Source: Pelomonas sp. Root1217 (GTDB taxonomy: Bacteria > Pseudomonadota > Gammaproteobacteria > Burkholderiales > Burkholderiaceae_C). Taken from it: a stretch of DNA of 64,000 nt. The DNA lies in contig NZ_LMDC01000012.1 of the NCBI RefSeq assembly GCF_001425705.1, positions 962,772-1,026,771 of the forward strand. The letters are read 5' to 3'. The notes beneath the pieces are model-generated. The model ran no database searches and was not told the DNA's origin. It worked only from the letters and a program-made list of their open reading frames with translations. Of this stretch, positions 1-64,000 are shown in pieces. How positions within the stretch are numbered: position 1 is the stretch's first letter; each line of letters starts with the position of its first letter. Both the position numbers and the translations under genes were made by a program.

Positions 1-348
1 ATCCCGCGCATCGGCGACCACATCGCGGTGGCTGGCGTCGTCGGCGCCGAGGTCAGCCTGGAGCGCGCCAAGCGTGCCGCGGCCATCTGCGTGCTGCGGG
101 CGCTGACTTTGCTGCGCCAGGAGCTTGGCAGCCTGAATCGGTTGCAGGCCGTGGTCAGGATGACCGTCTTCGTGCATTGCGACGCCGGCTTCACCCAGCA
201 CAGTGAAGTGGCCGACGGTGCCTCCGACCTGGTCTGGCGCGTGCTGGGCACGGCCGGCGCTCACACACGCACCTCGGTCGGCGTGCTGCAGCTGCCCAAG
301 AACGCGGCGGTCGAACTCGACCTGATCGCGACCTCCGCGGAGTCCTGA
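1..348 (+). CDS. RidA/YjgF-like protein, C-terminal part
   Basis: The frame is open from the first base of the window, so the N-terminus is missing; 115 codons remain. The segment matches the C-terminal two thirds of the RidA/YjgF/YER057c family, trimeric proteins that hydrolyse reactive enamine/imine intermediates released by PLP enzymes. Support comes from the helix with RAKRAAAICVLRAL, the strand VVRMTVFVHC, and the closing HTRTSVGVLQLP followed by AAVELDLIA, whose Arg lies where RidA proteins bind the substrate carboxylate. The stop directly abuts the ATG of the DUF1854 gene, so the two are probably co-transcribed. Substrate cannot be told from this fragment. Confidence 0.8.
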   Translation: MPRIGDHIAVAGVVGAEVSLERAKRAAAICVLRALTLLRQELGSLNRLQAVVRMTVFVHCDAGFTQHSEVADGASDLVWRVLGTAGAHTRTSVGVLQLPKNAAVELDLIATSAES

Positions 349-822
349 ATGTCCTCACTGCCTTTCCGCGACCTGCATCTGGACGCCCTCGGCCGGCTGC
401 TGCTGACCGACCTGAACGGCGACAGCCATGTCGGCGTCACGCCGGTGCGTGCCCACCCGATCTCGGCGCCGGACGAGGGCCTGTCCCTGGTCGGCTCGCA
501 TGGCCATGAGTTAGCCTGGGTGGAGCGCCTATCAGCCCTGCCCGAAGGGCCGCGCCGGTTGCTGGAGGCCGAGCTGGCCGCCCGCGAATTCCATCCGACG
601 CTCAAGCGCCTGATTTCGGTCAACACCTTTGCCACGCCCAGCACCTGGCGCATCGAGACCGACCGTGGCGAGGTTGATTTCGTGCTGAAGAGCGAGGAAG
701 ACATCCGCCGCCTGGAAGAGGGCCGCCTGCTGATTACCTCCACCCATGGCGTGCAGTTGCAGGTGCCGGACCGCTGGGCGCTGGACAAGCATTCCAAGCG
801 GCTGCTGGAACGCTTCCTCTAG
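349..822 (+). CDS. DUF1854 family protein (cyanophycin-associated type)
   Basis: A 157-residue soluble protein without signal peptide or membrane segment. It resembles DUF1854, a family that in Burkholderiales is often found next to cyanophycin synthetase and an ABC transporter. Recognisable parts are the early HVGVTPVRAHPISAPDEGLSL, the central FATPSTWRIETDRG, and the C-terminal LLITSTHGVQLQVPD ending in SKRLLERFL. Molecular function is unknown. It starts immediately after the stop of the RidA-like gene. A hairpin follows at 831-853, whose T-run serves the opposite strand. Confidence 0.75.
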   Translation: MSSLPFRDLHLDALGRLLLTDLNGDSHVGVTPVRAHPISAPDEGLSLVGSHGHELAWVERLSALPEGPRRLLEAELAAREFHPTLKRLISVNTFATPSTWRIETDRGEVDFVLKSEEDIRRLEEGRLLITSTHGVQLQVPDRWALDKHSKRLLERFL

Positions 823-830
823 CCAAGAAA

Positions 831-853
831 AAGCCGCCTGCAAGAGGCGGCTT
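831..853 (-). terminator. Rho-independent terminator of bfr
   Basis: Nine-base perfect stem AAGCCGCCT/AGGCGGCTT with a five-base loop. On the minus strand it is followed by a run of T (A-rich 825-832 on the plus strand), so it ends the bfr transcript. It may also stop read-through from the plus strand, though without a U-tract. Confidence 0.8.
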
Positions 854-873
854 GGCGTTGGGGGCGCGAGCGC

Positions 874-1350
874 TCAGCTGGCGTCGCTCATCTGCGACTG
901 CAGATAGTTCTGTTCACCGACGGTGGTAACGAGTTCCAGCTGGGTTTCGAGGTGGTCGATGTGCTCCTCTGTGTCGTCGAGGATCTGCACGAACAGCTCG
1001 CGGGACACGTAGTCGCGCACCTGCTCGCAATAAGCGACTGCTTCCTTCAGGTGGACGTGCGAGGCCTTTTCGATGATCAGGTCACAGCTCATCGTCTCGA
1101 CGGCGTTCTCGCCGATGTAGAGCTTGCCCAGGTCTTGCAGGTTGGGCAGGCCGTCCAGCGTCAGCACGCGCTCGATGAGCTTGTCGGCGTGCTTCATCTC
1201 CTCGATGGACTCCTCGTATTCGTGCTTGGCCATCTTCATCAGGCCCCAGTTCTTCAGCATGCGGGCGTGCAGGAAGTATTGGTTGATGGCTGTCAGCTCC
1301 AGCTTCAGCTGTGCGTTGAGGTGGGCGATGACTTGGGGGTCGCCTTTCAT
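874..1350 (-). CDS. bfr: Bacterioferritin
   Basis: A 158-residue haem-binding ferritin that stores iron in a 24-mer shell, the same length as E. coli Bfr. The ferroxidase ligands E18, E51, H54, E94 and H130 and the haem ligand M52 fall at exactly the E. coli positions. The sixth expected ligand, E127, is Thr here (segment DDTEEH), so one bridging carboxylate is missing unless E128 takes over. The gene is divergent from bfd, the ferredoxin that reduces stored iron, and the spacer holds a Fur-box-like palindrome. A terminator lies just behind the stop. Confidence 0.96.
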
Positions 1351-1424
1351 GGGGAGCTCCGGATCGTGAAATTAAGCCGCAGTATCCCCAGTGAAAGCCC
1401 CACGGCAAAACTGCTCTTTCTGCA

Positions 1425-1443
1425 AATGAGACCGATTCGCATT
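1425..1443. promoter_or_regulatory. Candidate Fur box between bfr and bfd
   Basis: A 19-base inverted repeat, AATGAGA-ccgat-TCGCATT, matches in 6 of 7 arm positions and has the size of a Fur operator (AATGATA-type arms). It lies 14 bases before the bfd ATG and 75 before bfr. Iron control of bfr and bfd is well known; that this site does it is inference. Confidence 0.5.
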
Positions 1444-1456
1444 AGACTTCGCACCC

Positions 1457-1678
1457 ATGATTGTTTGTGTCTGCCACCGAGTCTCTGATCGCGACATCGC
1501 GATTGCCGCCTCCAGCGGCTGCCCGAATTTCGAAGCCCTGCAGGATGACCTGCGCGTGGCGACGGCCTGCGGTGCCTGCCGGGACTGCGCCTGTGCAGTT
1601 TTCGAGGAAAGCCGTGTCGAAGGCGCTGCTCCGCGGGCACGCGGCATGGTGATCGTCAAGCCGCGCCTGGCGGCATGA
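1457..1678 (+). CDS. bfd: Bacterioferritin-associated ferredoxin
   Basis: A 73-residue [2Fe-2S] protein of the BFD-like type. Cys4, Cys6, Cys38 and Cys41 form the CxC...CxxC cluster motif typical of Bfd, with additional Cys22, Cys44 and Cys46. Bfd docks on bacterioferritin and passes electrons to the haem to release stored iron. The divergent neighbour bfr is its expected partner. A candidate Fur site lies just upstream, and almost no Shine-Dalgarno sequence is visible. The C-terminal tail after residue 50 is Arg-rich and not conserved in the family as I know it. Confidence 0.9.
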   Translation: MIVCVCHRVSDRDIAIAASSGCPNFEALQDDLRVATACGACRDCACAVFEESRVEGAAPRARGMVIVKPRLAA

Positions 1679-1693
1679 ACTAGAATGCTCCCC

Positions 1694-1717
1694 GGCGCCG
1701 ACTTCCGGCGCCTTTTT
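1694..1717 (+). terminator. Hairpin with T-run between bfd and csp
   Basis: Seven-base stem GGCGCCG/CGGCGCC, five-base loop, then TTTTT: a standard intrinsic terminator for bfd. A good -10 box TAGAAT (1681-1686) sits just upstream. If that promoter is real, the hairpin is the very 5' end of the csp messenger and could act as an attenuator or a cold-sensitive leader instead. Confidence 0.65.
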
Positions 1718-1802
1718 GTTGGTCTGATTTCCTGAACGTCGTTGTGAATTCCGCAGCCGATCTGGGGCGGGCCACGCAGCACGACAACAGTAAGGAAATT
1801 CC

Positions 1803-2018
1803 ATGAGCACCCTCCAAACCGGCACTGTCAAATGGTTTGACGACGGCAAGGGCTTCGGCTTCATCACGCCGGCCGACGGCAGCAAGGACCTGTTCGCCCA
1901 CCACAGCGAAATCAAGAACAACGGCGGCTTCCGCACGTTGGCTGAAGGCGCCCAGGTCGAATTCGAAGTGAAGCAGGGCCCCAAGGGCCTGCAAGCAGCA
2001 AACATCCGTTCGCTGTAA
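1803..2018 (+). CDS. Cold-shock domain protein (CspA family)
   Basis: A 71-residue single cold-shock domain that binds single-stranded RNA/DNA and melts messenger secondary structure. RNP1 is KGFGFI (residues 16-21) and RNP2 is LFAHH (about 30-34). The start is the ATG preceded by AAGGAAATTCC. The leader of at least 110 bases between a candidate -10 box (1681) and the ATG is long, as is usual for csp genes, and a strong terminator follows. Which Csp paralogue this is cannot be told from sequence alone. Confidence 0.93.
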
Positions 2019-2044
2019 TCCCTCACGGCTTTGGCCGTTGAGTC

Positions 2045-2071
2045 AAGCCCGCGCCCTGCGCGGGCTTTGTG
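2045..2071 (+). terminator. Rho-independent terminator after csp
   Basis: Nine-base perfect stem AAGCCCGCG/CGCGGGCTT with loop CCCTG followed by a T-rich stretch, 26 bases behind the csp stop. Confidence 0.8.
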
Positions 2072-2103
2072 CTTTCTGGGTCTGACACCGACAATTGCTG
2101 GTT

Positions 2104-4386
<2,283 letters not shown>

Positions 4387-4514
4387 GGCGATTCGCAGGA
4401 CTTTTGCCCCTGCTTTTCGTGGCGGCCAGCTTGAGGATGCCGTACGCTTGCGCCTCATGACGAGAAGAGGCCGCCGCTGCGCCGTGGCGCCCCCAGCCCG
4501 GAGCCCTCGCCCCC

Positions 4515-6725
4515 ATGCAAGAAACGCCCGTTGACGATGACCTGCTCGAGCTGCTCGACGACCCCGAGCCTGCTGAAAGCGAGCATCGCCCGCAGAACCG
4601 GCCCTGGCGCATCCTCATCGTCGACGACGACGGCGACGTCCACAAGGCCACCGAACTGGCCATGCAGGGCCTGACCGTCGAAGGCCAGCCCCTCGTCTTC
4701 CTGCACGCCTCCTCCGCCGCCCAGGCCCGCCAGTTGCTGGGCAGCGAGGACGACCTCGCCGTCGTGCTGCTGGATGTCGTCATGGAGAGCGAAGATGCCG
4801 GCCTGCAGCTGGTGCGTCACATCCGTGACGAGCTGTGCCTGAACGCCGTGCGCATCGTGCTGCGCACCGGCCAGCCCGGCTACGCGCCCGAAATCGAGAC
4901 GGTGCAGGCCTATGACATCAACGACTACAAGACCAAGTCGGAGCTGACCCGCACGCGGCTGTACACGGTGCTGACGGCCGCGGTGCGCTCCTACCGCCAG
5001 ATCTGCGCGCTGGAGGCCAACCGCCGCGGCCTGGAGATGATCGTCGAGAGCAGCACGTCGCTGTCGCGCATGCGCGGGCTCAGCCGTTTTGCCGAAGGCG
5101 TCGTCACCCAGCTCTGCGCCCTGCTCGGCATCCTGCCCGAGGGCCTGGTCTGTGCCCAGGTCAGCGGCGAGACGGGCGACGAAGTCCGCATCGTCGCAGC
5201 CGCCGGCCAGTACAGCGGCCTCATCGACCGGCCCCTGGCCCAGGTCAAGATCGCCACCGTGCGGGACCGCCTGGAGCGCTGCCTGCAACAGGAGCGCAAC
5301 CTCTACGACGACGGCACGGTCCTGTACTTCGGCATGGGCAAGGGGCGCGCGATGGCGGCGCTTGTGGATGTCGGCCGTGAGCTCGACGAGCTCGACCAGC
5401 AGCTGTTGCGGGCCTTCTGCTCCAACATCTCGGTCGGCTTCGAGAACGTGGTGCTGTACAGCCAGCTGCTGGACCAGGCCTACAACGATCCGCTGCTGCG
5501 CCTGCCCAACCGCAACCGCTTCGTCGAGCTGCTCGACAAGAACCTGAAGGACCCATCCGGCGTCACGCTCGCGCTGATCGACATCGACGACTTCTCCGAC
5601 ATCAACGATGCCTTCGGTCACCACTTCGGCGACCAGGTGCTGCAGGCTGTCGTGCACCGCATGAGCGATGTGCTGGGCCTGAACACCGCGATGGCCCGCG
5701 TCGGTGCCGACACTTTCGGCGTGCTGGGCGAGCATGCCAAGGTCTGCCCCGAGACCGTCAACGGCGTCTTCGCCGACCCCTTCGTCGTGGCCGGCGAGCG
5801 GCTGCAGCTGTCGGCCACGACGGGCCTCGTGCGCCTGGGCGAATCCAAGGCCGTCGGCTCCGAGCTGCTGCTCGATGCCCAGATCGCGCTCAAGCGCGCC
5901 AAGCAACAGCAGCGCGGCTCATCTCAGTACTTCTCTGCCGCCATGGGCAGCGACGCGCGCGAGCGCTTCAAGCTGCTCAAGGGCCTGCGCACCGGCTTTG
6001 AGGAAAGCCAGCTCTTCGTCGTCTACCAGCCCCAGGTCGAGCTGAGCAGCAGCCGCATCGTCGGCGCCGAGGCCCTGCTGCGCTGGAAGACGCTGGATGG
6101 TCGTTTCATCCCACCCGACCAGTTCATTCCGCTGGCCGAGCAGAGCGGCCTCATCATTCCCATCGGCGAGTTCGTCATGCGCACGTCCTGCGCGCAGCTG
6201 AAGAAGATGCAGGCCCTGGGCCATGCCGACTTCCGCATGGCCGTCAACGTGTCCATGGCCCAGTTCCGGCATCCCGGCTTCATCGACATGCTGGGCCGCG
6301 CGCTGCAGGACTGCGGCGTCGCCGGCCAGAACATCGAGCTCGAGATCACCGAGTCCATGGCCATGGAGGATGCCGACCTCGTGCTGCGCGTGCTGGCCGA
6401 CATCAAGCGCCTGGGTTTCAGCGTCGCCATCGACGACTTCGGCACCGGCTTCTCTTCGCTGAGCCAGCTGCGCCAGCTGCAGGTCGACCGCCTCAAGATC
6501 GACCGCGCCTTCGTGCAGGAGGCCCAAGCCTCATCGGCGGGCTCGACCATCGCCCAGATGGTCATCAACCTCGGCCGCGGCCTGGGCCTGACCGTCATCG
6601 CCGAAGGCATCGAGACCGAGGAGCAGCGCCAGTACCTGATTGGCCTGGGCTGCCATGAGGGTCAAGGCTGGCTGTTCGCCCGGCCCATGCCCGCGGACCA
6701 ACTTGAAGTTTGGATGAACCGCTGA
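4515..6725 (+). CDS. REC-DUF3369-GGDEF(degenerate)-EAL signalling protein
   Basis: A 736-residue cytosolic response regulator predicted to break down cyclic di-GMP. An N-terminal receiver with D87 is followed by DUF3369 (about 165-315), a GGDEF-type domain and an EAL domain. The signature GGDEF is GADTF (397-401), so cyclase activity is unlikely. The EAL domain looks complete: E519-A-L-L-R, ELEITES, IDDFGTGFSSL, KIDRAFV, IAEGIETEEQ and GQGWLFARP. No kinase is adjacent, so the partner is unknown. The gene is single, with about 130 bases of leader after ygiQ. Confidence 0.9.
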   Translation: MQETPVDDDLLELLDDPEPAESEHRPQNRPWRILIVDDDGDVHKATELAMQGLTVEGQPLVFLHASSAAQARQLLGSEDDLAVVLLDVVMESEDAGLQLVRHIRDELCLNAVRIVLRTGQPGYAPEIETVQAYDINDYKTKSELTRTRLYTVLTAAVRSYRQICALEANRRGLEMIVESSTSLSRMRGLSRFAEGVVTQLCALLGILPEGLVCAQVSGETGDEVRIVAAAGQYSGLIDRPLAQVKIATVRDRLERCLQQERNLYDDGTVLYFGMGKGRAMAALVDVGRELDELDQQLLRAFCSNISVGFENVVLYSQLLDQAYNDPLLRLPNRNRFVELLDKNLKDPSGVTLALIDIDDFSDINDAFGHHFGDQVLQAVVHRMSDVLGLNTAMARVGADTFGVLGEHAKVCPETVNGVFADPFVVAGERLQLSATTGLVRLGESKAVGSELLLDAQIALKRAKQQQRGSSQYFSAAMGSDARERFKLLKGLRTGFEESQLFVVYQPQVELSSSRIVGAEALLRWKTLDGRFIPPDQFIPLAEQSGLIIPIGEFVMRTSCAQLKKMQALGHADFRMAVNVSMAQFRHPGFIDMLGRALQDCGVAGQNIELEITESMAMEDADLVLRVLADIKRLGFSVAIDDFGTGFSSLSQLRQLQVDRLKIDRAFVQEAQASSAGSTIAQMVINLGRGLGLTVIAEGIETEEQRQYLIGLGCHEGQGWLFARPMPADQLEVWMNR

Positions 6726-6771
6726 GGCCCCTAAACTCCGCGCCGTCGATTGACGACAGCCAGGAGCGTTC

Positions 6772-7992
6772 ATGAGTCTCGCGAAGATCCTCGTCGCCCA
6801 AGGTGGCGGCCCCACCGCGGTCATCAACCAGAGCCTTGTCGGTGTCGTGCTCGAGGCGCGGCGCCAGGCCGGCGTGGGCAAGGTCTACGGCGCCCGCCAT
6901 GGCGTGCGGGGCATCGTCAACGAGGACTTCGTCGACCTCACGCAGGAGACCAGCCACAACCTGGAGCTGGTCGCCAACACGCCCGCGTCGGCGCTGGGCT
7001 CCACGCGCGACAAGCCCGATGCCGCCTACTGCCGCGAGATCTTCACGGTGCTGCAGGCGCACGGCATCACGCACTTCTTCTACATCGGCGGCAACGACTC
7101 GTCGGACACCGTGCGCATCGTCTCGGAAGAGGCGCACGCGGCGGGCTACCCGCTGCGCTGCATCCACATCCCCAAGACCATTGACAACGACCTGGTGGGC
7201 AACGATCACACGCCGGGCTATGCGTCGGCCGCGCGCTTCGTCGCCCAGGCCTTTGCCGGCGCCAATCTGGACAACGCGGCGCTGCCAGGCGTCTACGTCG
7301 GCGTCGTCATGGGCCGCCACGCCGGCTTCCTTACCGCCGCCGCTGCACTCGGCAAGAAGTTCGACGATGACGGCCCCCACCTCATCTATCTGCCCGAGCG
7401 GCATTTCGACAACGAGCAATTCCTGCGCGACGTGAAGGCCACCTACGAGCGCTTCGGCCGCTGCGTCATCGCCGTCAGCGAGGGCATCCACGATGCGGCT
7501 GGCACGCCCATGCTGTCCAAGCTGGCCGGTGACCTGGAGCGCGACGCGCATGGCAATGTGCAGCTCAGCGGCACCGGCGCTCTCGCCGACCTGCTGTGCG
7601 AGGAGATCAAGGCCAAGCTCGGTATCAAGCGTGTGCGCGGCGATACCTTCGGCTATCTGCAGCGCAGCTTTCTCGGCTGCGTGTCCGACGTGGACCAGCG
7701 CGAGGCCAGAGAAGTCGGCGAGAAAGCCGTGCAATACGCCTTCCATGGCAACCGCGACGGTTCGGTGGCCATCAAGCGCACCGGCACCTACGCGGTCGAC
7801 TACGAACTGCTGCCACTGACCGCCGTGGCCGGCAAGACGCGCACGATGGAAGACGAATTCATCACCGCGAGCGGCACCGACGTGACCGACGCCTTTCGCC
7901 TGTACCTGCGCCCGCTGCTGGGCTCGGGCATGCCGGATGCGTTCCGGCTGCGGCCGAACCCGGTGGAGAAGGTGCTGCGGCGCGAGCCGTGA
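6772..7992 (+). CDS. 6-phosphofructokinase, probably pyrophosphate-dependent
   Basis: A 406-residue phosphofructokinase. The phosphoryl-donor loop is GGNDS (106-110) with Asp109 where ATP enzymes have Gly, and the catalytic loop is PKTIDND (134-140) with Lys135 where ATP enzymes have Gly. Both substitutions are the known marks of pyrophosphate-using enzymes, so the reaction is probably fructose 6-phosphate + PPi to fructose 1,6-bisphosphate + Pi, reversible. MGRHAG and the PERHF segment complete the active site. The start has GGAGCG six bases upstream. The stop overlaps the GTG start of the next gene. Confidence 0.88.
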   Translation: MSLAKILVAQGGGPTAVINQSLVGVVLEARRQAGVGKVYGARHGVRGIVNEDFVDLTQETSHNLELVANTPASALGSTRDKPDAAYCREIFTVLQAHGITHFFYIGGNDSSDTVRIVSEEAHAAGYPLRCIHIPKTIDNDLVGNDHTPGYASAARFVAQAFAGANLDNAALPGVYVGVVMGRHAGFLTAAAALGKKFDDDGPHLIYLPERHFDNEQFLRDVKATYERFGRCVIAVSEGIHDAAGTPMLSKLAGDLERDAHGNVQLSGTGALADLLCEEIKAKLGIKRVRGDTFGYLQRSFLGCVSDVDQREAREVGEKAVQYAFHGNRDGSVAIKRTGTYAVDYELLPLTAVAGKTRTMEDEFITASGTDVTDAFRLYLRPLLGSGMPDAFRLRPNPVEKVLRREP

Positions 7993-8783
7993 GACCGATC
8001 TTCACGCGGCTGGTGTTCTGGCTGGCGCTGGCGATGGCCGCGCCGACGTCGGCGGCGGAGGTCACGCTGCGCTTCGTGAGTCAGGACTTCCCGCCCTACG
8101 TGGACCGCGATGGCCAGCAGGCCCGCGGCCCCTTGGTTCGTCTGGTGATGGAGAGTTGTTCGCGCCTGGGCTGGAAATGCTCGGTCGAAGTGCTGCCCTG
8201 GCGTCGCGCCCAGGCGGCCGTCGAGCGCGGCGAGGCCGAGGGCAGCTTCCCGCTGCTGGACATTGCGCAGCGGCGCCAGGTCTACCACCTGAGCCAGCCC
8301 GTCGTCGGCGTGCAGATGGTCTTCTTTACGCGCGCCGAGCAGGACTTCTTCTACCGTGATCCGGCCAGTCTGGGTACCCAGCGGATCATCGGCGTGTTCG
8401 GGCCCTCGGGCACGGCGACCGTGCTCCAGGACATCGTCGCCGCCAACCCCAACACCATGGTCGTCGAGCCCGACAACACGACGGTGCTGCGCAAGCTGCT
8501 GGCCGGTCGTTACGGCGAAGACGGCGTCGCGCTGATCAACCGTGACGTGGCCTGGCATCTGGCAGACCGCTCGCACCTGACGGGGCTGCGGGAGGCGGGT
8601 GTCGCTCACACGGACACCTACCGCATCGGCCTCGTGCGCAAGCGGGTCAGCGCCGCGCAGGCGAACGCCTTCATGGCCATGCTGGCCGACATGTGCGCTT
8701 CGCCTGCGGCGGCCCTGCTGCTCGCGCCCGAACTGGTGCCGAGTCCGGCTTGCAGCGCCGTGCCGGCCAAAGCGATGCGCTGA
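7989..8783 (+). CDS. Periplasmic solute-binding protein, family 3
   Basis: A 264-residue exported protein with a signal peptide (LVFWLALAMAAPTSAAE, cleavage near residue 24) and the fold of amino-acid ABC transporter binding proteins: FVSQDFPPYVD, then GPLVRLVMESC, LPWRRAQAAVERGEAEGSFPL and a C-terminal TYRIGLVRK. There is no permease or ATPase nearby, so it may be an orphan sensor-type binding protein rather than a transport component. I place the start at GTG 7989, which overlaps the phosphofructokinase stop as GTGA and gives a full signal peptide. Confidence 0.78.
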   Translation: MRPIFTRLVFWLALAMAAPTSAAEVTLRFVSQDFPPYVDRDGQQARGPLVRLVMESCSRLGWKCSVEVLPWRRAQAAVERGEAEGSFPLLDIAQRRQVYHLSQPVVGVQMVFFTRAEQDFFYRDPASLGTQRIIGVFGPSGTATVLQDIVAANPNTMVVEPDNTTVLRKLLAGRYGEDGVALINRDVAWHLADRSHLTGLREAGVAHTDTYRIGLVRKRVSAAQANAFMAMLADMCASPAAALLLAPELVPSPACSAVPAKAMR

Positions 8784-8827
8784 ATGCCTTCCCGGGCCGT
8801 GCCCCCACGGTGGCGGCTTGCGTTTGA

Positions 8828-10648
8828 TCAATTGCCGACGAACATCCAGCGGCCCATCAGGTCACCGCCGCGGGCGCCGACGAAAACAGCGAGCTCCGTG
8901 GTCTGCGCATGGTGAACGGGGCCGGCAAAGCAGGCCCTCTCCTTGATGAATTGGCCGTCCTTGTAAGTGCCTGGCAGCCAGTCGCCTTGCAGCGTGCCCT
9001 GGAACAGGCCCGGTTGGGAGCTGGCGCTGAGTTGGGCCGTCAGGCCGCAAACGCCGAGTGGGCCGCCGGTGTTGAGGACTTGCAGAACGATGTTGGGGAG
9101 TCCTCGTGGCGTTGCCGAGATACGGGGAGCGCCGGCTGCGTCGGCGTTGACCTCGCCCATCACAGTCATGGATTGACCGCTGAGGCTCTCAAATGTGGCT
9201 TCATGCATCGCCAGGTCACCGCTTCCAAACGGACCGCGCGACCCGTTGGGCAACGCCACCCAGAACGCGCTGGCGCCGGTCGAGGGGTCGCGGGTTGACG
9301 AGATGAGAACGGGGCCATCCGCGCTGCGTGCTGCGCTCAGCCGCATCACCCTGTCCTTGGACACCAGTTCGATCTCGCTGCCGACCATCGCCGCCTCGAA
9401 CCGGTTCAGTCGCGTGGCTGGGCATTGCTCGACAGCGGTGGGCGCGTCGGGCAGACACAGTTCGAAGGCGCCGTCCTTGAAGCGGGCGGAGCCGACGTAG
9501 GCGTCCTGCGGCTTGCCGCTGGCATCGGCGCGCGAGCCCAGCACATTGAAGCTGAAGCCTTCCAGCTCGCTCAACTGAACGACCCGCTGGCGCGGCGCCA
9601 GATAAGGCTTGCGCACACCGCCGATGTCGAGACCCAGCACCATGACTGGCCCCCAGAAGTTCACGAGGCCGCGGCTCCACAGCGGGTTGGCGCTGCCGTC
9701 CCCCAGAAAACCGGCGCCGGTCACGTCAACGACGAACGGAGCGCGGTAGTCGACGTCCTTGGCCGTGGCGCGCAGCGGGCCAGTGACGCCGATGCTCAGC
9801 CGGTAGTGGCGCCCTTCCAGGTCGGTCATGAAGAGATGCTCGGCGGCGCTCTGGGCCACCGTGGCTTCGTTGTTGCTCGGCTCGGGATCGCCAGCGGTGT
9901 CAGCGCGGCTGGCAATCCCGCCCAACCGTGCGGATACCGATTCATCGACCTCCACCTGCAGCCGCAAGCTGGCGTTCGCGGGCAGGCGAGCAATCTTCAT
10001 CGCCTCGCCCAGCGTGGTCGGACAGCTCGTGCCCGTGCTCGCAATACAGCTGACGACGCGCCAGACCTGGCCCGGCAGCGTGAGCAGATCCCAGCTCACA
10101 TCGACCGCCTCGTCCGGCCCCTGGTTGGTCAGCGTCACCTCATAGCCGCGCGCCTGGATGGTGCCCGTGGCGTCGCCGACTGTGACGGCCACATCGGCGG
10201 CGTAGGCCGTGAGCTCCTGACGCCACTTCACGCTGCTGCCGTTGGCGCCGGCCTCCCAGTCATTGCGCACCGCACCGCGGTAACCAGGCTTGATGCGCAG
10301 GCTCTGGCGCAGCACAACGGCACTGCCGGCCGCGATCTCGGCGATCTCGACGCCGCCATCGCTGCGCGACACACAGCCGGCCGATTCGCAGCTCAGCGGC
10401 AACTGCAACGCCTGGGCGTCGGGCATGACTGAGACGACCACCGCGCGTGCGCTGGCATTGCCCGTATTGCGCAGTTCCACGCGGTGCACATGGACCACAC
10501 CGCTGGGTGCGCGGCTGCTGTCGTCGGCCGTTGCGCTGATCCCCAACTGCGCAGCGGGCTTGGGGGTGTCGGTGTTTCCGCCACCGCCCCCACAACCGCT
10601 CACGCCAAAAACCACCGTGCAGGCCAGCCTCGCTACTACTCGTCGCAT
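8828..10648 (-). CDS. Hypothetical lipoprotein with DUF11-like repeats
   Basis: A 606-residue predicted lipoprotein: hydrophobic leader then GVSGC with Cys19 as the lipidation site, followed by a Gly-rich spacer. Residues about 35-260 contain two stretches of the kind found in DUF11/CARDB-like beta-sandwich domains (VELRNTGNASARAVVVSVMP; VTLTNQGPDEAVDVSWDLL), which occur in cell-surface proteins. The rest is beta-rich and unrecognised. A short hairpin TCTCCC/GGGAGA (about 10660-10677) lies in its leader. It faces the solute-binding protein gene tail to tail. Function unknown. Confidence 0.7.
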   Translation of the reverse strand: MRRVVARLACTVVFGVSGCGGGGGNTDTPKPAAQLGISATADDSSRAPSGVVHVHRVELRNTGNASARAVVVSVMPDAQALQLPLSCESAGCVSRSDGGVEIAEIAAGSAVVLRQSLRIKPGYRGAVRNDWEAGANGSSVKWRQELTAYAADVAVTVGDATGTIQARGYEVTLTNQGPDEAVDVSWDLLTLPGQVWRVVSCIASTGTSCPTTLGEAMKIARLPANASLRLQVEVDESVSARLGGIASRADTAGDPEPSNNEATVAQSAAEHLFMTDLEGRHYRLSIGVTGPLRATAKDVDYRAPFVVDVTGAGFLGDGSANPLWSRGLVNFWGPVMVLGLDIGGVRKPYLAPRQRVVQLSELEGFSFNVLGSRADASGKPQDAYVGSARFKDGAFELCLPDAPTAVEQCPATRLNRFEAAMVGSEIELVSKDRVMRLSAARSADGPVLISSTRDPSTGASAFWVALPNGSRGPFGSGDLAMHEATFESLSGQSMTVMGEVNADAAGAPRISATPRGLPNIVLQVLNTGGPLGVCGLTAQLSASSQPGLFQGTLQGDWLPGTYKDGQFIKERACFAGPVHHAQTTELAVFVGARGGDLMGRWMFVGN

Positions 10649-10699
10649 CCTGTTTTTCTCCCTGATATGGGAGATTAACGGATGAGTTTTGAGGAGACT

Positions 10700-11155
10700 T
10701 CAGGGCTTGGGCTTGATCAGCTTCGGATGCCACTCGTTCACCGCCAGCAACGCTGCCGAGCCGAAGTGCTTGTGCAGCTCGGCCACCATCTCGCCGCTTG
10801 CGATGACGGGATCGGTCTCCACGGCCTTGCGGGCCACCTCCATGTCGGACGTCGCGAAGATGAACAGGCCGCGCCAGCCGTCCACGCCGTCGAAAGGGCC
10901 GGCGTACACGAGCAGGCCTTCCTTGGCCAGTCGGGTCATGTTGGCGAAATGACCCTTGAACATCTCGTCGCGCGCCGGGCCGGCGGGCATGGGCTTCGGG
11001 CCGGTCTTCAGCAGCACGAAGGTGTAGGAACGCAGTCCCTGTTCATTGGCGCCCCACGCCTGAGCCTTGCCGGCGTCGTAGGCAGGGGCCGCTTCCTGGG
11101 CATGGGCGCTGAAGGCACAGAGCAGGGCCAAGGCGCAGTGGGTGATGCGGTTCAT
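10700..11155 (-). CDS. Secreted YciI-like domain protein
   Basis: A 151-residue protein with a signal peptide (ITHCALALLCAFSAHAQ, cleavage near residue 20) and a YCII-related, ferredoxin-like fold: YTFVLLKTGP near the start, then MFKGHFANMTRLAKEGLLVYAGPF and FATSDMEVARKAVETDPVI. YciI-type proteins are usually cytosolic; this one is exported. Activity is unknown. I chose ATG 11155; the open frame extends upstream, but the signal peptide fixes this start. Divergent from the VOC gene 64 bases away. Confidence 0.75.
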   Translation of the reverse strand: MNRITHCALALLCAFSAHAQEAAPAYDAGKAQAWGANEQGLRSYTFVLLKTGPKPMPAGPARDEMFKGHFANMTRLAKEGLLVYAGPFDGVDGWRGLFIFATSDMEVARKAVETDPVIASGEMVAELHKHFGSAALLAVNEWHPKLIKPKP

Positions 11156-11219
11156 GGTGTGGCGGCTCGGGAGTCGGGGTGCGAGGATTGAACCGCACCC
11201 CAGCCCCGCGGAGACCGCG

Positions 11220-11702
11220 ATGAAAACCCTTGGTTTCGCCAAACCCACCCCACCCGGCTGGCCGCGCCTGTCGCCGGCCCTCTATTGCGACAACGCCCGC
11301 GAGGCCATCGCCTGGTATCAGAAGGCCTTCAGCTTCACCGTCGAAATCATCGTCGACGCGGCGGATGGCAGCGTCGAGCACAGCGAGCTGCGCTACGGCG
11401 AAGCTCTCATCATGGTGTCCGAGGGCAGCGCCACGCGGGAGGCGCGCTTCGGCGTGGTGGGCCGCGCGCCCAAGGCCGCGGGGGGCGTCAACACGCAGAC
11501 GCTGTTCCTCTACGTTGACGATGTCGACGCCCATTGCGCGCAGGCGCGCGCCGCCGGCGCTCACGTGACCTACGAGCTGACCAACAACGACTACGGCGCC
11601 GACTACTGGAGCGACCGCAGCTATGGCTGTGTCGATCCCGACGGCCACCTTTGGTGGTTCAGCCAGCGGCTGCGCAACCCACCTGGCCACCCGGCGGCCT
11701 GA
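11220..11702 (+). CDS. VOC (glyoxalase/PhnB-like) family protein
   Basis: A 160-residue cytosolic protein with the vicinal-oxygen-chelate beta-alpha-beta-beta-beta fold, closest in style to the PhnB-like branch: SPALYCDNAREAIAWYQKAF, ELRYGEALIMVSEG, LFLYVDDVDAHCAQARAAGA, YGCVDPDGHLWWFSQ. Such proteins include small lyases and antibiotic-binding proteins; nothing here identifies a substrate. The start ATG lies six bases behind GGAGA. Confidence 0.85.
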   Translation: MKTLGFAKPTPPGWPRLSPALYCDNAREAIAWYQKAFSFTVEIIVDAADGSVEHSELRYGEALIMVSEGSATREARFGVVGRAPKAAGGVNTQTLFLYVDDVDAHCAQARAAGAHVTYELTNNDYGADYWSDRSYGCVDPDGHLWWFSQRLRNPPGHPAA

Positions 11703-11739
11703 CCCCTGCCAAAAGACACTTGCTGGAATCGCTTCGGAC

Positions 11740-11771
11740 CTTCTACATTTGTAGTACGACAACTGTAGAAG
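11740..11771. promoter_or_regulatory. BlaI-type operator
   Basis: Perfect 8-base outer repeat CTTCTACA (11740-11747) and TGTAGAAG (11764-11771). Inside it, CTACA-TT-TGTAG (11743-11754) is a perfect dyad, followed by the near-dyad CGACA-AC-TGTAG (11757-11768). TACA/TGTA dyads are the known targets of BlaI/MecI repressors. The site ends against the repressor gene, so autorepression is expected. Confidence 0.75.
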
Positions 11772-11777
11772 ATGCCC

Positions 11778-12176
11778 ATGGACGAAGACACCGGCAGCGG
11801 GGACGTGTCGCTGAGCGAGCTGCAGCTCAGCCTGATGCGCGTGCTGTGGGCGCGCGGCGAGGCGAGCACCGCCGACGTGGCCGAGGCGCTGCGCGGCGAG
11901 CGTGACCTCGCACACACGACGGTGGCGACGCTGCTGACGCGCCTGGAAAAGCGCGGCCTGCTCAGCAGCCGCCGCGAAGGCCGGGCGCTGCTCTACCAGC
12001 CCCTCGTCACCCAGGCCGACGTGCAGCGCTCCATGGTCGGCAGCCTCGTCGACAGCCTGTTCGCGGGCCGCGCCAGTGCCCTCGTCAGCCATCTGCTGGA
12101 TGCGCGGGGTGTGGACGCCAAGGAGCTGGCCGAGCTGCAGGCGCTGCTCAAGCAACGCAAGGGAGATGCGCGATGA
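11778..12176 (+). CDS. BlaI/MecI/CopY-family transcriptional repressor
   Basis: A 132-residue winged-helix repressor. The wing-helix region LSLMRVLWARGEASTADVAEAL...AHTTVATLLTRLEKRGLL is characteristic, followed by a dimerisation tail. In known systems the partner BlaR1-type membrane peptidase causes its inactivation, and such a peptidase gene follows with an ATGA overlap. ATG 11778 is preferred over ATG 11772 because AGAAG then stands six bases upstream. The operator directly in front implies autoregulation. Whether the target is beta-lactam response is unknown: no beta-lactamase gene is nearby. Confidence 0.9.
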   Translation: MDEDTGSGDVSLSELQLSLMRVLWARGEASTADVAEALRGERDLAHTTVATLLTRLEKRGLLSSRREGRALLYQPLVTQADVQRSMVGSLVDSLFAGRASALVSHLLDARGVDAKELAELQALLKQRKGDAR

Positions 12177-14431
12177 CCGATTTGATATTGACCTGGCTGT
12201 GCAGCTATCTGCTGCATAGCAGCCTGTTGATCGGTGCGCTGTGGGCGGCCGAGCGTTTCGGCGGGCTGGCCCGCCTGGCCACATCGACTCAGGAAACGCT
12301 GTGGCGCCTGGCCCTGCTGGGTGGCCTCGTCAGCGCCAGCCTGCCGATGCTGGCCACGTTGCCTCAGACGGCGCCGGCCGGTGCCGCGCGGCCCGCTGTC
12401 GTCATGCAGGAGGCCGCGCCGGTGCCCGCCGATGTCGGGCCCATCCTCGTCGAGGCGCCCGCCGCCGTGCGGCCCAGCGCCCAGCTCGGCGCCTTGCCAC
12501 TCACGACGCCCCTGGCGCCGCAGGCTCATGACGTCGCCATCGGCTTCATGGCGCTGTGGCTGGCAGGCGCCGTGTTGCTGCTGTTGGGCCTGGCCCTGCA
12601 GTGGGCCTGGCTGCGCCGCACCGTGCGCCGCCTGCCCGAGCTGGCCGACACGCGTTGGCGAACCCTGGCCGTGCGCCTCGCTGCCGACATGCACCTGCCC
12701 CTGCCCTCATTGCGCCATGCCCAGGCCAACTGGGCCAGCCCGCTGCTGGCGCCGGGCCGCGTACTCTGCCTGCCCGCCTGGTGCCTTGACCTGCCCGACG
12801 ACGAGGCGCGTGCCGTGCTCGGCCATGAACTGGCTCATCTGCGCCGCCGCGACCCCGCCTGGCGCCTGCTCGCCGCCGTCATGAAAACCCTGCTGTGGCC
12901 GCAGCTGCTGAACCGCGTCGCACTGCGGCGCCTGGACCTGCTGGCCGAGCTGGCCTGCGATGCCGCGGCCGCCGCGCCGGCGGGCCAACGCCTGGCCCTG
13001 GCGCAAAGCCTGCTGCGGTGCGCCGAGGCGCTGAAGGCTCAGGGTCGCAATCATGGCCCGGCCCTGGCCTGTGGCGCCGCCAGCGCCGGCTCGCCGTTGT
13101 TCGCCCGGGTGCGTCGCCTGCTGAAAAGCGATGACGACGCGCCCCGCGAGCGCCGTGGCGTGCGCTGGGGCCTGGTGGCCGTGATCCTGGCCGCTCTGGT
13201 TGCGATGCCGGCCGTCGTCGTCAGCCACACCGATGGGCGCAATCTGCTGGATCGCTTCGACCTCGGTGGCCTGGGCGACAGCATGTCCTTCTCGGTGCGC
13301 GGCACGCGCATCTACAGCCGCTATCCGGGCGGCAGCTTCGCGGTGACGCTGGACGGCAAGGTGGCCTTCAACGACGCCGAGGACGAGGTGCAGACGCTGA
13401 CGGGCACCCTGATCGTGAAGGAACGCGAGGGCGGGCTGACGCGCGAGATGGTGCTGAAGTCCATGGGCGAAGGACGCATCGAGCGTGAATACCGGGTCGG
13501 CAACGAGAGCCTGCCTTTTGACGAGGCCGGCCGCCAGTGGTGGGCCAAGGCCGTGCGGCGCATGGCTGAGGATCTGACCGACCCGCAGGTGCGGGCCCGC
13601 AAGCTGTTCGCCAATGGCGGCATCGATGCCGTGCTCGCCGATATCGCGCATGCCCGGGAGGACTTCCAGCGCCGCCGCCGCATCGAGGCCGCACTGCAAC
13701 TCGACGCGCCGCTGCCCGCGACGGCGCTGGACCGCCTCATCGCCGCCTCGACGAGCCTGCAGGGCGCCTTCGAGCGTCGTGAGGCCTTGAGCGCCATCGC
13801 CCGGCAGCCGCTGGCCGAAACCCAGCAGCTGGCTTGGCTGGCCGCCGCGGCCGGCATCGATGGCGACTTCGACCGCCGCGAGGCGTTGGGCACGCTGGCT
13901 CCCAAGCTGCTCGACAGCCCCGCCGTGCTCGCGGCCTGGACCGATGCGCTGGGCCGTATCGGCAGCGACTTCGAACTGCGCACGGCCATCGACAACCAGG
14001 TGTCTGCCACGCCCCAACCCGCTGTGCTCGCGGCCGCTGTGCGGGCGGCGGCTCGCATCCAGAGTGATTTCGAGAAGCGCGAGGCCCTGGGCGCCGTCGC
14101 GCAACGCATGCAGGGCGACGAGGCCGAGCTGGTCGAGGCCTATGCCCGGGCTGCCGGCGGCATCTCGGGCGGCTTCGAGCGTCGCGAGGCCTTGAACCGC
14201 CTGCTGGACCGGCCCAAGCTGGCGGCCGCGGGCCTGGAGCGCGTGCTGGCCAGCGCCGAGAGCATGGACGGCGGCTTCGAGCGACTGCAGGTGCTGTTGC
14301 GCGTGGCCGAGAAGCTGGGCCAGGCCAAGCCGGTCGATGCGAGCTTGGTTGAGCGCGTGCGCCGTGCCGGCCGCGGCCTGGGAGACCACGAACGCGGCCA
14401 GATCGAGAACGCGTTGGATCGGCTGGGCTGA
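12173..14431 (+). CDS. M56-family (BlaR1-like) membrane metallopeptidase with C-terminal repeats
   Basis: A 752-residue integral membrane zinc peptidase. Membrane segments lie near residues 10-28, 42-62, 124-147 and about 340-360; the zinc motif is H218-E219-L-A-H222. After the last membrane segment there is no penicillin-binding sensor domain. Instead comes a ~160-residue beta-type region and then, from about residue 500 to the end, seven or eight repeats of 35-40 residues built around [GSD]-F-[ED]-R-R-E-A-L. It overlaps the repressor gene by four bases (ATGA), so the two form a sensor/repressor unit whose signal is unknown. Confidence 0.88.
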   Translation: MTDLILTWLCSYLLHSSLLIGALWAAERFGGLARLATSTQETLWRLALLGGLVSASLPMLATLPQTAPAGAARPAVVMQEAAPVPADVGPILVEAPAAVRPSAQLGALPLTTPLAPQAHDVAIGFMALWLAGAVLLLLGLALQWAWLRRTVRRLPELADTRWRTLAVRLAADMHLPLPSLRHAQANWASPLLAPGRVLCLPAWCLDLPDDEARAVLGHELAHLRRRDPAWRLLAAVMKTLLWPQLLNRVALRRLDLLAELACDAAAAAPAGQRLALAQSLLRCAEALKAQGRNHGPALACGAASAGSPLFARVRRLLKSDDDAPRERRGVRWGLVAVILAALVAMPAVVVSHTDGRNLLDRFDLGGLGDSMSFSVRGTRIYSRYPGGSFAVTLDGKVAFNDAEDEVQTLTGTLIVKEREGGLTREMVLKSMGEGRIEREYRVGNESLPFDEAGRQWWAKAVRRMAEDLTDPQVRARKLFANGGIDAVLADIAHAREDFQRRRRIEAALQLDAPLPATALDRLIAASTSLQGAFERREALSAIARQPLAETQQLAWLAAAAGIDGDFDRREALGTLAPKLLDSPAVLAAWTDALGRIGSDFELRTAIDNQVSATPQPAVLAAAVRAAARIQSDFEKREALGAVAQRMQGDEAELVEAYARAAGGISGGFERREALNRLLDRPKLAAAGLERVLASAESMDGGFERLQVLLRVAEKLGQAKPVDASLVERVRRAGRGLGDHERGQIENALDRLG

Positions 14432-14443
14432 CGCCGCAGCGCG

Positions 14444-15352
14444 CTAACTCGCTCGTTTCGCGAGCACGGCGCGCGCCACGCGCGACACCGGTGGGCGGCC
14501 GAGCAGGCCGGAGATGAAGGCGCCGGCGTCCACCAGCTTGTCGAGGTCGATGCCGGTCTCGATGCGCAGGCCATTCAGCATGAACACGACGTCCTCGGTC
14601 GCCACATTGCCCGTCGCGCCCTTGGCATAGGGGCATCCGCCCAGTCCCGCCACGCTGGCGTGAAAGCTGTGCAAGCCCAGCTCCATGCTGGCGTAGATGT
14701 TGGTCAGTGCCTGGCCATAGGTGTCGTGGAAGTGGCCCGACACCTCCGCGAGCGGAAAGTGCTTCAGCGCCCGTTCCATCGCAGACTGCACCTTGCGCGG
14801 TGTGCCCACGCCGATGGTGTCGGCGATGTCGATGGCGTCCACGCCGAGTTCACGCAGCGGCTTCACCACCGCTTCGACCTGGTCGGCGCTGATCTCGCCT
14901 TCGTACGGGCAGCCCAGCGAGCACGACAGCGCCGCGCGCACCTTCACGCCGGCAGCGTGTGCGCCCGCGATGACCGGCGCGAACCGCTCCAGGCTCTCGG
15001 CGATGGAGCAGTTGATGTTCTTCTGTGTGAAGGCCTCGCTCGCGGCCGTGAAAACGAGGATCTCGTCGGGCCTGGACGCGAGCGCCGGCTCCAGTCCCTT
15101 GAGGTTGGGCACCAGCACCGAATAGCGCACCCCGGCGCGGCGCTCGATGGCAGCCATGACGGCCGTGTTGTCGCCCATCTGCGGCACCCACTTCGGACTG
15201 ACGAAGCTGGTGACTTCGATCTCCTTGAGGCCGGCGTCCTGCAGCATCGAGACCAGCTGGGCCTTGTGCTCGGTCGAGACGTTTTCCTTCTCGTTCTGCA
15301 GCCCGTCGCGCGGGCCGACGTCGAGGATCTTGACGTGGGTGGGCAGGGCCAT
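14444..15352 (-). CDS. mvaB: Hydroxymethylglutaryl-CoA lyase
   Basis: A 302-residue enzyme that cleaves 3-hydroxy-3-methylglutaryl-CoA to acetoacetate and acetyl-CoA, the last step of leucine breakdown. The family signature GLGGCPYAKGATGN with its active-site Cys is intact, as are the N-terminal VGPRDGLQNE metal/substrate motif and GHFHDTYG. Length is normal. It lies two bases behind mccA on the same strand, so carboxylase and lyase are co-expressed; the methylglutaconyl-CoA hydratase acting between them is encoded about 8 kb upstream in the same direction. Confidence 0.95.
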   Translation of the reverse strand: MALPTHVKILDVGPRDGLQNEKENVSTEHKAQLVSMLQDAGLKEIEVTSFVSPKWVPQMGDNTAVMAAIERRAGVRYSVLVPNLKGLEPALASRPDEILVFTAASEAFTQKNINCSIAESLERFAPVIAGAHAAGVKVRAALSCSLGCPYEGEISADQVEAVVKPLRELGVDAIDIADTIGVGTPRKVQSAMERALKHFPLAEVSGHFHDTYGQALTNIYASMELGLHSFHASVAGLGGCPYAKGATGNVATEDVVFMLNGLRIETGIDLDKLVDAGAFISGLLGRPPVSRVARAVLAKRAS

Positions 15353-15354
15353 GG

Positions 15355-17337
15355 TCAGGCCTCCAGCTTGAGCAGTTCGGCGCCGTCGCCCACCTGATCG
15401 CCCACCGCGAACAGCAGCTCGGCCACCTTGCCATCACGCGGCGACGAGATGGTGTGCTCCATCTTCATCGCCTCCATGACGGCTAGGGGCTGGCCCTTGG
15501 TGACGGTGTCGCCGGCCTGGGCGAGGAAGGCCACCAGCTTGCCGGGCATGGGTGCGGTCAGGCGGCCCCCTTCGCTGGGCGCGTCGCCGGCGTGGGCGAT
15601 GAGGTCGATCTCGGTCAGCACGGCGGAGCCGTTCGCGCCAAAGACGGCGACGCGCTCGCCCTGCGCGTAGGTCTTCACACGGACACGCTCAGTGCCGAGG
15701 AAGAGCTCGTGCGTTTCCGCGTCGCCGGACTGCACGGCGAACTCGATCGCCTCGCCCTCCACGGTCAGCGTCATGCCACCGCGGTGGTGCCGGGACAGCA
15801 GCACCTCGTGGTGCGTGCCGCCGGCTTCCAGGTCGAAGCGGCGCGTGGCCGAGCCGAACATGCGCCAGCCGTCGCGGGCGCTCCATGGGTCGGTGCCTTG
15901 CGTTGCGCTTTCCATGGCCAGCGTGTGGGCGACGACCGCAGCTGCGCTCACCCGCAGAGGCAGGCCGGGCTGGTCGAACAACACGGCCTTCTCGCGCTCG
16001 ATGAGGCCGGTGTCGAGGTCGGCGTTCGAGAACGAGTCCGTGGCTGCGCAGCGGCGCAGGAAGGCGACGTTGGTCTGCAGTCCGACGATGTGGGTGTCGC
16101 GCAGCGCCAGGTCCAGCCTCGCCAGCGCCTGAGCGCGGTCCTCGCCCCAGACGATGAGCTTGGCGATCATCGAGTCGTAATAGGGGCTGATGGCATCGCC
16201 CTCGCGCACGCCGGCGTCGATGCGCACGTTGCCGCGCTCGAAACTCACGTGGCCGGGCCAGCGCGCCACGTCTAGCGAGCCGGTCGCGGGCAGGAAGCCG
16301 GCGTCCGGGTTCTCGGCGCAGATGCGCGCTTCGATGGCATGGCCGTGCATGCGCAGTTCCGATTGCTTCAGCGGCAGCGGCTCGCCGGATGCGACGCGCA
16401 GTTGCCACTCCACCAGGTCCTGGCCGGTGATCGCTTCCGTCACCGGGTGCTCGACCTGCAGCCGCGTGTTCATCTCCATGAAATAGAAGCGGCCGTCCTG
16501 CTCGGCAATGAACTCGACCGTGCCGGCGCCCACGTAGCCCACAGCCTTTGCGGCGGCGACTGCCGCTTCGCCCATCTGGGCGCGTCGCTCCGGCGTCATG
16601 CCCGGCGCGGGCGCTTCCTCCAGCACCTTCTGGTGGCGGCGCTGCACCGAGCAGTCGCGCTCGAACAGGTAGACGCAGTCGCCGTGCGAATCGCCAAAGA
16701 CCTGGATCTCGATGTGGCGGGGCTTCTGCACATAGCGCTCGATCAGCACCGCATCGTCGCCAAAGCTGTTGATGGCCTCGCGCTTGCACGACGCCAGCGC
16801 GGCGTCGAATTCATCCGCGCTGTAGACCGCACGCATGCCCTTGCCACCGCCACCGGCGCTGGCCTTGATCAGGACGGGGTAGCCGATGCGGTCGGCCTCG
16901 CGCTTGAGCAGGGCAGGGTCCTGGTCGGCCCCGTGATAGCCCGGCACCAACGGCACCTGGGCCGCTTCCATCAACCGCTTGGACTCGGCCTTCAGGCCCA
17001 TCGCGAGGATGGCGCTGGGCGGCGGGCCGATGAAGACGAGGCCGGCGTCGGCGCAGGCCTGGGCGAAGGCTTCGTTCTCGGACAGGAATCCGTAGCCCGG
17101 ATGCACGGCCTGCGCGCCGGTGGACTGGGCGGCTTCGAGGATGCGCTGCCACTGCAGGTAGGAGTCGCGCGGTGCGGGGCCGCCGATGTGGACGGCCTCG
17201 TCGCAAGCGCTGACGTGCTGGGCGTCGCGGTCGGCGTCGGAGTAGACGGCGACGGTCTGGATGCCGAGACGGCGCGCGGTCGCGGCCACTCGGCAGGCGA
17301 TTTCACCCCGGTTGGCGATGAGGATCTTCTTAAACAT
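15355..17337 (-). CDS. Methylcrotonyl-CoA carboxylase, biotin-carrying subunit
   Basis: A 660-residue biotin carboxylase subunit: biotin carboxylase domain 1-450 (MFKKILIANRGEIA, ATP-grasp loop ASAGGGGKGMR), a middle domain, and the biotinyl domain with AMKM, Lys625 being the biotin site. Acyl-CoA carboxylases of this layout include propionyl-, geranyl- and methylcrotonyl-CoA enzymes; the adjacent mvaB and the nearby carboxyltransferase subunit make the methylcrotonyl enzyme (LiuD/MccA) most likely. The ATG is set by MFKKIL. A second copy of the first 11 codons, with a stronger ribosome site, lies 124 bases upstream and reads into this start. Confidence 0.92.
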   Translation of the reverse strand: MFKKILIANRGEIACRVAATARRLGIQTVAVYSDADRDAQHVSACDEAVHIGGPAPRDSYLQWQRILEAAQSTGAQAVHPGYGFLSENEAFAQACADAGLVFIGPPPSAILAMGLKAESKRLMEAAQVPLVPGYHGADQDPALLKREADRIGYPVLIKASAGGGGKGMRAVYSADEFDAALASCKREAINSFGDDAVLIERYVQKPRHIEIQVFGDSHGDCVYLFERDCSVQRRHQKVLEEAPAPGMTPERRAQMGEAAVAAAKAVGYVGAGTVEFIAEQDGRFYFMEMNTRLQVEHPVTEAITGQDLVEWQLRVASGEPLPLKQSELRMHGHAIEARICAENPDAGFLPATGSLDVARWPGHVSFERGNVRIDAGVREGDAISPYYDSMIAKLIVWGEDRAQALARLDLALRDTHIVGLQTNVAFLRRCAATDSFSNADLDTGLIEREKAVLFDQPGLPLRVSAAAVVAHTLAMESATQGTDPWSARDGWRMFGSATRRFDLEAGGTHHEVLLSRHHRGGMTLTVEGEAIEFAVQSGDAETHELFLGTERVRVKTYAQGERVAVFGANGSAVLTEIDLIAHAGDAPSEGGRLTAPMPGKLVAFLAQAGDTVTKGQPLAVMEAMKMEHTISSPRDGKVAELLFAVGDQVGDGAELLKLEA

Positions 17338-17461
17338 GACGGGTCCCCGGGGTGAACTCGCCTGCATGCCCGGCTGCGCCGAGCATCACGCAATTTGTCG
17401 CTTGCGCGACCGCGCCTTCGGCGCGAGCCCCGCGATTCGCGATCAGGATCTTCTTGAACAT
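17330..17461 (-). other. Leader ORF duplicating the mccA start (MFKKILIANRG)
   Basis: A 43-codon open frame starts MFKKILIANRG, identical to residues 1-11 of the carboxylase downstream, then departs into hairpin-forming sequence. It ends with TAA at 17332-17330, overlapping the real ATG (ATGTTTAA). The two copies of the 33 bases differ at six places, all silent third positions. GGAGACAAGAAGAA precedes its ATG, a better ribosome site than the true gene has. It could be a leader coupling translation, or a scar of an insertion or of recombination with a paralogous carboxylase gene. Confidence 0.6.
17366..17425. repeat. Hairpin array between the two mccA starts
   Basis: Three adjacent hairpins: ATGCCCGGC/GCCGAGCAT around TGC (17366-17386, one G:U pair in place), GTCGC/GCGAC around TTGC (17397-17410), and CGCGCC/GGCGCG around TTC (17411-17425). 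It resembles in design, not in sequence, the arrays at 48.8, 55.5 and 60.2 kb. Confidence 0.6.
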
Positions 17462-17547
17462 TTCTTCTTGTCTCCGGTCTCGTGAACCTTCTACACGGTG
17501 TTCAGGCGGTGCCAGGGTCGCTGGCGGTGATGAGGGCGAGCAGGGCC

Positions 17548-17754
17548 TCAGCCGGGCTGGCCTTGCTGCATGCGCTTGCGCCGCGCCTCGTAGTCGTCAT
17601 AGGCCGGCGCGTTGCGCTTCTCGCAGCTGCGGCGGTCCTGGGCATTGCTGTTGTTGCTGGCGCATTGGGTCTGGGCGACGTCCTGCACCTGGTCATAGAC
17701 GAAGGCGCAGCCCGACAGGGCCAGCATGGCGGTGAGCAGCAGCGCGGTCTTCAT
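17548..17754 (-). CDS. Small putative lipoprotein
   Basis: A 68-residue protein with a lipoprotein leader (MKTALLLTAMLALSGC, Cys16 as lipid anchor) and a short, charged mature part containing three more Cys and ending in EARRKRMQQGQPG. I do not recognise a family. Its ATG stands one base behind the bioB stop, so it is the last gene of the biotin run. About 85 bases without a gene separate it from the mccA leader. Confidence 0.7.
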   Translation of the reverse strand: MKTALLLTAMLALSGCAFVYDQVQDVAQTQCASNNSNAQDRRSCEKRNAPAYDDYEARRKRMQQGQPG

Positions 17755-17755
17755 G

Positions 17756-18796
17756 TCAGTGCGTGCAGACCTGCACCTTGGCCGCCGCGTCGGACGGCGT
17801 CAGCTCGGCCTCGGTCGAGCAGCGCATGCCCAGCCGCTCCAACAGCGCGCGGTCTTTCTCGGCCTGCGGGTTGCTGGTGGTCAGCAGCTTGTCGCCGTAG
17901 AACATCGAGTTGGCACCGGCCAGGAAGCACAGCGCCTGCATGGTCTCGGGCATGTCTTCGCGGCCAGCCGACAGGCGCACCATGGCACGCGGCATGGTGA
18001 TGCGGGCGACGGCGATGGTGCGGATGAACTCCAGCGGGTCCAGCGGCGCGGTGCCGGCCAAGGGCGTGCCTTCGACCTGCACGAGGTTGTTGATGGGCAC
18101 GCTCTCGGGGTAGGGGTCGAGGTTGGCGAGCTGGGCAATCAGGCCGGCGCGCTGGCGGCGCGTCTCGCCCATGCCGACGATGCCGCCGCTGCAGACCTTG
18201 AGCCCCTGCTGGCGCACGCGCTCGAGCGTGTCCAGGCGGTCCTGGTAGGTGCGGGTCGTGATGATCTGGCCGTAAAACTCAGGCGCGGTGTCGAGGTTGT
18301 GGTTGTAATAGTCCAGGCCGGCACTTTTCAGCTGCTCGGCCTGGCCGTCTTCCAGCATGCCGGCGGTCAGGCAGGTCTCCAGGCCCAGGGCCTTGACCTC
18401 GGCAATCATCTCGCCGATGGCGTCCAGGTGGCGTGGCTTGGGGCTGCGCCAGGCGGCGCCCATGCAGAAGCGCGTCGCGCCGTTCTGCTTGGCCGCGCGG
18501 GCGGCTTCCATGACCTCTTCCAGCGGGATCAGCTTCTCGGCCTTCAGGCCGGTGTCGAAGTGGGCCGACTGCGGGCAGTAGGCGCAGTCCTCCTCGCAGC
18601 CACCGGTCTTGATGGACAGCAGCGTGGACAGCTGCACCGCGTTGGCATCGAAGTGCTCGCGGTGGACTTGCTGGGCGCGGAACAGCAGGTCGTTGAAGGG
18701 CAGCTCGAACAGCGCCGCGATCTCGCTCACGGTCCAGGGCTTGGCCTGGCGGCGGTCGGCGTCGGAGGTGGGGGTGAGGGTCTGGATCTGGTTCAT
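17756..18796 (-). CDS. bioB: Biotin synthase
   Basis: A 346-residue radical SAM enzyme that inserts sulfur into dethiobiotin, the last step of biotin synthesis. The [4Fe-4S] motif is C67-x3-C71-x2-C74 ([10 protein letters not shown]), and the [2Fe-2S] ligands are in the usual later segments ([21 protein letters not shown]). Length is normal. Its ATG overlaps the bioD stop (ATGA). It ends the bioA-F-D-B run on the minus strand. Confidence 0.97.
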
Positions 18797-19494
18797 GCTG
18801 GGAGGTGTTCGAGCAGAGGTTCGAGCGACAGATGGCGTGCCATCGTGGCGTGGTCGGCGTGGGCCAGGCGCGGCACATGGCCGAGGCAGGGGGCGGCAAG
18901 GCCGCGCTGCAGAGCTTGCAGATTGTCGGTGACGTGGGGCTGACGCTCATCCACCGTGTTGGCCACCCAGGCGGCCAGCGTCAGGCCGCGTGCGCGCACC
19001 GCCTCGGCTGTCAGCAGCGCGTGGTTGATGCAGCCCAGGCGCAGGCCGACGACGAGGATGACCGGCAGGCCCAGGTCAGTGGCCAGGTCGGCCGTGTCCC
19101 ACTCGTCGTTGAGCGGCACGCGAAAACCGCCCACGCCTTCGACGAGGGCGACGTCTGCGCGGAAGGCGACCGTGCGCAGCGCGTGCAGCACCGGTTCGCG
19201 GGCAATGGCCTCGTTCTCGATGCGGGCGGCGATATGGGGTGCGCAGGCGGTGCGCAACTGCAGCGCGCCGACTTCGGCCGACGTGAGGTCCAGGTTGCCG
19301 GCGGCGCGCAGGCGCTCGACGTCGTCGTTGAGCCAGTGGCCGCCGATGAAGTCCTGCCCGGCCGAGATGGGCTTGAGCGCGGCGACGCGCCGGCCGGTCT
19401 GCGCGAAGGCGTGGGCCAGGCCGGCCGTGACGGCGGTCTTGCCGATCTCGGTGTCGGTGCCGGTGATGAAGAAACCTCTTCTCAAGGCGGTCAT
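18793..19494 (-). CDS. bioD: Dethiobiotin synthetase
   Basis: A 233-residue ATP-dependent enzyme that closes the ureido ring of dethiobiotin from 7,8-diaminopelargonate and CO2. The P-loop GTDTEIGKT lies at residues 12-20, and the family's [10 protein letters not shown] (normally EGAGG) at about 115-125. The start ATG 19494 overlaps the bioF stop (ATGA) and puts the P-loop at the normal distance from the N-terminus; longer forms of the frame add an unconserved Arg-rich stretch. Confidence 0.95.
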
Positions 19495-20705
19495 GCGGCC
19501 TGCTCCTGAGCCGCCGCGGCGCGCTGCAGCGCAGTCAGCAGCGCGTCCACGTCGGCAGCGGTGTGCGTGCCGCACAGCGTGATACGCAGCCGCGCCGTGC
19601 CGGCCGCGACGGTCGGCGGGCGGATGCCGGGCACGCGCAGGCCGGCGCTCTCCAGCGCAGCGGCCAGGGCCATGACCTCGGCATTGCCGCCGACGATGAG
19701 CGGCTGGATGGGCGTGGCCGAATCGGTCAGCGACCAGCCCAGGCGCGGGTGCTGGTCGATCAGCGCCAGCAGGCCGTCGCGCAACTGGGCTTGCAGCGCG
19801 ACGAGGTGGGCACGGCGGGCGGCACCGAGCGGCCCTTCAATCAACTCGAAGCTGGTCAGCAGCGCATGCTCGATGGCTGGCGGCGAGGCGGTCGAGAAGA
19901 TGAAGTTGCGCGCGGCCTGCAGCAGGTAGTCGACGATGGTGGCGTGGGCCGCGACGAAGGCGCCGGCGAGGCCGGCGGCCTTGCCCAGTGTGCCGACGAG
20001 GATCAGGCGTTCGCTGTGCAACTCGAAGTGCTCCAGCGAGCCGCGGCCCTTGTGGCCGAGCACGCCAAAACCATGGGCGTCGTCGACGATGAGCCAGGCG
20101 TCGAACGCTTCGGCCAAGGCCAGCAACCCGGGCAGCGGCGCCAGGTCGCCGTCCATGCTGAAGACGGCGTCCGTGATGATGAGCTTGACCTTGGCGGTGC
20201 TGGCCCGCAGCAGTGCGTCCAGGCCGGCAACGTCGGCATGGCCATAGCGCGTCACCTTGGCCTTGGCCAGGCGTGCGGCGTCGATCAGCGAGGCGTGGTT
20301 GAGCTGCTCCGAGAAGATCTCCGTGTGCTCGTCGCCCAGCGCCGTGACGACGGCGAGATTGGCCATGTAGCCGGTGCAGAAGCTGATGGCCCGCGCCTGC
20401 GGGATGTGCGGCGTGTACCACCGGGCGAGCGAGTCGGTGACGGCTTCATGCGCGGCGCTGTGGCCGCTGACTAGCGGCGAAGCACCCGAGCCGCCGCCCC
20501 ACAGCCGCGCGCCTTCGGCAATCGCCTCGGCGATGGCAGGTTCGGCCGCCAGGCCCAGGTAGTCGTTGGAGCAGAACATCAGCAGTGGACGGCCGTTGAT
20601 GGTCTGGCGGGGCGCTGTGCCGTTGTCGGCGCGGCGCAGCGTACGGGTCAGGCTCTGCGCGGCAATCGCGTGGAGCTTGGCCTGGAGGTGATCAAGCAAG
20701 GACAT
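19491..20705 (-). CDS. bioF: 8-amino-7-oxononanoate synthase
   Basis: A 404-residue PLP enzyme of the alpha-oxoamine synthase family joining pimeloyl-ACP/CoA and alanine. The PLP lysine is K242 in VGTLGKAAG; the cofactor-binding DDAHGFG is at 208-214 and SNDYLGLA at 46-53. Length is normal. It overlaps bioA by 14 bases and bioD by 4, so the set is translated as a unit. Confidence 0.96.
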   Translation of the reverse strand: MSLLDHLQAKLHAIAAQSLTRTLRRADNGTAPRQTINGRPLLMFCSNDYLGLAAEPAIAEAIAEGARLWGGGSGASPLVSGHSAAHEAVTDSLARWYTPHIPQARAISFCTGYMANLAVVTALGDEHTEIFSEQLNHASLIDAARLAKAKVTRYGHADVAGLDALLRASTAKVKLIITDAVFSMDGDLAPLPGLLALAEAFDAWLIVDDAHGFGVLGHKGRGSLEHFELHSERLILVGTLGKAAGLAGAFVAAHATIVDYLLQAARNFIFSTASPPAIEHALLTSFELIEGPLGAARRAHLVALQAQLRDGLLALIDQHPRLGWSLTDSATPIQPLIVGGNAEVMALAAALESAGLRVPGIRPPTVAAGTARLRITLCGTHTAADVDALLTALQRAAAAQEQAA

Positions 20706-21981
20706 CGTTCAACGTCGCCGTCACGGCCTGGGCCAGGAAGGCCGCGGTCGCGTCGTCGATCAGGTAAGGGGGCATCAGGTAGACGGTGGAGCCGATCGGT
20801 CGGATCAGCAGTTCGTGCTCGCGCGCCTTCAGTTGGAAGGCTTCTGCGAAGCGGGGTGGCGCTTGCGGCACATCGAAGGCCAGGATCATGCCCCGCTGGC
20901 GCAGATGGGCCACGCGTGGGGCCAAGGGAGCAAAGGCGCGGGTCAGGCGCTCGGCCTGGGCCTGGTTTGTTTCGAGCTGGCCCGCGTCAAAGCGGTCCAG
21001 CACCGCATTGGCCGCCGCGCAAGCGAGCGGGTTGCCGGTGTAGGAATGCGAATGCAGGAAGCCGCGCGTGACGTCCTCGCTCCAGAAGGCGCCGAACACA
21101 TCGTCCGTCGTCAGCACCAGCGACAGCGGCAGCGTGCCGCCCGTGATGCCTTTGCTGAGCAGGATGAAATCCGGCCAATCCGCGCCCGTCTGCTCCCACG
21201 CGAAGAAGGTGCCGGTGCGGCCGCAGCCGACGGCGATCTCGTCGGCGATCAGGTGGACGCCGAACTCGTGCGTCAGCTCGCGCAGGCCCTTCAGATAGGC
21301 CGGCGCGTACATGACCATGCCCGCCGCCCCCTGGATCAGCGGCTCGACGATGACGGCAGCGATCTGGTCATGGCGCTCGGCCAGCAAAACGCGCATGGCT
21401 TCCAAAGCCTCGGCCTCGTTGCCCAGGCGCCCATCCGGCGACGCGATGATGTGGGCGCGCATCAGCAGCGGGTCATAGGCGTCGCGGAACACCTGCACGT
21501 CGGTCACGCTGAGCGCGCCCAGCGTCTCGCCGTGATAGCTGTTCTTCAGGCAGACAAACTCGCGCTTCTCGGGCCGACCGCGGTTCTTGAATGAGTGGAA
21601 GCTCTGCTTCAGCGCGATCTCGACGGCGCTTGCGCCATCGCTGCCGAAGAAAGCATGGCCCAGCGCGCCACCGGTGCGCGCCGACAGCCGCTCGGCCAGA
21701 CGCACCGCGGGCTCGTGCGTGCAGCCAGCCAGCATCACATGGGGCAGCGTGTCGAGCTGATGCTTGATGGCGTCGTGCAGCGGCTTGTCGCTGTGGCCGA
21801 AGAGATTGACCCACCACGACGAGTTGGCGTCGAAGTAGCGCCGGCCGTCGGTGCCGAACAGCCAGGGGCCGTCACCGCGGGCGATGGGCAGCGGCGGCAC
21901 GTCGGCCAGGCGCGCCATCTGCGTGCATGGGTGCCAGACGGCCGCGCGGCTGCGTGCGGCGAGATCGGAGGGAGAGGTCAT
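20692..21981 (-). CDS. bioA: Adenosylmethionine-8-amino-7-oxononanoate aminotransferase
   Basis: A 429-residue class III PLP aminotransferase making 7,8-diaminopelargonate. HPCTQM (17-22) and SSWWVN (54-59) are BioA features, and the PLP lysine is K277 in LLSKGITGG. ATG 21981 is chosen; it overlaps the stop of the DUF4126 gene, and MTSPSDLAARSRAAVWHPCTQ gives a normal N-terminus. First of four consecutive biotin genes. No bioC/bioH or other pimelate gene is in the window. Confidence 0.96.
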   Translation of the reverse strand: MTSPSDLAARSRAAVWHPCTQMARLADVPPLPIARGDGPWLFGTDGRRYFDANSSWWVNLFGHSDKPLHDAIKHQLDTLPHVMLAGCTHEPAVRLAERLSARTGGALGHAFFGSDGASAVEIALKQSFHSFKNRGRPEKREFVCLKNSYHGETLGALSVTDVQVFRDAYDPLLMRAHIIASPDGRLGNEAEALEAMRVLLAERHDQIAAVIVEPLIQGAAGMVMYAPAYLKGLRELTHEFGVHLIADEIAVGCGRTGTFFAWEQTGADWPDFILLSKGITGGTLPLSLVLTTDDVFGAFWSEDVTRGFLHSHSYTGNPLACAAANAVLDRFDAGQLETNQAQAERLTRAFAPLAPRVAHLRQRGMILAFDVPQAPPRFAEAFQLKAREHELLIRPIGSTVYLMPPYLIDDATAAFLAQAVTATLNDVLA

Positions 21982-22592
21982 GCGGGAGAGGGGCGGCGCA
22001 CACGCTTGAGCAGCGCGCGCAGGAACTTGAAGCACAGCCAGATCAGCGCGCCCATCACGGCAAGGGCCAGGACGAGCAGCGGGAAGAAGATGAAAGGGTG
22101 CGCCCAGGCCAGCCACAGCATGGTCGGCACGGCCACATCGCCCATCAGCGACAAGCCGATGTTGGAGAACGGCTCGGGCGACGTGTTGGCCGCCGCGCGC
22201 GTGCTGGCTTTGGCCGTGTGCGCCACGGCCGCGAGGCCACCGCCGAACAGCGCTGCAACGACAGCCCAGGCCTGGCCATGGTCGCCAGCCCAGGCACTGA
22301 CGAGCCCGGCCACGAGCGCCGCGCCGGCGGGAATGCGGATCAGCGTGTGCAACGCGTCCCAGGCGCTGTCCACCAGCGGGATCTTGTCGGCCAGGAACTC
22401 GACGAATGCCAGCGCCGCGGCGCAGCTCATCACCAGCGGCGACGCGAGCACTTGCAGGCCCGGCGGCAGCGCGATCCAGCCCCAGTGCCCGGCAATGCCG
22501 ACGAGCAGCACCGTCAGGTAAAGGCGCAGGCCGCTGGCCCAGCCGAGGGCGGCGGCGAGGGCGAGCAACTGGATGGCGTCGAGCTGGGGCAT
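21978..22592 (-). CDS. DUF4126 family membrane protein
   Basis: A 204-residue protein with several membrane segments and the DUF4126 pattern: GWASGLRLYLTVLLVG near the start, PLVDSAWDALHTLIRIPAGAAL in the middle, AHTAKASTRAAANTSPEPFSN before the last membrane hairpin, and a basic cytosolic tail. Function is unknown. It overlaps both neighbours (ATGA with bioA; one base with the preceding gene), so it belongs to the same transcript as the biotin genes, although no link to biotin is known. Confidence 0.8.
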   Translation of the reverse strand: MPQLDAIQLLALAAALGWASGLRLYLTVLLVGIAGHWGWIALPPGLQVLASPLVMSCAAALAFVEFLADKIPLVDSAWDALHTLIRIPAGAALVAGLVSAWAGDHGQAWAVVAALFGGGLAAVAHTAKASTRAAANTSPEPFSNIGLSLMGDVAVPTMLWLAWAHPFIFFPLLVLALAVMGALIWLCFKFLRALLKRVRRPSPA

Positions 22593-23113
22593 CAGGGCAG
22601 GCGCGGCCGGAAGCCCGGCACCGTCGCGTTGAACAAGGCCACGGCCTCGTGTTTGCCGGGCTGGCAGACCATGGAGAAGTTCAGGATCTTGCGCGAGGTC
22701 ACGTAGCCCAGGAAGAGGTGCACGTATTCGCCCTCGGCGTGTGCAGCAAAGGACATCTCCAGTCCGACGCCACCGGAGTGCGACTTGATGGACTGCTGCA
22801 ACACCTGCACCGACCCTTGGCTGGCTATTTGCAGGGCTTCGATGCGGCTGCTGATGCACTTCTCGGCCAGGGCCTGGACCTTGTCGTCGGGGATGTCGAA
22901 GAAGTCCGCGGAAATGATGATCGCGGCGCCGTCGTCGTCCGAATGGAAGTTGAGCGTGTTGTCTTCCTTGGTCGGGATCTGGCGCCATTGAGCGGACAGG
23001 TCGAGCATGAATTCCGAGTAGGAATACTGGTGCTTGACTGGAGAGGTCGGCACCGGAGGCGGCGCCAACTTGAAGGTGTAGTTGAGGATGGTCACGGTCA
23101 GCTTGTCAGCCAC
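22592..23113 (-). CDS. Hypothetical protein, possibly DcrB/DUF1795-like
   Basis: A 173-residue soluble protein starting at GTG 23113 (ADKLTVTIL after the initiator). It has no signal peptide. The alternating beta strands (AIIISADFFDIPDDK, GVGLEMSFAAH, EYVHLFLGYVTSRKILNFSMVC) recall the PsbP/DcrB-type fold, but I cannot place it with certainty. It overlaps the enoyl-CoA hydratase gene by 16 bases and touches the DUF4126 gene. Confidence 0.6.
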   Translation of the reverse strand: MADKLTVTILNYTFKLAPPPVPTSPVKHQYSYSEFMLDLSAQWRQIPTKEDNTLNFHSDDDGAAIIISADFFDIPDDKVQALAEKCISSRIEALQIASQGSVQVLQQSIKSHSGGVGLEMSFAAHAEGEYVHLFLGYVTSRKILNFSMVCQPGKHEAVALFNATVPGFRPRLP

Positions 23114-23880
23114 GACGGCTTGCTCTTGGTCAGAAAGCTCTGCACGCCCTCGCGCCCCTCATCGCTGGCGCGGATGTCCGCGATGCGCCGCGCGGTGTTG
23201 TCGCGCAGTTCCGGCGTGATCTCCCGGCTGGCCACGTCCTTGACAAGCTGCTTGCAGGCGCGCGCGGCGGCGGGGCCGTTGGCGGTGACGGCGGCGACCA
23301 GTTCGTCCACTTTGGCGTCCAGCGCATCGGCTGCGACGACCTCGTGCACGAGGCCCAGCGCTTTTGCCCCGGCGGCGGTGAAGCGCTCCGCCGTCACGAA
23401 GTAGCGCCGCGAGGCCTGCTCACCGAGTGCCTTGACGACGTAGGGGCCGATGGTGGCCGGCAGCAGGCCCAGCTTGGCTTCCGACAAGCAGAAGCCAGCC
23501 GCGTCTACCGCGACGACGATGTCGGCACAGGCGACCAGGCCCACGCCGCCGGCGTAGACGTCGCCCTGCACGCGTGCGATGACTGGCACCGGGCACGAGT
23601 AGATCGCCCACAGCATGTCGGCCAGCTTGGTGGCATCGGCATGGTTCTCGTCCCAGGAGTAGCCAGCCATCGCCTTCATCCAGTTCAGGTCGGCGCCGGC
23701 GCAGAAGGCCTTGCCCTCGGCGGCCAGCACGATGGCTCGCAGGTCGGCGCGCTGGCCCAGCTCGGTGAACGCAGCGGTCAACTCGGCGATCAGGTCTTCG
23801 TTGAACGCATTGCGGACTTCGGGCCGGTTCAGCGTGACGCGGGCGACGTGGCCGTGGGTGGTGATGTGCAGGCTGGGCAT
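23098..23880 (-). CDS. Enoyl-CoA hydratase, probably methylglutaconyl-CoA hydratase
   Basis: A 260-residue crotonase-fold enzyme. The oxyanion-hole segments AFCAGADLNWM (about 58-68) and VYAGGVGLVACAD (about 105-118) and the two glutamates expected for hydratases (region LSEAKLGLLPATIGPYV) are present. The family includes many substrates; its place between the two carboxylase subunits and the HMG-CoA lyase of leucine catabolism makes 3-methylglutaconyl-CoA hydratase (LiuC) the best guess. It heads the unit that runs into the biotin genes. Confidence 0.82.
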   Translation of the reverse strand: MPSLHITTHGHVARVTLNRPEVRNAFNEDLIAELTAAFTELGQRADLRAIVLAAEGKAFCAGADLNWMKAMAGYSWDENHADATKLADMLWAIYSCPVPVIARVQGDVYAGGVGLVACADIVVAVDAAGFCLSEAKLGLLPATIGPYVVKALGEQASRRYFVTAERFTAAGAKALGLVHEVVAADALDAKVDELVAAVTANGPAAARACKQLVKDVASREITPELRDNTARRIADIRASDEGREGVQSFLTKSKPSWLTS

Positions 23881-23890
23881 GTGGCTCGCG

Positions 23891-24298
23891 TCAGTGGGTA
23901 GGGTGCAACAGGCGCAGGCCGAAGTGTTGTTCGAAGGGCAGGAAGTCTCGGTCGCGCTGCAGGAGCAGCAGGTCTTCGTCGATGCAGTGCGAGGCCAGCA
24001 GCACGTCGATCGGGCTGTGGACGGTGATGCCCATCTCGCGCAGGCGCCGGTAGCGGCTGGCGGCGCGTTCGGCGCCGGCGGCGTCGACGACGGAGGGCAC
24101 GCGGATCTGCTCGAACAGCTTCATGGCCATCCGATGCTGGCGTTCGTGGCGAAAGCCGCGCAGCACCTCGAATACCACCAGGTCTGGCGCGACGACCGGC
24201 GTGCGGCCTTCCTCCAGCAAGGTCCTGAGTTGTGCGTTCGCCGGACTGGGATTGCCGTTGAACAGGTCGATCCAGACGCCGGTATCAACGACGACCAT
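23891..24298 (-). CDS. VapC-type PIN-domain toxin
   Basis: A 135-residue PIN-domain ribonuclease, the toxin of a type II toxin-antitoxin pair. The first acidic residue is in MVVVDTGVW (D6), the second in FEVLRGF, and the third pair in the C-terminal SPIDVLLASHCIDEDLLLLQRDRDF. VapC toxins cut tRNA or rRNA; the target here is unknown. ATG 24298 puts the first strand at the N-terminus as expected. It overlaps the antitoxin gene by 14 bases. Confidence 0.88.
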   Translation of the reverse strand: MVVVDTGVWIDLFNGNPSPANAQLRTLLEEGRTPVVAPDLVVFEVLRGFRHERQHRMAMKLFEQIRVPSVVDAAGAERAASRYRRLREMGITVHSPIDVLLASHCIDEDLLLLQRDRDFLPFEQHFGLRLLHPTH

Positions 24299-24572
24299 GG
24301 GCCGGCTCCAACGTATCGCTCGCAGCCGGCTCCGCGTCGGGCAGTTCACGGCCCTCGGCATCGACGCGGGACCAGTTCGGCCGGCCGCTCAAGCGCTCGT
24401 CGCCTGGCCAGCCCCACGGTAGCTTGCCCGCGTGCTTGAGGATCTCTTGGTACGCAGCCTGCCGCTTCACAAGAGCCAGCCCAGCTTCCACAGCCTCACG
24501 CTTGGTCTTGAAGCGCCCGGCCGCCATGGCGTCGGCCATCAACTCGTCATCGATTTCGATGTTGGTGCGCAT
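24285..24572 (-). CDS. VapB-type antitoxin
   Basis: A 95-residue protein. The first ~40 residues (MRTNIEIDDELMADAMAAGRFKTKREAVEAGL) are a ribbon-helix-helix DNA-binding domain of the VapB/DUF2191 kind. The rest (KLPWGWPGDERLS...) should wrap the toxin. It precedes vapC with overlapping frames. Two direct repeats in and before its start codon are candidate autorepression sites. The pair sits inside the leucine/biotin gene run between a GNAT gene and the hydratase gene. Confidence 0.85.
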   Translation of the reverse strand: MRTNIEIDDELMADAMAAGRFKTKREAVEAGLALVKRQAAYQEILKHAGKLPWGWPGDERLSGRPNWSRVDAEGRELPDAEPAASDTLEPAHGRR

Positions 24573-24603
24573 GATGTGTATAAGGTTTGCGTGATGTGTG
24601 TAT
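24572..24603. promoter_or_regulatory. Direct repeats at the vapB start
   Basis: TGATGTGTAT (24572-24581) and TGATGTGTGTAT (24592-24603) are direct repeats exactly 20 bases apart, about two helical turns, covering the 32-base gap before vapB. Spacing and place fit an operator for the VapB ribbon-helix-helix dimer. The A+T content is higher than in the surroundings. Confidence 0.5.
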
Positions 24604-24604
24604 T

Positions 24605-25129
24605 TTAGGCAGCCAGGAGCGGCTTGCACATCAGCACGGATCCATACGTCTTGCCCTGCCACTGCACGCCGCCGACGGTGGCATAGCCGCGGCGCTCGTA
24701 GCGGCGGCGCAGTGCAACGGCGGGCTCGGCGGTGTCCAGCGCGAGCCGGGCGAAACCTTGTTCGCAGGCCCAGGCCTCGGCGGCATCCATCAATCGCTCG
24801 CCGATGCCCTGGCCGCGGCAGTCCGGGTGGACGGCCAGCTGGGACAGGATGGCCGTGCCAGCCGTCGTGTACAGCGGCGGCGGTGGGTCGGCGATGTAGG
24901 CCTCGCTGGCAGGCTTGGGGCCGCGCACGGCGACCGTGCCGACGAAGCGGCCGTCCCGTTCGGCGACGAAGCCCTGGGCGCCGGCCAGGCGTTCGCGCGT
25001 CATGTCGACGCTCTGGTCTACGGCGGTGAAGTTCCAGCCTTGGGCGGCGAGGCTGGCGTAGGACAGGTGCAGCAGCGTGGTGAGCGTTTGCATGCAGTCA
25101 TTGCTGCTTAGCGGGCGGATGGTGACCAT
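24605..25129 (-). CDS. GNAT-family N-acetyltransferase
   Basis: A 174-residue acetyltransferase. The acetyl-CoA-binding motif A is LSQLAVHPDCRGQGIGERLM (R/Q-x-x-G-x-G/A), followed by LALDTAEPAVALRRRYERRGY. Substrate unknown. It starts four bases behind the M48 peptidase gene, so it is in the transcript headed by mccB. Confidence 0.88.
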   Translation of the reverse strand: MVTIRPLSSNDCMQTLTTLLHLSYASLAAQGWNFTAVDQSVDMTRERLAGAQGFVAERDGRFVGTVAVRGPKPASEAYIADPPPPLYTTAGTAILSQLAVHPDCRGQGIGERLMDAAEAWACEQGFARLALDTAEPAVALRRRYERRGYATVGGVQWQGKTYGSVLMCKPLLAA

Positions 25130-25133
25130 CTCG

Positions 25134-25927
25134 TCATCCCTTCAACATTCGGGCTGGGTTGGGCTTGCCGCAGGCGCGGCTGAGCAGGGCCGGATCGAGC
25201 TGACGTGCGGCTTCATCGCGCGACAGCTCGTAGCGGGGCAGCAGCCGTTCAGTGGCGGGCCAGGGCGGCTGCGATGCGGCGGCCGCCCGGCAGAAGCTGC
25301 GTGCCACCTGGGCCGCGTTGGCATGTCGGCGCGCGTTTTCGGGGTGGGTGGTCGCGCCATGCGACTTCATGCCGGGAATGCGTTGACTGGCCGTGCGCCA
25401 GAGTGCCGCGCCGCGATGCACGTCGTACCCCGCCAGGCCGGCAAAGACCAGGCCGAGCGTGTCGGCGTCCAGCTCCTGGGCGCGCAGGTCTTGAGGAGTG
25501 TCTGCGTGGGGCTCGATACCAAACTGTTCACTGAGCGACAGCATCATCGCGTGCCCCTCGTCTGGGGCTTTGGCGATCTGCCGGCGCATCCTGAAGATGC
25601 CGTGACCCAACACCACGTGCGCCAGCTCATGGCCCATCGCTGCGGCGAGTTCGTCCTCAGACAGCACGGCCAGCAACTCATCGGAGATGCGGGTCATGTC
25701 GAACACCGCGAACGCGTTGCCTGCGCCGATCGGCCCCACGCTCTCGAAGGACACGGTGCAGCGGCGCTGGCCCTGCGCGTCGATTTCCGCCAGACGGCCG
25801 CACCACGGCGACGCGGCATGGCGCAGCGCGGCGTCCACGCGCCGCAGGTCTTCCTGCGTGGCGGCGTTGGCAGCAACGGTAAGGCTGACCAGCAGCGAGG
25901 TCAGCGTGGAGCGCAGGCGTGGGGGCA

Positions 25928-25928
<1 letters not shown>
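25134..25928 (-). CDS. M48-family metallopeptidase, exported
   Basis: A 264-residue protein with a signal peptide (LTSLLVSLTVAANAA, cleavage near 23) and the zinc motif H100-E101-L-A-H104, followed by VVLGHG and the third ligand in RAQELDADTLG. This matches periplasmic M48/Ste24-like peptidases of the BepA/LoiP type, which act on envelope proteins. Its ATG overlaps the mccB stop (ATGA), an odd partner for a leucine gene. Confidence 0.85.
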
Positions 25929-27535
<1,607 letters not shown>

Positions 27536-27659
27536 GGTGTCTCCGCGAAGCCCATGCTCGAGTCAACGACTAAGCAGGGCTCAACTTATTGATTGACGGC
27601 CTCGTGAGCCGCGTGAGGGGCGCCAGAATAATCCAGGGTGAACACGGATGCAATGCCGA

Positions 27660-27676
27660 CTTGAGTGTTACTCAAG
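27660..27676. promoter_or_regulatory. Palindrome between mccB and the TetR gene
   Basis: CTTGAG-TGTTA-CTCAAG is a perfect 6+6 inverted repeat in the 163-base divergent spacer, 22 bases before the TetR start. Its size and place fit a TetR-family operator serving both directions. The rest of the spacer is less GC-rich than average and should hold both promoters. Confidence 0.55.
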
Positions 27677-27698
27677 AATTGCGCAGAATGCGACCTCG

Positions 27699-28391
27699 AT
27701 GACCACCGTCGCCGTCACGCCCCAGCGCAGATCCCCCGCAGGCCCCAAGGCCGAGCAGCGCGTGCGCGACATCCTGCGCGTGGGCCGTGAGGTGTTCGCC
27801 GAGCGCGGCTACGAGCGCGCGACGACGACCGAGATTGCCCAGCGCCTGGCCATCTCCGAGGCCACCGTCTTCACCTATTTCCGTGGCAAGCGCGAGCTGT
27901 GCATGCGCGTCATCCAGGACTGGTACGACGAGATCATCGACGCCATTCAAGCCGGTCTGCCGCGCCAGGCGTCGGTGCGCGAACAGCTGGAGTTCGTCGT
28001 GCTGACGCACCTGCGCCTTTTCCTGATCCAGGGCACGGGGCTGTGCGCGCTGGTGCTGTCGGAAGGGCGGACCAAGGGGCAGGACCTCGGTGAAGGTTTT
28101 GTCGAGCTGCAGCGCCGCTACACCGCGCCGCTGATGGATCTGCTCTCGCGCGGCCAGGAGGCCGGCGAGGTGCGGCGCGACATCCCGCTGCGGCTGCTGC
28201 GGTCGCTGGTCTTCGGGCCGATGGAGCACATGCTGTGGGAGGTGGTCATCACCGGCCGCCAGATCGACGTGGAAGCCAGTGCCCGCGACCTCGTTGCGCT
28301 GCTGTGGCCGGCCCTGCAGGCGCCCGACCAGGAGCTGCAGCGGCTGCGCCGGCTGCGGAGCCAGCTGGCAGATGCCCTGTCGCAAAGCTAG
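27699..28391 (+). CDS. TetR/AcrR-family regulator (LiuQ-like by position)
   Basis: A 230-residue regulator. The helix-turn-helix is in ILRVGREVFAERGYERATTTEIAQRLAISEATVFTYFRGKRELC (about 25-68); the rest is an all-helical ligand domain. It is divergent from mccB. In beta-proteobacteria a TetR protein called LiuQ is reported to control branched-chain amino-acid (liu) genes, so that role is plausible, but I assign it from position only. ATG 27699 is preferred to an upstream ATG because the palindrome lies between them. Confidence 0.88.
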   Translation: MTTVAVTPQRRSPAGPKAEQRVRDILRVGREVFAERGYERATTTEIAQRLAISEATVFTYFRGKRELCMRVIQDWYDEIIDAIQAGLPRQASVREQLEFVVLTHLRLFLIQGTGLCALVLSEGRTKGQDLGEGFVELQRRYTAPLMDLLSRGQEAGEVRRDIPLRLLRSLVFGPMEHMLWEVVITGRQIDVEASARDLVALLWPALQAPDQELQRLRRLRSQLADALSQS

Positions 28392-28669
28392 CGCGTCCAG
28401 GACTGCACGAGCACCGTCTCGCAGACCTTGAACAACAGCCAGGCCGCCATGGCCGCCAGCGTCGAGCCGATCAGCTCCACCAGTTGCCGCAGGCCGCCGT
28501 CCTGCAGGCCTTGCCAACCGTAGGACGACAGCAGGGCGGCATTCGCGCTCACCAGCCGCACCAGGTCCAGCGTCAGCAACCCGAAAGCGACGAAGCTCAG
28601 CACCATGACGCCGAAGCAGGCGATGCGATGGCGGCGCAGCCAGCCGATGAAGCCCGAAATGGTGAGCAT
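28388..28669 (-). CDS. Small hypothetical membrane protein
   Basis: A 93-residue protein with two membrane segments (about 13-35, CFGVMVLSFVAFGLLTLDLV; and about 63-82, LVELIGSTLAAMAAWLLFKV). No family recognised. AGGAG eight bases before ATG 28669 decides this start; an ATG at 28696 would add nine residues. It faces the TetR gene tail to tail with a four-base overlap. Confidence 0.6.
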   Translation of the reverse strand: MLTISGFIGWLRRHRIACFGVMVLSFVAFGLLTLDLVRLVSANAALLSSYGWQGLQDGGLRQLVELIGSTLAAMAAWLLFKVCETVLVQSWTR

Positions 28670-28706
28670 GGCGCGCACTCCTACTGTGTTGGGCATTCTC
28701 AGTCAT

Positions 28707-28873
28707 GGGCCTGTCAACGCTATGGCGGCGGGCCTTCCCGAAGGGTTGTGGCCAGAAAGACCGCATGCTGTGTTGCAAATCCTCGCTGGGCAGGAGCCCA
28801 GCTTGCGGTTTGCTGTCGTGCCTGCGGCCTTTCTGGCCACAACGCGGCCCGTTGCCATAGCGTTAACAGGCCC
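28707..28873. repeat. Long imperfect palindrome (167 bases)
   Basis: The outer arms are 20 bases with one mismatch (28707-28726 against 28854-28873). The next arms are 15 bases, perfect (28745-28759 against 28829-28843, core GTGGCCAGAAAG). Then come CCGCA/TGCGG (28761-28765, 28823-28827), and the centre is GCTGGGC-AGGA-GCCCAGC (28785-28802). As RNA or single-stranded DNA it would fold into one long hairpin. It fills most of the 240-base gap before the FecR gene. It has no coding sequence and no obvious target duplication. Confidence 0.75.
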
Positions 28874-28909
28874 TAGGATCCAGGCTTCCTGCGAGGGAGG
28901 GAGGCGCCG

Positions 28910-30540
28910 ATGAGTGCATCGAGAATCTGGCTCGCCATGAGCTTGCTGCTGGCCTGCGCCTGGGCGAAGGCGCAGGGCGACGCGGCCGACGCCGACTGGC
29001 GCTACCGCATTCAGCCCGGTGACACGCTGATCACGCTGACCGACGCCTGGCTGGCGCCGCCCAAGACCTGGCGCGATCTGCAAAAGCTCAACCGCGTGCC
29101 CGATCCTTTGCGGCTGATGCCCGGTTCCACCTTGCGCATGCCCGTGGCCTGGCTGAAGCGCGAGGCCGGCGTCGCCGAGGCCGTGTTTGCGCGTGGCCAG
29201 GTCACGCGTCAGCGTGGCAGCACGAGCGAAGCTCTGGCCGTGGGCGCAACACTGCAAAGCGGCGACCGCATCCGTACCGGCGCGCAGTCCAGCGCCAGCC
29301 TGCGCTTTGCCGACGGCTCGCGCCTGCTGATCCCGCCGGAAAGCGATGTGACGCTCGACCAACTGCTGGTGCTGGGCCGCGGCGCCATCCCGGCCGTGCG
29401 CATCGGCGTGCAGCAGGGTGGGGCTGACAGCCGCGTCGCGCCGAATGCCCAACGCGTGCCGCTGTACGAAGTGCGCACGCCGCATGTCAACCTGGGCGTG
29501 CGCGGCACCGAGTTCCGCGTGCAGACGGCGGCCGGTGCCAGTCGCATGCAGGTGCTGTCCGGTGCCGTGCATGCCGACGGCCTGGGCCTCGACGTGGCCA
29601 CCGGCCAGGGCTTGCTGGCGGAAGGCGCGGCACGTTCAGTCGCGCCGCTGCTGCCAGCGCCCGACCTGAGCGGCCTGCTGCCCGTGACGGAGCGGCTGCC
29701 GCTGCATCTGGCCTGGGTCGGCGGGCCGGCGGGTGCCGCCACCTGGCGCGTGCAGCTCTACGTCAGCAGTGACTTCGACCGCCTGCTGCTGGATGACGTC
29801 GTGGCCGAGCCGGCCGTCACATGGCCCGAGGCGCGCGAGCTGGCCGACGGCGACTACACGCTGCGCGTGCGCGCCATCGACGCGCGCGGGCAGGAGGGCG
29901 CCGCTGCCGATGCAAGCATCCGCCTGCTGGCCCGGCCCGAGCCGCCCTTCATCCAGGCGCCTGCGCCCGGTGCCGTCAGCTACGCCGGTGGCACGGCCTT
30001 TGCCTGGACGCGCAACACGGTGGCGCCGAATGTGCGCCTGCAGATCGCGCGGGATGCCGGCTTCAAGGACCTGGTCCTGCAACCCGCACCCATCGATGGT
30101 GCGAATTACGACGCCCGATTAGCTGACGGCATCTATCACTGGCGCATCGCTTCCGTCGAAGCGAACGGCCGTGCCGGGCCGTTCGGCGACCCGCAGACGT
30201 TCGAGATCAGACCTCCGCCGCCCGTCCCGCCGCCGGCCGAACCCGAAGTTACTGGCGACCAGCTCAAACTGCGCTGGCGGGCCGACCCGGGTGTCACGCG
30301 CTACCAACTGGAATGGTCCAGGACCGAGGCCTTCGACCGTGTGGAGGGCGCCGACGTGCAGCGCTTCGCCACCGACAAGCCCGAGCTCGCGATGCCCAAG
30401 CCGTCAGCGGGCAAGTACTTCCTGCGCGCCCGCGGCTTCAATGCCGCCGACGCCCCCAGCCCCTGGGGCCAGACGCAGATGATCGAGGTGCCCTACCCGC
30501 GCTGGCTGTGGCTGCTGCCCTTGCTGCTGATCCCCGTCCT

Positions 30541-30544
<4 letters not shown>
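28910..30544 (+). CDS. FecR-domain protein with LysM-like segment
   Basis: A 544-residue exported protein: signal peptide 1-22 (LLLACAWAKAQG), LysM-like segment about 32-80 (YRIQPGDTLITLTDAWL), FecR domain about 90-205 (GDRIRTGAQSSASLRFADGSRLLIPPES, then NLGVRGTEFRV), later fibronectin-like beta domains, a Pro-rich joint and a C-terminal hydrophobic segment (WLWLLPLLLIPVL) that may anchor it. FecR domains sense periplasmic signals. It overlaps the CHASE2 kinase gene by four bases (TTGA), so it is likely that kinase's periplasmic partner. Confidence 0.85.
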
Positions 30545-32922
<2,378 letters not shown>

Positions 32923-32950
32923 GCCTTGCGGCGCCGGCCGCGGACGTGAA

Positions 32951-33002
32951 GGAAGTCAGGCCCTAATTCGCAGTGCTGTGAATGCGCCACAGCCTGACTT
33001 CC
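32951..33002. promoter_or_regulatory. Nested inverted repeat before the TonB receptor
   Basis: GGAAGTCAGG (32951-32960) pairs perfectly with CCTGACTTCC (32993-33002); inside it CTGTG (32976-32980) pairs with CACAG (32988-32992). It ends 120 bases before the receptor start, in a 200-base gap that otherwise holds only a weak short frame. It could be an operator or a 5' leader fold, or the terminator of the kinase gene without a T-run. Confidence 0.4.
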
Positions 33003-33122
33003 CGCAGGGGAGGAGCCATGAACTGCGGCTCAACACTTCTTTGCATGAGGGCAACAAGCCGCGCCGCGGCGGGGGTCGGGGGCGACCCTTCACAAGGCCC
33101 CAACTGACAGGAGTGAGCTTCC

Positions 33123-35903
33123 ATGCAACACCGCCACACCCGACTGGCGCTGGCCTTGCTGGCCGCCGGTATCGCCGGCTCGGCCGCTGCGCAGAACGCA
33201 CCGGCCCAACAGCAGCAGCTCGAGCGCATCACCATCACCGGCTCGTCGATCAAGCGCGTGGAATCCGAGACGGCCCTGCCGGTGTCGGTGATGACGCGCG
33301 ACCAGATCGAGAAGACCGGCGCCACCAACGTCGAGGACATCCTGCGCCGCATCGGTGCCAACACCGCCGTGCAGTCGGACACCACGCAGGGCGCCGGCTA
33401 TTCCCAGAGTTTCGCCAACCTGCGCGGCCTGGGCCCCAACTCGACGCTGGTGCTGCTGAATGGCCGGCGCCTGGCCAACTTCGCCTTCGGCTCCATCGGC
33501 GGCAATTCGTCGGTGGACCTGAACAGCATCCCTTTCGCGGCCATCGACCGCATCGAGGTGCTGCGTGACGGCGCCTCGGCCGTGTATGGCACCGACGCCG
33601 TCGGCGGCGTCATCAACTTCATCACCCGCAAGGACTACGACAAGGGCGCCGTCACGCTGAAGTACGGCGCACCCGAGAAGAGCATCGGCGGCAAGGAGAC
33701 GAGCGCCTCCATCGCCTTCGGCATGGGCGGCCTCAAGACCGATGGCTACAACCTGCTCGTGACCGGCAACGTCAAGAAGCAGACCAAGGTCAGCTCCCTC
33801 GACCAGAAGTGGTACCTGCGCGGCATCGACGAGATCCCCGGCTCCGATCCCCCCACCTCGGGCCGCTCCTTCCCGGGCCGCCTCGTCGACTTCAACATCA
33901 CGCCGGGCGCCTATGCCAACGCGGGCACCAACTTCAGCCCCTGCGACCCCAACTTCAACACCATCCAGGACGTGGTGAATGCCGCAGGGCAGCCCGTTCT
34001 GACCCCAAACGGCACCCAGAAAAAGCGCTGCCGCTTCATCTACCCGGCCATGCAGGAGAACCTGCCCGACTCCAAGAAGGCCGACGCCTTCGGTCGGTTG
34101 ACGCTGGACACGGGCGGCGATTCGCAGATCTTCTTCGAGGCCAGCTACGCACGCAACGACTCCATCGGCCGCACGGCCGCCGTGCCCATTGACTCGACGG
34201 CGGGTCATGTGAAGGCCGACGGCACCTACCCGTCCTTCGCCTTCCCCATCTCGAGCAAATACTTCCCGGCGGCACTGCTGACCAGCCTGGGCTACACGCC
34301 GGCGCAGTTCGACACGCTGGGTGGCGGTTTCACCGAGATCGCGATGCGTTCCGTGCCGGTCGGCCCGCGCACCAACAACGTGTTGAACGAGCAGACCCGC
34401 TTCGTGGCCGGTGCCGCCGGCATCTTCCAGGGCTGGGACTACGACGCCGGCCTGACGATGTCGCAGGCCAAGGGCTCGCTGGACTACTACAACTACCTGC
34501 ACGAAGGCCGCTTCATCACCGAACTGGCCACCGGGGTCATCAATCCCTTCGGCCCGCAGGATGAAGCTGGACTGGCCGCGCTGAACCGCGCGCGCATGGA
34601 AGGCCCGATGCGCCGTTCCAAGAGCACGACCTATGCGCTGGACGCCAAGGCCAGCCGCGAGCTGATGGCGATGGCCGGTGGACCCATGATGCTGGCCGTC
34701 GGCACCGACCTGCGCAAGGAAAAGGCCGACGACCATGCCGTGAACGCCGACTATGAGCTGGGCCTGCACATCGGCGGCGAAGGCACGGTGCCCAAGACCG
34801 TGGCCTCGCGCACCATCTATGCCGTGTTCAGTGAGCTGTCCATGCCCTTCGCCAAGGGCTGGGAGGCAACGGTCAAGGCGCGTTACGACAAATACAGCGA
34901 CTTCGGCGGCACGTTCAACCCGGGCGTGACGCTGCGCTTCCAGCCTAGCCGCGAAGTGCTGCTGCGCGGCAGCGCCGGCACGGGCTTCCGCGCGCCGACG
35001 CTGTGGGACGTGAACAGCCCGACGGCCTTCACCAACACTGCCAACTCCCTGGTCGACCCGAACTGCCCGGCCGGCCAGGCCGGCGACCCACGCTGCGAAA
35101 CGCAGTTCAATGTGCGCTTGTCCAGCGACCCCAACCTCAAGCCCGAAAAGTCGCGCCAGTATTCGTTCGGCGCGGTGTTCGAGCCGATGCGTGACCTGTC
35201 CATCGCGCTGGACTACTGGCACATCCAGAAGAAGGACCAGATCGGCACCATCGGCGGCGACGCCATCATGTCCGACCCGGTCCTCTATCAGCGCTACATC
35301 TCCCGCATCCACCGCCTGGCCCCGCCGAACAACTTCATCAGCTATATCGAGACGCCGGTCGAGAATCTGGGCGACCTTAAGACCAACGGCCTCGACGTGG
35401 ACGTGAAGGCCAGCTGGACGCTGGGCAGCATGGGCCGCCTGGGCGCCAGCTTCACCGGCAGCTACATCAACCAGTGGAAGCAGCAGAACGGCAAGGGCAC
35501 GCCGTTCGTCTCCTACGAGGGCACGGCCGGCGACGGCGCCGGCGTGCAACCGGTGCCCAAGTGGCAGCACACGCTGGGCCTGGACTGGAACATGGGCAAC
35601 TGGAACCTCACGCTGGAGAACGTCTTCATCAAGGGCTGGACGGAATCGGCCGGCCTGGTGGAGGCCAATGTCGGCCCGCTCGTCGAGCACAAGGTCAAGG
35701 ACACCAGCCGCTGGAACATGGCCGTCGGCTGGAAGCCCACGTCGACGCTGGCTCTGCGCCTGGGCGCGCGCAACCTGCTGGACCAGGACCCGCCGTTCAC
35801 CGCCGTGTCCAGCTATGGCTCGCACGTGACCGGTTATGCCGGCTCCTTCGTCGATCCGCGCGGCCGCTTCTGGTATCTCACGGCGAGCTATCAGTTCAAG
35901 TGA
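33123..35903 (+). CDS. TonB-dependent outer-membrane receptor
   Basis: A 926-residue outer-membrane protein: signal peptide 1-23 (LALALLAAGIAGSAAAQ), TonB-box region near ERITITGSSIKR, plug domain about 45-165 (VEDILRRIGANTAV, NLRGLGPNSTLVLLNGRRLA, IDRIEVLRDGASAVYGTDAVGGVINFITR), and a 22-strand barrel ending in FWYLTASYQFK. The GSSIKR and AVYGTDAVGGVINFIT style is that of receptors for larger organic substrates rather than a siderophore type, but the ligand is unknown. AGGAG lies ten bases before the ATG. A strong terminator follows. Confidence 0.93.
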   Translation: MQHRHTRLALALLAAGIAGSAAAQNAPAQQQQLERITITGSSIKRVESETALPVSVMTRDQIEKTGATNVEDILRRIGANTAVQSDTTQGAGYSQSFANLRGLGPNSTLVLLNGRRLANFAFGSIGGNSSVDLNSIPFAAIDRIEVLRDGASAVYGTDAVGGVINFITRKDYDKGAVTLKYGAPEKSIGGKETSASIAFGMGGLKTDGYNLLVTGNVKKQTKVSSLDQKWYLRGIDEIPGSDPPTSGRSFPGRLVDFNITPGAYANAGTNFSPCDPNFNTIQDVVNAAGQPVLTPNGTQKKRCRFIYPAMQENLPDSKKADAFGRLTLDTGGDSQIFFEASYARNDSIGRTAAVPIDSTAGHVKADGTYPSFAFPISSKYFPAALLTSLGYTPAQFDTLGGGFTEIAMRSVPVGPRTNNVLNEQTRFVAGAAGIFQGWDYDAGLTMSQAKGSLDYYNYLHEGRFITELATGVINPFGPQDEAGLAALNRARMEGPMRRSKSTTYALDAKASRELMAMAGGPMMLAVGTDLRKEKADDHAVNADYELGLHIGGEGTVPKTVASRTIYAVFSELSMPFAKGWEATVKARYDKYSDFGGTFNPGVTLRFQPSREVLLRGSAGTGFRAPTLWDVNSPTAFTNTANSLVDPNCPAGQAGDPRCETQFNVRLSSDPNLKPEKSRQYSFGAVFEPMRDLSIALDYWHIQKKDQIGTIGGDAIMSDPVLYQRYISRIHRLAPPNNFISYIETPVENLGDLKTNGLDVDVKASWTLGSMGRLGASFTGSYINQWKQQNGKGTPFVSYEGTAGDGAGVQPVPKWQHTLGLDWNMGNWNLTLENVFIKGWTESAGLVEANVGPLVEHKVKDTSRWNMAVGWKPTSTLALRLGARNLLDQDPPFTAVSSYGSHVTGYAGSFVDPRGRFWYLTASYQFK

Positions 35904-35937
35904 AATGGATCGCGCCCCACCGGCGCGGCGTGATCAC

Positions 35938-35963
35938 AAGGGGCTCCTCGGAGCCCCTTTTTA
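35938..35963 (+). terminator. Rho-independent terminator of the TonB receptor gene
   Basis: Nine-base perfect stem AAGGGGCTC/GAGCCCCTT with a four-base loop and a following TTTT, 35 bases behind the stop. Confidence 0.88.
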
Positions 35964-36063
35964 CTGGCTCAGCCCTTCGGCCCGCCGGGCGTAATGCCTG
36001 AGTGATGTACTGGGGCGCTGCTTCTGGCTAGAGTCGCCCGCGTCCCACCCCTTGAGGAATCCC

Positions 36064-36519
36064 ATGATCAACATGACCGTCAACGGTCGCGCCGTCTCGC
36101 TGGACGCCGAGCCCGATATGCCCTTGCTGTGGGCTGTGCGGGAAGAGTTGCAGCTGACCGGCACGAAATTCGGCTGCGGGGCGGCCCAGTGCGGCGCCTG
36201 CACCATGCATGTGGGAGGCAGCCCGGTGCGGTCCTGCATGACACCGATTTCCTCGGTGCAAGGCCCGGTGACCACCATCGAGGGCATCGCCACCGACAAG
36301 GTTGGCCAAGCCGTGCAGGCGGCCTGGGTCGAACATGACGTGGCCCAGTGCGGCTACTGTCAGAGCGGCCAGGTCATGAGTGCGGTTGCGCTGCTCAAGG
36401 GCAACAAAAAGCCCAGTGACGCGCAAATCGACGAGGCCATGGCCGGCAATCTCTGCCGCTGCGGCACCTACACCCGCATCCGTGCGGCCATCCACGCGGC
36501 TGCGGCCCAACTCGCCTGA
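36064..36519 (+). CDS. [2Fe-2S] subunit of a molybdenum hydroxylase (IorA-like)
   Basis: A 151-residue subunit with two [2Fe-2S] clusters: plant-ferredoxin type [13 protein letters not shown] (about 38-50) and the C-terminal [10 protein letters not shown] with CRCGTYTRI. It passes electrons from the molybdenum subunit encoded just downstream. The arrangement is like isoquinoline 1-oxidoreductase and periplasmic aldehyde oxidoreductases. GAGGAATCCC before ATG 36064 fixes the start. It has no export signal of its own and may ride with the Tat-targeted partner. Confidence 0.92.
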
Positions 36520-36529
36520 GGAGGCCGAC

Positions 36530-38758
36530 ATGCTGAATCCCCGTCGTATCGACCAGGCCGCCACCCGTGGCCCCGCGGGCCTGTCCCGCCGCAGCTTCGT
36601 CACCACCACCGTCGGCGGTGCCGTCGGCCTGGCCCTGCTGCCCGGCGTCGGCCTGGCGCAGGCGCCCAGGCCCGGCTCCAAGCCGACCGAACAGCCGCTG
36701 GCCTTCGTCACCATCGCCAAGGACGGCACGACCACCATCCTGTGCAACCGCATGGACATGGGCCAGGGCGTCGAGACCGGCCTGGCCATGATCTGCGCCG
36801 AGGAGCTGGAGGCCGACTGGAGCAAGGTCCGCACCGGTTTTGGCGACCAGAAGGCTGCCTACGTCGACCCGCTGTTCGGCATCCACCTGACCGGCGGCTC
36901 CAACTCGGTCAAGAACAGCTACCAGCAGTACCGCGAACTGGGCGCGCGCACCAAGGCCATGCTGGTGGCCGCCGCGGCCGAGAGCTGGGGGGTGCCGGCC
37001 GCATCGTTAAAAGCCGAGAACGGCGTCATTTCGGGTAGTGGCAAGAGCGCCGGCTATGGCGAGTTCTTCGACGCCGCCATGAAGGGCACGGTGCCAGAGG
37101 CCGTCACGCTGAAGGACCCCAAGAGCTTCAAGCTGATCGGCAAGCCCACCGGGCTGGTCGTCGGCAAGGCCAAGAGCACCGGCACCCAGGCCTACGGCAT
37201 GGATGTGCAACTGCCTGGCATGGCGGTGGCCGTCATCCAGCGCCCGCCGGTCTTCAACGGCAAGGTCGCCAAGCTCGATTCGACCGAAGCGCTCAAGGTC
37301 AAGGGCGTCAAGGCCGTGCTGCCGGTGGCGCTGGACCGCGGCGGCCAGGGCGTGGCCGTGGTGGCCAGCGGCTATTGGGCGGCCAAGAAGGGGCGGGACG
37401 CGCTCAAGGTCGACTGGGACCTGGGTGGCGTGGCCAAGCCCGACACCGCGGCGCTGACCAAGCAGTACCTGGCCCTGGCCAAGACGCCCGGCACGCCGGC
37501 GCCCAAGCCGGAGTTCCAGGCCGATGCCAGCGCCTGGGCGAAGGCGCCCAGAAAGATCACGGCGGACTTCGTCTTCCCCTATCTGAACCACGCCCAGATG
37601 GAGCCGCTGGCCTGCACGGTGGACCTGAAGGCCGACCGCTGCGACTTCTATTACGCGGCCCAGATGCCCGGCATCGATGCGATGAACCTGGCCAAGACGG
37701 TGGGGCTCAAGCCCGAGCAGGTGCAAGTCAATGTGCAGATGGCGGGCGGCGGTTTCGGCCGGCGCGCCACGCCCGCCACCGAATGGCCGCGCGAGGCGGC
37801 AGCCGTGGCGGTGGCCCTGGCCCAGGCCGGCAAACCCATGCCGGTCAAGGTGATCTGGAGTCGCGAGGACGACGTCAAGGCCGGCTACTACCGGCCCATG
37901 ACCGTGCACCGCGCCGAGATCGGCTTCGACGCCAGCGGCAAGGTCGCAGGCTGGCAGCACCGCATCGTCAGCCAGAGCATCCTGAAGGGCTCGCCGCTGG
38001 AGGGCTTTGGCTACCAGAAGGGTGTGGACGGCACGACGACCGAGGGCATGCGCGAGCCCTATGAGTTCCCGATGAACCTCAGCGTCCACCACCCCGACGT
38101 CAATGTGCCGGTGCTGTGGTGGCGCTCGGTCGGCTCCACGCACACGGCCTATGTGATGGAGACGCTGGTCGACGAGATCGCCTTCGCCACCAAGCAGGAC
38201 CCGGTGGCCTATCGGCTCAAGCTGATGGAGGGCAATGCCAAGGCCGACCGCCATCGCGCGGCCCTGCAGGCGGCCGTCGACAAGAGCGGCTATGGCAAGC
38301 GCAAGCTCAAACCCGGCCAGGCCTGGGGCGTGGCGGTGCACGAGAGCTTCGAGTCGGTGGTCGCCTATGTCGTCGTGGCGAGCATGAAGGGCAAGGGCAA
38401 GGATCGCCAGCCGGTGCTGCAGGAAGTGCATGCCGGCGTGCACTGCAACCTCTGCATCAACCCCAAGGCGGTCGAGACGCAGGTGCAGGGCGCCGCCATC
38501 ATGGCCTTGGCCACGACCATGCCGACGCACCGCGTCACCTTCAAGGACGGCGTCGTCGAGCAGAACAACTTCTACGACATGGCCATGCCGCGCATGCCGG
38601 ACGCGCCCAAGGTCATGACCGTCAGCATCGTGCCCAGCAACGACCCGCCCAAGGGCATGGGCGAGCCCGGGTTGCCGCCGCTGGCACCGGCGCTGGCGAA
38701 CGCAGTGGCCCGGCTGACCGGCAAGCGCCAGCGCGAGCTGCCGTTCAGCTTCGCGTGA
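36530..38758 (+). CDS. Molybdopterin-binding subunit of an aldehyde/isoquinoline oxidoreductase family enzyme (IorB-like)
   Basis: A 742-residue catalytic subunit of the xanthine dehydrogenase superfamily. A Tat signal SRRSFVTTTVGG (near residues 21-32) and hydrophobic stretch indicate export as a folded complex. Molybdenum-cofactor segments include GQGVETGLAMICAEELEADW and GGGFGRRATP, and the C-terminus has GMGEPGLPPLAPALANAV with the conserved active-site Glu. The duplicated-domain layout is that of IorB-type enzymes. Substrate is unknown. It follows the iron-sulfur subunit by ten bases; no FAD subunit is present, so the acceptor is probably a cytochrome. Confidence 0.9.
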   Translation: MLNPRRIDQAATRGPAGLSRRSFVTTTVGGAVGLALLPGVGLAQAPRPGSKPTEQPLAFVTIAKDGTTTILCNRMDMGQGVETGLAMICAEELEADWSKVRTGFGDQKAAYVDPLFGIHLTGGSNSVKNSYQQYRELGARTKAMLVAAAAESWGVPAASLKAENGVISGSGKSAGYGEFFDAAMKGTVPEAVTLKDPKSFKLIGKPTGLVVGKAKSTGTQAYGMDVQLPGMAVAVIQRPPVFNGKVAKLDSTEALKVKGVKAVLPVALDRGGQGVAVVASGYWAAKKGRDALKVDWDLGGVAKPDTAALTKQYLALAKTPGTPAPKPEFQADASAWAKAPRKITADFVFPYLNHAQMEPLACTVDLKADRCDFYYAAQMPGIDAMNLAKTVGLKPEQVQVNVQMAGGGFGRRATPATEWPREAAAVAVALAQAGKPMPVKVIWSREDDVKAGYYRPMTVHRAEIGFDASGKVAGWQHRIVSQSILKGSPLEGFGYQKGVDGTTTEGMREPYEFPMNLSVHHPDVNVPVLWWRSVGSTHTAYVMETLVDEIAFATKQDPVAYRLKLMEGNAKADRHRAALQAAVDKSGYGKRKLKPGQAWGVAVHESFESVVAYVVVASMKGKGKDRQPVLQEVHAGVHCNLCINPKAVETQVQGAAIMALATTMPTHRVTFKDGVVEQNNFYDMAMPRMPDAPKVMTVSIVPSNDPPKGMGEPGLPPLAPALANAVARLTGKRQRELPFSFA

Positions 38759-38759
38759 G

Positions 38760-38975
38760 TCAGGTGCTGACCGGCGCTGGCGTGTAGCCGGCGTCGGTCA
38801 GCACGGCGACCAGCGCCTCGCGGGGCAGGGCGCTGTGCACCTCGGCCGTCCTGGCCTCGCGGTCGATTTCGACGCGGGCCTGGGCGTCGGCCGCCTTGAG
38901 CGCTTCGGTAATGGTGGCGACGCAATGGCCGCAGCTCATGTCGGGAAGGATGAATCGGTACATCGCTGGCATCAT
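38760..38975 (-). CDS. Heavy-metal-associated (CopZ-like) protein
   Basis: A 71-residue single HMA domain with the metal site MSCGHC (M-x-C-x-x-C), fold beta-alpha-beta-beta-alpha-beta, ending GYTPAPVST. Such proteins carry Cu(I) or similar ions, often to a P-type ATPase; none is nearby. AAGGA seven bases before ATG 38975 supports this start; ATG 38963 (MYRFILPD) is the alternative and gives the more usual length. Divergent from the FMN reductase gene. Confidence 0.85.
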   Translation of the reverse strand: MMPAMYRFILPDMSCGHCVATITEALKAADAQARVEIDREARTAEVHSALPREALVAVLTDAGYTPAPVST

Positions 38976-39002
38976 GCCCGCATCCTTCTTTGCGGTATCG
39001 CC

Positions 39003-39557
39003 ATGCACATCATTGCCCTCAGCGGCGCGCTGCGCCGCGCCTCCTACAACACCGCCCTGCTGCGCGCTGCCAGCGCGATGGCGCCCGAGGGCGTCACGAT
39101 CGAGCTGCGCACCCTGCACGGCATTCCCCTCTATGACGGCGACGTCGAGGCCCAGGGCATCCCCGAGGCGGTGACCAAACTGCGCGAGGAGATCCGTGCC
39201 GCGGATGCGCTGCTGATCGGCACGCCCGAGTACAACCACTCCATCCCCGGCGTGCTGAAGAACGGGTTGGACTGGCTGTCGCGGCCCAGCGGCGAAGGCA
39301 CCAAGCTGTTTGGCGGCAAACCCACCGGCGTGATCGGCGCATCGCCGGGGGGCTTCGGCACCGTGCGTTCCCAGCGCGCCTTGCTCGCGGTGCTGCATGC
39401 CTTCGGCAGCGACTTCTGGATGGCCGGCGAGCTGCTGGTCTCCAAGGCCGGCTCGGTCTTTGACGCCGACGGCCATCTCGTCGATGACCGGGTGCGGGGC
39501 CAGTTGCAGGCCTTTGTCCACGGTTTTGTCGACTTCGTGCGCAAGAGAACGTCATGA
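39003..39557 (+). CDS. NAD(P)H-dependent FMN reductase
   Basis: A 184-residue flavodoxin-fold reductase. FMN-phosphate loop SGALRRASYN (residues 6-15), GTPEYNHSIPGVLKNGLDWLSR (about 75-96) and GASPGGFGTVRSQRALLAVL (about 112-131) are the family marks. It reduces quinones, chromate or azo dyes in related proteins; physiological role here is unknown. The stop overlaps the ATG of the pirin gene (ATGA), so both are co-translated. Confidence 0.92.
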   Translation: MHIIALSGALRRASYNTALLRAASAMAPEGVTIELRTLHGIPLYDGDVEAQGIPEAVTKLREEIRAADALLIGTPEYNHSIPGVLKNGLDWLSRPSGEGTKLFGGKPTGVIGASPGGFGTVRSQRALLAVLHAFGSDFWMAGELLVSKAGSVFDADGHLVDDRVRGQLQAFVHGFVDFVRKRTS

Positions 39558-40453
39558 GCGTCCACGTCGAGCGCATCGCCAGCCACATCGGCGACGTGGG
39601 CGGCATTCCGATCCAGCGCGCCCTGCCCAACAAGGGCCGGCGCATCATTGGCGCCTGGTGCTTTGCCGACCATGCCGGCCCTGCCACCTTGCCGCCCGAG
39701 CGGCGCATGAATGTCGGCCCGCATCCGCACACGGGGTTGTCGACCTTCAGCTGGATGATCGAAGGCGAGATCCTGCACCGCGACAGCCTGGGTTCCGAGC
39801 AAGTGCTGCGGCCCGGCCAGGTCAACCTGATGACGGCGGGCCACGGCATCTCGCACAGCGAGGAGTCGCTGTCCGACCGCATCCACCTGGCCCAGCTGTG
39901 GATCGCGCTGCCCGATGCCGAGCGCGAACGCGCCCCCAGCTTCCAGCATTTCGCTGAACTGCCGCGGTTCAGCCAAGGCGGTTTCGAGGCGACGCTGCTC
40001 GTCGGCGGGCTGGGCGGCCAACGCTCGCCGGTACCCAGCTTCACGCCGCTACTGGGCGTGGATCTCGTCGCCGACGGTCCGGCCGATGCGGTGCTGGCGC
40101 TGCAGCCGGGTTTCGAGCACGGGTTGATGCTGCTGGAAGGCGAGATCGAAGTGGCACCGGCCGGCCATGATGCGGTCGAGACGATAACGCCCGGGACGCT
40201 GCTGTACATCGGCCCTGGCTGCGATTCTGTCGAGCTGCGCTGCTCGGTCGCGTCACGCCTGCTGCTGCTTGGCGGCGGACCCTGGGCCCAGCCGCCGCTG
40301 CTGTGGTGGAACTTCGTCGGCCGCGAGCCGGCGGAGATGCAGGCTTGGGCGATGGATTGGGCGCGCGAGGACGGTGGGCGCTTTGGTGCGGTCGAGGGCT
40401 ATGTCGGCCCACGCATCCCGGTGCCACCGGTGCCCGCGCTGCGCAAACCCTAG
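39554..40453 (+). CDS. Pirin family protein
   Basis: A 299-residue double cupin. The N-terminal metal site lies in PHPHTGLSTFSWMIEGEILHRDSLGSEQVLRPGQVNLMTAGHGISHSEE, typical of pirins, some of which are quercetin dioxygenases. The C-terminal cupin (GFEHGLMLLEGEIEVAP) is poorer in metal ligands, as usual. Coupled to the upstream FMN reductase. It overlaps the opposite gene's end by four bases. Confidence 0.92.
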   Translation: MSVHVERIASHIGDVGGIPIQRALPNKGRRIIGAWCFADHAGPATLPPERRMNVGPHPHTGLSTFSWMIEGEILHRDSLGSEQVLRPGQVNLMTAGHGISHSEESLSDRIHLAQLWIALPDAERERAPSFQHFAELPRFSQGGFEATLLVGGLGGQRSPVPSFTPLLGVDLVADGPADAVLALQPGFEHGLMLLEGEIEVAPAGHDAVETITPGTLLYIGPGCDSVELRCSVASRLLLLGGGPWAQPPLLWWNFVGREPAEMQAWAMDWAREDGGRFGAVEGYVGPRIPVPPVPALRKP

Positions 40454-41478
40454 CCGGCCCTGGCGCTCTTCACCAGCGCCTCAATCCGCGGCGTCGCGTT
40501 CACGGCGATCAGCTCGATCTGCGGATTGGCCTTGGCGAACACGCGGAACAGCTCGTCGGTGAAGCCGTGTCCGACGTCGGTCACGCCGTCGAAGTCGATC
40601 TCGGCGCGCTTGAAGGCCGACAGCCGCGAGCCGACGCGGCGGGCCTGGGCGCGCGAGTCCAGGGCGAGCCCCTCGCCGGCGAGCAGGCGCAGCTGCACGC
40701 GCGTCTGGTCGAACTCGATGCCGTCGCCTGCCAGGCTCCAGGTCTCCATGACGCCGTCGAGCGTGCGCGTCGTGTTCAGCGCGATGGCCATGTAGATGCT
40801 GCTGCCCTGGCGGGGCAGGGCGCGGCCCTTCTTCCAGCCGGCGCTTTCCCAGGCGCGGCGCTGGTAGGCGGTGTTGTTGGCGTGGATGTCGAAAACATCG
40901 GCCAGCTGCGAGCTGAAGAACAGACCGCGGCCGGTGTGGGCATCGGGGGCGCTGGTGAGCCGCCCCTTGCTGAGCTCCAGCATCGCGTGCTGCGGGTCTT
41001 CGAGCTGGAAGGCGCTGCAGATCTTGTCGAATACGCCGATGCCGTCGTCGCTGACCAGCAGCTGCACGTGGGTAGGCGTCTGGCGCAGCGACACGGTGAC
41101 GCTGCTGCCGCCGGAATGGTCGGCCGCGTTGTTCACGAGTTCGGTGAAGCCATGCTGAACCATGCGCTCGACATGCCTGGGCAGCGCGAAGTGCGGTGCG
41201 AAGTCGCGCTGCCAGGGCAGGTCCTCCTGCAGGCCGTAGAGCGTGTAGCTGCGCGCGACCTGGCGCAGGCTGCCCGGCGTGTAGACCGGGCGGCGGCCGC
41301 TGCCACCGCGGGCCAGCCAGCCGGCGTCCACCAGGCGCTTGAGCGCCGACATCGCTGCGCGGTGGCTGGCGCCGGTGCGCTCCTCGATGTGGGTGGCCAG
41401 GTCGTGGGAATGCTCGCTGGCAGCGGCCGTGATCCAGTTGGTGAGGTGGTCGAACACCAGTCTTGTCATGGCGAGCAT
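40450..41478 (-). CDS. ATP-binding/STAS-like (DUF4325) regulator with winged helix
   Basis: A 342-residue protein in three parts: a winged-helix-like N-terminus (HLTNWITAAASEHSHDLATHIEERTGASHRAAMSALKRLVDAGWL), a GHKL-type ATPase segment (FTELVNNAADHSGG, VSDDGIGVFDKI, GRGLFFSSQLAD) and a C-terminal STAS-like DUF4325 domain (RAEIDFDGVTDVGHGFTDELFRVFA). The combination suggests an anti-sigma/anti-anti-sigma style switch, but function is unproven. The start is uncertain: ATG 41478 is used, ATG 41469 or 41526 are possible. It is divergent from fba. Confidence 0.8.
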   Translation of the reverse strand: MLAMTRLVFDHLTNWITAAASEHSHDLATHIEERTGASHRAAMSALKRLVDAGWLARGGSGRRPVYTPGSLRQVARSYTLYGLQEDLPWQRDFAPHFALPRHVERMVQHGFTELVNNAADHSGGSSVTVSLRQTPTHVQLLVSDDGIGVFDKICSAFQLEDPQHAMLELSKGRLTSAPDAHTGRGLFFSSQLADVFDIHANNTAYQRRAWESAGWKKGRALPRQGSSIYMAIALNTTRTLDGVMETWSLAGDGIEFDQTRVQLRLLAGEGLALDSRAQARRVGSRLSAFKRAEIDFDGVTDVGHGFTDELFRVFAKANPQIELIAVNATPRIEALVKSARAG

Positions 41479-41525
41479 TGTGCTGACTACTTCAATCACG
41501 GGGGGTGGGGTGGGCCCTGACTCCA

Positions 41526-41557
41526 TAGAATCCCCAACCAGTTACGAAGCGGTTACG
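41526..41557 (+). promoter_or_regulatory. fba promoter region with direct repeat
   Basis: TAGAAT (41526-41531) is a good -10 box for the aldolase gene. Just behind it GTTACG occurs twice (41541-41546 and 41552-41557), 11 bases apart, in what would be the leader. No partner regulator is recognised. Confidence 0.4.
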
Positions 41558-41613
41558 GCCTAGGGTGCGTACCGCAGTCGGCCCAGATTTCTCAACTCCA
41601 CCGGGGACAACCC

Positions 41614-42678
41614 ATGCCTCTCGTTTCCATGCGCCAGTTGCTGGACCACGCCGCCGAAAACGGCTACGGCATCCCAGCCTTCAACGTCAACAACCTCGAA
41701 CAGGTGCAGGCCATCATGGCCGCGGCCGACGAGGTCGGTGCCCCGGTCATCCTGCAGGCCAGCGCAGGCGCCCGCAAATACGCCGGCGAGCCCTTCATCA
41801 AGCACCTGATCCAGGCTGCCTGCGAGGCCTACCCGCACATCCCCCTGGTCATGCACCAAGACCATGGCACCAGCCCCAAGATCTGCGCCGGCGCCATCGA
41901 CCTGGGATTCGGCTCCGTGATGATGGACGGCTCGCTGATGGAAGACGGCAAGACGCCGGCCTCTTTCGAATACAACATGGAAGTGACCCGCAAGGTCGTC
42001 GAGATGGCGCACAAGGTCGGCGTCACCGTCGAGGGCGAACTGGGTTGCCTGGGCAACCTGGAAACCGGTGATGCCGGCGAGGAAGACGGCATCGGCGCCG
42101 AGGGCAAGCTGGACCACAGCCAGATGTTGACCGACCCCGAGGAGGCCGCCACCTTCGTCAAGGGCACCCAACTGGACGCGCTGGCGATTGCCATCGGCAC
42201 CAGCCACGGCGCCTACAAGTTCAGCCGCAAGCCCACCGGCGACATCCTGGCCATCGGCCGCGTGAAGGAGATCCACGCGCGCATCCCCAACACCCACCTC
42301 GTCATGCACGGCTCGTCCAGCGTGCCGCAGGAGCTGCTGGCCATCATCAACCAGTACGGCGGCAAGATGAAGGAGACCTTCGGCGTGCCGGTCGAGGAGA
42401 TCCAGGAAGCCATCAAGCATGGCGTGCGCAAGATCAACATCGACACCGACATCCGCCTGGCGATGACGGGCGCGGTGCGCAAGTTCCTGGCCGAGAACCC
42501 CGACAAGTTCGACGCCCGGGAATGGCTCAAGCCCGCCCGGGAAGCCGCCAAGGTCATCGCCAAGGAGCGCTACATGCAGTTCGGCTGCGAAGGCCAGGCC
42601 GGCAAGATCAAGGGCCGCACGCTGGCCGACATCGCCGGTGCATACGCCCGCGGTGAGCTGGCACAGAAGGTGCAATAA
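41614..42678 (+). CDS. fba: Fructose-bisphosphate aldolase, class II
   Basis: A 354-residue zinc-dependent aldolase of the Calvin-cycle subtype, interconverting fructose 1,6-bisphosphate and the two triose phosphates. Metal and substrate motifs: H81-Q-D-H84 (MHQDHG), [12 protein letters not shown]..., [17 protein letters not shown] and KINIDTD. Length is normal. It may also serve sedoheptulose bisphosphate. It is single, with its own -10 box, and followed eight bases later by a small gene. Confidence 0.97.
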
Positions 42679-42685
42679 GCGTTCG

Positions 42686-43111
42686 GTGACGCGTCACTGC
42701 TTCACTTACGGCTCACTGATGTGGGCCGACATCATGGCCCGCGTCTGCGGGCGTGAATTCGCCAGCGAGCCGGCCTCGCTGGCGGACCATCGCCGCCACC
42801 CGGTGCGCGGCCAGGACTACCCTGGCCTGCAGGCCGCGGCCGACGGCCTGGTGCCGGGGCGGCTGTATCGCGATGTCGACGCTGGAGCCTGGGAGCGGCT
42901 GGATGCCTTCGAAGGTGTCGAGTACGAGCGCGCCGATGTCGTCGTGGCGCTGGCCGATGGCAGCGCGCTACCGGCCCAGGTCTATCGCTTCCGTCCAGAG
43001 TTCGCCGAGAGGCTGCTGCCCGGCGACTGGGATGCCGACGCTTTCGCCCGCGAGGGCCGGGAGCGCTTCATCGCCCGCTATGTGGGCTTCGAGCTGATCA
43101 CGCCACGCTGA
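42686..43111 (+). CDS. Gamma-glutamylcyclotransferase-like (AIG2) protein
   Basis: A 141-residue protein beginning at GTG 42686 (TRHCFTYGSLMW after the initiator). FTYGSLM near the N-terminus and GRLYRDVDAGAWERLDAFEG...ADVVVAL in the middle are typical of the GGCT/AIG2 fold, which includes cyclotransferases acting on gamma-glutamyl amines. The usual catalytic Glu lies in FEGVEYERA. Substrate unknown. Seven bases separate it from fba, so it may be co-transcribed. Confidence 0.82.
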   Translation: MTRHCFTYGSLMWADIMARVCGREFASEPASLADHRRHPVRGQDYPGLQAAADGLVPGRLYRDVDAGAWERLDAFEGVEYERADVVVALADGSALPAQVYRFRPEFAERLLPGDWDADAFAREGRERFIARYVGFELITPR

Positions 43112-43142
43112 AGCTCCGGGAATAAGACACGTTTTCGCCTGA

Positions 43143-43164
43143 TGACCCCCTGTTCGCGGGGTCA
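43143..43164 (+). promoter_or_regulatory. Hairpin upstream of the ethylene-receptor-like kinase
   Basis: TGACCCC/GGGGTCA around an eight-base loop, 45 bases before the kinase start and 32 behind the preceding stop. It has no T-run, so it may be a weak terminator or an operator. A second, weaker AACCC/GGGTT pair surrounds the ribosome site (about 43179-43196). Confidence 0.3.
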
Positions 43165-43208
43165 CAATCATCGGCATAACCCCTTGGTAGTTGGGTTGGG
43201 AGCGTTGG

Positions 43209-46200
43209 ATGGACGAGCTGACCGGGATCGTCGCGCGAGCGGGTTTCCTGCCCCACGGCTATTGCTTCCAGTGGTCGCCCGGCCTGCTCTGGACCATGGT
43301 CGGCGCCGATCTCTCCATCGCGCTGGCCTATTTCTCCATCCCGCTGGCCATCGCCAGCTACGCCCGTCAACGTCCGCAGGTCAATCTCGGCAGCATCGCG
43401 ACGCTGTTCGCCATCTTCATCTTCGCCTGCGGCGTGACCCATGTGCTGGACGTCTGGACGATCTGGCGCCCCGACTACGGACTGCAGACCGCCGGCAAGG
43501 TCTTCACCGCCTGCGCATCCGTGCTGACGGCGGCCGTGGCTTGGCGCCTGATGCCCACGCTGCTGGCCCTGCCGTCACTGGGCGAGATGCGCACCGCCAA
43601 CGAGGCGCTTCGCAGCGAGATGGACCGCCGCCACAGCGCCGAGGATCATCAGCTGGAGGCCGAGCAGAGCCTGGCCGCCACGCTGTCGGCCATTGATGCC
43701 GGCTTCATCACGACCGACGGCGACGGCCGGGTCACGCGCATCAATGCCGTGGCCGAGCGCATCACCGGCTGGCCGGCGCGCGAGGCCCTGGGCCTGCCGG
43801 TCTGGGAAGTCTTCCAGCGCGAAGGCATGCCGGCCGACCTGAAGGCGCGCAACCCCATCGACGTCGTGCGCCAGCACGACCGCGAAGGCGCTTTCCGTCG
43901 CCAGGCCGTCTGCGTCGCACGGGACGGCAGCCAGCGGCCCGTCGAGGTCCACGCCGACCTGACCCACCATGCCGATGGGCGGGTGCGGGGCGTAGCCATC
44001 GTCTTTCGCGACGTCGGTCGCCTGACCGAAGCAGAGGCCGAGGTGCGCCGCCTGGCGGCCGTCGTCGAGTCCTCGGCCGATGCCATCATTGTCAAGACGC
44101 TGGATGGTCGCATCACCAACTGGAATGCGGCCGCCGAGCAAATGTTCGGCTACACCGCCGCGGAGGTCGTCGGGCAGCCGGTGCAGATGCTGATCCCGCC
44201 CGAGCGCGAAGCGGAGGAGATGCGCATCCTGGCCAGCCTCGCCCAGGGCCAGCAGGTGCCGCCTTTGCGCACCGTGCGCATCGCCAAGGACGGTCGACGC
44301 CTGGAGATCTCCGCCCAGATCTCGCCGTTGCGTGACGCGGCCGGCCACATCGTTGGCGGCGTCAACTCGGCCCGCGACCTGACCCACCAGCGCCAGATCG
44401 AGACCGCACTGCGCCAGAGCGAGGCACGGCTGCGCTTCGCCCTGGAGTCCGCAGCCATTGGCGACTGGGAGCTGGAACTGGACAGCGGCCTGATTCACTG
44501 CTCGCGCCGCTATGACCAATGTTTCGGCCGGGCCGACGCCGCCGGACCCTGGGAACGCGAGCGCATGCTGGCCGCCGTCCATCCCGACGACCGGGCCATG
44601 GTGGAAGCCGGTCTGGCGGCGCTGCCTGAGGGCCACCGGCCCTGGCATGCCGAGTTCCGCGTCGTCTGGCCCGACGACAGCGTGCACTGGCTGCGCCTGG
44701 ACGCTCGCGTCACCCATGACGACGCCGGTTCGCCGCGCCTGGTTGGCATCGTGGCCGACGTGACGGCCATGCGCACCGCCGAGCAGGCCCGCCAGCAATC
44801 CATCTGGCTGGCGGCCGAGAACCGCCGCGTGCAGGAAAGCAGCCGGCTGAAGAGCCTTTTCCTCGCGAATATGTCGCATGAACTGCGCACGCCGCTGAAT
44901 GCCGTCATTGGCTTCTCCGACCTGCTGACCATGGGGGCCCATCCACCGGACTCGCCGCGCCAGCGCGAATGGCTGCAGCACATTGCCAGCAGCGGCCGGC
45001 ATTTGCTGGCCATGATCAATGACGTGCTCGATCTGTCCAAGATCGAGGCCGGCAAGATGGACTTCCATCCCGAACCGGTCGAGCTGCCGGCCTTGGTCGA
45101 TGACGTGATGGCCACCGTCGCGGTGCTCGCCGAGCAGCGCGGCCTGAGCCTCAAGTCCTCCATCGAGCCGGGGCTGCGAGACCTGGTGCTGGACCCTGCC
45201 CGGCTCAAGCAGGTGCTGCTGAACTATCTGTCCAACGCCATCAAGTTCACGCTCGCCGGCGGCCACGTCGAACTGCGCGTGGTGGGCGAGGGCCCGCGTC
45301 TGTGGCGGTTGGAGGTCGAGGACAGCGGCATCGGCATTCCGGCCGACCGCCTCGGCCATCTGTTCGTCGAATTCCAGCAGCTCGACGATGGCCTGACCAA
45401 GCGCCACCAGGGCACGGGCCTGGGGCTGGCGTTGACGCGCCGGTTGGTGGAGGCCCAGGGCGGCCGTGTCGGCGTCTACAGCGAGCCCGGGCGCGGCAGC
45501 CGCTTTTACGCCGTGCTGCCGCGCCAGCCGCTGGATGCCGGCGAGCCGGCCGGGCGTCCGGTCCACCAGCAGCTCATCGCGCTGCGCGACCACCCGCTGC
45601 GCGACGGCCTGGCCCGTGAGCTGTCGCGGGCCGGCGTGAGTGCCGACACAGCGTCCACGGCCGGCGAGGTGCTGCGCCTGACCCGGGCGCGCCGCTACAC
45701 CGAACTGGCCATCGACCTTGGCCTGCCCGATGCGCCCGGCCTGTCGTTGCTGGCGGCACTGCGCAGCGGTGGGCCGTCGATGCACGCGGCCGTCAAGGCC
45801 CTGGCGTTGACGCCGCCGGCGGGGGCGGGCGTGGCCTTCCCGGTGTCCGACGTGCTGGCCAAGCCGCTGCGCCGCGCGGCCCTGGCGCGCGCCCTCGTGC
45901 CGCTGCGGGACCGCTTGGGCTCGGGCCGGCCGGTGCTGGTCGTCGACGACGAGGCGGCGTCGCGCGAGCTGATGTGCGCGGCGCTGCAGGCCGCAGGCAT
46001 CGAGGCGACGGCCGTTGCCAGCGGCGCCGAGGCGCTGCGGCGCTTACCCGCCCTGGAGCCCGCGGCCCTCGTGCTCGACTTGATGATGCCCGGCATCGAC
46101 GGATTCCAGGTGCTGCATGAACTGCGCGGCGATCCGCGCTGGGCCGAGCTGCCCGTCATCGTCTGGACGGCGCTGACCCTCAGCGTGCAGGACATCGAGA

Positions 46201-46322
46201 GCCTGACGCGCTCGGCCGCGGCCATCGCCAGCGCCGGCGAAGCCGACGCACTGGCCGAGGTGCGTGACGCGCTGCTGCGTGCCGCCCGCCAGGACCGGCG
46301 CGGCCGACTCACGAAAGGTTGA
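43209..46322 (+). CDS. Hybrid histidine kinase with ethylene-binding-type sensor domain
   Basis: A 1037-residue membrane kinase. Residues 25-120 form three membrane helices matching the ethylene-binding domain of plant ETR1 and cyanobacterial Etr1: D34, Y41, P45, F70, C74 and H78 (CGVTH) correspond to ETR1 D25, Y32, P36, F61, C65 and H69, Cys and His being the copper ligands. Then come three PAS-type domains (about 145-530), HisKA with H557 (MSHELRTP), the ATPase domain (NAIKFT, GTGLGLAL), a degenerate receiver (D836 kept, acidic pair lost) and a good receiver with D957. A single-domain response regulator follows two bases later. Confidence 0.88.
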   Translation: MDELTGIVARAGFLPHGYCFQWSPGLLWTMVGADLSIALAYFSIPLAIASYARQRPQVNLGSIATLFAIFIFACGVTHVLDVWTIWRPDYGLQTAGKVFTACASVLTAAVAWRLMPTLLALPSLGEMRTANEALRSEMDRRHSAEDHQLEAEQSLAATLSAIDAGFITTDGDGRVTRINAVAERITGWPAREALGLPVWEVFQREGMPADLKARNPIDVVRQHDREGAFRRQAVCVARDGSQRPVEVHADLTHHADGRVRGVAIVFRDVGRLTEAEAEVRRLAAVVESSADAIIVKTLDGRITNWNAAAEQMFGYTAAEVVGQPVQMLIPPEREAEEMRILASLAQGQQVPPLRTVRIAKDGRRLEISAQISPLRDAAGHIVGGVNSARDLTHQRQIETALRQSEARLRFALESAAIGDWELELDSGLIHCSRRYDQCFGRADAAGPWERERMLAAVHPDDRAMVEAGLAALPEGHRPWHAEFRVVWPDDSVHWLRLDARVTHDDAGSPRLVGIVADVTAMRTAEQARQQSIWLAAENRRVQESSRLKSLFLANMSHELRTPLNAVIGFSDLLTMGAHPPDSPRQREWLQHIASSGRHLLAMINDVLDLSKIEAGKMDFHPEPVELPALVDDVMATVAVLAEQRGLSLKSSIEPGLRDLVLDPARLKQVLLNYLSNAIKFTLAGGHVELRVVGEGPRLWRLEVEDSGIGIPADRLGHLFVEFQQLDDGLTKRHQGTGLGLALTRRLVEAQGGRVGVYSEPGRGSRFYAVLPRQPLDAGEPAGRPVHQQLIALRDHPLRDGLARELSRAGVSADTASTAGEVLRLTRARRYTELAIDLGLPDAPGLSLLAALRSGGPSMHAAVKALALTPPAGAGVAFPVSDVLAKPLRRAALARALVPLRDRLGSGRPVLVVDDEAASRELMCAALQAAGIEATAVASGAEALRRLPALEPAALVLDLMMPGIDGFQVLHELRGDPRWAELPVIVWTALTLSVQDIESLTRSAAAIASAGEADALAEVRDALLRAARQDRRGRLTKG

Positions 46323-46323
46323 C

Positions 46324-46704
46324 ATGGCCGGCGAACGCATCCTGATCGTCGACGACAACGAACTCAACATCGACCTCGCGCAATACGTGCTGGAGGCCGA
46401 CGGCTTCATCGTCGATCGCGCTCTGCACGTCGACGAGGCCTGGGCACGGCTGCGCGCCTACCGGCCCGCCCTGGCGCTGGTCGACATCCAGTTGCCCGGC
46501 ACCGACGGCCTGAGCCTGGTGCGCGCCATCAAGGCCACGCCCGACCTCGCCGACCTGCCCGTCATAGCCTTCACGGCCTTTGCCATGCCGGGCGACGAGG
46601 TGCGCTTTCGCGCCGCGGGGTGCGACGGCTATCTGACCAAGCCGATCGACGTGCACAGCTTTGCTGCAACCGTACGTGGCTATCTGGCCGGAGGGGGCAC
46701 CTAA
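46324..46704 (+). CDS. Single-domain response regulator
   Basis: A 126-residue receiver without output domain: acidic pair VDDNE (9-13), phosphoacceptor D54 in [10 protein letters not shown], conserved Thr/Ala in AFTAFA and Lys in YLTKPID. Of the DivK/CheY-like kind, acting through protein contacts. Its ATG follows the kinase stop with one base between, so it is surely a partner of that kinase, probably in a phosphorelay. Confidence 0.93.
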
Positions 46705-46707
46705 AAT
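46702..46707 (+). promoter_or_regulatory. -10 box of purC
   Basis: TAAAAT eight bases before the purC ATG, overlapping the preceding stop. Such placement would give a leader only a few bases long or none. Confidence 0.4.
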
Positions 46708-46714
46708 CGCCGCC

Positions 46715-47611
46715 ATGCCCCAAGCCCTCTACGAATCCAACCTGACTTCCCTGCCGCTGCTTGGCCGCGGCAAGGTGCGCGAGAACTATGCCGTCGGCGA
46801 TGACCGCATCCTGATGGTCGCCAGCGACCGCCTCTCGGCCTTCGACGTCATCATGGGCGAGCCGATTCCCGGCAAGGGCGCGCTGCTGACGAAGATGGCG
46901 CTGTTCTGGTTCGACAAGCTGCAGGGCATCGTGCCCAACCACCTGACTGGCGAAGACCCGCTGTCCGTCGTGGCGGCCAAGGAGCGCGAGCAGCTCAAGG
47001 ACCGCACCATGCTGGTCAAGCGGCTCAAGCCGCTGCCCATCGAGGCCGTCGTGCGCGGCTACCTGGCCGGCAGCGGCTGGGCGGAGTACCAGGCCAGCGG
47101 CAGCGTCTGCGGCGTCAAGCTGCCGGCGGGCCTGCGCAATGCCGACAAGCTGCCCGCGCCCATCTTCACACCGGCCACCAAGGCCGAGATGGGCGACCAC
47201 GACGAGAACATCAGCTTCGAGCAGGCGGTCGGCCTCATCGGCGCCGACCTCGCCAGCCGCGTGCGCGACATCTCCATCCAGCTCTACCAGCGCGCCGCTG
47301 ATTTCGCGCTGACCAAGGGCATCATCATTGCCGACACCAAGTTCGAGTTCGGCCTGGATGCCGATGGCACGCTGACGCTGATGGACGAGGTGCTGACACC
47401 CGACTCCTCGCGCTACTGGCCGGTGGAGAGCTACGCACCGGGCAGCAACCCGCCCAGCTACGACAAGCAGTTCGTGCGCGACTGGCTGGAGGCCGTGCGC
47501 ATCGACGGCCAGCCCTGGGGCAAGAAGGCGCCCGCGCCGGCCTTGCCGGCGGAGGTGATCGCCAACACGGTGCAGAAGTACGAAGAAGCGCTGCAACGGC
47601 TCACGGCATGA
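46715..47611 (+). CDS. purC: Phosphoribosylaminoimidazole-succinocarboxamide synthase
   Basis: A 298-residue SAICAR synthetase joining CAIR and aspartate in purine synthesis, of the longer (yeast-like) form. [29 protein letters not shown], the ATP/substrate [23 protein letters not shown], and [20 protein letters not shown] are all present. The ATG is set by MPQALYESN. It overlaps the next gene by four bases. purE and purK are 4 kb further on. Confidence 0.97.
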
Positions 47612-48744
47612 GCGTTGCAGCCGGTCCGGTCAAGCTTCGCAGCCGGCTGGCACAGCGGCTTGACGGCGAGATTGCCGCCGTCGCCTCCATGCCCGCGCGG
47701 GCCGCCGTGCTTCAGGTCCAGCGTGCCATCCTGTGGCTTCGCCATGGCCGCGAGGTCGAGGCCCGCGAGGAGCTGAACCGGCTGCAGGTGCGTGCCCTTG
47801 TGCATCCGCGCATCGAGCTGGCCGCATGGCTGCATCTGGCCGAAGGGCTGACGGCTTATTTCAGCGCCTTTGGCGGCGGTGCCCGTGAACGCGTGCGGCG
47901 CGCCCATGTCATGGCCAAGGCGGCCAACCTGGCGGCGCTGCCGGCCCTGTGCGACGCCTGGCTGGCGCAGATGGCCTTTGTCGACCGCGACATCGACCGT
48001 CTCGTCGCCCATGCCGCGGCCGTGCTGGCCGCGCCCGCGGACAACCCCGCAGTCTGTCGTGTCGCATCGGCGCTGGGCATGGCCTGGGACCTGGCTGGAG
48101 ACCAGGCCGCCGCGTCGTCCTGGTATGCCTGGGGCCGCCGCGCCGCCAGTGCCGACGGTGACGACGCCGGCCTGGCTGCCTTGCTCTACAACCAGATGCA
48201 GATGCGCGCCCTGCGCATCCGCCACGCCGCCCTGGCCGGCGAGCCCGGCGAGGCGCCGGCCGTGCTGCTGGGGGTGGACTCCATCGGCCATTTCGACGAT
48301 GCCGTGGGCGGTTCGGCCCGTGCTGATCTGACTCCGCTGCTGCGCGCCCAACTACTGACCGTGCAGGGCGACTACGCCACTGCCGCGGCCTTGCTGGAGG
48401 CCAGCCTGCCCGAGGCGGCGGCGGCGGGCCTGGCCCGTACCGGCGGCAGCCTGCTGGCCGACCTGGCCTGGTGCTGGGCCAATACCGGCGAGGTCCAGCG
48501 TGCCAGGGCGCTGGCCGACCAGGCCGCCGTCGAGGTGCTGGCCGAGGATGCGGCCCATTGCGACCTTGACGAATGCGCGGCCCTGCACGCCCGCCTGGCC
48601 CAGGTCTACGCCCGCTTGCATGAGGATGGGCTGGCAGCACGCCACGGCGACGCCGCTCAGGCCGCCTGGGCCCAGGACGCCGCCCAGCGCCGCCTCTGGG
48701 CCGAGCGCCTAAGCAGCGCCGGGCTGGGCACTCCGCCACGCTGA
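47608..48744 (+). CDS. Helical-repeat (TPR-like) protein of unknown function
   Basis: A 378-residue, almost entirely alpha-helical cytosolic protein, rich in Ala and Leu. Helix pairs such as [27 protein letters not shown] and [22 protein letters not shown] look like tetratricopeptide units, so it is probably a scaffold. No catalytic motif. It overlaps purC by four bases (ATGA), but nothing ties it to purine synthesis; similar TPR proteins elsewhere are joined to diguanylate cyclases or kinases. Confidence 0.65.
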
Positions 48745-48797
48745 CCGGCTTTTTCCGGAGAGTCGGCACGGCCTGGCTGCGTTACCCTCGCCGGCCT

Positions 48798-48947
48798 ATG
48801 AGCAACGCACGGCCGCCCGAAGGGGCTCATTCCCGCTCGGCGGGAGTGAGCCCGGACTTGAGATGCCCTGAGGGCATCTCGAGCCTGGAGAACGCCTGGC
48901 CGCTCCGCCGGCCAGGCAAGCGCGCAGCGCGAAGGGTGCATCAGTGA
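48798..48947 (+). other. Possible leader ORF before the Ser/Thr kinase
   Basis: A 49-codon frame begins MSNARPPEGA, loosely like the kinase's own start (MTADARDDEA), runs through three hairpins and stops with TGA overlapping the kinase GTG (GTGA). It has no good ribosome site but a promoter-like stretch in front. It resembles, more weakly, the duplicated starts at mccA and hpd. The resemblance could be chance. Confidence 0.35.
48823..48917. repeat. Array of three hairpins before the Ser/Thr kinase gene
   Basis: GGGCTCATTCCCGC/GCGGGAGTGAGCCC around TCG (48823-48853, one G:U-type mismatch), GAGATGCCC/GGGCATCTC around TGA (48860-48880), and GCCTGGCCG/CGGCCAGGC around CTCCGC (48894-48917). The first two have three-base loops, as in the other hairpin arrays of the window. 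The array fills the gap in front of the kinase gene. Confidence 0.75.
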
Positions 48948-50725
48948 CCGCCGACGCCCGCGACGACGAAGCCATCAATGCCTTGCCCGCCGGCACCCGG
49001 TTCGGCGAGCTGGAGATCATCGGCACCCTGGGTGTGGGCGGCTTCGGCATCGTCTACCTCGCGCGCGACCATTCGCTCGAGCGCGAGATCGCGATCAAGG
49101 AGTACATGCCCAGCCAGTTCGCACTGCGCGACGGGCAATCCCAGGTGTCGGTGCGTTCGGTCTCCATGAAGGAGACCTTCGAGCTCGGTCGGCGCAGCTT
49201 CGTCAACGAGGCCAAGCTGCTGGCGCGCTTTGACCACCCGTCGCTGCTCAAGGTCTACCGTTTCTGGGAGGCCAACGGCACCGCCTACATGGCCATGCCG
49301 CGGCTTGTCGGCCAGAACCTTCGCGAGGCGCGCAAGGCCCGGCCGACGCCGCCACCCGAGGCCTGGGTCAGGCGCATCTTCGACGCCGTGCTGGGTGGGC
49401 TCGAAACCCTGCACGCCCAGAACGTCTGGCACCGGGACGTCGCGCCCGACAACATCTTCCTGCCCTCCGACGGCAGCCCGCCCATCCTGCTGGACTTCGG
49501 CGCCGCCCGCCAGGCGATCAGCGACCGCACCCAGGTCTTCACCGCCATCCTCAAGCCCAGCTTCGCGCCCATCGAGCAATACGCCGAAGCGACGACGCTG
49601 CGCCAGGGGGCCTGGACCGACTTCTATGCGCTGGCCGCGGCCATGCATGAGCTGCTGACCGGCCGCCCGCCGCCACCAGCGACGGCCCGCGCCATGGGCG
49701 ACGAACTCTTGCCGCTGGAGGTGCCCGGCTACTCGCCGGCCTTCCTCGCCGGCATGGACTGGGCGCTGCGTGTGGCGCCGCATCAGCGCCCCCAGACCGT
49801 CGCCGCCTGGCGCGAGGTGCTGGAAGGGCGTTCGGCCGTGCCACGGCCCCAGCCCGCTCAGCCGCGGGTGCCGGCAGCGCCCACGCCACCGGCACCCGCC
49901 GAGCCGTTGGATCTCGAATTCGCCGACACCGTGCAAGGCCCGCCGCTGGACGAGGACGACGGGCAGACCGTTGTCGTGCCGCTGCGCAAGTCTGCACCGC
50001 CGCCGCCTCCGCCCCCACCCGCGCCGCCGCCGCGTGCCGCGAAAGCATCACTGCCGGCGGCAGCTGCCCGGTCGCCGTCCTGGCAGATGCCCGCCATGAT
50101 CGGAGGCGGTGTTGGCGCCATGCTGCTGCTTGGCCTTTTTGTCATGCAGTTGCGCGGCAACCAGGCCAAGCCCGAGGTAACACCGCCCGAACCTGCCGCA
50201 TCCGTGGCCGCGCTGGCACCAGCGCCCGTGCAACAGGTCCAACCCGAACCCCAGGCTCCGGTGGCCAGCGCGCCGGCTTCACAGGCTGCGCCCGCGCCCG
50301 CACTCACGCCGGTGCCCGTGCCCGTCAAGCCTGCGCCCACATCGGCCGCGACCAGCGTGAACACCCGCCCGGTGTCGCCGCCCGCCTCGGCGCCCTTGCG
50401 CCGCGACACGGCGTCCAAGCCCATCGTGACCGAGAAGGCCGGCGAATTCCGCCCGGTGCCGCGCAGCCCCGTCTTCGCGGCACCCGAGCCGGCGGCCCCG
50501 AACCCGGCTGCCGCTTCGAGCAAGCCGGCACCCGCATCAGCGTCGGCCGCGCCCGCGCCGCCTACCGAGCCGCGCACCGCCAACGAGGCCTGTGGCGGCC
50601 GGGTGCTGTTCGCGCGCGCCTGGTGCATCGACCGGCAGTGCGAAAAGCCGATCTATCACAACGACCCGGAGTGCGTGAGGTTGCGCGACATCCGCAGCAG
50701 CCGCGGCAACAGCGGCACGCCCTGA
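48944..50725 (+). CDS. Membrane Ser/Thr protein kinase (Hanks type)
   Basis: A 593-residue kinase starting at GTG 48944. Kinase domain about 22-290: glycine loop G30-V-G-G-F-G35, Lys52 in AIKEY, Glu89, catalytic HRD with D165 and N170 (HRDVAPDN), DFG with D184. Then a Pro/Ala-rich joint (about 290-380), one membrane helix (about 384-405, GGGVGAMLLLGLFVM) and a long Ala/Pro/Val-rich periplasmic part ending in a small Cys-containing segment (CGGRVLFARAWCIDRQCEKPIYHNDPEC). No phosphatase is nearby. The start is poorly marked. Confidence 0.9.
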   Translation: MTADARDDEAINALPAGTRFGELEIIGTLGVGGFGIVYLARDHSLEREIAIKEYMPSQFALRDGQSQVSVRSVSMKETFELGRRSFVNEAKLLARFDHPSLLKVYRFWEANGTAYMAMPRLVGQNLREARKARPTPPPEAWVRRIFDAVLGGLETLHAQNVWHRDVAPDNIFLPSDGSPPILLDFGAARQAISDRTQVFTAILKPSFAPIEQYAEATTLRQGAWTDFYALAAAMHELLTGRPPPPATARAMGDELLPLEVPGYSPAFLAGMDWALRVAPHQRPQTVAAWREVLEGRSAVPRPQPAQPRVPAAPTPPAPAEPLDLEFADTVQGPPLDEDDGQTVVVPLRKSAPPPPPPPPAPPPRAAKASLPAAAARSPSWQMPAMIGGGVGAMLLLGLFVMQLRGNQAKPEVTPPEPAASVAALAPAPVQQVQPEPQAPVASAPASQAAPAPALTPVPVPVKPAPTSAATSVNTRPVSPPASAPLRRDTASKPIVTEKAGEFRPVPRSPVFAAPEPAAPNPAAASSKPAPASASAAPAPPTEPRTANEACGGRVLFARAWCIDRQCEKPIYHNDPECVRLRDIRSSRGNSGTP

Positions 50726-50748
50726 GGCATCCCGCCAGGCCGATGTGA

Positions 50749-51699
50749 TCAGAACAGCGCCATTGACAGCTTGCGCCGGTACTGGTCGATGAGCGGGTCG
50801 CTGGGCACGACGGCAGCCTTGCCGGACAGCTCCAGCGTGCCACTTTTGGCCTCAGCGGCATGCTTGGGAGCCGGCTTGGTCAGCAGCTCGAGGATGGCCA
50901 CATAGGTCTTGCGCGCCGCCTCGCCGTTCCAGGCCTTGTCGCGCATGATGATTTCCAGCAATTCGTCCATGGCTTCGGTGAAGCGCTGGCCGGCCAGATG
51001 GAGCTGGGCCAAGGTGAAGCGGGCCTCAAAGTCGCGCTTGTTGGTAGCTATTGATTCCTGCAGTGCCGAAGGGTCGGCACCAGCGGCGGCCTCGAAGGCG
51101 CTGAGCCAGGTGGCCAGGGCGGCCAGGCGGGGCGAGGGCACCAGGGTGTCGGCGGCCTTGGCTGCCACCGGTGCAAAGGCGGCGCGCGCGTCGTTGAGCA
51201 GGCCGAGTTCCAGCAGCGCCTTCACGTAGTCGAAGCGGGCGGCGTCGTTGGCCGGGTCGGTCTGCACGGCGTGGGCCAGCTTGGTCAGCGCGGCCTCCAG
51301 GTCGCCGTCGGCCATCAGGTCCTGGGCATCGGCCAGGTCGGCCTCGGCTTCGAGTTCTTCGCCGGCCGGCACATGCTTGTCCAGGAACTCGCGGATCTGC
51401 GTTTCGGGCAGGGCGCCGACAAAGCCGTCCACCGGCTGGCCGCCAGAGAACATCACGCAGAAGGGGATGGAGCGCACGCCGAACATCTGGCTGAGCTGGG
51501 TGGCGATCTCGGGCACCTCGTCGCTGTTCAGCTTGGCCAGCGTGAAACGGCCAGCGTAGGCGGTTTCCAGCTTCTCCAGGACGGGACCCAGGGTCTTGCA
51601 GGGGCCGCACCAAGGCGCCCAGATGTCCAGCAGCACGGGCTGGTTCTGGGATGCGACGATGAGTTCGGCTTCGAAGTTCTGGAGGTTGATGTCGATCAT
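50749..51699 (-). CDS. YbbN/CnoX-type thioredoxin with TPR domain
   Basis: A 316-residue protein: thioredoxin domain 1-110 with a complete active site WCGPC (about 30-34), then a TPR-like region (DLADAQDLMADGDLEAALTKLAHAVQTDPANDAARFDYVKALLELG) as in E. coli YbbN/CnoX, a chaperone-holdase working with GroEL/DnaK. E. coli YbbN has lost one active Cys; this protein keeps both, so it may also act as a reductase. Divergent from purE. Confidence 0.92.
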   Translation of the reverse strand: MIDINLQNFEAELIVASQNQPVLLDIWAPWCGPCKTLGPVLEKLETAYAGRFTLAKLNSDEVPEIATQLSQMFGVRSIPFCVMFSGGQPVDGFVGALPETQIREFLDKHVPAGEELEAEADLADAQDLMADGDLEAALTKLAHAVQTDPANDAARFDYVKALLELGLLNDARAAFAPVAAKAADTLVPSPRLAALATWLSAFEAAAGADPSALQESIATNKRDFEARFTLAQLHLAGQRFTEAMDELLEIIMRDKAWNGEAARKTYVAILELLTKPAPKHAAEAKSGTLELSGKAAVVPSDPLIDQYRRKLSMALF

Positions 51700-51727
51700 G
51701 GCGGAAAGGAGATGGAGCCTCGGCTTC

Positions 51728-51733
51728 TACAAT
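51728..51733 (+). promoter_or_regulatory. -10 box of purE
   Basis: TACAAT, 31 bases before the TTG start of purE and in the divergent spacer with the thioredoxin gene. No convincing -35 is seen. Confidence 0.45.
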
Positions 51734-51763
51734 TCAAGGCTTTCCTGAGCCCCGGAGCGCGAC

Positions 51764-52276
51764 TTGCCTACCCCAGCCCCCCAGAACCCGGATGCCGTCA
51801 TTGGCATCGTCATGGGCTCCAGCAGCGACTGGGAGACGATGAAGCAAGCGGCCGAGATTCTGACCGAGTTCGGCGTCGGCTTCGAGGCGAGGGTCGTGTC
51901 GGCCCATCGCATGCCCGACGAGATGTTCGCTTACGCCGAGGCCGCTTCCGGCCGCGGGCTCAAGGCCATCATCGCCGGTGCTGGCGGTGCGGCCCATCTG
52001 CCGGGCATGCTGGCCGCCAAGACGACGGTGCCGGTGCTGGGTGTGCCGGTTGCCAGCCGTCATCTGCAGGGCGTCGACTCCCTGCACTCCATCGTGCAGA
52101 TGCCCAAGGGCATCCCGGTCGCGACCTTTGCCATCGGCAATGCCGGTGCGGCCAATGCGGCGCTGTTCGCGGTGGCGATGCTGGCCACGGGCAATGCGGC
52201 GCTGCTGGACAAGCTGAACGCCTTCCGTGCCAGGCAGACGGCCGTGGCCCAGGCCATGAGTGAGGAATTGCGCTGA
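51764..52276 (+). CDS. purE: 5-(carboxyamino)imidazole ribonucleotide mutase
   Basis: A 170-residue class I PurE converting N5-CAIR to CAIR in purine synthesis. The substrate site is in [10 protein letters not shown] (17-26), SAHRMPDEM (46-54) and [11 protein letters not shown] (72-82). The start is TTG 51764, with GGAG six bases upstream; no ATG fits better. Its stop overlaps the purK ATG (TGATG), matching the known two-step PurK-PurE pathway. Confidence 0.96.
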
Positions 52277-53463
52277 TGCCGGCTTTGCTTCCCGGTGCTG
52301 CGACGCTGGGCGAGTCGCGGCAAGCGACGCTGGGCGTCTTGGGCGGCGGCCAGCTCGGCCGCATGTTCGTGCATGCCGCCCAGGCCCTGGGCTACCGCTG
52401 CATCGTGCTCGACCCTGACGCCGTCAGCCCCGCCGGCGCCGTGGCCGAGAAGCACATCAAGGCCGACTACCTGGACTCCTTCGGCCTGGCCCAGCTGGCG
52501 CGCGACTGCGACGCGATCACGACCGAGTTCGAGAACGTGCCAGCCCTCGCGTTGGAGACGCTGGCCGGCATGCGCATCGTGGCGCCCGCCGCGGCGGCCG
52601 TCGCGGTCTGCCAGGACCGCGCCATCGAAAAGGCGCATTTCGAGTCCGCCGGCGTGCCCTGCGCGCCGCATGCCGTCATCACCAACGAGATCGAACTCGC
52701 GGCCGTCGACCCGGCGCTGCTGCCAGGCATCCTGAAGACCAGCCGCATGGGCTATGACGGCAAGGGCCAGGTTCGCGTGGCCACCGCCGCCGAGCTGGCC
52801 CAGGCCTGGGAAGGGCTCAAGCGCGTCCCTTGCGTGCTGGAGCAGTTGCTGCCGCTCAAGGCCGAGCTGAGCGTGCTGGTGGCGCGCGGCGCGGATGGGC
52901 AGATCGTCAATTTCCCCGTGCAGCAGAACCTGCACCGCGGCGGCATTCTGGCCGTCACCGAGGTGCCGGCGCCCGACGTGCCGGTCGAGGTGGACAGACT
53001 GGCCGTCGCCGCCGCGCGCCAGGTCGCCCAGGCGCTGAACTACGTCGGCGTGCTGTGCATCGAATTCTTCTGGCTGGATGACGGCCGACTGGTCGTCAAC
53101 GAGATGGCGCCGCGGCCGCACAACTCCGGTCACTGGACGATGAATGGCGCCGATGTGTCGCAGTTCGAGTTGCAGGTGAGGGCGCTGGCCGGCCTGCCAT
53201 TGCCTGAGCCGCGCCAGCATTCGGCCAGCGTCATGCTGAACCTGCTCGGCGACTTGTGGTTCAACGAGGATGGCGGTCCCACGCCTCCCGCCTGGGACCG
53301 TGTGCTGGCACTGCCGGGCACGCATCTGCACCTCTACGGCAAGGCCGACGCCCGCCACGGGCGCAAGATGGGCCATCTGAACATCACGGCCGAAACGCCC
53401 GAAACCGCGCACGCGGTGGCGGTGCAGGCTGCGAGCATCCTGGGCCTGCCCACCGACTTCTGA
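52276..53463 (+). CDS. purK: 5-(carboxyamino)imidazole ribonucleotide synthase
   Basis: A 395-residue ATP-grasp enzyme carboxylating AIR to N5-CAIR. LGVLGGGQLGRMFVHAAQALGY (about 16-37), KTSRMGYDGKGQ (about 155-166) and NEMAPRPHNSGHWT (about 276-289) are the family motifs. Translationally coupled to purE, and its stop overlaps the start of the Sua5-type gene. Confidence 0.97.
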   Translation: MPALLPGAATLGESRQATLGVLGGGQLGRMFVHAAQALGYRCIVLDPDAVSPAGAVAEKHIKADYLDSFGLAQLARDCDAITTEFENVPALALETLAGMRIVAPAAAAVAVCQDRAIEKAHFESAGVPCAPHAVITNEIELAAVDPALLPGILKTSRMGYDGKGQVRVATAAELAQAWEGLKRVPCVLEQLLPLKAELSVLVARGADGQIVNFPVQQNLHRGGILAVTEVPAPDVPVEVDRLAVAAARQVAQALNYVGVLCIEFFWLDDGRLVVNEMAPRPHNSGHWTMNGADVSQFELQVRALAGLPLPEPRQHSASVMLNLLGDLWFNEDGGPTPPAWDRVLALPGTHLHLYGKADARHGRKMGHLNITAETPETAHAVAVQAASILGLPTDF

Positions 53464-54449
53464 TGTTGCTTCTGCCCGGCAACGACCCCGAAGCCGTCCA
53501 GGCCGCCGCGCGCCGCCTGGCCGACGGGGAACTGCTGGGCCTGCCGACCGAGACGGTCTATGGCCTGGCTGCTCGCGCCGACCGGGACGAGGCCGTGGCC
53601 AAGATCTTTGCCGCCAAGGGCCGGCCGAGCGACCACCCGCTGATCGTCCACGTGCTGGACACCACCGGCGCCGAACTCTTTGCCGACCATCTGCCCGCCG
53701 CCGCGCGCCGCCTGATGGATGCCTTCTGGCCCGGCCCGCTGACCGTCATCTTGCCGCGCAAGGCCGGCATGGCCGAAGCGGCAGCCGGTGGCCACGCCAC
53801 CGTGGCGCTGCGCTCACCCGCCCACCCGGTCGCCCGCGCTGTGCTGGCCGCGGCGCGCGCGCTGGGTGTAGAGGGCGTGGCCGCGCCCAGCGCCAACCGG
53901 TTTGGTCGCGTCAGCCCGACGCTGGCTCGCCATGTCGTCGAGGAATTCGGATCCGAGCTGATGGTGCTGGACGGCGGTGCCTGCGAGGTGGGCATCGAAT
54001 CCAGCATCGTCGACTGCAGCCGTGCGCATCCGGGCCTGTTGCGCCCGGGGCTGATCAGCCGTGGCCGCATCGAGGCCGCCCTGGGCCAGCCGCTCGTGGA
54101 GCCGGATGCCACGGCGCCCAAGGCCTCGGGCACCTTGGCTGCGCACTACGCGCCGAGCGCCCGCGTGCGCCTGCTGGACGCCCAGGCGCTGGCTTTACGT
54201 TTGGCCACAACGGCCGCCAGCGGGCTGCTGGAGGGGGTGGCGGTATATTCACGCGCCCAGCTGCCGGCTTGGCGCTGGCAGGCCATGCCGGCAGACCCGG
54301 CGGCAGCGGCCCACGAATTGTTTGCGGTGTTGCGGGCCCTGGATGCGGCCGGCGCCCGTGAAATCTGGGTCGAGGCGCCCCCGCGCGACCCCGCCTGGGA
54401 CGGTGTGCGGGACCGGCTCAGCCGGGCTGCCGCCGCCTTCACTGATTGA
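53463..54449 (+). CDS. L-threonylcarbamoyladenylate synthase (Sua5 type)
   Basis: A 328-residue protein: YrdC-fold domain about 1-195 (LPTETVYGLAARAD, KGRPSDHPLIVHV, AAPSANRFGRVSPT) plus the extra C-terminal Sua5 domain (about 220-328) found in the longer form. It makes threonylcarbamoyl-AMP from threonine, bicarbonate and ATP for tRNA t6A modification. The segment SGTLAAHYAPSARV is the typical inter-domain linker. Its ATG overlaps the purK stop, so it is in the purE-purK operon. Confidence 0.93.
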   Translation: MLLLPGNDPEAVQAAARRLADGELLGLPTETVYGLAARADRDEAVAKIFAAKGRPSDHPLIVHVLDTTGAELFADHLPAAARRLMDAFWPGPLTVILPRKAGMAEAAAGGHATVALRSPAHPVARAVLAAARALGVEGVAAPSANRFGRVSPTLARHVVEEFGSELMVLDGGACEVGIESSIVDCSRAHPGLLRPGLISRGRIEAALGQPLVEPDATAPKASGTLAAHYAPSARVRLLDAQALALRLATTAASGLLEGVAVYSRAQLPAWRWQAMPADPAAAAHELFAVLRALDAAGAREIWVEAPPRDPAWDGVRDRLSRAAAAFTD

Positions 54450-54474
54450 GTTTTCCTGTCCTGAGTTGATCGTC

Positions 54475-55434
54475 ATGCAACGTGTTGTGTCCCAGAAATT
54501 CAAGCGCACCCTGGCCCTGGCCACGGTGGCAGCGGCCGCGCTGATCGCCGGCTGCGGCGGTGGCAGCACCCAGCAGATCGACCCCTTTTCGCCGACCCGC
54601 GTCATCGCCTTCGGCGACGAGATGGGCACCATCCTGCAAAGCGGCAAGAAGTACACGATCAACGGCCTGAATGCCGACACCAGGCTGGTTGACTGCACGC
54701 TCAGCCCGGTCTGGAGCCAGATCCTGGCGGTCGGCTTCCGCTTCGTCTACCCTCAGTGCAACAAGGATTTCGTCGCGCTGCCCCAGGGCATCATGTACGC
54801 GGCACTGGGCGACAAGGTGGCCGATGTGCGCGACAAGATCGACCAGCATCTGTCCAACGACCGCTTCGGCCCCAAGGACATCGTGGCCATCATGGTCGGC
54901 GTCAACGACATCCTCGAGCTGTATCGCCAGTTCCCGGCCCAGAGCCGTGACTCGTTGATCAACGAAGCCAAGGCGCGCGGCAAGCTGCTGGCCGACCAGG
55001 TCAACCGCATCGCCAACGCCAACGGCCGAGTGCTGGTGGCCACCATCTTCGACGTCGGCCTGACGCCCTTCGGCCAAAAGGAAAGGCAGCAGCAGACTGA
55101 CATCGACCGCGCCATCTTCCTGAACGACCTGAGCGCAGCTTTCAATACGGCCATGCGTCTGAACCTGCTCAATGACGGCCGCCTGGTCGGTCTTGTGCTT
55201 GTTGACGAAACCATCCAGCAGATCGCGCGCTTCCCAGCCGCCTTCGGCTACTCCGATGTGACGAACGCTGCCTGCCGCAGTGACGTCGCCCCGCAGGACT
55301 GCACGACAGACACGCTGGTGGCCGAGGCCGACCCCACGCTATGGTTGTGGGCCGGCGACACGCTGCTGGGCCCGAAAGCGCAGAACAGTATCGGCAACCA
55401 GGCGCTCGCGCGCGCCAGAAACAACCCGTTTTAG
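54475..55434 (+). CDS. SGNH/GDSL-fold lipoprotein, probably inactive
   Basis: A 319-residue lipoprotein (leader to LIAGC, Cys27). It has the SGNH-hydrolase order: block I FGDEMG (46-51), block III GVNDILEL, and a C-terminal segment before the last helix. Block I has Glu49 where the nucleophile Ser of GDSL should be, and block V reads GDTLLG where D-x-x-H is expected, so both Ser and His are absent. It is therefore unlikely to be an esterase and may be a binding or structural protein. It starts 25 bases behind the Sua5-type gene. Confidence 0.75.
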   Translation: MQRVVSQKFKRTLALATVAAAALIAGCGGGSTQQIDPFSPTRVIAFGDEMGTILQSGKKYTINGLNADTRLVDCTLSPVWSQILAVGFRFVYPQCNKDFVALPQGIMYAALGDKVADVRDKIDQHLSNDRFGPKDIVAIMVGVNDILELYRQFPAQSRDSLINEAKARGKLLADQVNRIANANGRVLVATIFDVGLTPFGQKERQQQTDIDRAIFLNDLSAAFNTAMRLNLLNDGRLVGLVLVDETIQQIARFPAAFGYSDVTNAACRSDVAPQDCTTDTLVAEADPTLWLWAGDTLLGPKAQNSIGNQALARARNNPF

Positions 55435-55443
55435 CCCACCCCC

Positions 55444-55530
55444 GAGGCGCTCACTGCCAAGGCCAGAGGCCTTGTCCTTCGGCAGGCACAAACAGTCCTC
55501 AGGACTGTTTGTGTCCGGCCTCAGTGCCTC
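55444..55530 (+). repeat. Structured hairpin element, copy A
   Basis: In order: outer arm GAGGC...ACTG (55444-55456); hairpin AAGGCC-AGA-GGCCTT (55459-55473); linker GTCCTTCGGCAGGCA (55474-55488); hairpin CAAACAGTCC-TCA-GGACTGTTTG (55489-55511); tail TGTCCGGCCTCAG (55512-55524); closing CAGT-GCCTC (55522-55530). Linker and tail are identical in copy B at 60.2 kb, while the outer stem bases differ with pairing kept. It lies between two convergent genes, with a further C/G-rich hairpin (CCCCC/GGGGG) just behind it. Nothing else is seen in the 192-base gap. Confidence 0.8.
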
Positions 55531-55626
55531 CCCCTCAAGGGGGCGCAGCCAGTGGCCTGGCAAAGCCAGTTCCACGGCTGCTACTGGAGGGGCGGCCAGC
55601 CTGCGGCGGCCTGGGAAATGCCGCCG

Positions 55627-57360
55627 TTAGGCCGTAATGGTGCGCAGTTCGCGGCGCAGGATCTTGCCGACGTTGCTCTTGGGCAGTTCGTCGCGGAACT
55701 CGATGAATCGGGGCCGCTTGTAGGCCGTCATCTGTGCCGTGCAGTAGCTGGCCAGGTCTTCCTCGGCCAGGGCGGGGTCGCTCTTGACGACGAAGAGCTT
55801 GACCGCCTCGCCCGATTTGGCGTCCGGCACGCCCACCGCAGCACACTCCAGCACGCCCGGGTGCATGTTGACGACCTGCTCGATCTCGGTCGGGTAGACG
55901 TTGAAGCCGCTGACCAGGATCATGTCCTTCTTGCGGTCGACGATGCGCACATAGCCACGCTCGTCCATGATGCCGATGTCGCCGGTCTTGAAGTAGCCGT
56001 CGGCGCACATGACGTTGGCGGTCTCGTCAGGGCGCTTCCAGTAGCCGGCCATGACTTGGGGGCCGCGGATGCAGATCTCGCCGCGTTCGCCGATGGGCAG
56101 GTCGCGTCCCTCGTCGTCGCGAATGGCGATCTCGGTGGACGAGATGGGCAGGCCGATGCTGCCGTTGAAGGCGCGCTGGTCCAGCGGGTTGATGGTCGCG
56201 GCCGGCGAAGTCTCGGACAGGCCATACCCCTCGACGACCGGGCAGCCGGTGACCTTGAGCCATTTCTCCGCCGTGGCCTGCTGCACGGCCATGCCGCCGC
56301 CGTTGGAGATGACCAGTTCGGAGAAATCGAGCCGCGAGAAGCCCGGCTCGGCGGCCAGCGCGTTGAACAACGTGTTGACGGCCGGGAAGATGTGGATCTT
56401 GTGGCCGCGCAGCGTCTCGATGAAGCCGGGGATGTCGCGCGGGTTGGGCACCAGGATGTTGAGGTGGCCCATGCGCGCGCCGAGCATGAAGCAGGCCGTC
56501 AGCGCGAAGATGTGATACAGCGGCAGCGCACAGACATTCGTGAACTGCATGTTCTGGTCGGGCAGCCGGGCCAGCATGGGCTGGAACCAGGCTTCGACCT
56601 GCAGGATGTTGGCGACGATGTTGCGATGCAGCAGCGTCGCGCCCTTGGACACGCCGGTCGTACCACCGGTGTACTGCAGGAAGGCGACGTCGTCAGGGCC
56701 AAGTTCAGGCTTCTTCAGGTGCAGGCGCTCGCCATGGGCCAGTGCCTCATTGAAGCGCACGACGGTGCGGCCGTCACCTTGGGCCAGGCGGAACTCCGGC
56801 ACCATCTTCTTCAGGTGGCGCACGGCAAAGTTGATCAGCGGGCCCTTCCACCAGTTCAGCAGGTCGCCCATCGACGCCAGCACGACATGCTTCACGTCGG
56901 TCGCGTCGATGACCTCGGCCAGCGTGTGCGCGAAGTTCTCCAGCACGACGATGGCGCGCGCGCCCGAGTCCTTGAGCTGATGCTCCAGTTCGCGCGGCGT
57001 GTACAGCGGGTTCACGTTCACGACAACGAAACCCGCGCGCAGGATGGCCGCGATGGCCACGCCGTATTGCAGCAGGTTGGGCATCATGATCGCGACGCGG
57101 TCGCCCTGCTTGAGCCCCTGGGCTTGCAACCAGGCGCCGAGCTGCATGGAGAGCCGGTCGATCTCCGAGAAGCGCATGCGCTGGCCCATGCAGATCGCAG
57201 CGTCGCGCGAGGCGTGCTTGCGGAAGGCCTCATTGAGCAGGTCGACCAGCGAGCCGTAGATGCGGGTGTCGATCTGCGCCGGCACGCCGGCTGGGTAGCT
57301 GGCAAGCCAGGGCTTGGCGCTGGATGTCACTTCGGTGACTTCGGCAAGGACGGCGGTCAT
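55627..57360 (-). CDS. Long-chain acyl-CoA ligase (FadD-like)
   Basis: A 577-residue AMP-forming acyl-CoA synthetase. The ATP loop YTGGTTGVSKGATL, the family motif GYGLSETSP, YFKTGDIGIMDERGY and the C-terminal SNVGKILRRELR with the catalytic Lys are intact. It activates fatty acids for beta-oxidation. Chain-length preference cannot be read from sequence. No other beta-oxidation gene is adjacent. Confidence 0.92.
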   Translation of the reverse strand: MTAVLAEVTEVTSSAKPWLASYPAGVPAQIDTRIYGSLVDLLNEAFRKHASRDAAICMGQRMRFSEIDRLSMQLGAWLQAQGLKQGDRVAIMMPNLLQYGVAIAAILRAGFVVVNVNPLYTPRELEHQLKDSGARAIVVLENFAHTLAEVIDATDVKHVVLASMGDLLNWWKGPLINFAVRHLKKMVPEFRLAQGDGRTVVRFNEALAHGERLHLKKPELGPDDVAFLQYTGGTTGVSKGATLLHRNIVANILQVEAWFQPMLARLPDQNMQFTNVCALPLYHIFALTACFMLGARMGHLNILVPNPRDIPGFIETLRGHKIHIFPAVNTLFNALAAEPGFSRLDFSELVISNGGGMAVQQATAEKWLKVTGCPVVEGYGLSETSPAATINPLDQRAFNGSIGLPISSTEIAIRDDEGRDLPIGERGEICIRGPQVMAGYWKRPDETANVMCADGYFKTGDIGIMDERGYVRIVDRKKDMILVSGFNVYPTEIEQVVNMHPGVLECAAVGVPDAKSGEAVKLFVVKSDPALAEEDLASYCTAQMTAYKRPRFIEFRDELPKSNVGKILRRELRTITA

Positions 57361-57422
57361 CGAGGGCCTTCTGACGTGCTTGGCGTGAAGCCTTCGATGT
57401 TGGGACGGCGTGTTACATCAAG

Positions 57423-58124
57423 CTAGGGGAGTTGCCCTAACGCAGAGGCATCACCGCGAAACAATGCGCGTGCGAGTGTGTCCTCACGGTGTCGCACAGT
57501 GGACAGGAACTCGCCCGCGCCCCGCATCGCGCGGAAGGTGTCAAAGCCGCTCTCGAGAAAGCTCTGCAGCGCGCCCAGGCCCGCCATCTGCGCGGGGCCG
57601 CGCATCAGCCGCAGCGTCTGGCGCAGCAGCGGCTTGCGGGTCAGCTTGTCCAGCGACTCGCCCACCGCCATCGTGAGCTCGATCTGTCGCTGCCGTGATG
57701 CCGGCTCGCCGCAGGCGCGCCAGGCGACGGCGTATTCGTCGGACGTGATGTCGGTTGACCGCAGGTGCTCGGCCATGCGCGTGTCCAGGCGTTCGGACAG
57801 GGCGTGCAGCTGTGCGAGCTTGGCCACGGTGTCGACGACTTCGGCGGGAAATAGACGGGTCAGCGTCGGGATGACGCGGGCGAACTGGGCATCGCGCTGG
57901 CGGTAGTCGTCGGGACCGTAAAGCTCGTGCAGGAAAAAACGCGTGGCCGCCTCGTAGCGCGGGTTGGCGAGCAGGTCGGCATAGCTGGCCGCGAAGCGGC
58001 GCTGCTGGAAGGTCTTCAGGCTCTGGACGCGGGCCTCAAGCTCGGGGTCGGCAGCACGGCGGGCGCGCTCGGCGTCGACGGCGCGCAGTTCCTTCAGCAG
58101 GGATTCAGCACTCAGTTCATCCAT
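57423..58124 (-). CDS. FFLEELY-motif protein
   Basis: A 233-residue, mostly helical, soluble protein containing RFFLHELYGPDDYRQRD (about 61-77), the signature of the FFLEELY-motif family of unknown function found in beta- and gamma-proteobacteria. No catalytic motif seen. It precedes fadD by 62 bases in the same direction and is divergent from the hydrolase gene. Confidence 0.82.
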   Translation of the reverse strand: MDELSAESLLKELRAVDAERARRAADPELEARVQSLKTFQQRRFAASYADLLANPRYEAATRFFLHELYGPDDYRQRDAQFARVIPTLTRLFPAEVVDTVAKLAQLHALSERLDTRMAEHLRSTDITSDEYAVAWRACGEPASRQRQIELTMAVGESLDKLTRKPLLRQTLRLMRGPAQMAGLGALQSFLESGFDTFRAMRGAGEFLSTVRHREDTLARALFRGDASALGQLP

Positions 58125-58159
58125 GGGTCGGCGGAATTCTGCCTTCCTACACTCGGGCG

Positions 58160-59029
58160 ATGAACGGACGACTGCAAAGGATCTGGGTGTTGCTGCGGCT
58201 GGCCGTGGCGCTCGGCGTGGGTTGGCGCTTCGGCTGGGGCTGGGGGCTGCTGACGCTGGGCCTGCATGCGCTCATTCTGGCGGGGGGCTTCCTGCAATTG
58301 CGCTGGGTGAACCGGCCCGCACCGGCCTGGGGGCAACTGCTTCGCGCCTGGGCCCGAGAGGTCGTCGCCAGCGAACTGGCCTTCTCATGGCGCCAGCCCT
58401 GGCGTGAATGGGCCGAAGCGGACCATCTGCCGGCGGGCGCCGCGCAAGGCGTGTTGCTGGTGCACGGCTTTTCCTGCAATCGTGGCCGCTGGAATGGCTG
58501 GATGGAACGGCTGCGCGAGCAAGGCGTCGCTTTCGTTGCGCCTTCGCTGGAGCCGGCTTTCGGCAGCATCGATGCCTATGCCGACAAAATCGAGGCCGGC
58601 GTGCAACGGCTGAAGACACTGACAGGCCGCATGCCCATCTTGTGCGCGCACAGCATGGGCGGGCTGGCGCTGCGGGCCTGGTGGCGCCGCTTCGGCGCGG
58701 GGCATGAAGCGCCGCATGTCATCACGTTGGGATCGCCCCACCAGGGCACGCGCATGGCAGCGCTCGGTCTGGGCGTCAACACGCAGCAAATGCGCCTGGG
58801 CAACGCCTGGCTGGCCGCCCTGCCCGGGCTGCCGGACGTCGACTGCTTCTGGACGCCCTGCGACCAGATCGTCAACCCGGCCGAACGGGCCATCCTGGTC
58901 GGTGCGCGGGCGCACCGGCTGGATGGCGTTGGCCACATGGGCCTCGTCCATTCGGAAGAGGCCTGGCAGTGTCTTCAGACCGCCTTGGCTTCGTCCTTCG
59001 TGTCGGTCAGCACGCCGCGGCGGATCTGA
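58160..59029 (+). CDS. Alpha/beta hydrolase, membrane-anchored lipase-like
   Basis: A 289-residue hydrolase. Two hydrophobic helices at the N-terminus (about 8-50) anchor it. The oxyanion segment VLLVHGFSCNRG, nucleophile elbow AHSMGG, the acid Asp in WTPCDQIVNP and the final His in GVGHMGLVHS complete the triad. It resembles triacylglycerol lipase-like permease-associated esterases; substrate unknown. Its last 55 bases overlap the end of hpd on the other strand. Confidence 0.85.
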   Translation: MNGRLQRIWVLLRLAVALGVGWRFGWGWGLLTLGLHALILAGGFLQLRWVNRPAPAWGQLLRAWAREVVASELAFSWRQPWREWAEADHLPAGAAQGVLLVHGFSCNRGRWNGWMERLREQGVAFVAPSLEPAFGSIDAYADKIEAGVQRLKTLTGRMPILCAHSMGGLALRAWWRRFGAGHEAPHVITLGSPHQGTRMAALGLGVNTQQMRLGNAWLAALPGLPDVDCFWTPCDQIVNPAERAILVGARAHRLDGVGHMGLVHSEEAWQCLQTALASSFVSVSTPRRI

Positions 59030-60120
59030 TCCAGCTCGATGCTCTCGAACAGGGCCTTGAAGTTGCCCTCACCGAAACCCTCGTTGCCCTTGCGCTGGAT
59101 CAGCTCGAAGAAGATCGGCCCGATCACTTCCTTGGTGAAGATCTGCAGCAGCAGCTCGTTGTCCACGCCCAGGTGGGTGGCGCCGTCGATGAGGATGCGC
59201 AGGCGGCGCAGCTCGTCCACGTTCTCGCCATGGCCCGGCAGGCGCTTGTCGATCAGGTCGAAGTAGGTTTCGATGGTGTCCTGAAACTGCACGCCCGTGT
59301 TCTTCATGCCCTCGACCGTGCCGTAGATGTCGGTCGTGCCCAGCGCCACGTGCTGGATGCCTTCGCCGTGGTACAGGTCCAGGTACTCGGCGATCTGGCT
59401 CTTGTCGTCGCTGCTCTCGTTGATCGGGATGCGGATCTTGCCGCAGGGGCTGGTCATGGCCTTGCTCTTCAGGCCGGTCAGCTTGCCCTCGATGTCGAAG
59501 TAGCGCACCTCGCGGAAGTTGAAGAAGCGCTCGTAGAACTCCGACCATTCCTTCATGCGGCCGCGGAAGACGTTGTGCGTCAGGTGGTCGATCTCGGTCA
59601 GGCCGTGGCCCACCGGGTTGGGATCGACCGGCTTGCCCTGCGCGTCCAGCACGGGCACGAAGTCCACGTCGTAGATCGAGATGTTGCCGATGGCACCGGG
59701 TTGGGCGCCATGCTTGCCCTGCCAGCGGTCGACGAAATAGATCAGCGAGTCGCCGATGCCCTTGATGGCCGGGATGTTCAGCTCCATCGGCCCGGCCTTG
59801 TTGTCGAAACCCCAGGCGCCCAGTTCCAGCGCACGCTTGTAGGCGTGGCCGGCGTCCTGCACGCGCAAGGCGATGGCGCAGATCGACGGGCCGTGCAGGC
59901 GTGCGAAGCGCTGCGCGAACGAGTCGGTCTCGGCATTGATGATGAAGTTGACGCCGCCCTGCCGATACAGCGTCACGCTCTTGTGGCGGTGCTTGGCGAC
60001 GGCCTTGAAGCCCATGGTCTCGAACAGCTTGCCCAGGCCCGCCGGATCGGGCGCGGCGAACTCGATGAACTCGAAACCGTCGGTGCCCATCGGATTTTCC
60101 CAAGGAATGAACTTGCTCAT
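58975..60120 (-). CDS. hpd: 4-hydroxyphenylpyruvate dioxygenase
   Basis: A 381-residue non-haem iron enzyme turning 4-hydroxyphenylpyruvate into homogentisate in tyrosine breakdown. The iron ligands are H179 (EIDHLTH), H257 (GIQHVAL) and E339 (FFELIQRKG); two VOC modules and the family's C-terminal NFKALFESIELDQ are present. The start is ATG 60120 (MSKFIPWENPMG). A near-copy of these 12 codons lies 150 bases upstream with a hairpin element between. An Lrp-type gene is divergent, as often seen for hpd. Confidence 0.96.
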   Translation of the reverse strand: MSKFIPWENPMGTDGFEFIEFAAPDPAGLGKLFETMGFKAVAKHRHKSVTLYRQGGVNFIINAETDSFAQRFARLHGPSICAIALRVQDAGHAYKRALELGAWGFDNKAGPMELNIPAIKGIGDSLIYFVDRWQGKHGAQPGAIGNISIYDVDFVPVLDAQGKPVDPNPVGHGLTEIDHLTHNVFRGRMKEWSEFYERFFNFREVRYFDIEGKLTGLKSKAMTSPCGKIRIPINESSDDKSQIAEYLDLYHGEGIQHVALGTTDIYGTVEGMKNTGVQFQDTIETYFDLIDKRLPGHGENVDELRRLRILIDGATHLGVDNELLLQIFTKEVIGPIFFELIQRKGNEGFGEGNFKALFESIELDQIRRGVLTDTKDEAKAV

Positions 60121-60170
60121 GGATGGTCTTTCTTCGGTCAAACGGTTGTCTAAGGGAGAGGCACCCAGCC

Positions 60171-60237
60171 GGGGCCAGCGGCCCCCGTCCTTCGGCAGGC
60201 AGTGCGAGTCCACTGGACTCGCACTGTCCGGCCTCAG
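60171..60237 (+). repeat. Structured hairpin element, copy B
   Basis: Hairpin GGGGCC-AGC-GGCCCC (60171-60185), linker GTCCTTCGGCAGGCA (60187-60201), hairpin GTGCGAGTCC-ACT-GGACTCGCAC (60202-60224), tail TGTCCGGCCTCAG (60225-60237). Same plan, linker and tail as copy A at 55.45 kb; stems differ by compensatory changes. It lies between hpd and the duplicated hpd start, in the orientation opposite to hpd. Confidence 0.8.
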
Positions 60238-60272
60238 CCCATCGGGTTGTCCCAGGGGGTGAACTTGGCCAT
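60234..60272 (-). pseudogene. Duplicated hpd start (12 codons)
   Basis: MAKFTPWDNPMG followed by TGA, against MSKFIPWENPMG of the real gene: 9 of 12 residues identical and three conservative; 29 of 36 bases identical. GGAGACATTTC gives it a good ribosome site, better than that of hpd itself. The match ends exactly where the hairpin element begins (its tail supplies the TGA). It is either a translated leader peptide or a remnant of an older 5' end. Confidence 0.7.
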
Positions 60273-60328
60273 GAAATGTCTCCAGCGGCGTGATGCTTGA
60301 AAACGAAAATTCTGCGGCGCGGTTCGCG

Positions 60329-60381
60329 CAGGTTTCATGCAATCTTCGGCGCGGTGGCTCCAATCAACGCAGGAAACCTGC
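60329..60381. promoter_or_regulatory. Candidate Lrp operator between hpd and lrp-type gene
   Basis: CAGGTTTC (60329-60336) is repeated in inverted form as GAAACCTG (60373-60380), the latter within the palindrome GCAGG-AAA-CCTGC (60369-60381). Site spacing of about four helical turns suits an Lrp octamer or DNA loop. It lies just before the regulator's start and after the duplicated hpd start. Confidence 0.45.
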
Positions 60382-60393
60382 AAAATCAAGGAC

Positions 60394-60876
60394 ATGGAAG
60401 CCGCCATCGAGCTCGACGCCATCGACCGCCGCATCCTGCGGGCGCTGCAGGCCGACGGTCGCCTGACCTACGACGCGCTGGCCGGCGAGGCTGGGTTGTC
60501 GTCGTCCGCCGTGCTGCGCCGCGTGCGTCGCCTGGAGGAGGCGGGTGTCATCGCCGCCTATGTCGCCCTGGTGGCACCGGAGCGCATCGGCCTGGGCCTG
60601 ACGGCCTATATCAATGTCAGGCTGGAGAAGCAGACCGACAACCCGTTGCGCAACCCGCGCGACCTTTTCCGTGCCGCCGTGCAGACCTGGCCCGAGGTGG
60701 TCGAGTGCGCGGCGCTGACGGGTGAAATGGACTATCTGCTGCGTGTGCTCGTGCAGGACATGCAGCACTACGCCCGCTTCATCAGCGACACGCTGCTGAT
60801 GCACCCCAGCGTGCAGGACTGCAAGACCAGCTTCGTGCTGGAGCGGCTGAAGAACACGACCGCCGTGCCGGTATAG
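60394..60876 (+). CDS. Lrp/AsnC-family regulator
   Basis: A 160-residue regulator: helix-turn-helix about 8-55 (LDAIDRRILRALQADGRLTYDALAGEAGLSSSAVLRRVRRLEEAGVI) and RAM ligand domain about 70-150 (CAALTGEMDYLLRVLVQDMQHYARFI). Divergent from hpd, so control of tyrosine breakdown is likely but inferred. ATG 60394 is preferred over ATG 60337 because the operator-like palindrome lies between them. Confidence 0.93.
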   Translation: MEAAIELDAIDRRILRALQADGRLTYDALAGEAGLSSSAVLRRVRRLEEAGVIAAYVALVAPERIGLGLTAYINVRLEKQTDNPLRNPRDLFRAAVQTWPEVVECAALTGEMDYLLRVLVQDMQHYARFISDTLLMHPSVQDCKTSFVLERLKNTTAVPV

Positions 60877-60916
60877 GGCATTGAACCCGGGCGGCGGCCG
60901 GTGGCACTCACCGGCC

Positions 60917-61555
60917 ATGGCAGCCCGCCGCCGTCCACTCGCTCAAGCCTCGGTGCCCGATGCCGCCGAGCTGCTCGCCTGGCTGCCCCGGCTGCGCCGC
61001 TATGCGCGCATGCTGCGGCGCAACCGCGAGGACGCCGACGATCTCGTGCAGGACACGCTGGAGCGCGCCTGGACACGCGCCGAGCTATGGTCTGACGTGG
61101 GTGACATGCGCACCTGGCTGTTCAGCATCATGCACAACCTGCACGTCGACGCGCTGCGCCGTGGCCGGCTGGACACGGTTGACCTGGACGAACTGACCCC
61201 CGAGGTGCCCGTCGCCGCGAGCCAGTGCGAGGCGCTGGCCATGCGCGACCTCGATGCGGCGCTGGCCACGTTGCCGGCCGAACAGCGCGAGGTGCTGCTG
61301 CTCGTCGGGCTCGAGGGCATGGCCTATGCCGAGGTGGCGCAGGCGCTGACCATTCCGATCGGCACCGTGATGTCCCGCCTGTCCCGCGGTCGCGAGCGGC
61401 TGCGCGCGGCCCTCGACGGCGACATTGGCCGCGCGCGCCCTGCTGAGCTGATCCGTGTCAGAGACGTCGCGCCGCGCCGCGCCGCGCCGGCCTGGCCCAG
61501 CGATGCCTATCTCGCGCGGTTCTCCCCTCGCCGCGCCGCCACCCTGAACTTCTAG
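60917..61555 (+). CDS. ECF-type RNA polymerase sigma factor
   Basis: A 212-residue sigma-70 family protein. Region 2 is ELLAWLPRLRRYARMLRRNREDADDLVQDTLERAW and ...TWLFSIMHNLHVD; region 4 is LPAEQREVLLLVGLEGMAYAEVAQALTIPIGTVMSRLSRGRERLR. A ~35-residue Arg/Pro/Ala-rich tail follows. No anti-sigma gene is adjacent, so the control is unknown. The start is uncertain (ATG 60917; a TTG at 60881 is possible). Confidence 0.88.
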   Translation: MAARRRPLAQASVPDAAELLAWLPRLRRYARMLRRNREDADDLVQDTLERAWTRAELWSDVGDMRTWLFSIMHNLHVDALRRGRLDTVDLDELTPEVPVAASQCEALAMRDLDAALATLPAEQREVLLLVGLEGMAYAEVAQALTIPIGTVMSRLSRGRERLRAALDGDIGRARPAELIRVRDVAPRRAAPAWPSDAYLARFSPRRAATLNF

Positions 61556-61649
61556 GGAGGCGGGGAATTCGCCGGTCGCCGCCGCCGTCCATCCAAAGGC
61601 GGGCCTGCATGGCCCTCTCACCTTTCACGTTCAGCCACAGGAGTTCCGC

Positions 61650-62288
61650 ATGCGTTTTCTCGTTTCTGCCTCCACCACCCTCGCGCTGCTCGGCCTGCCG
61701 CTGGCCAGCCACGCCCTGGACGGCATCACCGATCTGCAAGGCGATTTCCTTGCCACCTTCGCCGGCAGCAGCAGCAGCCATGACCTGGACGTGCTCGCCG
61801 CCAGCGTCTTCTACAACCCGTCCACCGACCTCTTCACGTTGACCGCGACGCTGGACGGCGCAGTCGGCAGCACTGCGACGGGTTTCTATGTCTGGGGCGT
61901 CAACCGCGGCGCCGGCACAGCGGGCTTCGCCAGCCTGGGGATCAACGGCGTGCGGTTTGACCGCGTAATCATCCTGCGCCCCGACCTCACGGGCAGCATC
62001 GGTGGCGTCGGCGCCTTGCCGGCTGGTTCGGTGACCGTCAGTGGCAACGTCATCACCGGCACGGTCAGCGGCAGCCTGCTGCCGAGCACCGGCTTCAACA
62101 AGATGGACTACACCTTCAACCTGTGGCCGCGTGACGGCGCCTTCGCCGGCACTGCCGCCATCTCGGACTTCGCGCCCAACAACGCCAACTTCACCGCAAC
62201 GCCGGTGCCTGAGCCCGGCACCGCGGTGCTGGGCGCGCTGGGCCTGGCCGGCCTGCTGGCCTGGCGCCGGCGTCAGTCGAATTCGTGA
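61650..62288 (+). CDS. PEP-CTERM sorting-domain protein
   Basis: A 212-residue exported protein: signal peptide 1-22 (LLGLPLASHA), a beta-rich Gly/Ser/Thr body, and the C-terminal PEP-CTERM signal VPEPGTAVLGALGLAGLLAWRRRQ, which is cut by exosortase and marks exopolysaccharide-associated proteins. The body is unrecognised. AGGAG stands seven bases before the ATG. It follows the sigma gene by 94 bases and overlaps the HDOD gene's end by 16. Confidence 0.88.
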   Translation: MRFLVSASTTLALLGLPLASHALDGITDLQGDFLATFAGSSSSHDLDVLAASVFYNPSTDLFTLTATLDGAVGSTATGFYVWGVNRGAGTAGFASLGINGVRFDRVIILRPDLTGSIGGVGALPAGSVTVSGNVITGTVSGSLLPSTGFNKMDYTFNLWPRDGAFAGTAAISDFAPNNANFTATPVPEPGTAVLGALGLAGLLAWRRRQSNS

Positions 62289-63115
62289 AGCAGCTTGAGG
62301 GTGTGGGCTTCGCTGAGGTTGAGCAACTCGGCGATGTCGTGCAGATCGTCCGGCACGCCGGCGTCGTCCCAGCCGCGCGCGGTGTGGCGCGCCAGGCGCA
62401 CGGCCAGCTGCACGCAGCGCACCTGCGGGTCGCGTTCATGCTGGGTGCCGGTGATGCGCGTCAGCAGGTCGGGCAGCTGCCAGCGCCGCATCAGCGCCTG
62501 CTCCAGGTCGGCCAGCTCGATGCCCAGCACCTGGCGCTGGGCGGCGGCGCTGCGCAGATGCCGGTCGGCTTCCTGCAGCGCGGCGATTTGAAGCGCCAGC
62601 GCAGGCGCGTGCACCCACAGCAACATCTCGGCAAAGTCGTGCAGCAGCGCGGCGCTGTGGATGACGGCGGCGTCGGGGTCGGCGCGGTGGGCCGCAAAGC
62701 CGAGCGCAAAGCGTGAGGCGCGTTCGGCGCGCTGCATGACGCGTGAGAGACCGAGCAGGGCCTCCTCGTTGTGGGCCATCACGGTCTCCAGCGTCGGCTG
62801 CGGGCCGAAGTCGCGGAAGAAGGGCGTGATGCCCATCAGCACCAGCGCCGCCGTGACCGTCTCGGGGGCGGCCCGAAAGCTGGCGCTGTGGCGGCGCTTC
62901 AGCTCGTTGGCGTGGGCCAGTACCTTGAGCGTCATCAGCGGGTCGGTGGCGATCATCTCGCCCAGGCTGTGGGCGTCGACGTCGTCCTCGGTCGCACGCA
63001 TATGCTCCAGCGATTCGGCTGTCTCGGCCAGCACGGGGATCTCTGCGCGCGCAAAGGCGTCGACCCAGCTGTCGAGCGAGGGCAACGGGGCGGTCAGGCA
63101 CAGTCGGTCGGACAT
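62273..63115 (-). CDS. HDOD-domain protein
   Basis: A 280-residue soluble protein with an HDOD domain (about 15-240), a catalytically dead HD-like helical fold used in signalling: IPVLAETAESLEHM, MIATDPLMTLKVLAHAN, AAPETVTAALVLMGITPFF, SAALLHDFAEMLLW. Usually linked to two-component and cyclic di-GMP systems. No partner is adjacent. A hairpin (GGGGCCGCCT/AGGCGGCCCC, 63138-63166) lies just before its start. Confidence 0.85.
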   Translation of the reverse strand: MSDRLCLTAPLPSLDSWVDAFARAEIPVLAETAESLEHMRATEDDVDAHSLGEMIATDPLMTLKVLAHANELKRRHSASFRAAPETVTAALVLMGITPFFRDFGPQPTLETVMAHNEEALLGLSRVMQRAERASRFALGFAAHRADPDAAVIHSAALLHDFAEMLLWVHAPALALQIAALQEADRHLRSAAAQRQVLGIELADLEQALMRRWQLPDLLTRITGTQHERDPQVRCVQLAVRLARHTARGWDDAGVPDDLHDIAELLNLSEAHTLKLLHEFD

Positions 63116-63181
63116 GCTTGCGATGCTAGGCCCGGGCGGGGCCGCCTGCTCGTCGGAGGCGGCCCCGTTTTGCGGCTCAGT

Positions 63182-63418
63182 TCACAGCCTGCGCACGCCT
63201 TCCAGCTGGGCGGTCAGTTGGCCGTCGACGTAGAGCGCCCCTTCGGGCGCGCCGGCTTCGGCGTAGAACTCCAGATGGTTGCGGGCACGGCGCCGGCGGT
63301 AGGCCGGCGAGAACACCAACCGGATGGCGCGGGCCGCGCGCTTGACGCGTGTCCAGCGGCGGGCCCAGGCGGCGTGGGTTTCGGCGGCATCAGGGCCGCT
63401 CAACTCGATCAATCTCAT
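63182..63418 (-). CDS. Small hypothetical protein
   Basis: A 78-residue basic protein (MRLIELSGPDAAETHAAWARRWTRVKRAARAIRLVFSPAYRRRRARNH...) without signal or membrane segment. GGAGA five bases before ATG 63418 supports this start. No family recognised. The C-terminal half (LEFYAEAGAPEGALYVDGQLTAQLEG) is beta-like. Confidence 0.6.
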   Translation of the reverse strand: MRLIELSGPDAAETHAAWARRWTRVKRAARAIRLVFSPAYRRRRARNHLEFYAEAGAPEGALYVDGQLTAQLEGVRRL

Positions 63419-63493
63419 GAGGGTCTCCTTGGCGCCGGGCCGGCCCTCATGACATGGATCGGTCATGGCTGAGGGGCAGGCGGCGCGCTGTTG

Positions 63494-63685
63494 TCAGGGG
63501 CTGTCGTCGGGGAAGCGGTCGCGCAGCAGGCGTCGCAATTCGAGGCGGGCTTGCTGGCGCTGGGCATGGGCGTCGTGCGCGCTTCGGTGGGCGCCGGCCT
63601 GGCGTTGCATGGCCGGTGCCACCAGCGGATTGCGCGGTTTTAGCGCTTTGATCTGCAGGGGACGCGGGGAGGTGAATTGGGGCAT
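63494..63685 (-). CDS. Small hypothetical protein
   Basis: A 63-residue basic protein, MPQFTSPRPLQIKALKPRNPLVAP... ending ARLELRRLLRDRFPDDSP, with a predicted C-terminal amphipathic helix. GGAG lies six bases before ATG 63685; the frame stays open to 63877, but the upstream part is compositionally poor. No family recognised. Next to another small basic protein on the same strand. Confidence 0.5.
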   Translation of the reverse strand: MPQFTSPRPLQIKALKPRNPLVAPAMQRQAGAHRSAHDAHAQRQQARLELRRLLRDRFPDDSP

Positions 63686-63868
63686 GGCGTGCTCCGGTTG
63701 GGGCCGCACGTGGGCGGCGGGCAATGCGGCGGCTCGGCCCAGGGTGGCGCCAGCGTTTGCATGGATAAGTTGGAGGCCCGGGGCTTGCGCTCGAGGCAAG
63801 CGGGCCGGGCGGTCAGAGGGCTTGGGTGTGCGACCTCGCTGTGGCGGGAGAACTGCAACACGCCACAA

Positions 63869-63906
63869 CTTGCGCAAATGATAAACAAACGTTGCTCTTG
63901 CGCAAG
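63869..63906. promoter_or_regulatory. Paired TTGCGCAA sites before the last gene
   Basis: CTTGCGCAA (63869-63877) and CTTGCGCAAG (63897-63906) are palindromic and 28 bases apart, in an A+T-rich patch (ATGATAAACAAAC) that stands out from its surroundings and ends 34 bases before the ATG at 63940. They look like binding sites of a dimeric regulator. Confidence 0.45.
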
Positions 63907-63939
63907 CGGTTTTTATCCAACACCCCTAACCTTGAGGAG

Positions 63940-64000
63940 ATGGGCCGTTCAATGACGGATGCGGCTAAGAATCAGCGCTTCTTGGATTTCAGCGGCGCCA
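63940..64000 (+). CDS. Start of an unidentified gene
   Basis: Only about 20 codons are in the window: MGRSMTDAAKNQRFLDFSGA, cut off by the edge. TTGAGGAG directly precedes ATG 63940 with little space, so ATG 63952 (MTDAAKNQRF) with GAGGAG 12-17 bases upstream is also possible. Too short to name. The paired palindromes upstream suggest it is regulated. Confidence 0.5.
   Translation, partial: MGRSMTDAAKNQRFLDFSGA

Follow-up and report, generated by a model that had tools for sequence, protein, structure and literature searches.

Integron attC sites are recognised as folded single strands via their extrahelical bases and carry RYYYAAC/GTTRRRY boxes, while the ERIC and Correia/NEMIS repeats are single elements. 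Both of the latter are named in the report on the betaproteobacterial repeat BRE (PMC3110155), which in its accessible part gives BRE as 75–91 bp long and 69% GC, mostly intergenic, sometimes tandem and variable between strains (Hot et al. 2011, PMC3110155). Its hosts there are the Comamonadaceae, Bordetella and one Azoarcus, and its function is given as unknown (PMC3110155). REP sequences are defined, in the portion of the source available here, by a conserved GTAG-type tetranucleotide before the hairpin foot (PMC8266576). A weak Burkholderiales-1 motif without an Rfam number is listed in PMC2864571, and a word search of the accessible text of PMC3733652 found none of six Burkholderiales terms. 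Rfam 15 gave no match in the window described below and, at ten loci, seven sub-threshold matches, none overlapping the unit that we report; among the abstracts listed in literature searches, none named its HP1/HP2 fold.

Architecture of the repeat unit

The window is a stretch of 64,000 nucleotides from Pelomonas sp. Root1217, in which a preliminary description had reported two copies, A and B, of a structured repeat. Both copies lie where it had placed them, and the compensatory stem changes between them are as it described. The extent given for copy A (55444..55530) contains a real repeat, but the unit itself is about 68 nt long (55457..55524, minus strand) and consists of a first hairpin, HP1 (48 nt, 55477–55524), followed by a second, HP2 (20 nt, 55457–55476). 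Copy B occupies 60170..60237 on the minus strand, with HP1 at 60190–60237 and HP2 at 60170–60189. A covariance model of HP1 (R1), built from 45 sequences, scores copy A at 72.1 bits (E = 7.8 × 10−24) and copy B at 72.4 bits (E = 5.8 × 10−24). It also recovers a diverged HP1 on the plus strand, copy C (48846..48893; 41.0 bits, E = 2.4 × 10−12), which has compensated arms (GTGAGC..GAGAAC) with one arm pair broken and an HP2 of its own at 48894..48917 on the plus strand (GCCTGGCC .. GGCCAGGC). Weaker model matches are also present in the window, the best at 16.6 bits (E = 0.0025).

Read on the minus strand, copies A and B run CTGAGGCCGGACA, hairpin, TGCCTGCCGAAG (together HP1) and then HP2. The linker and tail, formerly taken for spacers, pair with each other around the variable hairpin (GGCAGGCA / TGTCCGGCC) and form the lower stem of HP1, which rules out an unpaired linker and tail. 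Irregularities of this lower stem comprise an internal loop, a mismatch and a bulge, the pairing order being C-G and U-A, tandem G-A/A-G, GGC/GCC, a C-U mismatch, GG/CC, a bulged A and the apical stem. A K-turn was considered and rejected: the tandem G-A is present, but the adjoining three-base bulge is absent by eye. Three-base loops, reported earlier for all hairpins, are usual but not universal across copies. Roughly half of the copies looked at extend into a third hairpin with a TGCAA loop, and a TGCAAG-type loop lies beyond the unit in 48 of 97 copies. The unit ends were deduced from two nested insertions in other genomes (L318 and L301), and those of copy A are set by analogy with the empty/filled comparison in these loci, to within two bases.

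Taken alone, the window gives thin evidence, because a linker match with at most two mismatches, found twice compared with 0.36 expected, reached two or more in 6 of 100 shuffles, and because the 13-nt tail by itself is unremarkable (3 window matches compared with 3.3 expected). The exact linker GTCCTTCGGCAGGCA occurs at 55474 and 60187 only in a search of the whole genome. This weakness is what would favour a reading of the repeat as chance hairpins or an alignment artefact, a reading that we regard as refuted: exact arms around any hairpin (CTTCGGCAGGCA-N10..40-TGTCCGGCC) occur in 28 copies in the 6.6-Mb genome compared with 0 for the reversed-pattern control, and covariation among copies lies far above its controls.

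Covariation and the strand that folds

In a MAFFT alignment of 74 sequences, whose arms are invariant because they were the search pattern, 93.9% of cells were paired compared with 80.9% after shuffling and at most 43% when the partner was slid, and we counted 260 double changes compared with 86 in shuffled alignments. Among 82 distinct, non-overlapping rows recovered with the covariance model, 97.4% of 1550 cells pair compared with 77.9% shuffled (the maximum of 200 shuffles was 79.6%), with 286 double changes compared with 77 and with double changes in 16 of 19 pairs. Before these counts we removed 14 of 114 rows for overlap, most of them opposite-strand rows of one place, and L290, which is short and weak. 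A 95-row set that still held 13 or so overlapping rows, again mostly opposite-strand, gave 97.5% paired cells, 328 double changes, 16 pairs with double changes and at most 46% pairing when partners were slid. The model-row alignments are fitted to the covariance model and hence lean towards it. Compensated arm variants among the model matches include CTGAGG..GCCGAAG, CTGAGC..GGCGAAG, GTGAGC..GGCGAAC, CCGAGC..GGCGAGG and CCGTAC with GACTGG. An alignment-free search also recovered HP2, with 14 positive flanks among 21 independent ones compared with 1.6 after shuffling; L278 (a second fetch of L262) and L290 were left out of all flank counts, namely those of HP2, of a preceding GG, of insertion 3′ of hairpins and of T runs and TGCAAG loops. 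Selection on the fold itself, which the preliminary description had proposed from two copies, thus has strong support from the covariation seen in sets of 74 and 82 distinct sequences.

Several unpaired bases of HP1 are nearly fixed across the 82 rows, including the bulged A (82/82), the T opposite the mismatched C (82/82) and the mismatched C itself (79/82). At the tandem G-A, three bases are kept in 80, 79 and 81 rows, and the fourth position is A in 70 and G in 10. The search itself favours part of this near-fixity, the model having been built on fixed-arm copies.

Imperfect pairs distinguish the two strands. Read on the strand that carries CTGA, the 82 rows contain 36 G-T and 5 A-C pairs, and 76 apical stems chosen regardless of pairing contain 31 and 6, respectively; the events are fewer than the cells (14 and 5 position-types) because several imperfect pairs share one origin. 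Because G-T exceeds A-C, the CTGA strand, which is the minus strand at A and B, is probably the one that folds. RNA energies make it the more stable strand for 65 rows out of 82 (P = 2 × 10−6), whereas DNA energies favour it in 35 of 82 (P = 0.29), which amounts to no strand preference. The strand evidence leans towards RNA without proving it. The earlier alternative of RNA or single-stranded DNA is thereby narrowed to one strand, whose pairing is kept, but not to one molecule.

A bacterial SINE would be compatible with several of these observations. The unit would then be a structured RNA some 68 nt long that is read from the CTGA strand, reverse-transcribed in trans and inserted behind GG, its fold afterwards serving as a host 3′-end element. 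Preserved G-U pairs, an energy preference confined to RNA, a target duplication of at most two bases in the nested case and a fold that persists in diverged copies all agree with such a history, yet none of them shows an RNA intermediate, and we consider it improbable.

Copy number, insertion sites and gene context

The preliminary description had suggested scanning the genome with a covariance model built from the copies, and had named a lack of further copies, or further copies with non-covarying stems, as grounds for abandoning its idea. The scan found copies in at least 65 non-overlapping places in the same genome, a Roseateles relative (E ≤ 2 × 10−6; 150 candidates scored), and the stems covary. 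By contig strand the 65 places divide into 32 plus and 33 minus; with a GC skew over 20 windows too weak to call replichores, we set a replication-strand bias aside.

The exact-arm pattern was found in 18 of 20 genomes of the genus (this one included), in 1 of 16 other genera of the family and in 0 of 24 genomes of other families; within the genus, G011 has no exact-arm unit. Model matches were found in 63 of 200 genomes of the family (E = 10−3), in 7 of 300 in a sample of the order, again including this one (E = 10−6), and in 1 of 299 in a sample of the phylum, namely this genome. Searches over 40 genomes used stricter filters, by which weak matches are lost. Public contigs with the pattern came, among the matches listed, from Roseateles, Pelomonas, Mitsuaria, Paucibacter, Aquabacterium, Inhella, Rubrivivax and Sphaerotilus. 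Further listed matches were Burkholderiales bins, one bin titled Acidobacteria and seven that we took as chance and dropped by eye before the stem counts (five from other phyla, one Bradyrhizobium and one Duodenibacillus bin).

Copy A is itself embedded in a repeat. Upstream lies a plus-strand gene (54475..55434, stop TAG at 55432–55434) with a weak match, below Pfam’s cut-off, to a GDSL-like lipase domain. The left part of the host repeat, or frame (55435..55456, no strand assigned), starts directly after this stop, and its right part (55525..55620, no strand assigned, right end approximate) carries a CCCCCTCAAGGGGG hairpin and then GGCCTGGCAAAGCC hairpins. On the other side, a convergent minus-strand gene (55627..57360) encodes an AMP-binding, acyl-CoA ligase-like enzyme. 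The host repeat also occurs without the unit. By eye, 18 genomes with an orthologous upstream gene comprise five with the unit (G000, G002, G012, G013 and G018, a variant in the last two), five with the host repeat and no unit (G001, G008, where it is shortened, G009, G017 and G019) and eight with neither (G003, G005, G006, G007, G011, G014, G015 and G016); a 41%-identity match in G004 and the second G017 copy were left out. G012, the genome with the most similar upstream protein (90%), has the unit the other way round; its apical and HP2 stems are identical, its arm pair is CTGAGC, and the right part of the host repeat is absent. This orientation may reflect an inversion or a second insertion.

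In L318 and L301, the 68-nt unit interrupts another repeat at one and the same point, CAGG^CGGG, and an uninterrupted neighbouring copy of that repeat in L318 provides the empty site. Read as 68 nt, the nested insertion has a target duplication of 0, and read as 66 nt it has a two-base duplication (GG). Both readings are equally compatible with the sequence, and the GG ahead of the unit may belong to the unit rather than to the target. Of 27 independent flanks, 16 have GG directly ahead of the unit, compared with a background of 0.099 (P = 4 × 10−10). L318 has, at about 1990–2210, two copies of a repeat that shares a stop codon with a gene resembling, by eye, tryptophan 2,3-dioxygenase; a nested unit lies in one copy. 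Insertion just 3′ of hairpins appeared in 55 of 97 flanks compared with 15 shuffled, but we dropped the idea because independent flanks gave 5 of 27 compared with 3.8 shuffled.

In G009 the variable loop of a tRNA-Arg gene is broken by a unit that includes the third hairpin, and Rfam’s tRNA model matches across it. Intron-like removal was considered and rejected, since an intact tRNA-Arg(acg) elsewhere in the genome means that no splicing is needed. In L061 / L082 (5122–5277, Roseateles caseinilyticus P7), a unit lies in the variable loop of a tRNA-Arg gene belonging to a tRNA cluster; ARAGORN misses this gene, Rfam’s tRNA model spans the unit, and the genome has an intact copy at another place.

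Units paired in opposite orientation about 120 nt apart form a mosaic arrangement. Two facing composite repeats in Pelomonas aquatica (L122, about 2765–3005 and 5228–5455) flank two ordinary-looking genes; no transposase-like gene was seen by eye between these copies, and no full-length parent was found. Searches of plasmid, phage and viral-contig collections found no unit at their sensitivity, the plasmid searches at E up to 10 giving chance-like pieces only. A fragment of the right part of the copy A host repeat also occurs on Variovorax and Diaphorobacter megaplasmids; it is host repeat and not unit, and carriage by plasmids or phages was not retained as an explanation. The empty and filled sites support the earlier suggestion of a mobile structured element, and a unit that is mobile or recently mobile, non-autonomous and assembled into mosaics is a supported reading.

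A simple codon-usage gene caller identified both neighbours for 85 units, and these neighbours are convergent in 35 cases, tandem in 47 and divergent in 3, whereas background intergenic regions number 34, 189 and 61, respectively; 9 of 98 places inside a called gene and 4 without a right neighbour were left out. Divergent contexts are few (P = 1.8 × 10−5 by bases) and convergent ones many (P = 7 × 10−7), both P values being too small because copies that share one host repeat are not independent. A facing stop codon lies within 100 nt of the unit in 66 of 86 cases, the left end of composite type I repeats falls 0–12 nt past a called stop in 27 of 33, and in 7 places the TGA of the unit’s CTGA is the called gene’s own stop. 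The counts support the 3′-end location that had been suggested for copy A.

Such a location, together with the preference of RNA energies for the CTGA strand, argues for a cis-acting RNA element at gene 3′ ends, kept by the host site by site, that would block 3′ exonucleases, aid termination or bind a protein and would spread passively with recombination. Orientation argues otherwise, since it varies by subfamily: relative to the nearest facing stop, CTGAGG-type units are antisense in 38 cases, sense in 7 and without such a stop in 1 (n = 46), CTGAGC-type units are sense in 16, antisense in 9 and without in 2 (n = 27), and the remaining types are sense in 11 and antisense in 5 (n = 16). G000 and G012 hold the unit of site A in opposite orientations. 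A run of four Ts was found in 0 of 97 copies within the stretches inspected, and copy A showed no terminator pattern; on these grounds we rejected an intrinsic terminator, in which a T run follows the hairpin. A function at gene 3′ ends is possible, but it is weakened by the two orientations, by the lack of T runs and by the absence of the unit from site A in 13 of 18 genomes, and we hold a host-kept 3′-end element to be a rather doubtful account of the whole.

Copy B differs from copy A in its setting. It lies upstream of the start of hppD (4-hydroxyphenylpyruvate dioxygenase; 58975..60120, minus strand), and in the interval 60090–60280 the gene has a first ATG and twelve codons ending at the unit’s TGA, followed by a different second start (MSKFIPWENPMG). 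The start is single and uninterrupted in 17 of 17 readable relatives (not counted are G004, where the contig ends, a second copy in G017 and, for want of a match, G010). We think that copy B and the rearranged hppD start are imported DNA and not a clean insertion.

We give about even chances to the reading that we prefer, in which the unit is mobile but non-autonomous, resembles REP/BIME, is recognised in the form of a folded single strand and is possibly reused at 3′ ends. Under this reading the CTGA strand would fold into HP2 and an HP1 in which the tandem G-A loop, the C-U mismatch and the bulged A sit below an apical stem that is free to vary. Given the strand bias and the fixity of the unpaired bases, we infer that a putative trans-acting enzyme would recognise the folded single strand by these bases, which may be the cause of the covariation, and would insert the unit with a preference behind GG. 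Landing places of units would be other repeats, hairpins, fellow units and the surroundings of stop codons, at which purifying selection may tolerate them, and tolerance of this kind may account for their location; landings like these would build mosaic repeats such as BIMEs. Against a mobile unit stand the lack of a linked transposase in the loci and collections searched and the energies, which show a strand preference for RNA and none for DNA. Its copies are moreover far diverged yet still paired, as those of a dead transposon would not be unless each copy were needed or still mobile.

Selection this clear on the fold of individual copies is rare among the short bacterial repeats known to us. 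Should the fold be the recognition site of a mobile enzyme, its fixed unpaired bases define the substrate and allow a search for the enzyme; should it be a host 3′-end element, gene ends in Burkholderiales have a widespread layer that has had no name. Under either reading, direct tests are offered by the covariance model together with the empty and filled sites.

Comparison with known systems

REP sequences and BIMEs are the nearest kind. The unit shares with them a GC-rich hairpin with bulge and mismatch, an intergenic location, many copies and one distinguished strand; it is an imperfect palindrome of the kind associated with REP and RAYT, and like BIMEs it forms mosaics of palindromic units in alternating orientation. 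It differs in lacking a GTAG tag at the foot and, in the loci seen, a linked RAYT, in its strong compensatory variation between copies and in having two to three hairpins per unit. By eye, no GTAG is conserved before CTGA, the preceding flank being GG-rich, and no unit was found to flank a RAYT in six RAYT loci of about 3 kb each. Because both the GTAG tag and a flanking RAYT were looked for and neither was found, we do not file the unit as REP/BIME.

A classical REP/BIME spread by a RAYT (TnpA-REP) transposase would fit the hairpins with bulge and mismatch, the intergenic mosaics in both orientations and the PF01797 genes found in 13 of 13 genus genomes searched. The six RAYT loci (five of them from the genus, and not a complete survey) speak against it, as they contain no unit by the model and none by the pattern either, save a 10-base match to a composite-repeat end in L184; three loci read by eye carry a GGGGTCGGAGT repeat instead. 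RAYT is also present in G011 despite the lack of an exact-arm unit there, and the GTAG tag is absent before the hairpin foot. We rejected RAYT as the partner, as the six loci are not flanked by the unit, and judge spread by this transposase unlikely. RAYT-type (PF01797) genes of the genus in L180, L181 and L183 have GGGGTCGGAGT-like repeats of their own close by.

The likeness to attC lies in a folded single strand with extrahelical bases, a variable terminal stem and a site just behind a stop codon. The RYYYAAC/GTTRRRY motif was not seen by eye and there is no cassette array, and we rejected attC. ERIC and Correia/NEMIS repeats are likewise short, non-autonomous, intergenic and folded into hairpins; the unit differs from them in forming a composite of units that come and go separately.

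BRE bears on the earlier statement that no named family fits, which holds for Rfam but overlooks a published repeat of the same bacterial class (PMC3110155), compared here by description and not by letters. That the unit is BRE or a branch of it is a question of identity, compatible with the other readings, and we entertain it tentatively. In the accessible part of the source, BRE appears to resemble the unit in size, GC content, taxa, mostly intergenic position, tandem or clustered arrangement, suspected mobility and lack of a known function, the unit being about 68 nt, or longer with the third hairpin, compared with 75–91 bp. Counting against identity, a second family of the order (f32) gave model matches in 0 of 398 genomes and a third (f8) one weak match each in 7 of 392, either of which may or may not hold Bordetella. 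The difference in the accessible text is that no covarying fold is described for BRE (PMC3110155). If BRE is the same family, what is new here would be the covarying fold, its strand, the unit ends and the nesting, and the covariance model could give the unexplained BRE a structure.
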